NCBI GenBank assembly: GCA_018881555.1
Contig: JACAXG010000028.1
Span: forward strand, 1,088,006 to 1,152,005
Length of the DNA stretch: 64,000 nucleotides
Source: Amblyornis subalaris
Taxonomy: Eukaryota; Chordata; Aves; Passeriformes; Ptilonorhynchidae
Direction: 5' to 3'
This document shows, in pieces, positions 1-64,000 of the stretch. Within the stretch, counting starts at the first letter, position 1. Every line of letters begins with the position of its first letter. The position numbers and the translations under genes are program-made. A model generated the notes under the pieces. It did no database searches and was not told the origin of the DNA. It saw only the letters and a program-made list of their open reading frames with translations.

Positions 1-625
1 CCGCACACCCCTGCGTGTGTCCGCGCTGCCGCGGGTGCGTGTGCGGCTGTGTTTGGGTGCGTGGGGTGTTTGCGTGGCGGTGTGTACCCTGGCATCTGTG
101 TGTTTGGCTGGGCTGTTGGTGTTCCTCGCTGTGGGGGTGTTTGGATGTCGCTCCGCGGGTATCTCCCGGTGCATCCCTGCGGCTGGCTGTGCTCGGCTCC
201 GCGTGTGCGCCGGGGGTGCGCGGCCAGGTGTGAGGCTGCGGGGGCGTGCGTGTGGCTGTGCGTGTGGCTGTGCGTCTGTGTCTCGGGGTGTACGTGTGTG
301 TAGCTCCATGAGTATCTACTCGCTGTAGGATGTAACTGCTCCGTCGAGGCGTTCCGCCCGGGACTGAATAATTCATGGTGCTGATGCAGCCGCAGGTTTC
401 AGGCCTGGTGCGCGGGGACGAACTGGGACGCCGGGGACCGTCCCTGGGTGTAGACAGGGACCACGGGGAGCACTCGTGTGGCACTGGGTCACTGGACACG
501 CAGTGTCCTCTCATTGCTGCGCCCGGTGTCCCTCCCTCCAGGGCCCAGTGCTCTCCAAAGGTGGGCACCCCCATTTCCCTGGAGCTGTGTAGGACTGGTG
601 AGGTGTCCCCTGTCCCTGGTCATCA

Positions 626-865
626 GGGCTGTTCCTGGCCAAGCAAGGCCAGTGTGGTGTCCCATGTCCTGGTGCTGAGCAGGGTTGGTGTGGTGTTCCC
701 TGTGTCTCTGCTCTGGCGTGACATCCACCACATCCATGGTGCCACATGGGGCAGGTATGTGTTTCCTTGTGCCATGCAGGGCCAGCGTGGTGTCCCCCAT
801 GTCCTGGTGGCATGCAGGGCCAGAACGGTGTCCCCCATATCCCCAGGGCCATGGTTGATGTCACT
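626..865. repeat. Degenerate tandem repeat
   Basis: Variants of GCAGGGCCAGNGTGGTGTCC and CCCATGTCCTGGTG recur four to five times at about 45-bp steps. Confidence 0.5.
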
Positions 866-1618
866 GCTGGGGGCAGGGCCACTGTGCAGGGCAAGAAGAA
901 CCTCCAGCTCAGAGCCCACTTCATCCCAACCCATTCCAGATGCTGCTGCTGCCACGGCCTCTTGGAGCAGNGTGTGGGTTTGGGGACAATGCCTGCCCTG
1001 TGCCCAGCAACTGTCCCCACACACCCCTCTCCAGTCCCTGCTGGNCTGGGCACATAGCTGGTGTTGCTGTGGCAACAGCCAGAGGTGCCAGAGTGCCACC
1101 ACCATCCTTCATCCCTCTCCTTCCCACTGCTCTGCTGCATCTCCCACTGCTGAGCCCTCGGGACACCAGGCGAGATGGCCACAGGGACCAGCAGTGCTCC
1201 CTGTGCCAGGACCACAGGTTAGGGACAAGGGACATGCGGTGAGGCTGAGCCCGGTGTTGGGGAGCCTGGTGTCGGGGAGATTCCNGCTGTAGGCCTGGAT
1301 GCTTCCTCCGTTCCCTGCTGGGCTGCCCATCTCCAGCTCTGCCAGACCCACCGGTGCCAGTGCCAGGCTCCTCTGCTGCCACTTCCCCACCGGTCCCGGC
1401 TCTCCTGCATGGCAGCAGGTGTCACATGTGTGGCGGTGGGTGCTGTGCTCCCGGCCTGGGGTGCACCATCACCTCCAGCCATGGCAGTGAGGCTGGAGCA
1501 GTGCACAGACAGGNAGAGCAGCGAGCGGGGCTGTCCCCCTGCCGTGGTGTCCCCACGTCCCCTCCAAGTTCCGGTCCCACGCATGCCTGCGGCGCTCCCC
1601 GCGCTGCGCGGCACCAGG

Positions 1619-1870
1619 AAGATTTGTAACTTAGCTCTGTTATCTGGATAATATCCTATTCATGTGGGGTTTAATAAATGAGATTTTAAAAATCCTTGCG
1701 TGAATTAGCGCGGGTTGCCATGGTGACATGGGGCCCGGTTTGGTGTGCGAGTGCGGGTTCGGGGGCCCGGGCCGGCCGCAGCGCGCACCGCGCCTGCTTC
1801 CCGGGCATCCATAATTGATGAGGTTGTCTGAAAGTTGCGCAAATCAGATGCAGGGATTTGGCAGCAAACT
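1619..1870. promoter_or_regulatory. AT-rich island, candidate conserved element
   Basis: Two AT-rich patches (1619-1710, 1801-1870) inside very GC-rich sequence, with TAATAAAT, GAATTAG and CATAATTGATGA motifs. Confidence 0.3.
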
Positions 1871-3054
1871 GTTTCCCTCCCTGTCCCCTCCTTCCCGGTG
1901 CTACCTCGAAGAAATGTAGTGACTTGGCGTTTTCCCCTCGGCTCCAGCGCCGTGGGATGGGATGGGACCCTGGGGTGTCCCCAGGAGCACCCATGCCCAC
2001 TGTGCCCTCCCTGTCCTGGGCACCCAGGGCTTCGGGCAGGGGGAGATGAGCTGTGCTGTGCCATGTAGAGGATCCACAGTTTCTCAGCCATGGAGTGTTG
2101 GAGCGAGCTGGCTCCTTCTCTGTGAGGCCAGNGCTGCCAGCGGCTCATCCGCTTTGGAAATGGCTTCTGTGTGGCGCTGCGGGTGCCGTGTGAGGGACCT
2201 CGAGCCGAGGGTTGGATCCTCTACTCCAGTTTCTCCTGCCACCAGGTTGGGGGACTTTGTAAAACACTTCCACACGTGGCAGCTTCATGTGGCCAAGGAG
2301 ATGTCCCAGCACGTGGCCCCACGGTGCCAGGACGGGCATCCGGCACAGCAGGGGCTGGCTGTGCGGGTGGAATCCAGGGCTGTGTCCTGTGGGATTGTGC
2401 TGCCTACCCCATGCCTGGTCCTCAGTGCCATCCTGGTCCCCCAGGTTGCCATCAGGACTTGTGTCCTTGTGTGCTGCTGGAGCTGTGGGTGCCTCACTTC
2501 AGGACACCCTGGGCTGGGTTAGCCATGCTGCCTGGCTGGGATCGGGAGCTGGGCACGGAGCCCTGCACCAGCTGTGTCCTGCCATGTTGGGGTAACCCAC
2601 CCAGCCTGGCCCCACTGCCCAGGGGTGCTGGTGCTGAGGCCTGGGCAGCTCTTGGGGTGCCACTGCTTTGGGCAGGAGAGCCCCATTCCCACACTGCCAC
2701 CTGCACAGGGCCCTGCATCCTGCCCTGGCAGCAGCTCTGGCATCTCGGGACTTATTCCAGCCAGTCCTGGCCCTTCTGCCATGTGCAAGGAGAGTCCTGC
2801 CCAGCCTAGGGAAGGACTTCAAAGCTCAGTGAGAATGCCCAGGATCACCCTCTGGGGTGCTGCTATCCCATGGGGAGCCACCCTGGAGCCATCCTGGGAT
2901 GTGAGTGAGGCTGCACTGGCTGGGTGGGATAGTTTCTTCTGGTGCTCCAGGATCCAGGGACAGCGGGAAGCAGAGTCAGACCCCTCGGGGACATGGGCTC
3001 TGGGCAGAGCCTCATCAGCTGCCTCCTTCCCTCCGGCGTGTCCTCCTGCACGGT

Positions 3055-3230
3055 GGCCAGTTAATTCTGGGTTTTCTTGCCTGCATTTGATTGCATTAAT
3101 AATCTGCTCTGATAACAGTATTTAATAAAACCGGGCTAATATGGCGCAGTTAGGAAATGTCTTTGACATTTTACAATTCAATTTCCATGCAGTAAGAGGC
3201 AGGGCAGCTGCAAATCCAATTGTGGTGCAG
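3055..3230. promoter_or_regulatory. AT-rich island, candidate conserved element
   Basis: About 175 nt of low-GC, non-repetitive sequence with several TAAT homeodomain-type cores (AGTTAATTCT, GCATTAATAATCTG, GCTAATAT) and CAATTTCCATGCAGTAAG. Confidence 0.35.
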
Positions 3231-5169
3231 TGCCCAGGGCACGCGTGGCCGGCAGCCACCGGAGCTGCTCGGTTCCCCCTGGCCGTCTGGGAAAGCAGGA
3301 GCCTTCCCTGGGAGGCAGCCACCCCCAATGGCTCCCACTGCTGCTCCCTGGACATGGGCACTGGGCAGAACCTCTTTGCTGACAGAGAAACCCAGGCAGA
3401 GGTGAGCAGATGATGCTCACTGGAATGCTGGAGCCCCCGGGTGCCGCCGGCCTCTGGAGCCGGCGCAGGACACCTGGAGTGGGAGAAGGGGCTGTGGGAC
3501 CAGATCCTGTGGCAGCTTGGCCAGAGAGGTGCTGGGTCCCCGTGCATCCCCCATCCCATGGCCAGCACTTCTCCCATGCNTTCCCCGATCCCCTTGGCAC
3601 GGCTGAAGGGGCGGAATGCCAAGGGGGTGGGCTGGGACACGCGGGCGGTGCCAGCACGGGGCGGTGCCGGTGCATCCCAGCTGTGTCCCAGGCACGGGGC
3701 CGTGCTCCGTGNGCTGCTGACAGGCAGGTTCCCGTCAGGGCCGAGCAGCTCCGGCTGCTGCCCGGCTCATCCACGTGTCAGCGGGTCCCTCATAAACTTC
3801 TTGGGGTTTCCAGCCCGCGTGCGAAGCCTCGCTCCCAGCAGGACTTGGCAGGCGGGCGCGGNCTGGCGTGTGCCAAGTTTCCTTCCAGAGGGGCACGATT
3901 GCTCAGCCTGGGGTGACTTCTCATTATTTCAAATTTCTTGCCTCTCTCTGTGGCTGGGCTGAGTTGTGGGTGCAAACCCTCCTCTNCCCTGCACAGCCCC
4001 CGTGTCCGGGCTGGCCGTGGGGTCCCTGGGCGCCGGGAATGCTGCCGNGGACGCGGGACTGTTGGCCACTGCCATCGAGGAGCAGCGGGGCCGCGGCCGG
4101 CGGCTCCGTTCCCAGCTCCCTCACTGGCCTGAATTTTCTCTCAGCAGTCCCAAATTCACCTGGCTTGACACCAACCAGCCCTTTGCCAGCCCCTCGTGCG
4201 GGGCTCTCCCACAGCCGCCAGCTCCGGCTGTTTCCTGCACGAGGACCTCGCTGCCCCTGTGCTGGGGGTGACACTGGGGGACATGGCAGGGCCAGGCTGC
4301 GCCCAAGGGTGACAGTGCTGGCGCTGAGCAGGGCTGAGTGCTGCGGGTGCCATGAGCCCCTCTCCGCAGCCGTCCCATCGCTGCCAGCCCATCGTGGTTT
4401 CCAGTAGCCAGGCTGGCGTCTGGCTCCTCTCCTCCTCTCTGAGCTCCATTTAACCCTTCCCTCCCCTTCCCAGCTGCTGGGAATGGCTGTGATCAGCCCC
4501 TTCCCCATCTCAGTGCGCCCAGGTGCCCCCAGCCCCTTCCCACTCCCCACGTGTCTGTACCAGCCACAGCAGCAGTGTCTGGGGATGGCAGCTCCATGGT
4601 GCCAGGGCCCCGGTGGGTTCTGAAGCAGTGGTGAGTCCTCAGTGAACCCATTCCTGGGCTCATGGCACGTGTGGCATTGCTGGTGGGGCGAGCAGTGGAG
4701 GGGAGTGCCTGTCTCTGGGGCAATGCCTGAGGTGTTTCCCACAGGTCCGTCCTGGTGCTGGTGCTGGGTGGCGTGTGCTGGGAACAGTGCTCAACGCCGT
4801 TGGGAGAGTGTTGGAGAACAAATTTGCTAGTATTTAATGAGTGNTGCAGGTCCTGCCAGGCCAGGCTCCCATGGGCAAGGGAGAGGTGTTGGGAAGCAAA
4901 ACTCAGGAGCAGCTGCACGGACATTGCTGTTCTGTCACCGCGTTGTGTCCCGTCCACGGCTGAGCATGCTGTGAGGATGGGCCATGCCAGGCAGGTCACC
5001 GAGCCACTGCAGCACTGATGTCACCTCTGCCCTGGCTTACCATCCTGTCCCACAGCTGGGACACATGGGACTTGCCCTTCTGATTCCACTCTTCCCAGAG
5101 GGACGGGGCCAGTGCAGCCCACCTGGCACAGGAGCGATCCCACCAGCGGGCCAGCTCGTCGTGCCNGGC

Positions 5170-5245
5170 TGAGAGGGATCTTTAAGCTCTAATGAAATGT
5201 TAATAGTATTTTCCAACTCAATACGGGAGTAGAAAATGAGGTGTT
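5170..5245. promoter_or_regulatory. AT-rich island, candidate conserved element
   Basis: Contains CTCTAATGAAATGTTAATAG. Flanks are GC-rich. Confidence 0.3.
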
Positions 5246-5699
5246 TAATGCTGGGCTCTGCAGCGACAGGAGCAATCAGCCTGAGAAATGGGAAGCTGGG
5301 ATGCAGCACTGGCCTCGGCTCGGCCTGACAGCCCCGTGCTGCCCGGACTGCTCCGGTGATGGATGGGTACCGGTGCCGGCACGAGCCATCCGGTGGGGAA
5401 GCACGGTGCCGGGAGGGCGTGGGAGAGCGGCTGGACGGGAGTGCCAGCTCTGCCTGGGTCTCCTTGGGTGTCCCCACCAAGGTCACTGCCGGCTGCCTGG
5501 AAAGCGCCGAGCAGATGGAGGTGGCTGTGGGGCTGGGGTGCCCCGGGGCACAGAGGGACAACGGGACCCCAGCGCTGTGCCCTGCCATAGTCTGTGTCAG
5601 CTGGAGATGGAGCCAGCTGGAGATGGTGCCCACGCAGCCACCGCAGGCTCTGCTCCTCCAAGCTCTGGAGGCTGTGTGCTCCACCCGCGTGCCCGGGTG

Positions 5700-5840
5700 T
5701 GCCCCTCTGCACCCCTGTGCTCCCGTGTGCATCCCTGTGCTCCCGTGTGCATCCCTGTGCTCCTGTGTGCGCCCCTGTGCTCCCGTGTGCATCCCTGTGC
5801 TCCCGTGTGCATCCCTGTGCTCCTGTGTGCGCCCCTGTGC
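5700..5840. repeat. 20-bp minisatellite with 60-bp higher-order period
   Basis: Unit close to CTGTGCTCCCGTGTGCATCC, about six copies. Every third unit carries the variant TCCTGTGTGCGCCC, so the array repeats nearly exactly every 60 bp. Confidence 0.85.
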
Positions 5841-6799
5841 ACGCATGTGTCCGTGTGCACGCGTGCATCCATGTGCGCGCGTCACCCCTGTGCGCCCCGT
5901 GCCGCGCGCCTCTGTGCATCCGTGTGAGCGCGTGTGCACCGTGGGCCCGTGTGCCGCCGCCCCGTGCGGCCGCGTGCCCGTGACGACTCCACTGCCCGCG
6001 TCGGCCCTGCCTGCTGCCCGGCCTGGCGTGGGGCCGGGTGCTGGGCACGGCCGGCTCGTGGCGGCAGCGGCCGCTGATCCCTTCCAGATGTGGCTGCCGG
6101 GGCCCCGCGCCGCCTCCTCGAGAGGCCCCGCAGGTTGTGGGCCCGCGGCCGCTGCTGGAGCAGAGACAAAGCGGCGGCTGCCCGGCTCCTGCATTGCAGC
6201 TGGGCTGTTTACGGCAGGCGCGCTCCTCGCAGCCCTGCAGCTCCACAGCAGCCCCTGTCTGCTCTCCCGCCTGTCTGCGCTCCGGAGGCTCCCTCGGTCC
6301 CGGTCCTGCTCGCTCCTGCGCTGCCCCTGCCAGCCCCCTTCCCATACCCACCGTGCTGGGGACGCTGGGGACACTGGGACGGGTGCCGTGAGCCCCGCGC
6401 CTCCCCTGCAGCGCTGCCAGCCCGCTGGGAGCAGCGTGAGGCCTCCGGCCGCGCTCCCGGTGCTCCTGGATGATGCACGGCATCGCCTGGCTGCACATCC
6501 CCGTGCTGCCCCGGCAGTCACCGCGACACCGCTGAGCTGCCAGGCCCTGTGCCCGTAGAGCTGCCCATGGCCGTGCCCATCCTGCCCTTCCGTTCCCGCG
6601 GGGAACACCGCTGTGGAGCAGAGGGTGGGCACTGCGCAGCGGCACACGCGGCCCAGGCCGTGCCGTGGATGGACAAACGATGGCTCTGAAGGCGCCGTGT
6701 TTAAAATAGACCCCAGGGCCTGCNTCGCTGCGCACGGTTGGGAGCTCAGAGCCGGCGCTGCAGCAGCGCCCAGTGCCTCTGATGGATCTGGGCCGGCTG

Positions 6800-6985
6800 C
6801 ACACACACGGGCACACGTGAGCACACACTCGGGCACGCCGGGAGCTGGATCTGTGTGCTAGCACACGCACGGGCACACACATGTGCACACATTCAGGCAC
6901 ACCGGGAGCTGGATCTGGTGCCTGCACACACACATGCACACACATGTGCACACACTCGGGGCACACCAGGAGCTCCTGCCACTTC
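6800..6985. repeat. CA-rich minisatellite, about 64-bp unit
   Basis: Three units, each with a run of CACACA/CACATG followed by CCGGGAGCTGGATCTG or its variant CCAGGAGCTCCTG. Confidence 0.75.
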
Positions 6986-7379
6986 CCAGCGCCGCTGCAG
7001 CACGCTGGGTTCATGGGAGGCCAATGATCACCAGTTTGTTGGTTAATGATGCTTTAAGATGCACAAAGCTCCTGGTCCCTCCCTGCAGCCAGCGTGGCCG
7101 GGGTTGGTCCTCCCAAGGATCCCTGGCCCTGCAGAGGGGGCTGAGGATGGGGAGGAGATGGGGAGGATGAGGATGGGGCTGGGCAGGATGGTCTCTGCCT
7201 CAGGGTGGAGGTGAGTGGTGTGTGTGTCCACCTCTCTCTGCTCCCGTGTCGCTTGGAGGTGCAGTGCCAGCTGTGCTGGGATGGATGACAGGCAGACACA
7301 AGCGACAGTGGCCCTGAGCAGCCATGTCCTATCCCTGCTGTGCCAGCCTCACTGTGCCAGCAGTGGCTCCTTCCAGCCA

Positions 7380-7460
7380 GGGTGATTACTGAAAATTACC
7401 TGTTTGCCACAGGCTGGCAATTAGGGCTCCTGTAAGCGACACTAACATTCATTTCCGCGG
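7380..7460. promoter_or_regulatory. AT-rich island, candidate conserved element
   Basis: Contains TGATTACTGAAAATTACC and GGCAATTAGGG. Confidence 0.3.
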
Positions 7461-8272
7461 AGCCGAGTGTGGGCGTGCGGCTGGCACCGGGCACGGCGGG
7501 CGGCTGCGACGCTCGCTGCTGGTCCCACGGAGCTGAGCACGACACCTCGTGGTGTCCCACCCGCGGGGCAGAGCCAGCACATCCCTGCCCTGCCGCACTC
7601 CTGCCTGTCCCTGCTGCCGCTTCCCCGCATTCCCGGGTGCTCCGGGCCGAGGCAGCGGCAGAGCAGAGCCCCGTGTGGTACTCGGGGGCTGGGGNGCCCG
7701 GGGCTGCCCCAAGGGAGTCTGGTCGATGCAGGGTGGCTTGGCCGGACTCAATGGCACCACACGGCAAAGGTGGGTGTGAGGATACGACTTGGGAATACAG
7801 GGAGAGCTGGGATCCTCACAGCAGCTGCTGGTGGGCGTCATGGGGTGCTGGGTCCCCTGGACAGCTCCAGCCCTGGTGAGTCGGCTCTGCCCTGGGTACG
7901 GGATACACCCGTATCCCCTGTCCCCGCCTGCCCCGGCAGCCCANAGGGTCAGCCCCTCGCCGTCCCAGGGGACTGAAAAGTTTCCTTTTTGTAAAAATAA
8001 AAGCACCACAGTGGAGTCCCCGCTGCCTCTTGAAAGCTGCATTTAAGCTGCTTCCTGCAGCCCCAGGGGACAGCGCTGCGCGGTGACTCAGGCTGCCAGA
8101 GCCCAGCCAGCCTCCAGTGCGGATTTCACAACTCCCCGGGGAAGGGTCTGCCAGGGACGAGCATCCGGAGCACCCGTAGGTGTGCTGGGCACGTGGGCAG
8201 CGTCCACCNAAAGTGCCTTGGGATTTGTGGAATGGCTGGTGATGGACAGCAGCGCACACGGCTGTGGGTGTG

Positions 8273-8515
8273 CAGCTGTGATGGGCACTGGGCTGTCCAC
8301 TAGTGAGGGGCAGTTGTTATCCAGCTGTGATGGGGTGTCCAGCTGTGGGGAGAGGTGCATGTCCAGCTGTGATGGGCAGCGGATATCCAGCTGTGATGGA
8401 CGCTGGGTTGTGCAGCTGTGATGGGCAGCAGACATCCAGCTGTGATGGACACTGGGGTGTCCAGCTGTGGTGAGAGGTCTGTGTCCAGCTGTGCTGGGCA
8501 GTAGTTATCCAGCTG
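8273..8515. repeat. 24-25 bp minisatellite of CAGCTG E-boxes
   Basis: Ten CAGCTG hexamers start at 8273, 8322, 8340, 8364, 8388, 8413, 8437, 8462, 8486 and 8510. The last eight intervals are 24-25 bp. Each core sits in a tcCAGCTGTG context with variable flanks. Confidence 0.9.
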
Positions 8516-8589
8516 TGCTGTGTACTGCTCTGCAATGGCTCCATCCCATCCCAGCCACCTCTGAGCCCCAGGCAATCCCTTTCCCTGTA

Positions 8590-8960
8590 CAACGAGCCTC
8601 CCGGTGCATTATTTATACAGTCCAGATCGATCGGAAGATGATAACGGCTTCATTAGCATCTGAGCATCGTGCCGGCCTCAGCGCCTGACACGACCTTGGC
8701 TGCAGGAGTACAAGCTTTTCCCTGTCAGTACCAGCTCCCCGATGTCACCATCATCACCAGACCCAGCCAGGGCTGCTGTGGCTGCCTCGGTGGTGTTCCC
8801 ACAACGGCACATGCTGCTGTGGGGACCCCATCCTGGGTGCAAGGAATGAGACACCCCCATGCCAGGGCTCCTCATGCAGTGCCCGTTGTTTGCGTGGCGC
8901 TCGTTAGCAGGGATATAATTAAGAGCAGCTATTTTGGATGCTTCCTTTATCCGGCAGCTT
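8590..8960. promoter_or_regulatory. AT-rich islands, candidate conserved elements
   Basis: Patches at 8595-8665 (GCATTATTTATACAGTCC, GATCGATCGG, TTCATTAGCATC) and 8895-8960 (GTTAGCAGGGATATAATTAAG), just after the E-box array. Confidence 0.35.
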
Positions 8961-9534
8961 CCAGCGATGCCGCTGCAGGATCCTCCCCCCTGTCCCTGAA
9001 ATAGGCGCTTGCCTTGAATGTTTTCCCTGTGGATACTCATGGCTTGCGGGGTCCTGTTGTGTTTGGGGCGGGGCACACGCGGGGGTCTGACTGCCCACGT
9101 GGGCTGGGGAGTGGGGAAGCAGCAGGGATGGGGCTGGAGGGGAGTGGGATCGCTGCAGAGAGGTGATGGAAGGGATGGAGAGGAGGATTTGGGGGTCTCT
9201 CCTGGCTCATCTGCTGCCGCCATGCTGGGGAGTGGGCAGCAGTGCTTCCCCTCATTAAGTAGATGTTGATTTAGTGGGGGCTGGAGCCATCTGCTTGGAG
9301 CAGCCGCCTGCTCCCTGCTCCCTGCTGGGGGGAGCTGGGTGAGGATGTGCTGCTTTGTCAGCGGGGNCTTGGCTGGGAGCCCCCACGCCCCGGCCGGGCA
9401 TCGATCGCTGCTGGCACTGCGCTGGCTGCAGACGCAGGGGCTGGCGCATGAGCACGTGAGGGGGTGCTGGGAAGGGAGGGGAGCNCCCCAGGAGTCCCAC
9501 CGTGTGGGGCCACGGCCTTGGACACGTGCAGCGA

Positions 9535-9850
9535 GGAGGCTGGGGCAGCCAGGCATGGGAGTCTCCCTAAAACATACATTGGGGTGCCCAGAGCTGTGCT
9601 TGGTCACAGGGTTCTCATCATGGCACACACCGGGGTGCCTGGAGCAGCAGCTAGGCACAGACATCTCCATACAGCGTGTACTGGGACACCTGGAGCAGTG
9701 ACTGGGTGCGGGGTTCTCCCCACGGCATGACTGGGATGCCTGGCTGGGCGTGGGGGTCTCCATGTGGCCGTGCACCGGGGTGCCCAGAGCTGACGTTGGG
9801 CACGGGGGTGTCCCCATGGCGTGCCCCAGGACGGCCAGAGCGGCTGCCAG
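9535..9850. repeat. Degenerate minisatellite, about 50-bp unit
   Basis: Cores like GGGGTGCCCAGAGC recur at 9581, 9632, 9683, 9733, 9777 and about 9824, with gaps of 44-51 bp. Confidence 0.7.
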
Positions 9851-10629
9851 GCACGGTGCCGGGAGCCGGGGGGACGCTGGCCGGACTCCGGGGTCGAGCA
9901 GAACGGCTCCCCGTGCCCAGGCCCCGCACGTGCCAGCGGCTCGTGCGTCGCCCGTCGCGGTGCCCGCCGGGGCCCTGGCTGTGCGGGGCCGGCGCGTGGC
10001 GTGGGAGTCGGGCCCGGCNAGGAGCGCCAGGCTCAATCCAAGCGTGCATTTAGCTCCTGCAATCCCTGTGTTTAAGTGAAGGCATTTCTGGGAGTAGTGG
10101 CAGGGCTGCTCCCCGCGGCGGTGTTTACTCTGGCAGACGCTGTTTATAGCTGGTGTCGATGGCAGACGCTGCAGCTCCCGGTGCACGCAGGAGCCGCGGG
10201 CGGCAGCCGGACCCGCGCTGGGTCCNGTATGTGCCCCCCTTTCCTTGGGGCTGGCGTTGTGGACCTGCCCCAGGGTGTTTGTGGGGTGCAAACTGCTCTG
10301 AGAGCTGTGGGGGGCTGGCCCATGAGGTACCGGGGGAGCCCTGTGATCCCGCATGGCACAACCATCACCTGAGNAGCCTGTGGGGAGCCAAGAGGGGACA
10401 TCCCAAGGACGGTGGTGGGGCTCAGGTTATCTGTGCAAAGAGATGCCATCCCAGCCCAACACCTGATGGCATCTGATTCTGTGTGGAGAGGGCAGGATGG
10501 TGATTGCAGGTGTTTGCTAGTCCCAGTCACCCCTCCAGTGATCCCAGCAGAGAGGACAGCCAGGAACACACTGGATGCCCGCTGGCAGCGTGGCTGTGCA
10601 GGAGCCCTGCTCTCCTCCCCGCTGTGCCC

Positions 10630-10760
10630 GTCTCCTTTTGTAGCCGATATTTTTAATTGGAAGCTCTCAGTTCCCTTCTCTCCCTCGTTAGTGGAAGAGT
10701 TTTCCTTGTGCTTCCCAGCCATTAATGAGCTCTCACAGCTCTTGTTGCCCCCAGACAGGC
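10630..10760. promoter_or_regulatory. AT-rich island, candidate conserved element
   Basis: Contains GATATTTTTAATTGGAAGC and CAGCCATTAATGAGCTC. Confidence 0.35.
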
Positions 10761-12404
10761 TGCAAATTCCACTGTGGATCTGCTAACATGTCAGGGCACC
10801 CATCCTGCTCCCCTGCTCCAGGAATTGGGGTTATTCCGAGACCCTAGTTGGGCTCCATGCTCCAGCTGCCTTCAGCATGCTGGCGGCCACTTCCAGAGCT
10901 TTAAGGAAAGTCAAACCACTGCATGGCTGGAAGTCACTGACTAAGCACTTGGCACGGGCAGTGATGGAAGTGCTAAACAGATTTTGGCAGCCGCAGCCTC
11001 TCCTGCAGGTGCAGGGAGGAAAAATTTGCCGCTACGGTGTGTTGGGGCGGTGGTGGTTTGGTGATGCCGGGGGTGGCACACGTGCCTGGGGATCGCCAAA
11101 GGCGCCACCGCTGCACCCCTGTGACCCTGATCCCCGGGCATTGCCCCACCCCAGCCCCTCGCTGGGATGAACCCGTGGGAAAGGCCAGGCACTGCAGACC
11201 TGCTGACATCCGTCTGTCCATCTGCAAGGACCCATTAGCCGGAGCGGGGCCCGTCTCGGGGCCGGAGATTGGAGCCAGTGCCGGGCACGGTGCCGCTCCT
11301 GCGCCCACCGGCTCCTTTTGTCCCTGGCCCTTTGCATCCCTGGGGGGCAGCTCGGCCCCTTCTCTCGGGAGCGGGTTCTTGGCGCGGGGCGGCAGCGGAA
11401 GCAGCGCTGGGCTCCTCTCCACCGGAGCTCAATGGCACCTTTGTTGGGGACGCTGGCGGCAGCGCGGGGCTGGCGGGGACCCGCTCGGTCGGTGCCGGTG
11501 TCACAGGGGCTCTGCCCACCNGTAATGTCCAGTTCTTCCCAGGGGAGCAGGGGGATGCTGTGGCAGGGATGGGATTTGGGGGCTTCTGTGGTGCTCCTGT
11601 CCNTCCCCACACCCAGGGGACCCTGCAGTGCCCCTTCTCATCCCACATCAGGCCCTGCATGCCAGGAGGAGAGCCTGGGGACCNGGTGGCCAGAGGCTGG
11701 TTGCTGTGGCTGATAGAACCTGTCCTCTGCAGCTCTCACCTGTCACACCAGGCTGTGTCAGCATTAGCAAATGTGCTGCAGCTCGGACTGTTGGGCAGCC
11801 CTGGAGTGCAGGAGGCAGCCAGCACTGGGTGCCAGAGCCTCTGCCCTGGCCACTCCTGGGACTGTCTGCACTGCGTGGCCCGGGCAGGGCTGGCTCAGCC
11901 TGGCACTGCTCCCCAGGTTTGAGGGTCAGGGCTGGACACAGCTGCCCTTCCTGCTGCTGGTGCCCTCTCAGCCCTGTTTGTCCATGCAGAGGCTCCTGGG
12001 CTGTGGCACAGTCCTTGTGCCCAATAATTCGGTGTACCACATGGACGCTGACAAAGGGACATGGTACAGGGGGAGAGAGCAAGGCCATGGCCGTGGAGCA
12101 CAGGGAGTGTCTCTCTGGCTCCACATCCCCCTTCCCTGCCTCAAGTATCCACTTCCAGCTGGCTTCTCCCAACGAGAGCCTGTCCCTGGCTTGGAGTGAC
12201 TGACTGCCCCTTCTCCCGAGCCATACAGCCCTTGAGTCGCCTCCCGTGGACTCGGGGCCGTGCCGGAGCTGCGCTCGCTGTGTTGGGCTCAGGGGTGTCT
12301 GTGTGGAACGCCCACCCCGGGGCTCTGCCGTGCTGCTCCCACCCTCCTCTTCCTTCTCCTTCTGCTCCGGCTCCCGCTGTGGGAAGAGCAGCTCACTGGA
12401 AAGC

Positions 12405-12500
12405 CTGAGTGGCATTTTTCGGGTAAATCTTATGTAAATCTGGCTCCATCCTTCCTCGTGCTGCTAATTGGATTGCCCCGGCGCGGTTTAATTTCCCACA
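12405..12500. promoter_or_regulatory. AT-rich island, candidate conserved element
   Basis: Contains TAAATCTTATGTAAATCTGG and GCTGCTAATTGGATTG, 390 nt before CASKIN1 exon 2. Confidence 0.3.
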
Positions 12501-12892
12501 CAGGGAAGCGTGGGGTGGGCAGTGCTGGGGGGGCTGCAGGGCAGGAGCTGTGCCAGGGGTATGGGGGAATGTGCCGAGCTCTGCCCTGCAGGGCCTCCAC
12601 GGGGCTGTGCCAGAGCCCCCCAGCCAGAGGGGAACCCCAGGAGAATGGGAGAACCTGATGTCAGGAGAGGCTCATGGGCTCTGCACCTTCAACAGGGACC
12701 CCCACCCTGACCCTNCTGCCTTCACCTGCCTGTGGGATCAGGCAGCCTCACACAGCAGCTGTAGAGCTGCAGGGAGCCCAGCCTTGGTAGGGAGGGAAAC
12801 CTGGAGCCGCCACCATGTCACCTCCCCAGCGTAGCCCATGTCCCTGCCCCAGCCACCTCCTTTAACATCCTGTCCCCTTCCCTCCCTTCCAG

Positions 12893-15800
12893 AGCTCCTG
12901 GGATCGGCAAAGAAAGTCAATGTCAACTTCCAAGACACCGACGGGTGAGTGGGAGCTCCAAGCCCAGGTCTGGGTGCTGTGGATGTGTGCCATGGGTGCT
13001 GTGAGCAGCAGTGCACATGTGTGGGAATCTGGTGTGTATCTGTTGGAATGCCAGGCTCTCCGAGCTGCCAGGTCCAGTGCCATGGCTCTGGCCCCCATCA
13101 GCCCATGAGGCTGAGCCCTGCNTGCACCCAGAGCCAGCGCTGGCCTGGAGCAGCCGCGGGCACCAGAGGAGGCAGAGGAAAGGCTGTGCCCCACATCTCA
13201 CCACCCTTTTCCCAGCCCCGTGGGGCTCTGNGGGCGCCGTGCAGGGCTCAGCCCTGTGGGGTGCCGGGTGTGAGAGTCCNGACCCCGCCGGGCTGTGCCG
13301 CCGGCGCGACGCTCCAGAGCCGCATCCAACGGGCGGGAGCAGCGGGAGAGGGGCCGCAGGCTGACCCCTGCTAATCACACTAATGAGGCTGCGGGGGAGG
13401 GACCGGGGCCCCGCGCAGGAGGGGGCTGCGCTGGGAGCGCTGCTTGTGGGGCTGGGCAGCAGCCGCCCCTGTGCCCCCCGGCTCCTCCCACCCCATGATG
13501 TCCCCTTGAGTGGGACAGCAGGACGGTGCCACTTGGTCCCTNGGGATGGCTCTGCTGTGGCCATGGAAATGCCAGTGAGTGGAGTGGTTGGTCAGTAATG
13601 GGAGGCCATGCCCTGGGGACACATGGCCACAGCAGCACGGGTCCCTCCTCATCCTTNTCACCGGGGTAGTGGCAGCGGGCACCTCCTGGTCCCTGCCAGC
13701 CCATCGCTGTGCTGGGTGCACGTGTGAGTGGGCACGGGCACACGCGGGCCTGTGGCTGTGCAGCTGAGCATGGGCNTGCACCGAGCATGTCCGCGTGTGC
13801 AGCGTGGGCATGGGGCGGGGACAGCACTGCGCTGGGGTGGGGGGTGGGCAGGGCCAGGGGGCATCACCCCAGGGCCACCTCGTGCTCCGCAGAGCCGGCA
13901 GGTCACCGGAGGGCTGAGCACCACGCAGGGCTGGGTTGCTGCGGGCATGGCCCTGCTCGGATCCTGCTCCTGGAAGGCTCAGGGGGTGCGGGAGCAACAG
14001 GGGAGCGGCCTCTAGCCTGCAGCGCTGCTCCTGGAAAGGATCCCCTGGGGAGGCACGGGGCAGCCCCAGGCTGCAGCCTGCANGTGCTCGCTCTGCGTGG
14101 GCTCAGCCGGCCCCGTGCCTCGGTTTCCCCATCCCTGCCGTGCTGGCTCATTCCCGGCTGGAGGTGCCGTGGGCGAGCACCGTGCTGGTGTCCCCGCGTG
14201 TGCCCCGGGGACGGTGTCCTGCGCGTGGCCGAGGTGGCCGGCTGGGCCACGCCGTGCCCGAGGGAAGCCCCCGAGGCAGCCCCGGGGAGGGCTGCGATTT
14301 GCACCATCTTGAGCGGATTTGAGCAGGGCGCTGGAGCGGAAAATGTTGACATTTCCCAGGCAGACGTTGGGGATCGGCCTCCTGTGCGAGCTGTCTGCTC
14401 ACATCGCCGCTCCCCGCCGGGGATCGCAGGCGGCAGCTCCGTGGGGATCGCAGTGGCCAGAACGTGCTCCCCACGGGGACGTGTGCCCCTCAGCCGGGGG
14501 CCTGGATGGGGGGCAGAGGGATTGTCACCCCACACCTGTCCCTCGGGCACTGGGCAGCCACAGAGGCTGCGGGGCTCCGCAGCCCGTTCCCATGCTCTGG
14601 TGGCACCGGGGTGGCCCCGGGGATGGGATGGGGACGCTGTGCATGGCCAGGGCTCGGAGCAGCGGGGCGGTGGGTGCCAGCGCAGTTGCACGGAGGATGC
14701 TACCGCTGGGAGCACAAGTAGGTCAGCTCCTGGCCTGCTTCCCAGGCGGGAGCCTCCGGCTCCGGGAGCTGTGAGAGCAGAGCCGGCACGGGGCCGGGGG
14801 CTTTCCCCACCCTCGGCCACAACCGACACCGGGCAAGGGCAGCGCTGCCATCTGTGCTNGTGCCCGTGCTGCTGGGCCAGGCTGGGGGAAGTGGGTCAGT
14901 GGGGAGGGGAGGTCCCTGGCACCCCCACCCTCAGTGGGACACCCCTGTGCCTGCCCTGCCCACCCGCTACAGCCCTGTGGGGTCTCAGCATTCCCAGGGC
15001 TGTGGCAGCTCTTGCTCCAAAAGCCCACAGAGAGATGTGGAGGTGGGTTTGCTGGGGACATGTGGATGTGGAGGGCAGAGTAGGTGCCCTGGGGGGCTGC
15101 AGCGGTGCAGGTTTGAGGCCAGGGTGCCGGGCAGGGGTTGGCAGGGCCACAGAGTGGACGGGGCTGTGTCCCCCTGACACGACCCCGGATCCCAGGTTCT
15201 CAGCTCTGCACCATGCGGCGCTCAATGGCAACACAGAGCTCATCTCGCTGCTGCTGGAGGCACAGGCTGCCGTGGACATCAAGGACAACAAAGGCGAGTC
15301 CCCGGGTCCTGGCCGTGGCCCCCTGCCCTGTGCCCCTCCGCAGGCTCTGCCCGGTGTGTTGGCACCCGGGGGCTCACAGCACGCCCGTCCTGCCCCTGCA
15401 GGCATGCGGCCCCTGCACTATGCGGCCTGGCAGGGCAAGAAGGAGCCCATGAAAATGGTGCTGAAGGCGGGTTCCTCCGTGAACATCCCATCGGATGAGG
15501 GCCAGATCCCCCTGCACCTGGCGGCACAGCACGGGCACTACGACGTGGTACGGAGGGGCACGGGGGTGGTGAGGGGGATGATGCCACCCCCCCGCCCCTG
15601 CCCTCACCGTGTTGAGGTCTCGTTCCTCCGCAGTCAGAGATGCTCCTGCAGCACCAGTCCAACCCCTGCATCATGGACAACTCGGGGAAGACGCCCCTGG
15701 ACCTGGCGTGCGAGTTTGGCCGGGTCGGGGTAAGTCTTTGCAGGGCTGGGTCTCCCCAGAGGAGGACTGGGAGGGGACGGGGGCACAGCGAGGTCCCTGG

Positions 15801-16564
15801 GGGTACTGGAGCAGCTGGAGGGGCACAGGGAACTCCCCGGGATGGCCAGTAGNGGGGACTGGCAGTGCCACCACCTCTGTGGGGGATCTCCGGCGCTGGC
15901 GGGAGGGGATGGGGGGCCGGGGGTCGCAGCCCCGGGGGGCGGCCGAGCCGCCCTTGCAGCCCTGCTCCGTCTGTGTTTGCTGAGCCAGGTGGTCCAACTG
16001 CTCCTGAACAGCAACATGTGCGCGGCGCTGCTGGAGCCCAAGCCGGGGGACGGCACCGACCCCAACGGCACCAGCCCCCTGCACCTCGCCGCCAAGAACG
16101 GCCACATCGACATCATCCGGTGGGTGCCGCGGGCAGGGGCGGCAGTGCCGGTGCCCCCCGTGCCCCGCTGACCCCACTGNCCCCCGCAGGCTCCTGCTGC
16201 AGGCTGGCATCGACATCAACCGGCAGACCAAGGCGGGCACGGCGCTGCACGAGGCCGCTCTCTGCGGCAAAACCGACGTGGTGCGGCTGCTGCTGGATGT
16301 AAGGGCCCCCCTGCACCAAGGGCTGAGGGTCCTGGGGGACACACCAAGGCAGAGAGCTGTGCCCTCCAGATGCTGCTCTCCTGGTGGCCTAGGTGGTCCC
16401 GGGAGTGGCAGGATGGGGATCAGCGTCCTCCCAATCCCTCTCGGTGCCGTTGCAGAGCGGGATCAACGCCCACGTCAGGAACACCTACAACCAGACGGCT
16501 CTGGACATTGTCAACCAGTTCACCACCAGCCAGGCCAGCAAGGAGATCAAGCAGATGCTGCGGG
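12893..16564 (+). CDS. CASKIN1: CASKIN1 ankyrin-repeat exons (exons 2-8)
   Basis: Seven exons encode the start of the visible protein ([17 protein letters not shown]) and about six ankyrin repeats over residues 17-246 of the partial protein. Typical ankyrin signatures can be read, for example [59 protein letters not shown] and [15 protein letters not shown]. Exon limits: 12893-12944, 15196-15293, 15402-15547, 15634-15729, 15989-16119, 16190-16298, 16456-16564. The intron after 15293 starts with GC. The intron between 16119 and 16190 is only 70 nt and contains one N in its pyrimidine tract. Ankyrin repeats bind protein partners in the cytosol. Confidence 0.95.
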
Positions 16565-19500
16565 GTAGGGGGTTGGGGGGCACAGAGTGGCACAGGGGAC
16601 NCCGGGCTGGGGGTGCCAAGTGGGATGAGTGGCTGGTGACGCTTCCCTTCTGTCCCGCAGATGCCTCTGCGGCTCTGCAGGTCCGGGCCGTCAAGGACTA
16701 TTGCAACAACTACGACCTGACCAGCCTCAACGTGAAAGCCGGGGACATCATCACCGTGAGTGCAGCCGGGGGGGCCGGGGACACCCCGGTGGTGGTGCCG
16801 GCCCCCGCCCCGGCCCCTGACCCGGCCCCTCCCGCAGGTGCTGGAGCAGCACGCGGACGGGCGCTGGAAGGGCTGCATCCACGACAACCGCACCGGCAAC
16901 GACCGCGTGGGCTACTTCCCCTCCAGCCTCGTCGAGGCCATAAGCAAACGAACAGGCAAATAATCCCCCCCACCCCCAGCCCCGGGGAGCCCCGTGTCTG
17001 GTGGGGACCGGGCTGTCGAGGGGTGCAGCGGTGAAGACAAACTGGGGCGATGCCCCTGATGCATGTGGGGTCGGTGTCCCCGCCGTGTGCAGGGGGATGG
17101 TGCCTTTGTGTGTGTGGGGTTGGTGTCCCCGTTATGCCTACGGGGCCAGTGTCCCATTGAGTGTGCAAGGTCTGTGTTCCCCTTGTGCCTGTGGGGTCAA
17201 TGCCCACGTAGTGCCCTTGGGGGTCAGTGCTGGCAGCCCCGGCATGTTCAAGGGTCAGTCCTGGCTGCCCTTGGGCCGGGGGAGGCGTTTGAGGTGTCGG
17301 GAGGTTGGCGCATGAGGAGACCCAGGGGTGTCACTGTGGTTTGGGGAGACTNGCGCAGAGGTGGGGCCACAGGAGCTGGTGCTCGGGGTCTGTGCAGGGG
17401 CTGGGCGCCAGTGCCAGGGACCCAATGCTGCCACACGGAGACCCTCTCTCCAGCCAGGGGCCATCTNGGGGATCGGCCCCGGCTCCCCTGCCCTGCGGCT
17501 GCCTGTCCCTGTCCCCATTCCCACCCTCATCCCTTTAGGCTCCTGATGGGGCCTGCAGCCCCTCAGGATGTCCCATGGCTGCGCCCACTGCCAGGAGTGT
17601 CATGATGGGGCTGGTGCCTCTGTGGGCAGCGTTGAAAGGCTCCACATCCTCCACCTCACCCCACCCCCGCGAGTGGATCTTGGGGGTGGCCACATCATGG
17701 GGACACGGGCAGGGAATGGTGGCACTTGAGCACTATCTCAAGGGAGTGGCAGCAGGAGTGGCTGCTGGGCACTCCACACCGGCCCTGGAGGCGCCGGGTG
17801 CCGGACAGGCAGGGGCAGAGCCACCCTCCAGGTGTGGGTTGCATCCCGGTACCACGGATGCCATCCATGGCTCCTGGGCTGTGGTCCACGGCTCCTGGGC
17901 TGTGGTCCACGGCTCCTGGGCTGTGGCTGGCCCACAGCAGTGTTAGCCAGGCTCTGGGGTTCTGTAGCCACCTTGTTGGCTGCAGTGGGGCAGCAGCGTG
18001 GGGTGCAGGCGCTGCGCCAGGCCTCGGCCAGCCGGACACGGGGGTGCCAGTGCTGAAGCCCCGGTTCCAGCTGTGCCTGCAGCTCCACTCCCCTGGGATG
18101 GCTCTGCAGGGAGCAGGACCCCGGCAGCCTGACTGTAGGAGCCCCATGGGCTGGCACGTGGGGCTGTCCCAGTGTCCGAGTGGGACCCGCGGGATGTGTC
18201 CGTACCCTGNGCCGGGCTGTGCGTGCGCTGAGCTCGTGCTGCTGCTCCTCAGCTTGGCTCCGCATCGGTTGGGTCTCAGTTCTGCCTTCTCCACATTCCT
18301 TTGGTTGCTTTTTTTGATTTACTGCTTTTTTCCCCCCCTTTCTTTTATTTTCTTTTCTTTTCTTTTCTTTCCTTTTTTCTTTTTTTTTCGGCAGCGCTGA
18401 GCGTGTCTCTATTATTTTGATTCTTTTCATTTTGTCTCTTGTTATGTTTTATTATCAGGTTCATGGGAGACTGTAACAATCCCCCAACACTTCCAAAAGA
18501 TCCCGCTCCCGGCTTACGGGGCTGCTGTGCTAAACGGTGACGCCTCGTCCCATCCGTTCCATTCCCTGCCTCCACCTCCACCTCCACCACCACATTCCCA
18601 TCAGACTCTTTTCAGTTCCTTTGGCTATCACAGGCTCTCCCCTAGCAGTGCCGACGAGCCNCGTTACGGACAAGGTAGTTCACCGCTCGCTTTGTGCTCT
18701 CCATGGATTTTCCTTTCTTTCCCTTTGAAGCGTGTGTCGAGTCTTTTCTCTCTGCTCGGCCTCTCCCCTCGCCGGGGCGTTGCAGGGTGTGTGTGTGTGC
18801 ATGCAGCGTGTGCATGCGTGTGCATGCGTGTGGTGGGGGCAGTGGGGGCACACGGGTGGCACACTCGTGCCATCGGCCCTGCCACGCACCCGCTCCAGCG
18901 CCGCTGTCACACCGAGCGTCCCGCGGCTCCGCTGCCACCGCATCCCACCCTCCCCAGCCCGGTGTCCCTGCACTCTGCCCGTGGCCCCTGCGCTGCTGTG
19001 CGGGTGCGTGGGGACCTCCAAAGCACTCCCACGGCTCTGTGCCAGGAGCAGGGCTGGCAGCGTGGTGCCTGGATGGAAGCCACGGGCACAGGGACCCTCC
19101 ACTGGCTGCAGCCNCCCCTCAAGGCCCGGCTCTGACCAGGTCGGGGCTGCACACGCGGAGCTGGAAAGGGCTGTGGAGCTGGAAGGGGCTGTGGCACTGG
19201 GGGCTTTCCCGGGGGATGCTCTTGGGGCTGGCTCAGCACAGGCAGAGCCCAGCTGAACCCTGGGGACCGTCAGGTGACACAGGCAGGTGACGGATGCTGC
19301 AGGTCTGTGCGTCGGGAGTGCCTGGGAGCTGGGGGGTTGCAGGGGTGCAGCCCTTGCCGTGCCCCAGGGGCTGCCCTGCTGGCTGGGCCAGGGGTCTTTG
19401 CACGTGCCCTGGTGGCAGTGGCCAAGGAGGTTGTGCTGGGGAGCACCACACAAGTGGCCGTGCTGGCAGTGGGGACAAGGGAGCACTTATTTTCCCCAGG

Positions 19501-22500
19501 GTTTTCTCTCCTGGTGGGTGGCACGGGCATATGCCCAGGTTCCTCCCGGTGTGACCGTGGCACGTGCAGCTCAGGGATGTCCCAGCCTGATTTGGTGTGG
19601 CCATTTGTCCCCCGCTGTGCTCCTTCAGTGACTTTATCACCCTGTACCACCTGTCCCCTGCTGCAGCTGGTGCTGACGGGGTGAGCAGCTCCGTGAACGG
19701 AACTGGCCCGGTTGGCAGTGGGGTGACAATGTCCCACAGCTGGTGGCAGGGTGGCAGTGCCCCATGGCTGGCAGTGGGGTGGTAATGCCCTATGGCTGGT
19801 GGCGGGGTGGCAGTGCCCCGTGGCTGGCAGGGCACTGACTGAGCTGCGGTGGGGCTGTGGCAGCACTGGCCTCATGGGGCTGTTGTCCATCTCATCTGAT
19901 GCTGTTTTAGTCCCTGGGCTCAGAGCCAGGTGTCCCTGGTGCCAGTGGGACCTGGCAGAGGTGGCCAGCATGGTGAGCTGGTGAGGAGCCTTGCCCAGGG
20001 GTGACTCTCAAGCAGTGCCCTGCAGGAGGGTGAGGGCCTCTCGTCCAGTGCTGTGTCTCTTGTGTGTCACTGGGGTTCAGCACCCTGTGCCTGGCCCCAC
20101 ATGGCCCCCGTGTGCCTCCAGACGGGTGGAGGCAGCTGCAGGGACACGGCCAACGCTGTCTGGGATGGGGGACCCTCGTTCCCACTGCTCGAGTTTGCCC
20201 AGCTCCCTTTGCTCCCTGCACTGGGTCATGGCCCCATCCTGTTCTGTGAAGGGATGACACGGTCCCTGTCCCTTGTCCAGGCTCAGCCAGGGCACTGGAA
20301 CATCCCACCATGGGTCTGTCCCCAGCTGGTGGTAGGGAGAGGATGCTCTGCACAACCGGGCCCAGGGCTGGTCACTGTCACCCCACGCCAGCTTGGGGTG
20401 GGACAGGCCCCCAGGACGGCTCTGGCACCCCTGGGCGAGGACACAGCCGGGGTCTGCACATCTTCCCTGCGGGGCTGTCCCTGCGTGTGGCGGCGCCGGG
20501 CCCCGGGGCCATGGATCACCCGTGCCACAGCCGNGTGAGCCCGAGCGCGGAGCCGCGCGCCTGACGGCCACTCTCTCTGCTCTGCCACCAAGGGTCCCGN
20601 GGGGCCGACATGAGCCCGTCCCACCTGTCGCCGTCGCAGGGCGGATCGGCCGCGCCAGCGCCCACCGAGGAGATCTGGGTGCTGCGGAAACCCTTCGCAG
20701 GTACGGCGGGAGCGCGGCTGGGACCCTCCCTGTCCGGGACCCTCCCTGTCCCTGGGGAGCGCGTGCCAGGACGCGGCGGCGGCTCCAGCGGGGCCTGGCC
20801 GCAGCGCGGTGTCCCCTGAGGGCGGGGCTCGGTGCCCTGACAGCCTCTCCTCTCCCTGTGCAGGTGGCGACCGCAGCAGCCTGGGCAGCACGGGCAGCGT
20901 GGCCTCTGCGCGCAGCTCGGGGAGCGGGCAGAGCGCGGGCAGCGGGGCGCACGCCCTGCACGCCGGCTCCGAAGGCGTCAAGGTAAGGCCAGCCCCGAGG
21001 CGGCCGCGCCAGCTGCCGTGGCACTTGGCTCCAGTCCTGGCAGCATCTGCTGCCCCTGGCCTCAGCTGGGATTGATGCTTGACCGGGTGCTGGGCAGTTC
21101 CATCGGTGCCCAGCCTGCCACCAGCCACGCTGTCACCAGCAGTGGCCTCCAGCGTGTCTGCTCCAACCTGCCCCTGACTGCTGCCTGGGCTCAGCCCCCG
21201 GCACAACATTCCACAGGTCCATCCGGGGCTGCTGTGCCATGTCTCTGCTGCCGCTCACAGGGGCCTCTGCACCGCCCTGCCCTGCACACGCTGCTGCCAC
21301 CGGCACGGCACACTGCCACCAGCACCCTGCGCTGCTGCCACCGGCACACTGCACGGCACACGCTGCTGCCACCAGCACGGCACACCGCCACCAGTGCACT
21401 GCTGCCACCGGCATGGCACACTGCCACCAGCACCACGCACTGCTGCCACCAGCACAGCACGCTGCCACCGGCACCACGCGCTGCTGCCACCGGCACACCG
21501 CACCGCACGCTGCCCTGACACCACTGGCACGCAGCCGCTGGCACACGGCCCCCCGCACTGTGTGCGCTGCCCCTGGGCTGTGCCATTCCCCGACCCCGGC
21601 ACCCGCCAGCCCCCGTGCCCTGGCACCCTGCCTGCCATGCCCACGTGCCCCGGAGGGGCTCCGTGTTGTGGGCACAGGGGACCCCACGGCCAGTGCCGGC
21701 AGCCTGGGCTGGGCACGTGCCAGGCTGGGTTTGGGGTGCGGCGGTGCCGTGGGCTCCTGCTGCCGGCAAAGCACCATCTGCTGCTCCCGCGGCTCCCGCT
21801 CTCCCCGCTGCAGCCGAAATCTGCTGCAACCCTCCCTGCCCACCCTCGCCCGAGCTGGTGGCACCCGCAGCACCCACAACACCCACAGCACCCGCCGCAT
21901 CCGCAGCATCCACGGTACCCGCGGCACCCGCGGCACCCGCGACACGCACCCCCCGGCCCGCCGGCCCCCTCCGCCCGCCTCACTCCTGCCTGCTCTCCCC
22001 CCTTCCCGGGGTGTTTTTCAGCTGCTGGCAACGGTCCTTTCCCAGAAGGCTTCTGCGCAAGAGTCTGCCGTGGGCGATGGGCCGGCCAAGGCGCAGGACA
22101 TCCCCGCAGGTGCGTGCTGCGGCCGCCCGGCTGCCGGAGCAGGAGGAGCCCTGGCCGTGCCGTGGATCCAGGGATTTGTCTTTTTTTTTATTGCCACGGC
22201 ACCCGTCGCCAGAAGAAAAACGTGTGGGTAAAAAATGACTCTCTCGCCTTTCGGCTGCTGCCAGGCCTTCTCCTGCCTCGGTTAGTGGGGGCCCGTGGGG
22301 GGCGGGGGGCGGCGTGGGGCGGGCAGGGGGGGCACCGCTGCTCCCCGGCCCCTTCCCTTCCCTGGCCCCCCGCCAGCCCTGCTGGAGCCCGAGCCGGGGT
22401 CCCCCCCCCGCCACCGCCGTCTGGGGGGCCGCGGGGAGCATGGCCACACCGCGGGGGTGCCCACGCCACGGGGGTGGCACGTGCCTGGGGAAGGGGGGGA

Positions 22501-22828
22501 CAGACGGGAGATGCACACGTGGGGGTGTGCGTGGGGGGATGCCCAGAGATGCCCGGGCTGCGGGGAGGGAGGAGGCTGCGGGCAGAGAAACCTGGGGAGG
22601 GGGATGCGCACAGGGGAGGGGGCGCGCACGTGGGGGGGGGGGGCCGCACACGCAGGGAGGGGGGTGCAGACGTTGCCAGGGAGAGGGGAAACATGCTGGA
22701 GCGATGCAGACGCAAGTGGGATGCAGACGTGAGGGAGATGCACACGGCAGAGGGATGCACATGTGAGGAGGATGCCCACGCGAGTGGGATGCAGATGCCC
22801 GAAGGATGCACATGTGAGGAGGATGCAC

Positions 22829-22890
<62 letters not shown>

Positions 22891-25800
22891 AAGATGCAGT
22901 TGCTGGTGGGTGGAAGGGGTTTCTCTTGCTCATCCTGATCAGAAATATGAGGCAGAAATTTCAGGGCAGCCCTCCTCACCCCCGGCTGGAGGGTGGGCAC
23001 CAAGGGATGCCTGTGTGGGGGGCCTGAGGCATGAACAGCTCGGGCCAGCCTGCCCAGGTTGTGGCAAGGCCAGAGCAGTGGGGCCAGAGGGTTTGGGGCA
23101 GAGGGACCCCTTCGCCCACTGCCTGAGGAAGATGGGCCATCGGGGACACTCACTGTGGAGGAGGGGTCCAGCTGGGTCCCACTGCTTGGGGCCGTGCTGG
23201 GTGGAGGACACAACAGCACCCCAGCTGGTCTGGGGGCTCACCTGCCCATCCCAGAGGAGCAGACGTCTCCCCATCCAGGGCACCCTGGGGTGCTCCAGGC
23301 TGCTGTGCTGGGGTGGGTGTTGCTCTCCTGTGCCTGCCTTGGCCCTGCCAACCTGGGGGCTGTGGCTGTGGCATCGCACCCAGGGCAGGGCTCGGCTCTC
23401 CCCCCCACTTGGCTGGAGCCCAGGGTGGGCAGCCCCAGCCCCGCTGACCACTGCCCCTCCGGCAGGTTCGTCGCGGTCGCAGAGCGTGGCCAGCTCCCCC
23501 TACGCCCCCCAGCCCTCCGCAGAGCCCCAGCTGAAGAAAATGGAGCCACCGTCAGAGGGGAAGGTGAGTGGGGAGTACTGGGGTGCTGTGGGGAGCACAT
23601 GGTGGGGACAGTCTGGGCGACACGGGCAGGGGTGGCAGGTCCCCCATCCCCAGAGCTGCCCCGATCCATCTGTCCCTCCCTCCCCAGAGCTCAGAGGCCG
23701 TGTACCAGTGGCTCTGCAAGTTCCAGCTGCAGCTCTACGCACCCAACTTCATCAACGCCGGCTACGACATCACCACCATCAGCCGGATGACGCCGGAGGT
23801 GAGGCCGCGGGGCTGTGGGAGGGAGGCACGGCTGGAGAAGGGCACTGACCCCCTCTCTGCCCCAGGACCTCACGGCCATCGGTGTCACCAAGCCGGGGCA
23901 CAGGAAGAAGATCGCCTCTGAGATCAACAACCTCAACATCCCCGAGTGGCTGCCCGAGTACAAACCGGTGAGGGCTGGGCGGGGCCACGGGGCTGGTGCC
24001 ACATTCAGGGTGGCAACGAGTCCCCTCCTTCTGGTCTCTTCCAGGGAGGGGTAGCACAGGGTAAGGAGGGTGGGAGCTGGCTCCTTGGTCCCAGAGCTGT
24101 CCACATCCCCTCCCAACAGCTCCCCAGGGCCCATCAGGCTGGTGCCAGCTGTCATCACATGGATGTGACACCGTGTCCCTCGACATCCCTCCTGCCCCAG
24201 TGTCTGGGCACAGCAAGGGGCTTCCCATGGGAACAGGGCTGGAAGTGGCCCAGGATGCTTGTGGGGCACAGGGACAGCACAGGGACATGGGGAGTCCTCT
24301 GGGGCTGTGATTCCCACCAAGATGGGATCTCCTGCCTGCCATGGGTGCTGCGGTGCCAGGGGGTGCTGAGCCGTGCCCCACACCCCACCCCAGGCCAACC
24401 TGGCGCTGTGGCTGTCCATGATCGGCCTGTCCCAGTACTACAAGGTGCTGGTGGAGAACGGCTACGAGAACATCGACTTCATCACCGACATCACCTGGGA
24501 GGACCTGCAGGAGATCGGCATCACCAAGCTGGGTAAGGCCCCGCGCGCGGCACCGGCTGCGGTGGCCTTGGCGGTGACACTGATGGCCTGTGCCGTTCCC
24601 AGGCCACCAGAAGAAGCTGATGCTGGCCGTGAAGAAGCTGGCGGAGCTGCAGCGCGCCGAGCTGGGCAAGTACGAGCCGGGCACGCTGAAGAGGAAGGCG
24701 TCGGGGGCGTGCCCGGAGGTGCTGACCATCGAGTCCCCCCCGCCGGAGCCCCCCGAGTGCCAGTCGCCCAAGATGACCACCTTCCAGGACAGCGAGCTCA
24801 GCAGCGAGCTGCAGGTGGCCATGACGGGTGAAGCCCCCGAGGAGCCCCCCGAGAAGGCGGCGAACCCCGCGGCCCCCGGCTACCGCTCGCCGCCGGGGTT
24901 GGGCGGGCGCGCCCGGGTGATGAGCAGCTCGCAGGAGCTGCTGGGGGACGGCCCGCGGGGCCCCCCCGCCGCCGCCATCTCCAAGAGCCAGGAGTACCTG
25001 GCGGAGGGGGCCGGGGAAGGCCCCCCCGCGCCGCCCAAGGAGGGCCGCCCGTCCCGGCACGGCCACCCCGTGAAGCGCGCCAGCGTGCCCCCGGTGCCCG
25101 GCAAGCCCCGGCAGCCCTTCCCAGCCTCCGCCGGGCAGCTCACGCCGCCGCAGACCCCCGGCAAGGCGCGGCCCTCGTCCCCCCAAGGCCCGGCGGCCCC
25201 GCACGCCACCGCCAAGGTGAAGCCCACCCCGCAGCTGCTCCCGCCCGGCGAGCGCCCGGCCTCGCCCCGCTCCCTGCCCCAGTCGCCCACGCACCGCGGC
25301 TTCGCCTATGTCCTGCCGCAGCCCGCCGAGGGCGAGGCGGGGCCGCCGGGGGTGCCCGTCCTGCCCGTGTCGGTGCCGGTGCTGTGCCTGCCGCCCGCGG
25401 GCGAGGGCGAGGAGGAGCCGGGCAGGCCGAAGAAGCGGGCGCACAGCCTGAACCGCTACGCCGCGTCCGACAGCGAGCAGGAGCGGGACGAGCTGCTGGT
25501 GCCGGACGCGGGGCCCTACGCCACCGTCCAGCGCCGCGTGGGCCGCAGCCACTCGGTGCGGGCTCCCGCCGGCGGCGACAAGAACGTCAACCGCAGCCAG
25601 TCCTTCGCCGTGCGCCCCAAGAAGAAGGGACCCCCCCCGCCCCCTCCCAAGCGCTCCAGCTCTGCCATCTCCAGCGCCGGCATGGCCGAGGACTTCCCCA
25701 AGGAGGGTGAAGGCGAGGCGGCCGTCGGAGCCCCGAGCGCCGAGGGCGAGAGCCGCCGGGAGCAGCGGCGGGCCAGCGACCTGGGCGGCAGCGTGGACAC

Positions 25801-27706
25801 GGGCAGCGCGGGCAGCGTGCGCAGCATCGCGGCCATGCTGGAGATGTCCTCCATCGGCGGCGGGGCCCGCGCCCTGGCGCTGCAGAAGCCGCACGTGGCC
25901 GCCGGGCCGGGGCCGGTGCCGGTGCCGGCCAAGGCGTCCGAGAGCTACTACCTGCAGCCGGGACCCCCCCCGGGCAGCCCCGACCGCGCCCGCGTGGCCA
26001 CCGTGCTGGCCACCGTCAAGCATAAGGAGGCCATCGGGCTGGACGGGGAGGTGGTGAACCGGCGCCGGACCATCAGCGGCCCCGTCACCGGGCTGGTGGC
26101 GGCCGCCCGCCGCGAGCGCGCCGACAGCGTGCGGTCGGAGGCGGCCGCCGACGGCCCCGGCGAGCGGCTGCGGGTGGAGCGCGGCGGCTCCCCCGACGGC
26201 ATCCCCTTCGCCGAGGACGGCACCCTCACCATCAAGCAGCGGCCGCGGCCGCTGGGGCCGGCCCGGGGCGAGGCGGGCGAGGGGCTGTCCCCGGCACACC
26301 GCCACGGGGACCTGGCCAAGGTGGAGGCCAGCGCCACGCTCAAGCGGCGGATCCGGGCCAGGCAGAGCCAGCAGGACGGCGTCCGCTTCGTCCTCACCGA
26401 GTCCGACACCGTCAAGCGCCGGCCCAAAGTCAAGGACAAGGAGCCGGCGCTGGAGCCGGCCACGCTCGCCGTGTACCAGAACGGCACCGGCACCGTGAAG
26501 CGGCGGCCGGCCTCGGAGCTGAGCGGGGCCGAGCCGCCGCCCACCCCGCCGCCAGCCGCCCGCCCCGACGGCCCCGAGTACGTCCCGCCGCCCGCAGAGC
26601 CCAAGAAGCCCTTCAAGCCGCCGGTGTCCCCCAAGCCCGTGCTGACGCAGCCGCCTCAGAAGGTGCCTGGGCCGCCGGTGCCCGTCCCCAAAAAGGTGCC
26701 CATCCCGAGCCCCGGCAGCCCAGGTAGGTGCCCCGCCAGCCCCCTGGGACAGGCGCTCCCCGGGGCGCACGCCGGGGCTCCCATCCGGCCCCGCCGCCCT
26801 CCTGCCCCTCTCTCTTCTCTCCGCAGAGGTGAAGCGGGTCCACGGCACGCCGCCCCCGGTGTCCCCCAAGCCCACGCCGCCCCCCACGGCGCCCAAGCCC
26901 CCCAAGCCCCACGCCGCCATCCAGTCGGTGAGCGCCAGCTCCACGCCGGCCCCGTCGCCCGCCCGGCAGCTGAGCCCCGCGGCCAAGCCGTCCAGCACGC
27001 CGCCCTCGCTCTGCTCCAGCCCCGCCAAGCCCCTCTCGCCCGGCGCGCAGCCCCAGCAGGTGCCGGTGAAGCCGCCGCGCTCCACCATCGCCAGCCCGTC
27101 CGTCGACAGTGCCGGCCCCGAGCTGGCGCAGCAGAAGCTGGAGGAGACGAGCGCGTCCCTGGCCGCCGCGCTGCAGGCTGTGGAGGAGAAGATCAAGCAG
27201 GAGGACAGTCAGGCGGCAGAGTAAGGGGGTGCAGGGGTGGGTGGTGGTCCCCAGGGAGGGTGTGAGGCCACTCGGTGCCACCTAGCACAGGAGGCCACAA
27301 GGACCGCGGGCAGAGGTCGGGCTGTGCCACCACGGTGGGAGTGGGATGGTGCTGGGGTGATGCTGGAGGACACTGGTAGAGCATCACTGGGGAGGTGACA
27401 CTGAGGGACACCTTGCTGGGGCACCTGGGCATGTGGGTGCACTGTCTTGGAGAGGGAACGCTGAGGACATGGAGCTGGAGCACTGTGCGGTGGCGCTGGG
27501 GACACTGACCGCAGGGCAGAGGGGCAGGAGGGCCGTGCCGCGGGGCGGAGGGGGCTGTGCCGTGTCCCCGTCCCGGACGCTGCCCTGACCCGTCCCTGTC
27601 GCTCCCCAGCTCGGCCGTGGAGTCGAAGAGCACCGTGAGCATCCTGGACGACATCGGCAGCATGTTCGACGACCTGGCGGACCAGCTGGATGCCATGCTG
27701 GAGTGA
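12893..27706 (+). CDS. CASKIN1: CASKIN1, CASK-interacting scaffold protein 1, 5'-incomplete multi-exon coding region
   Basis: Neuronal multidomain scaffold that binds CASK at synapses (family knowledge). Coding exons read from sequence, numbered assuming one exon upstream: 12893-12944, 15196-15293, 15402-15547, 15634-15729, 15989-16119, 16190-16298, 16456-16564, 16661-16755, 16838-16955, optional 18459-18674, 20593-20700, 20864-20982, 22022-22109, 23466-23563, 23688-23798, 23866-23967, 24394-24532, 24603-26723, 26827-27220, 27610-27706. All phases join without a stop, giving 1442 residues without the optional exon and 1514 with it; human CASKIN1 is about 1431. Order: ankyrin repeats, SH3, CASK-binding motif, two SAM domains, proline-rich region, conserved tail ending DQLDAMLE. 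The first coding exon (usually starting MGKEQEL) was not found and must lie upstream or in an assembly gap. CASKIN2 is the alternative, but the adjacency to TRAF7 and the residue match favour CASKIN1. Confidence 0.95.
12945..15195 (+). other. CASKIN1: CASKIN1 intron 2
   Basis: 2.25-kb GC-rich intron with about eight single Ns. No repeat family, RNA gene or extra exon recognised. Confidence 0.6.
16661..16955 (+). CDS. CASKIN1: CASKIN1 SH3-domain exons (exons 9-10)
   Basis: Exons 16661-16755 and 16838-16955 encode one SH3 domain, residues about 250-312 of the partial protein, running from [10 protein letters not shown] through the central RWKGCIHD segment to [12 protein letters not shown]. The ALxDY-like element and the terminal YFPSS are SH3 hallmarks, although the first reads VKDYCNNY rather than ALYDY, as in the mammalian protein. 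Exon 10 ends at aca-g and the next intronic bases are gcaaat, so the donor is GC. Unspliced reading adds GK and then TAA at 16961-16963. Confidence 0.93.
17050..17265. repeat. Degenerate tandem repeat in a CASKIN1 intron
   Basis: TGTGGGGTCGGTGTCCCCG-like units recur about every 36-38 bp, roughly six copies, right after the GC-donor exon. Confidence 0.6.
17867..17930. repeat. 21-bp triplicate repeat
   Basis: Three near-identical copies of GGCTCCTGGGCTGTGGTCCAC. Confidence 0.85.
18299..18389 (+). promoter_or_regulatory. CTTTT-rich pyrimidine tract upstream of the CASKIN1 cassette exon
   Basis: About 90 nt almost wholly T and C, with repeated CTTTT units. It ends in a decoy acceptor CGGCAG (AG at 18393-18394). 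Use of the decoy would run into TGA within nine codons. CU-rich tracts of this type bind polypyrimidine-tract-binding proteins that control neuronal exons (family knowledge); binding here is inference. Confidence 0.5.
18459..18674 (+). CDS. CASKIN1: Candidate CASKIN1 cassette exon, proline-rich, 72 codons
   Basis: Open, unannotated-looking exon of exactly 216 nt, phase 1 at both ends, between the SH3 exon and the CASK-motif exon. Its acceptor is TTTTATTATCAG and its donor CAAG|GTAGTT. The preceding exon leaves one G, so the junction codon is GGT and the reading starts [21 protein letters not shown], continues [15 protein letters not shown], then L followed by eight prolines and HSHQ, and ends near SADEPRYGQ. 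No stop occurs, and the downstream junction restores GSRG as in the skipped form. A long CTTTT-rich pyrimidine tract lies 70-160 nt upstream. The exon is less GC-rich than its surroundings, which fits constraint. One N at 18661 falls in a proline codon third position. I infer an optional exon; transcript support was not available. Confidence 0.75.
18675..20592 (+). other. CASKIN1: CASKIN1 intron between cassette exon and CASK-motif exon
   Basis: GC-rich, with a TGTGTGCATG-type simple repeat near 18787-18835 and a degenerate tandem repeat at 19711-19830. No exon recognised. Confidence 0.55.
19711..19830. repeat. Degenerate tandem repeat in a CASKIN1 intron
   Basis: Variants of GGCAGTGGGGTGNNAATGCC and CATGGCTGGTGGCAGG alternate about four times. 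Confidence 0.6.
20593..20982 (+). CDS. CASKIN1: CASKIN1 CASK-interaction exons (exons 12-13)
   Basis: Exons 20593-20700 and 20864-20982. The first carries [12 protein letters not shown], matching the [12 protein letters not shown] motif by which Caskin-1 and Mint1 bind the CaM-kinase domain of CASK (family knowledge). The second is a Ser/Gly-rich linker ending [11 protein letters not shown], conserved with mammals. One N at 20600 is in an arginine codon third position and does not change the protein. The acceptor of exon 12 ends CCACCAAG, not the usual CAG. Confidence 0.92.
21280..21515. repeat. CTGCTGCCACCGGCAC-type minisatellite
   Basis: Short units CTGCCACC(A/G)GCAC recur more than a dozen times at about 15- and 30-bp steps within the intron after CASKIN1 exon 13. 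Confidence 0.8.
21858..21950. repeat. 9-bp GCACCCGCG repeat
   Basis: About ten degenerate copies of GCACCCGCA/GCACCCGCG, ending about 70 nt before the acceptor of CASKIN1 exon 14. Confidence 0.75.
22022..23563 (+). CDS. CASKIN1: CASKIN1 linker exons (exons 14-15)
   Basis: Exons 22022-22109 ([15 protein letters not shown] to DIPA) and 23466-23563 ([18 protein letters not shown] to PSEGK) encode a low-complexity Ser/Pro linker between the CASK-interaction segment and the first SAM domain. LLATVLSQK is identical to what I recall of the mammalian protein. The 1.36-kb intron between them holds a large simple and degenerate tandem repeat block. Confidence 0.9.
22500..22825. repeat. Degenerate GATGCACACGTG-type tandem repeat
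   Basis: GATGCACA/GATGCAGA followed by CGTGAGG-like stretches recur about every 15-30 bp up to the CA microsatellite. Confidence 0.7.
22826..22887. repeat. (CA)n microsatellite
   Basis: About 28 CA units with one interrupting A (CACAAACAC). Confidence 0.95.
23688..24680 (+). CDS. CASKIN1: CASKIN1 tandem SAM domains (exons 16-19 start)
   Basis: SAM1 is coded by 23688-23798 and 23866-23967, with [17 protein letters not shown], then [23 protein letters not shown]2 is coded by 24394-24532 and the start of the exon at 24603, with [20 protein letters not shown], then [20 protein letters not shown]. Tandem SAM domains of Caskin proteins polymerise into fibres (family knowledge). Introns at 23799-23865 and 24533-24602 are only 67 and 70 nt long. 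Confidence 0.95.
24603..26723 (+). CDS. CASKIN1: CASKIN1 large proline-rich exon 19
   Basis: A single 2121-nt exon. It ends SAM2 and then codes a long, disordered Pro/Ser/Arg-rich region with islands conserved in mammals: [102 protein letters not shown] and [15 protein letters not shown]. Many PxxP stretches are potential SH3 ligands. The exon is strongly GC-biased, so long antisense open frames mirror it; they are not genes. It contains no N bases. Confidence 0.95.
26827..27706 (+). CDS. CASKIN1: CASKIN1 C-terminal exons 20-21
   Basis: Exon 26827-27220 continues the proline-rich region ([15 protein letters not shown]) and enters the conserved tail with [20 protein letters not shown]. Its donor is GCAGA|GTAAGG. 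Final exon 27610-27706 codes [19 protein letters not shown], then [12 protein letters not shown] and TGA at 27704-27706. This acidic amphipathic tail is the Caskin C-terminal family domain. The intervening intron is 389 nt. Confidence 0.95.
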
Positions 27707-29515
27707 GGGGCGCCAGGGCCCCGCGAACCTCAGGGCTTACGTGGGCACAAGGGCACAACGATCCACGACCCCCCGGCCCCGCCGCCCTCCCCCCGTCCCC
27801 TTTGTACAGCCGTCCCCTCCCGGACATCCCGTCCCTCGGGGTTTGCACAAAGAAGAAGATACCTCAGGATTGTGCTCACGGACTCGGCGCCGGCTCCGGC
27901 AGGACTCCCTTTTGCAGAAGCAAAAAAACAAAAACCACAGAAATAAAACCCAACAGAAGAAACAAAGCAACACGCTCCGGACCGAACCGCTGCCGGGGCT
28001 CCGGGGGGCTCCCAGCTGACCTGCCCGGTGGCCGCCCCTGCCCTGCCAGCCCCGGCGCCGCGGGTCACCGCGACCCGAATGTAGCACAAGCCCTGCCCGG
28101 CGCGGTGGCCCCGGCGGTGGCTCCGCCAGCCGCGTGTCACCGATGGCGTTTGCTGGTGGCGGGGCCGGGCGGGCAAATGCACTTGGGTTTCTTTGCTCCG
28201 TTTTTAATTTTGGTTTTTAAACTTTGTTTTCTTTCTCGGTCGGCGTTGGCGGGGGCGGGCAGGGCTGGCGATGGCCCCGGGGGCAGCGGGACGTGCCCCT
28301 GCCCGGCCCCTCCCCGCCCGGGGACAGGACGGTGATAAGCTATAAAAAAAAGTATTAATTTATTGGAGGGGAAAAAAAAAGTAAGAAAAAGATATAAAGC
28401 AGATTTCCCCCAACCCCAAAATAATAAAAAGAAATAAACTTTAACAAATATATATTTAAAAGATTTAAAAATATTAGCAATTATATATAAAGCAGTTTAA
28501 AAGAAATCAAGAGAAAACTGGATTTTAGCTTGAGAAAAACTATTAGATTATACTAAGCTGTGTGTCTTGTGGCAAACTCATTCTAAGAGTAGCACAATAT
28601 TTACCTTTTCTCTGGGTGGAAGGTACGTGCGAGCGGTTCTGGTCGGGTTTTCCGTTGGGATTCAGTGTCGCGTCTTTCTTTTTCCACCGTTACGAACTCA
28701 AAGGATGTGCCTTGTTTTATGGAGGTTTTTGTTAATTCTTACGCTGGAGGTGTTTCATTTCTTTTGGAGTGTCTTCAGGGTTCGGTTTGGTTTCTTTTTA
28801 CCACTTCTGTTGTCGGTCTCTGTCTGGGTGCGTGTGGGTGTGCGTGGGTGTGCACGCGGGGTGCGTGTGCTCGCGTGTGTCCTGCGGGACGCGCCGCTGT
28901 ATATTCCTGTACAAACTGGAGTTGGAGTCTGGTTCAGTCGCTTGAGTCCTGATGAATGCATTTTTTGCTTGTGGTTTCCAAACAAAAGTGTTGCTGTTCC
29001 TTTCTTTTCTTGAGACGTAGAGTGGTCTCTCCCTCCTTCCCTCTCCCCCCCTTCCCTCTCTCCCCCGTCTCTCCCGTTGTGGTCGCTGATCCAGATGTGT
29101 TTGGCACAACTTTGAAATTTCTTTTAAAAAAAAAAAAAACAAACAAAACACACAAAAAAAAGACTTTAAAAATAATTTAAAAAATAAATAAATCACCCGC
29201 CTGAAAATATCTGTTGAAAAGAAAAAAAAATATGTATCTAAAAAAAAAAATCCATAAAGTTCTACATGATGGATATATACATATATATATTTTTTATGAT
29301 TAAGTTATGGACTCTGTATCGTATCCCATCTGTCCAGCTCTGCATCTTGGTGCTGCTCCCTGCTCTTCTGTGCTTAGATTTCACCTCTACTCGTCTTTAT
29401 TCTTCCTATTCTGAATAGTAGATGGCTCGTGGTGCTGTGAAGACGTTTGCTCCTATACCAAGTCTGGCAACAAATATTTAAACAAAAATAAAAAAAATAA
29501 AACCCCTGCCAGGCT
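27707..29515 (+). other. CASKIN1: CASKIN1 3' untranslated region
   Basis: Follows the stop codon. The first part is GC-rich with an early AATAAA near 27940. From about 28330 it becomes AT-rich, with many AATAAA and AATATA stretches at 28415-28500 and 29150-29320. A pair of AATAAA signals at about 29487-29500 just before a GC-rich return suggests the distal end near 29515. The end is inferred, and shorter forms using internal signals are likely. Confidence 0.6.
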
Positions 29516-29764
29516 ACCACTACTGTTTGTGTCCCCAACCCCTCCCGAGTCCTTGTGGCGTGGCCGTGGCGTGCCGGGTGTTCGGTGTCGTGCCGGGTGT
29601 TTGTGCTGCATGGTCCGAGGGCACCCCTGGGTGCCTCTCTGAGGTGCTGGGGCCTGGCTGGCTGGGACGTGTCCCCTGGGAGGTGCCTGGTCCCCACACC
29701 CCAATTTTCACCCCATGGGGCCAGTGCTGGCTGCTGGCTCTCTGCAATAACTCACACTGGGCAG

Positions 29765-30501
29765 GAACAACTCTTTCTGCTTTTATTGTCAATGAAGAAA
29801 TAATCAAATCTATATTACAATCTTAAAAACAGTAGAAAATGTGAGTAAAAATGCAACGGAGGCTTTTTGTCTTTAATGTGGAGACCATTATTACAGGGTG
29901 ATGAACAATGGACTTGTGGAACTTGATTTGAGAACTAGCTGTGGCATAAAAATCGTACCTGGCTACTCAAGGAAACACCTCTTCCCAGATGGATCGGCCC
30001 GGCGCCTTGGCAGTAAAATTAAATACTAGAGACAGAAAGGGGTCGGGTGCCCACCCAGGCTACGGCCCAAAGCTCAGTCCTGCCGTGGACAGGGGCCCAG
30101 CCTCCCGCTGTCACTGCCGGGACACGCAGATCCGTCTGGTCCCGGCACTGGCCAAGGGCTCACCTGGCCTGGAGCCCCAAGGCCCTGTCACCCCAGCCCC
30201 AGCCTGGGGGTGTCCCCTGCTGGGGGGACACAGGCGGAGGAGGGCACTGGCATTGGAACAGTTTCCTCTTTTCCAATCACGTAGGGCAGATCTGAGGGAA
30301 CACCTGGAGCGTCCGTGGGGTGGAGCCGTCCGGAGAGCCGCCAGCCGGGGCCCGGGGGGAGCCGGCCGAGGGGCAGCAGCAGCAGGCAGTGGTCGGTGCA
30401 GGAGGAGCTGCAGCAGTCGTTTCAGTGGTGTGGTCACCCACAGGCCGATGGAGGGGAGAGTTTTTGGTCTTTCAGTGTGCAGGACTCGTGTGACGCTCTC
30501 G
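29765..30501 (-). other. TRAF7: TRAF7 3' untranslated region
   Basis: Runs from the TAA stop to a poly(A) signal AATAAA (minus strand, 29787-29782), with predicted cleavage near 29765. About 735 nt, single exon with the last four codons. No CR1 lies inside it. Confidence 0.7.
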
Positions 30502-49589
<19,088 letters not shown>

Positions 49590-49593
<4 letters not shown>

Positions 49594-49619
49594 AATCTAG
49601 GCCAGCATCTGTTAGTCAT
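49590..49619 (-). promoter_or_regulatory. TRAF7: Upstream ORFs in the TRAF7 leader
   Basis: An upstream ATG at 49619 opens nine codons (MTNRCWPRL) and stops at a TGA that overlaps the TRAF7 start as ATGA (49593-49590). A second ATG at 49608 gives MLA and TAG at 49599-49597. Both are in the same exon as the main start, so any transcript using that exon carries them. They may lower translation or allow reinitiation; that is inference. Confidence 0.6.
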
Positions 49620-52600
49620 GGGAAGCTTGCTCTGTGGAAGGAGAAGGACACAAAGGCAGTTAGGCTTGTTGTAGGTATTTTCCTGGGCTCAGAGAAAAGC
49701 AGCATTAAGTCCAAGTGTTTACCTAAACTCACATAAACCTGGATTTTCAGAAGCAAGAGGCCAAGACAAAGTCAGATTCCTTCGAATCATTCCTGGATGA
49801 GTGCTCAGCATTTTCTAAATATATGACTATCTTTCGAAAAGAGCCTCATTTCTCTTTCTCCACTGTTTCACCAAGCTCAAGTTTGCAAGTTGAGAATTCC
49901 ACAACAATAATCTGCAGAAACACAGGGAGTTTGCTTTTTTTAAGCTCTGCTGAAACCTGATGCTGCTTCAGGGCACAATTATGTACTGTCCCAGCAAATC
50001 TGACAAGATGTTCTCAGTCTCCTTCAGAACCAGGACACCCCCAGGAAGGAGCTGCAGCTCCTCTGCCATCACACAGAGACACTCGTGGCTCAAGCAGGAG
50101 TTTCCCTCAGAGAGGACAAGGCTCAGCAGGCACTGGGGAAATGAAGTGTCCCAGGTGTTTCTAGGAGTTGGTTTTCTCTTATCTGGGGGTGACAAGTCCT
50201 AAATCTCCAAGCTCTTTACAAAAACACCACTGGGATTTCTCCACTTTACAGAAAGGGAAACTGAGGCTCAAAGAGAGAGAGGATCCCACCACGCAGCTGT
50301 GACCTGGGATTGTCCAGGGATTCCCAGCTCCCTGGAGAGCCCTGGCACGAGGCTGCCTGCACACGGGGCTGGGCACATCCTGCACACACATTTTAAAGAC
50401 TGCAAAGGTGACACTCGAGCTGTCCTCGGCCAAGGCTCTGCTCAGGGCCTGACACAGCACTTCCTGGTGCTCCCTGCAGCTCTGGATCCAACAGCTGTCA
50501 GGCAGCCAGGAACAGCAGCAGCAGAATTCAGGGAATTGCTGCCTAGGTCTAAACTCTCAGAAACAGCTGAGGTCAAAAAAAAAAAAAAAATTCCAATGAA
50601 AAACCAACCAAACAGAAACCCCGAAACCAAACCCAAAACCATCTGAAAACCAGAGATCTGGATAATGTTTTCCACACACGTGACAGCGCTGTCCTGGCTG
50701 TTTGCAAATGCCAGATCCCCGAGGAGATGCTGAGCACAGAGTCTGGAGCTGTCTCAAACGCAGCAGGAATGGAGCAGAGCTGTGCTGCTGCAGCAGGGAG
50801 ACCTGCTGAGTTTAAAGCTGGGCTCCAGCAAGCCACAAGCTTGGCTTTGGCCATAGGATCCTTGTATTCCTGTCCGTGTTCCTGAGGGCACAGACAGCAG
50901 AGCGAACCGGGAGGGTGAGTGGTGGAAGAGGGCAGACAAATATTTTGGGCCACTGGCTGTGGCCCCATGAGATCTGAACCCCACTCACTCAGCCTCTCAC
51001 CCTCTGGCAGCCTTGGATGAGCCACTGGAGCTCTCAGCTTCCTCCCAGCAAAAATTCCCCTCCTCTGCACAGCATTGCTGGACTACAAAACCTGAAGATG
51101 AGTCAAAAAGGTCCCCAGCTGCGGTCTCCAGATGATGCAGTGCTCAGAAATAAAGCAAATCAAGTACTTCCACGAGTGATGGCACAAACTACCACATTTC
51201 CTGGGGTTTCACGTCCCAAGGTTGCGTTATCTCCTGTCTAATAACATGAATGTATCCCTAAAGTTCCCCTCTCCATAGGTTCCCTAGCAGTACAGCTGGG
51301 CTCACCAATCGATTCAGCACTCTCCTCCTCCCATTATAGGGTGGAAATAGAGGGATTCACTTTTCAGGGATATGAACCCATGGATCCTTTTCAGAGAACC
51401 TCAGCAACACCTACCCACACACCCTTTATCCTGCTCTCCTCAAAGGCAGGAGCAGGGATATGCTCCCACCTCACCGGCCATGTCAGGGTTAAGGGAACCT
51501 TGCATATCAAATATTCCTATGGGGTTTTAGGGCAAACAGTCATTTCCAGATGGAAAGAGAGGAAGCCCATCCTGATGGAGGATCGTGGGCTGTCTGGAGA
51601 CTTAGGCAGGAGCTTCACTCCCTTCTCACTTTCAGGGTATGTATCACCTTCAGATGTAACAGATGGAGATTCAGGCAATGGGAAAGCACTCAAGAGACAG
51701 GGAAAAACAAAAATGGGGATAACGAACAGCTTGAGGAGTTCTGTAATATCATGAAATATTGGATCAGACATGCCACAAACAGTGACTGCAGGCACTTGAG
51801 CCACTGCCATGACCCCTTCAATCCCTGCCTGGGAACCTCCTGGGCACTGCCCACTGGGATAACCCCAGGCCACAGAACTGTGTCTGATGAGGAGGCATCT
51901 CCAGCGTCACCCTGGCCCAAAATCCCACTGAAATGGGTACAACAGTTTGGATAAATCCCAAGTGAGGAAGGGAATGTGGAATACAGGGATTTTCCACTCA
52001 TTGTTTACAAGCATGACCCGTGCTTGCAGCTTGGCTGAGCAAGGTACCTGCAGCAGCAGCAGGGAGCCTGCTCGGGTCTGCTCCGAGCAGAGGCCAGAGG
52101 AACGTGAGCAATGGAAAAAATGTTGAGCGGAATATCAGCCAGGCTGCACAACACCAGCTGCCACAGCAATCTCTGATTCCAGCCCCAAGCTCTGCACCCA
52201 CCACAGACAGGAGCATTTCAGCAGAGCACACGCCTCTCCAGAGCATTGTCTGACAGCTCCTCACACCTTCCTTTCCATCTGAGAAAGGCCTTTTCCAACT
52301 GATATCAAAGAATTTTAAAGGAGGCAGAAAGGAGCTGGTGTTATCAACATTAATATCAGCTTCCTACAGCACTTGCGAAAATCTCTACCAGATCTCTGCA
52401 CCTTTGGTTGGCATCTGAACCCTGGCAGCAACACTGTCCTGGGCTCCCAAATCTGGAGGACAAGTGTCCCTCTTGGGTGGTTGGTGTTGGGAGCCCAGCC
52501 TGTGATCCAGGCTCTCTTTGCCTGCACTTAATTTCTTTTTTACTTTTTAACATGCAACTTCAGTGGTTTTTACAGTAAACAAAGAGAGGGAAAAATCTCC

Positions 52601-52939
52601 CCTGGAAAAAGGAAGCTGTGGGGACCCAATATTCAGTAAATCCCAGGGCTGATCGTAACCAGATGTGAGAGGGGGCAGGGATAGGTTTCAGCATTTGCAC
52701 ACCACAGGGATCAACTCGAGGCTTTTGAGACTCAGTGAGGAGAAAAGCCTTAAAATCCTACTGTAGTAATCCAGGCAAGGAAAAACCCAACCACCAGTAG
52801 CTGCAGAGGCAGCTGGGGGAAGCTGTGCTCTTTCTCACCACTGCCAAAGGGAGATCCAACAGGATCAGCCACAGATCACCCCGTGACTGCACCTCAAAGC
52901 TGGGAGGGGAATCACCTCCAGGACCAGTGGCCTGGCTAA

Positions 52940-53045
52940 TCACAGAATCCTGGAATGGTTTGGCGTGGAAGGGATCTTAAAGATCACCCAGTCCCACCCC
53001 TGCCATGGGCAGGGAACCGCTGGCCATGCTGAAGTTTGCCCACAG
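52940..53045 (-). mobile_element. CR1 fragment in TRAF7 intron 1
   Basis: ATCACAGAATCCTGGAATGG and GGAAGGGATCTTAAAGATCA, then CCATGGGCAGGGA. Confidence 0.9.
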
Positions 53046-54284
53046 GAGGGGTCTGGTGGGACCCGCACAGAACCCCACGGGTCTGCCCTCCCTCCCCTCA
53101 GCCCCAGAGCACGCACAGGCCTTTGGCTATTCCCAATACTCTGTAAAAGATCCATACAACCAACCTCAAAACCAAGACTTTGAGGGGGGACATGGCATGA
53201 GGGGAAGAGATGGAGTACCCCTTGCCTCACAAACATCCCGTAACTGCCTGGTCCCGATCAGGAGCCGGTTCCTGGTGCAAGAACCACGCCTTGGCACTGC
53301 TGGGGTTTGTGCTCCGGGAGAGCCACGGGCACGGCCCTGGCTCCTGCAGGGAGGTGTGACACGGCAGGGAGTGGCTGACAGCCACAACGTCCCCCACGGC
53401 ACAGCGGCACCTTGCCGAGACACCGGCAACAGTCTCCGCCTCACACAGTCTGTGGGGCTCAGGGACCTGTCCTACACCTGCTGGGTCTTCCTTGACCCCT
53501 CTCTGTCCACTGAAGCTCTCTCCAAGGTTATTCACCCTCAAGGAAACTGCTGGGCTGGCAAAATCATCCCACAGCAGGAGTGTTTGCCAGGGGGAAAGGC
53601 AGGCTCAGGTTCTCCTGCCCTGGCTGGAACAGCCTCTGGGTGACGTGAACTTCCTTATCTCCCAGCCTGGGTACTTACGGCACAAGACACGAGCTTCTGT
53701 TCCTCTTACAACACTGTACTCAGAACGAGAAGGGTTACACATCCTTGGGAGTGTTGGCACACTCCCAGGGAAACACTCCAACAAAAGCTCCGACAGCTCC
53801 ACGGGACAAGGGCAAGGCACCCAGAGCACGGGGTGGGTTCGTGGGCTAATTAACTATTCTGTGACTATCAGCACGTCAGGGTGACGAGGACTATCAGCAT
53901 CTGGTCTGACCTGTACCACACAGGCTGTAAGAATGCAGAGCTGCAGCAGATCCCTGAGACAGGCACCTCTCCAGTCGGGCACCGGACAGGAAGCAGGAGG
54001 TGGAGCCCATTGGTCACTCCCCAGCTTAGGGGAGACCAGGCTGGGGTTCCCCAAGCACCACTGCTGAGTCAGCCTGTTCCAGCTCCCAGGGGAAGATGCT
54101 AAACAGAAACAAGCAGTGAAATCACCACGTTTGCAGGTGACACTCAGCTCTTCTCAGCAGTCAATAGCACCTTGGTGGTGAAGAACCTGTGAAAAACCCC
54201 ACAAAACTAAGGAGACAAAGAGGTTGCAGCTGAGCGAAAAGCTCCATAGAATGGAGATAAATATCAGGCAATGCATCTAGGGAA

Positions 54285-54347
54285 CATCTGGATGAGCTTT
54301 AAGGTCCTTTCCAACCCAAACCATTCCAGGATTCCATGATTTTCACA
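54285..54347 (+). mobile_element. CR1 fragment in TRAF7 intron 1
   Basis: Short 3' end: TTTAAGGTCCTTTCCAACCC then CCATTCCAGGATTCCATGAT. Confidence 0.85.
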
Positions 54348-57300
54348 ACTGCTGAAGACAGAGCTGATGCTCTGACCCAGCAGGACATTTCTTACAGTCT
54401 TTAGATGTGCAATCAGTGCAGGAAGGACATAAAACATGAACAGAAGTTCAGCCTTTCTGACAGAATGTGGCACCTCTGGCTCTGGAACAGAGGAACAGAG
54501 TCTTTTTACTGTCTGTAAGTTTTTCTTCTAAGTCATACAAGCTTTTCTGAGTGTCTTACAGTGAGACCATAATTGTACTGAGCCGTCATCAACAAAAATA
54601 AAAGTGATATTTTTAATTGCTGCTACTTTTACCAGGGCTTCAACTGACTGCAGGACTGTGAGAACCCATTCAACAGCTGTTTGAACACTGCCATGCCTTT
54701 GAACAAATGGAGTTCAGAAAGGAAAATCCTTTCATATGGTGCTTTTCCTAAAGGATAATGACTCCTTGGGATAGAAGAATTTTTGCAATACTTCATGTTA
54801 AAACTTGAATCTGTAACTTTCAAATGCTTCCATAGCTAGATCAAAAGTGGTTGCTCTGGTGCAATGAAGCACCTCAATTTTCCCAGAAAAATAAAATGAA
54901 GTTAGAACAGAGGCCGATGTTCAGTGGTGTTCCATGACACAAAAGCTACATTTGAAGCTTTACTTCCATTTCAGGTAACCTGGAAGGACCCACCTACAAC
55001 ACTATTTTTGTTATGCAGCCCAGGGCTCAACAGCTCTGACCCTGCAACCGAAATTGTCTTGTCTGGGCTGAGCACCTCCACAGTCACTGCTGGGCAGCCA
55101 GGAACAGGCACATTCAGAGCTCTGCCACACAAGGACCTTAATCAAAAGGTGCTTTAAAAGTTGGCTCTGCCACTGCAGAGCTGCGTGCTGTGCCTCTCAC
55201 AGCTTGTGCTCTTCCACATCCTCCCTCAAAGAACAGACCCCTTCCGAGAACATCACATTGCTAAATTCTGGATTTGGTTGAGGAAAAGGAATAAAACCCC
55301 AACCAAGCCCCCAAACCAAAAATGTCCTCCCCCTTCCAGGCAAAAATCTCAATTCTGCTGCAGTTGCTTGGGAGGGAATGGCCATCTCTGTGCAAGGCAG
55401 ATCCTGAGGAAAGATATCACACTTCAGAGGCTGAGAACAGTCACCTACACCACTCACACCACAACTGGTGCTAACTGGTGCTCACTGGTGCTCCTCAGAC
55501 CGGCTCGACAGAGAACAAGTGGCTGCCAAGACCCCACAGGGTCCTGTGGGCTGGCTCAGCTCTGCTGCTGGTCTCCCTGCTGCAAATCTGGTAGATAGAG
55601 GGGCTTGCAACTCATCTAAAAACCCTTGAAGATGTGGCAGGTCAGCAGCAAAGCCTGGGGGATGGAGAAATCCAGCCTCTGTTCTCCCAAGGAAGCCAGA
55701 GGAATGTTTGTCTCACCTGGATTCTCCTCTCCTGGAGCCCTGCTAGACCCAAAGCCATCAAAGCTCCTTCTCTCCTTCATTCCTCAATTCCTGTGCCATG
55801 GCTGAGGCCTTTTCCAACTGCTTTGCGTTATGGTTGGCTGCACTGCATCCTCTGGAAAGCTGTAACCACACCACCACAGTATGGGATTCTTCCAGATGAA
55901 AGTCAGAAGAAACCTGAGCCCATAAACATGACTCAAAAGGCACAAAGTAACACTTCCACCCCCTCTTCCATCCCCAACATCCTCCAGAGCTTTGACACTT
56001 CATGACACACACTCTTCCTTGCCCTCTGGATGCAACTGGAACACTTCAAAGATCCAGATGAAATGCATCATCTCCTTCAGAAAAAAAATAATCCAGCAAA
56101 TTCCAGTCACCTGCTGGTTTTTTTTGGTACAGTTTCCTTGGACTTTGCCACAGAGAACAAGCAGGAGGCACCACGTGGACACCAACACTCACCTATCAAA
56201 CTAGTGATCCTGGGAGAAACAAGCACCAAATCCTGGATTCCGAAAGAAATCAATGGATGTGGACACTTCCACCATGGCAAACCTACTGACAGCTTTGAGA
56301 CAGAAACACCATTCAGTGTCCCACAACCCCCAAACACCACGGATTCAACTCTCTCCACCAGGGTGACTCAGAATTCCAGGGGAGGCAGCGGGACACCGCC
56401 TCTCCTCACAAACTTGGCTCTTGTGCTCACAACTCTGCCGAAGGAATAGCCAGGATTTCCCACTTCTGAAACCAGCAGGACCAAGCTCAGAACACACTTG
56501 CTGGGTTGCTGCAATCCAGCATTCCACGTCCTTGCAAAGGTTGCTCTGAAGGATCATAAAAGCAGCGTAACAGAGCTCCAGCTGTTGGACAGGCCACAGG
56601 TACCCACTTCCAAACTGGATTCCAGGTACCTCCTGATCTGCACCGAGGGATGAGAACAGTTCCTCCCTCACTGCCGAAGCGGAGCAGCTTCCCAGGGAAT
56701 GCTGCCCACAGCCTGACACCCGGCACCCGGAGCAAACACTTCTCCTTGGAGGAAACTCACCCTTGGCCATCCTGGAGTGGCAGAGCCCGGCAAGATGCCC
56801 CCACCATGCCCAATTCCTGAGCTGGGGACAGGCTTTTCCTCGGCCAAAGTGCCTCTTCCGCTATGTGTGTGCGTGTGGATCGCTCCCGGTGATGTAAACA
56901 CAAAGGCATGCGGAGCAGTGGGCGATATGTAAATCCAGCTGGAAAATCCCACAGCTCAGCCAATCTCCACGCTGCTCCCAGCTTTGCCCTGGCTGCTCCG
57001 GGTTCAGTTTAGTGCAGGAAAAACAACCCTCTCTTGGCACACATGGATTTATTCCTCTGATGGGAGAAAGCTCCTGGGACAGCAGAGTCCTTCGCTCGCT
57101 TTAAGGGAAGTTTGAGTTTCTCAGCCTCTTTATAGCTCCCAAACTATTCAGAATTCTGAATAACAAACAGCAGCAGTCTTTGCTTGGAGACACAACCCAG
57201 GGAAAACCAGTTAACTAAGAATGGCCACAGAAAGGCAGAGCTGGGGAGCACGACTCACCCAAAATACAGCCACTGATGGTGGGGGGCTTCTACTGCCAGG

Positions 57301-58459
57301 ACACCCCCCTCCCACAGCTGAGGGTCCCCCAAGAACAGGCACTGCCCACTCCAGCCCCCAGGACACCTCGCTAAAAGCAGGAAGGTAACTCTGGTGAAGC
57401 TCCAAGCCCAGGCTGTGCTAAAGGCAGAGCAGGAGCAGCCTAAATGGGTAATTTGGGGTGCTGCTGTCCCGGGCTCTGTAGGCACTTGCTGAGCTCAGAG
57501 AAGGGTGACAAGTACCCCTGTGAGTAACCAGCTGCCACTGCACCCCCTGATCCAACCCACGGGCACAGGAATGTGCCTGTGTGTGCCTTGCCATGCCCAT
57601 GGCAAAGGGCACAGGCAGGGAAGGGACAGCAAAGGGAATAAAAACCGGAAGAGTTCCAACAGACTGAACGTGGCCACGTAATGCGAGTACTGGAGTCCAG
57701 GAAGGATTTTCTCTCCAGTGCCCTCCTCCTGGCACACCTGGGCTTGGCTGGGATAATCCGTGAGAAAGGCACAGTCATGCTCCAGGAAATCCCACAGTCA
57801 GGGTCAGCAGGGCCTGGAAGGTCCCTGGGAACAGGTGAACGCTCAGCCCTTGAGGTGACCGATGGCTGAACCCCACTGAGGCTGCAAAGTGCCCAGGAGC
57901 ACCCCGGGGTGCAGGGCAGAGCTGGCACAGCACCAGCACTCGGTGCTCAGCAACATCCCAGAGCCTGCAGGGATCCCTGTGGCTCTGGCAGCATCTTGGG
58001 ATTGCGGAGGCCCGGGAAGGGAAGGGCTGACTGCAGCCAGGGGACACAAACTTCCATGTGATGCTTCACACGTGGTTTAAGGTGTTGGCCCACCCTGGGA
58101 TCGCTCGGACCAGGGAACCAAACCACCTGGAAACTACGGATTCGGGCTTTTTTCTCCTTGAGTTCACTCAGTATCATGAAAATTCCCGTTTGGGGGTTAG
58201 CAGTGAAGGTGCCAGCCTTCCCTGACTGGAAACTCCCCTTTGGCTGAGGTTTGCCACCTCCACTGGGTAAGACTGAACCTCCGTCAGGGCAGTGTCACCT
58301 GCACAGAAACCAAACCCCAACGCCGGAGCTTCCTGGGTGGATTCACCCTGTCCCTTCCCTGCTTGAGACAGGGACCTGGACGGGACCCAGCAGACTGCAG
58401 ACAGTTCCCTGCTCCTGCATCTTCCTGCATGACCTTAGGAAATCCCAAATCTCCCTTGC

Positions 58460-58695
58460 CAGGGGAGGTTCAGATTGGATATCAGGAGGAATTTCTTCAT
58501 GGAAAGGGTGGTCAAGCACTGGAAGGGCCTGCCCAGGGAGGTGGTGGAGTCTCCATCCCTGGAGGTGCCCAAGGAAGGACTGGACATGACACTCAGTGCT
58601 CTGGGCTGGGGACCGGGTGGGCATCGGGCACAGCTTGGACTCCATGGTCCTGGGGGTGTTTTCCAACCTAAACAACTCTGGGATTCTGTGATCTC
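58460..58695 (+). mobile_element. CR1 fragment in TRAF7 intron 1
   Basis: About 235 bp: AGGAGGAATTTCTTCATGGA, GGTGGTGGAGTCTCCATCCC and terminal ACTCTGGGATTCTGTGAT. Confidence 0.92.
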
Positions 58696-59889
58696 ACACT
58701 ACTTTCACTCAGCAAGGGCTTTCTGGACCCATCCTTCACCCCCCAAACCGTCTCCTGCAACCCCCACCATCCTCGTTGTGGCTGGAAGCTGAAACCACCG
58801 ACAGACAAACCCTCGAGGCCAAAATGCAGAAGCTGATTAAGAGGAACCCCACTGCTTAGTACAAGCTGAAAACACACCCCTGGGGGGAAAACGCACAGGG
58901 AGGCAAAATTAGAGTGCTGAGATTGAAACAGAGTCAAAGAAATGTTGCCAAAGCAGAAAAAACAACTGCTAGGTCACAGTTCTTAACACAGGGCCAACAG
59001 CCTGGACCTGGCGGGTATGGACACACCAAAGCCAGCTCTTGTTTGGCTATGGACACACCAAACCCAGCTCTTGTAACACTCACCAGCCCCAGCTGCACAG
59101 AGTCGTTGTCTCTGACCCCAACGGACTCCAGAAGGAAGCTAAACCCAGAGGAAATCCTCCCTGCTGCCCTTCCCAGCACACCAGCTCAGGGATCAAACAG
59201 GAGCCAAGCGTCTGACAGCGACTGTCACCGGGACAGCGGCGGGAGGGGGCCGAACACAACAGCACGCTGGAAATGAGAAGAGGACGGCACAATCCACAGC
59301 TCTGCCTGCTCCAGACCTGCAAGTGTTGTGGGACACCTACGGAGACCTTCCCCCAGATATGCCATATTCTGTACATGGTGAAACCAAAGCCCAGCGAAAC
59401 GAGGTTACTGGGAGGGCAGGAGAGAACGAGCAGCAACACATGCCGCCGTGAACACGGAACGGAGCACAAAAAGAGGAAGCTAAGCAGAAAAAGACCAAGC
59501 TAAGCAGAGCCTGCGATGAGACCCGGCGAGCACACCGGGAGGCAGCGGGGGAGGTGAGCGAGACGCGGCCGGGATCACCGGTACGGAACGGGGCAGATGA
59601 TGCTCGAGGTGCTCCGAGCGCCCCAGACACAGCGCCCGGGGCCGGGGGAGGGCGGCGGGCCCGGGGCAGCCCCGGGGGCGTCCGCGGGCACCTCCCCGGC
59701 CCGCGGCCCAGCGCCCCCGGCCCAGCCCGGCCCTTCCCGTCACAGAGCCGCCCGGCGCGGCCCACCCGGCTCCCCCCGGCCCGCCCGTACCTCCCAGCGG
59801 CGGCGGCGGCCGCAGCGCCGGTGCCCGGTCCCGGCACATCGCGCCCGGGCCTGCTCCCCGCTGCCGCCCGGCCCGGAAGAGCCGCGCCC

Positions 59890-60242
59890 GGCGCTCCGCG
59901 GGACTTGTAGTCCCGTGCGCCGCCTCCCGCAGGCGCCGCGTCTCCGTTCGGACTACAACTCCCAGCTGCCCCCGCGGCCCCGGTCACTCGGGGCTACAAC
60001 CGTTGTTGCTACTGGCTCGGCCCGGCCTCCTGCGGCGGCCAATCAGACGGCGGCAACCACCGCCTCGGGCCACGCTGCGCCGCGCGGCGCCATTGGCGCG
60101 GAGCAGAGCGGCGGCCAATGAGCGCTGGGAGGGGCGGGGGCGGTGGTCACGCCAACCTCTGGCGATTGGCTGTGCCCACAGCCGTCTGACCAATAGCGGC
60201 GTCGCAGCGGCTATAAAGGCTGTGGCGCGGTTCACATACGGT
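59890..60242. promoter_or_regulatory. Bidirectional CpG-rich promoter between TRAF7 and the SNORD60 host gene
   Basis: Five CCAAT or ATTGG boxes (60039, 60092, 60115, 60165, 60190) and a GC box at 60131-60140 lie between the two divergent starts. On the TRAF7 side ACTACAACTCCCAG at 59952-59965 resembles the ZNF143/Staf-type site, and a partly palindromic related element GGGACTTGTAGTCCC sits at 59900-59914. A TATA box (TATAAA, 60212-60217) lies about 31 nt before the host-gene start. Factor names are motif-based inference. Confidence 0.7.
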
Positions 60243-60990
60243 CTTTCTAGCCAGAGGTACGGAGCGGGACGGGGCGGGTGGGGTGGGAGTGGGGCCGGTA
60301 ACGGGGATATTACCGAGGGCGGGCCGGTGATGATCCACATTTACCTTTCTGACACCTCGTCTGAGGGCGGCGGGCGGCCGCGGCCCCTGCTGAGCAGCCA
60401 CGGCTGAGGCTCGCGGAAGCCGCGGCCCGGCCGGGCTGGGCGGGCGGTCGGGCCCCCCCTCACGCGCTGCCTTCTCCCCTCAGGGCTCGGCGGGAACCGG
60501 TCGCGACGTGCGACCCGGTGGTGGCGGCGGCGTCCCGGAGCCTCCGTGCCCGAACCGCGGCTGTTCACGGAGTTCTGCTCCGGTAAAACGCGGTGTGGCC
60601 TGTTCGGCGTTCGCGGTAAGAAGGGCTGAGCCCCGTGGGGAAACGCTGCTGCTCCTGCTCTGCAACGAGGGGTCAAGGCGGCTCTTACAGCATAAAGAAG
60701 TAGCTGCAGAATGGGCTGGAGTAAACACATCACCGACTTCTGCTCTCCCACATGGCTTAGTTCAAGGTAGTATTCGAGCTCCTGTTGGTTATTCCGCGCT
60801 ACACTGTGCGGATGGAGTATTTAGATCTTTTTTCTGCTTAGCTCTGTGGCATATAACAAGCTACTCTGGCAGTTTCCCCAGCCTCATGTCCAGCCGTGTA
60901 CTTTTAAAACTCTTTACTGCTGTATTTCTGCTTTGGTTCTGTATAGGGCCACTTTTGTAGCATACAGGTGAATAAAGTTTTCAAAAACTG
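60243..60990 (+). ncRNA. SNHG19: SNHG19-type snoRNA host gene
   Basis: Spliced non-coding transcript, divergent from TRAF7 exactly as human SNHG19 is. It begins with a terminal-oligopyrimidine start (CTTTCT at 60243) 31 nt after a TATA box. Proposed exons: 60243-60256 (donor GAG|GTACGG), 60484-60615 (acceptor CCCCTCAG, donor TCGCG|GTAAGA) and 60842 to about 60990 (acceptor TTTTCTGCTTAG). AATAAA at 60971-60976 is followed by T-rich sequence. No conserved protein is coded; the longest frames are short. TOP promoters and intronic snoRNAs are the standard host-gene design. Exon 2 to 3 splicing is the least certain part. Confidence 0.75.
60320..60413 (+). ncRNA. SNORD60: SNORD60 (U60), box C/D snoRNA in host intron 1
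   Basis: Box C is GTGATGA (60327-60333), box D' CTGA (60361-60364) and terminal box D CTGA (60404-60407). Bases 60320-60325 pair with 60408-60413 in a 6-bp terminal stem with one G-U. The guide TTTCTGACACCTC (60346-60358) is complementary over 13 nt to the 28S rRNA segment GAGGTGTCAGAAA. The fifth base before box D' (C60356) faces a G, in line with U60-directed methylation of 28S Gm4340. The 3' end lies about 70 nt before the splice acceptor, the usual spacing for intronic C/D snoRNAs. Box C' is not obvious. The rRNA sequence was recalled, not searched. Confidence 0.85.
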
Positions 60991-61261
60991 GGTTTGCTTC
61001 TGTTTTTCACAATTCCCGTGGGTGACATGTAAAACCACAGACTGACTTTAAATTTTATTTGGGTACCCAGTGGAACTAAAATGTATTGAAATGTGCTGCA
61101 CGAGGAGAAAATTTCCCAATATTCAACCTCAGCTGGGTCATTCCTTGGTTCTGCTGTGTGGATCCAGATGGGTTCAAGGCTGAGCTGAACTGAGTGAGTG
61201 ACTGACTGCTGTATTTTGAGACAATCAAAACACCACTGTAGCCATGGAGATTATTAAAAAA

Positions 61262-63362
61262 TTTTATTAACAGGAATGAACCAAAAGCTGTAAACAAGAG
61301 CCAGCAGAAATGGGAAGTTGCAGGTGAGGCCGAGTGCTTGCACGTGGCTGGATGCACTGAGCAATTAACCGGAATAATTAACGCTGCACTGAGCAATCCC
61401 TGCAGCATCGCGTGGTGGCAGCAGAGGCCCATGGAAAAATCCCAAATGACCATGAGGAGCTTTGGGGCCAGGCCAGTGTGCAGGCACTGGGAAGCCAGTC
61501 CCACACTGGGAACTGGTGACTGGGAGAGAGGGGCTGAGTCTGCTCAAAGTTTAGGTCTAGACCACAACCACGGCTGTGAGGTCGCTGCTGTAGCAGATCT
61601 GCTCCCCACAGGCAGGCTGGAAGTGCTCCACAGGGAAATATTTACATCTTCCTCATTTCAAGGAGTTTTTACTGGTTTTGGTCCCATACTGAGCAGGAAG
61701 TGAGGAGTTGCCAGTTTTGTCTCCCAGAGGCCAGGCAGTGAGGGAGAAGGAAGGCAGCAGCCTGACATTAGGAATCCTAAATTTTGCCTTTGAGGAGACT
61801 CCTTGTGCCTTTGGGATGGGGCTGCTGCTGCTCCAAGGGCAGGATGAAGAAACAGAGTGGTGGAGCTGCCTGTGCCAGGCTTGGTCCTGCCCCCCACAAA
61901 ACCAAATCACTAGGATGGGGGGCATTGACAGCCACCCCTCATCCCAGAGCTCACCTGGCTGCTCCTGCGGGACTGGCAGCAGGGTTTGCCAGGAATGCAA
62001 ACATTCCTGCAGCAATGGGTTTTCCACAAGTGATCTTAAAATTTAAATCAGACAATTTTAAGATTTGTCTCTCCCTAAAATATTACTTATGAAAAAACAC
62101 AGGTTCATTTTAGGATCGTTTTTCACCCTGTGAAGCTGTAGCTGCTCGTGTTGCTGTAGCTCCCTGAGGAGTGGAGCTTGGAGCATGCAGGAACTGCAGA
62201 GGCTCCTTGTGCCCATCAGAAAGGTGGTGCTGGAGCCAAAATCCCGAGGAAAACCAAGGGCAGGGGCATCTGAGTCAGCTGCTGGGGGGGGCTGGTGCTG
62301 GCTGGAGGGCAAAGGATGGGTTATTTTACTTCATTTGAAGAGGCCACCGAGGCTCAGCACAGCGGGCACCTGCTGAGGTGTGCGTGGAGTTTTCAAAGGG
62401 AAAAATTGCCAAAGGCCAAACACTTCATCCAGATTCAAATTTGTACTTAGAAGTGCAGCTTGACAAAAAAACAGCCAAAAGCCTGACACAGACCAAAGGG
62501 GTGAGGAGGCCCTCGAAGAGAGCTGGCAGGAGTCTGCAGCCTGTGAAATCACTGCCTGCAGCTTCCCCCTAGCTCTCTGCGGTGAAAAGAAAGAGCTGCC
62601 CAAGAGAACTTTGAAGATATCAAAGCGTTGTTGCAGTCTGAAAACACCATCACACTTACAGGAAGGTATTTAGAATAAGTTGCAATACATTAGGTTTCTT
62701 CTCAAAGAACTAGAAACGGCGGAAGGAGGAGAACCAAAGCCTTTCCCGAAGGGATGAACATTCAGAGATCTCTGTACACAGCCAGGTGCGCAGGAGCTCG
62801 CTCGGACAGACAGCCAAGCTCTGTCCTTGCAGGGAACAGGAGAATCCCTCATCGTGGAAGTGTGTCCCACCTCACAGGGATGGACAGCCAGGAGAAAGCA
62901 ACTACAAAAATGGTTGCCTTAAAACACACCCTTCCTGCACGCCCCAGGCCAGGGCTTTGACAGCTGAATTCCAGGGACGCAGGGAGAGGAAAGGGGATTC
63001 AGGACATTTTTCCTACCCAGAGAACATTCAGGACTGTTTTCCTCCCGGGTGGGGAGAAGGTGTTGGTTCCCCTGCATCACACCCTGGCTCTCACTAAGGT
63101 TACAGCAGCCTCACGGGGGGGGCACAGAAGGAGACCCCAGCCCAGCCCAGCCCCTTCCCAAACACCCACCTCCCACCTGCGAGCCAGGCGGGAACGCTGG
63201 CGAGGGGAGCCGGAGCCGATGGATGCGACGGGGCTGCAGCATCCCAGAGAGCTTTTCCTGCTGCTCCTTTGCCCTGGTCTCAGCCGGCCTCGGGGCAGAC
63301 ACAGACACGACAGACAGACATGCACACACTGCCCAGGGCCTGAGTCTCTGTACGAACACGCG
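61262..63362 (-). other. RAB26: Probable RAB26 3' untranslated region
   Basis: No gene is seen between the RAB26 stop and the end of the snoRNA host gene. The first clear minus-strand AATAAA lies at about 61267-61262, suggesting a 2.1-kb 3' UTR. A further AATAAA is at about 61055. The extent is inferred only. Confidence 0.35.
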
Positions 63363-63465
63363 TTAGGACCTGCAGCAGCCCGAGCCTCGCACTTCCTTCT
63401 TCACGTAGTCGTGCAGCTTGAATTTGGGCTCGTTGGGCAGCTTCATGGACCTGTGCTTCAGCTCC
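63363..63465 (-). CDS. RAB26: RAB26, last coding exon
   Basis: Small GTPase of secretory and synaptic vesicles, linked to autophagy of vesicles (family knowledge). The exon opens after acceptor CTTTCCCAG and reads ELKHRSMKLPNEPKFKLHDY, then VKKEVRGSGCCRS and TAA at 63365-63363. This matches the RAB26 C-terminus, including the HDYVK segment and the paired cysteines that are geranylgeranylated for membrane anchoring. The G domain is coded upstream, beyond the window end. RAB26 next to SNHG19 and TRAF7 repeats the human order. Confidence 0.93.
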
Positions 63466-63597
63466 CTGGGAAAGGGAAAGGTGTTACTCTCAGGATGCTG
63501 CTTCTGGCACGGACAGGATTTTGTCTGGAATAGGGAGTTTGGACAAAGGCCTGGAGTGACAGGACACACGGAATGGCTTCCCACTGCCAGAGGGCAG

Positions 63598-63825
63598 AGT
63601 TAGATGGGATATTGGGAAGAAATTCTTCCCTCTGAGGGTGGGGAGGCCCTGGCACAGGTTGCCCCAGAGAAGCTGTGGCTGCCCCATCCCTGGAAGTGTC
63701 CAAGGCCAGGTTGGACGGGGCTTGAAGCACCCTGGGAGAGTGGAAGGTGTCCCTGCCCATGGCAGGTTGGGACTGGATGGGCTTTGAAGTCCCAACCCAA
63801 ATCATTCCGGGATTCTATAATTCCA
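63598..63825 (+). mobile_element. CR1 fragment in RAB26 last intron
   Basis: About 225 bp: TTGGGAAGAAATTCTTCCCT, CATCCCTGGAAGTGTCCAAG and terminal CATTCCGGGATTCTATAAT. Confidence 0.92.
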
Positions 63826-64000
63826 AGCTGCCTGGCCCAGCTCAATTGAACTCAGTGGCCTGGACACTTTGCTAAAGCTCCCTCAATGAGACATTTCGTA
63901 TCTCACATGAGAGGGCAAGTTCTTGCCAGCACAAGCGCTGAAGGTGGGAGCGCAGGGAGTGAGGAGGTGGGTGACAGTGCCAGCCTTGATCCCAAAGGCT

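What the first reader, a model, noticed from the sequence alone, without database searches (positions are those of the whole stretch)
18459..18674. Possible undescribed in-frame cassette exon of CASKIN1 between the SH3 domain and the CASK-binding motif
A 216-nt open exon with good splice sites and phase 1 at both ends. It would insert 72 residues, including a run of eight prolines, immediately before the CASK-interaction segment. Skipping and inclusion both keep the frame, and the skipped junction gives the GSR known from mammals. The exon is AT-richer than its surroundings, suggesting constraint. The mammalian reference protein, as I recall it, lacks this segment. An insert here could alter SH3 access or CASK binding.
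Basis: partly seen in the sequence, partly recalled or inferred. Interest (0 to 1): 0.75.

Follow-up and report, generated by a model that had tools for sequence, protein, structure and literature searches.

The report
Ancient CASKIN1 cassette exon, already annotated
The 216-base stretch is a genuine optional exon of the synapse-scaffold gene CASKIN1 that has been kept from sharks to birds; gene databases already list protein versions with and without it, but no paper found here describes what its very constant proline-and-aromatic core does.

Summary
18459-18674 is a 216-nt exon, phase 1 at both ends; inclusion and skipping both keep the CASKIN1 frame. It is not undescribed in databases: automatic caskin-1 models of birds, crocodile, turtles, squamates, newt, frog, sturgeons, reedfish and skates contain it (46-100% identity), as do sharks, rays, gar, bowfins and four osteoglossomorph fishes. 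In four species two deposited models differ only at this exon. A 23-residue core, [16 protein letters not shown][ST]SFGYxR, is 83-87% identical between this bird and the skate and shark compared, like the SAM domains (81%); the rest of the exon is 41-51%. No mammalian protein was listed, but the searches cannot prove loss. The exon inserts 25 residues before the Pfam CASK-interaction domain and lies in a region without confident structure. Best mechanism: optional addition of a disordered docking motif beside the CASK-binding segment. The partner is unknown; EVH1 or another polyproline reader is a guess. An effect through the SH3 groove is unlikely, since that groove is reported absent in human Caskin1. 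No RNA reads were examined.

The parts
18459..18674 (+). Cassette exon of CASKIN1, 216 nt, phase 1/1, 72 residues GSWETV...RYGQ (split Gly codons at both ends)
   Evidence: Sequence and translation; conserved in vertebrate caskin-1 models; isoform pairs differing at this exon
18566..18634 (+). Codons of the conserved core [23 protein letters not shown] (protein residues 354-376 of the assembly)
   Evidence: 20/23 residues identical to white shark, 19/23 to skate, 22/23 to reedfish; LF[ST]SFGY in 41 of 41 aligned sequences
18279..18458 (+). Long T-rich polypyrimidine tract and 3' splice site of the exon, with a degenerate TTTCT array at 18339-18389
   Evidence: Last 180 nt before the exon 59% T, against 9-19% before the other 18 exons compared; tandem repeat
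18675..18680 (+). 5' splice site GTAGTT of the exon (7 of 9 consensus matches counting the three exon bases)
18798..18826 (+). Three TGCATG (RBFOX-type, recalled) motifs 124-152 nt downstream of the exon, inside a TGCATGCGTG tandem repeat
   Evidence: 3 of the 14 plus-strand TGCATG of the 64-kb window; the only place with three in 160 nt; tandem repeat
16838..16955 (+). Upstream exon (end of SH3 domain, ...[12 protein letters not shown]) ending at a GC donor
   Evidence: Assembly and translation; SH3_2 match at residues 254-311
20593..20700 (+). Downstream exon, 108 nt, phase 1/1, GSRGADMS...[11 protein letters not shown], carrying the start of the CASK-interaction domain
   Evidence: PF16600 Caskin1-CID begins at residue 415 = EEIWVLRK; corresponding segment absent from 3 elasmobranch models

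Best explanation
It is an ancient cassette exon of CASKIN1 (shown at the level of sequence and deposited gene models). When included, it adds 72 residues, probably disordered, between the SH3 domain and the CASK-interaction domain (position shown; disorder rests on a weak model). The added piece carries one strongly conserved linear motif, [13 protein letters not shown][PT]-LF[ST]SFGY-x-R (shown). The most likely working (inferred) is that inclusion adds a docking site for a polyproline-reading and/or aromatic-motif-reading partner right beside the CASK-binding segment, so that splicing decides whether Caskin1 brings that partner to the CASK/neurexin complex. Control of inclusion is probably neural, by a PTB-type tract upstream and RBFOX-type motifs downstream (inferred, weak).
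For: Models with the exon in each jawed-vertebrate group named. The core is about as constant as the SAM domains while the rest of the exon drifts: skate core 19/23, rest 20/49, SAMs 104/129, C-terminal region 381/795; white shark core 20/23, rest 25/49, SAMs 105/129, C-terminal region 444/795 ('rest' is the exon total minus the core). H365, L368, F369, S371, F372, G373, Y374 and R376 are identical in 41 of 41 aligned sequences. Deposited isoform pairs differing only at this exon in Patagioenas, Coturnix, Pogoniulus and Dermochelys, so it is optional in annotation. The CID begins 26 positions after the last exon residue. pLDDT under 50 for residues 394-599 of the Corvus model, which hold the exon. 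T-rich tract and TGCATG cluster.
Against: No binding partner is known, and nothing in the exon matches a Pfam family above its cut-off or a solved structure at better than E 0.1. The optional status comes from deposited gene models; no RNA reads were seen. The ankyrin and SH3 regions are more constant than the core in skate and shark (89-91%). The TGCATG cluster lies in a short tandem repeat, the window as a whole has fewer TGCATG than shuffles, and conservation of these motifs in other species could not be checked. Polyproline runs arise easily. In the two squamates and the frog compared the core is more diverged (17-18 of 23).
Confidence: 0.7

Rival explanations
1. Spacer exon: it only lengthens the disordered linker between SH3 and the CASK-interaction domain, changing reach or geometry of CASK binding without recruiting a partner of its own.
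For: No confident structure; lies 25 residues before the CID; length varies from 66 to 83 residues among the 41 aligned sequences.
Against: A pure spacer does not need LF[ST]SFGY in 41 of 41 sequences while neighbouring residues drift.
Confidence: 0.15
2. Regulatory element for CASK binding in cis: the core folds back on the CID or SH3 and tunes CASK affinity.
For: Adjacency to the CID; in three elasmobranch models the next segment, which carries the CASK motif, is itself absent while this exon is kept, so this is a place where splicing can act on CASK binding.
Against: No confident structure in the model, which is itself poor in the SH3 region; human Caskin1 SH3 is reported to lack the canonical peptide groove (PMC7830187).
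Confidence: 0.15
3. Constitutive exon in most lineages; exon-less models come from annotation guided by exon-less reference proteins, and the exon is always included in brain. (Not exclusive of a docking role.)
For: No RNA reads were seen; exon-less models outnumber exon-bearing ones (106 of the 120 listed lack LFSSFGY), as such projection would give, but that query itself lacked the exon and so favoured such models.
Against: Same-species pairs with both forms under separate isoform names; the exon is symmetric in phase.
Confidence: 0.12
4. Chance open frame in an intron, not an exon.
For: The surrounding frame is open for 244 codons, so openness is cheap in this GC-rich window.
Against: 53-100% residue identity in every row other than squamates and frog (46-50% there), from skate to birds, with the same position and frame in the alignment.
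Confidence: 0.01

Closest known systems
caskin-1 isoforms with the exon in deposited models (e.g. Coturnix japonica X3, Dermochelys coriacea X1, Pogoniulus pusillus X1)
   Same: Same exon, position and frame; 98, 74 and 95% identity in the exon plus six residues each side
   Different: Predicted models with no function attached as far as the listings show. The window's stretch is 100% identical to those of Ficedula and Corvus
Mammalian Caskin1 reference protein (rat 1430 and mouse 1431 residues, PMC6202847 passages)
   Same: Ankyrin repeats, SH3, SAM domains, proline-rich segment (PMC7830187 passage)
   Different: Its length fits the exon-less form; that it lacks the segment is recalled and was not tested on a mammalian sequence here
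Neuronal RBFOX/PTB-controlled cassette exons of synaptic scaffolds (general class, recalled)
   Same: Phase-symmetric, probably disordered, motif-bearing insert; T-rich tract upstream and TGCATG downstream
   Different: No splicing-factor binding or tissue data; at 216 nt it is not a microexon
EVH1 (Ena/VASP) ligand motif [FYWL]PxPP (regular expression recalled from ELM)
   Same: Match in 39 of 41 exon segments; the only match in the window protein is this one
   Different: Polyproline is degenerate; profilin, WW and SH3 readers fit as well; no binding data

Membership tests
CASKIN1 gene | Ankyrin repeats, SH3, Caskin1-CID, SAM domain(s), Caskin C-terminal end | tested here: met
   Ank, SH3_2, PF16600 and SAM_1 matches above cut-off in the first 598 of 1514 residues, the part scanned; second SAM region and C-terminal end read from the assembly, not scanned with Pfam; top BLASTP matches among the fetched proteins are avian caskin-1
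Protein-coding exon | Reading frame conserved between distant species | tested here: met
Cassette exon | Phase-symmetric, inclusion and skipping both in frame | tested here: met
   assembly
Cassette exon | Both isoforms occur in the same species | tested here: met
   At the level of deposited models only: of 7 pairs examined 4 differ only at this exon, 2 differ here and elsewhere, 1 is a garbled model
Cassette exon | Junction reads in RNA for both forms | not testable with these tools
   No RNA data held
RBFOX/PTB-regulated neural exon | TGCATG within about 200 nt downstream and CU-rich tract upstream (criterion recalled) | tested here: inconclusive
   Both present, but TGCATG lies in a tandem repeat and conservation of the motifs was not testable
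RBFOX/PTB-regulated neural exon | Inclusion depends on the factor or tissue | not testable with these tools
   No RNA data held
EVH1 ligand | [FYWL]PxPP motif conserved | tested here: met
   39 of 41; absent in Mixophyes and Scyliorhinus
EVH1 ligand | Binding to an EVH1 domain | not testable with these tools
   The match to an Enah-Abi1 chain at E 0.1 is not significant and rests mainly on polyproline
SH3 ligand in cis | Canonical groove in the Caskin1 SH3 | not tested
   Literature reports it absent (PMC7830187)

The most novel reading that the evidence does not exclude
A cassette exon present since the jawed-vertebrate ancestor adds a highly constrained linear motif ([16 protein letters not shown][ST]SFGYxR) that links Caskin1 to an unknown partner beside CASK, with regulated neural splicing, and mammals have lost it, so that mammalian Caskin1 studies have missed a function that other vertebrates keep.
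Probability: 0.3. Interest if true: 0.65.

Novelty: already known. Interest (0 to 1): 0.4.

Why it matters
The exon itself is catalogued in automatic gene models, so its discovery is not new. What the paper searches here did not turn up is that it is old, that its core is about as constant as a folded domain, and that it sits where splicing can alter what Caskin1 carries next to CASK. The structural and knock-out studies read in passages use human protein or mice. If mammals really lack the exon, a conserved interaction of this synaptic scaffold has been out of reach of the usual models, and a pull-down with the core peptide would test it.

Tried and rejected
Search of the window's own genome for the exon: not completed. 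Openness of the frame as evidence: rejected, the frame is open over 244 codons. AT-richness as constraint: rejected as an argument. PDB matches for the exon: E 0.1 and 4.4 only, polyproline. PDB match for the CASK motif peptide: none up to E 10. Pfam for the exon alone: three rows at E 0.019-0.27, all below cut-off. Literature (PMC open-licence library): 20 of 37 papers listed; 25 of 82; 9 of 9; 8 of 8; 0; 12 of 22; 2 of 2; 10 of 252, none of those 10 holding 'caskin1'; no listed title or abstract start concerned this exon. Passages were read in seven papers, the others were seen as listing only. The Stafford 2011 paper on the CASK-Caskin1 interface is not held. Loss in mammals and in most teleosts: left open. 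One search listed all 37 hits (of 699 candidates) and no mammal, but candidates must share exact words: the newt query (42 hits of 77 candidates) listed no bird although birds carry the exon, so a diverged mammalian version could be missed. One search listed only the best 120 of 1087 rows; none of those 120 was a mammal. The AlphaFold model (46 sequences, mean pLDDT 55.4, pTM 0.35) was too weak for a fold search; none was run.

Full report
What is there. The window carries CASKIN1 on the plus strand. I assembled 20 coding exons, from 12893 to the last exon starting at 27610, and obtained an open protein of 1514 residues with the exon in question; the extreme N-terminus was not assembled. Without the exon the protein has 1442 residues. 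The exon is 18459-18674, 216 nt, with acceptor ...TTTTATTATCAG|G and donor CAAG|GTAGTT; phases are 1 and 1, and both inclusion and skipping stay in frame. The upstream exon ends at a GC donor (16956-16957), as does the exon ending at 15293.

Is it more than chance? The open frame is not evidence, because it extends from 18401 to 19135. Conservation is. A search with residues 312-395 of the inclusion form (the exon plus six residues each side) gave 37 rows at E<=0.001, all listed, among 699 candidates. Of these 37, 34 carry a caskin or CASK-interacting-protein-1 name and three are 'unnamed' or 'hypothetical' (P0003, P0018, P0020). They cover birds, crocodile, turtles, squamates, newt, frog, sturgeons, paddlefish, reedfish and skates, at 46-100% identity. 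A second look with the newt exon gave 42 rows at E<=0.01, 32 of them new, adding sharks, rays, gar, bowfins and four osteoglossomorph fishes. If these are orthologous, as position and frame suggest, the exon goes back at least to the common ancestor of jawed vertebrates.

Is it optional? A search with the exon-less form gave 1087 rows, of which the best 120 were listed; 106 of those 120 lack the exon's LFSSFGY and 14 have it. The query itself lacked the exon, which favours exon-less models. In 93 of the 106 the SH3-to-CASK-motif linker could be parsed and is 23-51 residues; in 13 it could not. Seven same-species pairs were compared. Four differ only at this exon (Patagioenas A/B, Coturnix X3/X6, Pogoniulus X1/X4, Dermochelys X1/X2; in the last two the difference is 73 residues, in Pogoniulus because one further residue appears at the junction). 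Two differ here and elsewhere (Coturnix X3/X4, Pelodiscus X2/X7), and one is a garbled model (Pogona). I saw no RNA reads behind these models. So the cassette status is already recorded in databases, which removes 'undescribed' from the claim, although none of the paper searches turned up a publication on it (lists partly capped, see Tried and rejected).

What is constrained? In a MAFFT alignment of 41 sequences (the window plus 40 representatives that I chose out of 177 proteins fetched), the 23-residue core [23 protein letters not shown] is identical at 19 of 23 positions in skate, 20 in white shark and gar, 22 in reedfish and 21 in newt. The part of the exon before the core is 15-21 of 36 in those five species. 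[quoted passage not shown] the ankyrin and SH3 regions are higher, 89-91%. The two squamates (17 and 18 of 23) and the frog (17 of 23) compared are more diverged in the core. LF[ST]SFGY occurs in 41 of 41, a [FYWL]PxPP motif in 39 of 41, and five or more consecutive prolines in 39 of 41. The 40 relatives were all found through searches with the exon, so the set is biased towards recognisable versions.

Where it acts. Pfam's Caskin1 CASK-interaction domain begins at residue 415 (EEIWVLRK), with 25 residues between it and the last exon residue (389); the SH3 match ends at 311, with six residues between it and the exon's first residue (318). The AlphaFold model of the Corvus protein has pLDDT under 50 from 394 to 599, which includes the exon; the model is poor overall (mean 55.4, pTM 0.35), so it says only that no confident structure was found. 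The 2021 NMR paper on human Caskin1 SH3 (abstract and passages seen) reports that the proline-peptide groove is missing, which makes a cis SH3-polyproline contact unlikely (PMC7830187). Mint1, Caskin1, Tiam1 and liprin-alpha compete for the CASK CaMK domain (PMC10136522, passage seen). In three elasmobranch models (P0030, P0031, P0158) the segment of the next exon, with the CASK motif, is absent while this exon is kept; in the window that exon is 108 nt and phase 1/1, so the same is possible here in frame.

How it is probably controlled. The 180 nt before the exon are 59% T, against 9-19% before the other 18 exons compared. Three TGCATG lie 124-152 nt downstream, the only such cluster in the window, though the window as a whole has fewer TGCATG than shuffles (26 against a mean of 65) and the cluster is part of a 10-nt tandem repeat. 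This fits a neural exon held back by PTB-type and promoted by RBFOX-type factors; it is inference, and the roles of these factors are recalled.

Mammals. None of the three protein searches listed a mammalian protein (one search showed 120 of 1087 rows). Rodent Caskin1 has 1430-1431 residues (PMC6202847 passage), which fits the short form. But the searches depend on shared exact words and would miss a diverged exon, and I had no mammalian DNA. Loss in mammals is plausible but not shown.

Verdict. It is an already annotated exon of a known gene; the deep conservation of its core is the point worth following.

Noticed in passing
15294-15295 and 16956-16957: Two GC donors (AAAG|GCGAGT and ACAG|GCAAAT) among 19 donors of this gene. 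Three other avian models (P0098, P0124, P0127) seem to read through the second one (TGKY...), as if the gene finder did not accept GC.
   Followed up: partly
20591-20600: Several avian models (e.g. P0090-P0092, P0094, P0095, P0101) read TGRSRG instead of TGSRG at the junction with the CASK-motif exon, possibly an alternative acceptor three bases away or an annotation artefact.
   Followed up: no
P0030, P0031, P0158 (Amblyraja, Rhinoraja, Stegostoma): Isoform models that lack the CASK-interaction-motif segment while keeping this exon, which would yield Caskin1 without the start of its CASK-binding segment.
   Followed up: partly
P0015 residues 528-571 (Pelodiscus): A further 44-residue insert present in isoform X2 and absent from X7.
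   Followed up: no
31173-31841, minus strand: WD40-repeat coding sequence (PF00400) on the opposite strand just downstream of CASKIN1; TRAF7 by recalled synteny.
   Followed up: partly
about 22826-22887: Long CA repeat in a CASKIN1 intron.
   Followed up: no
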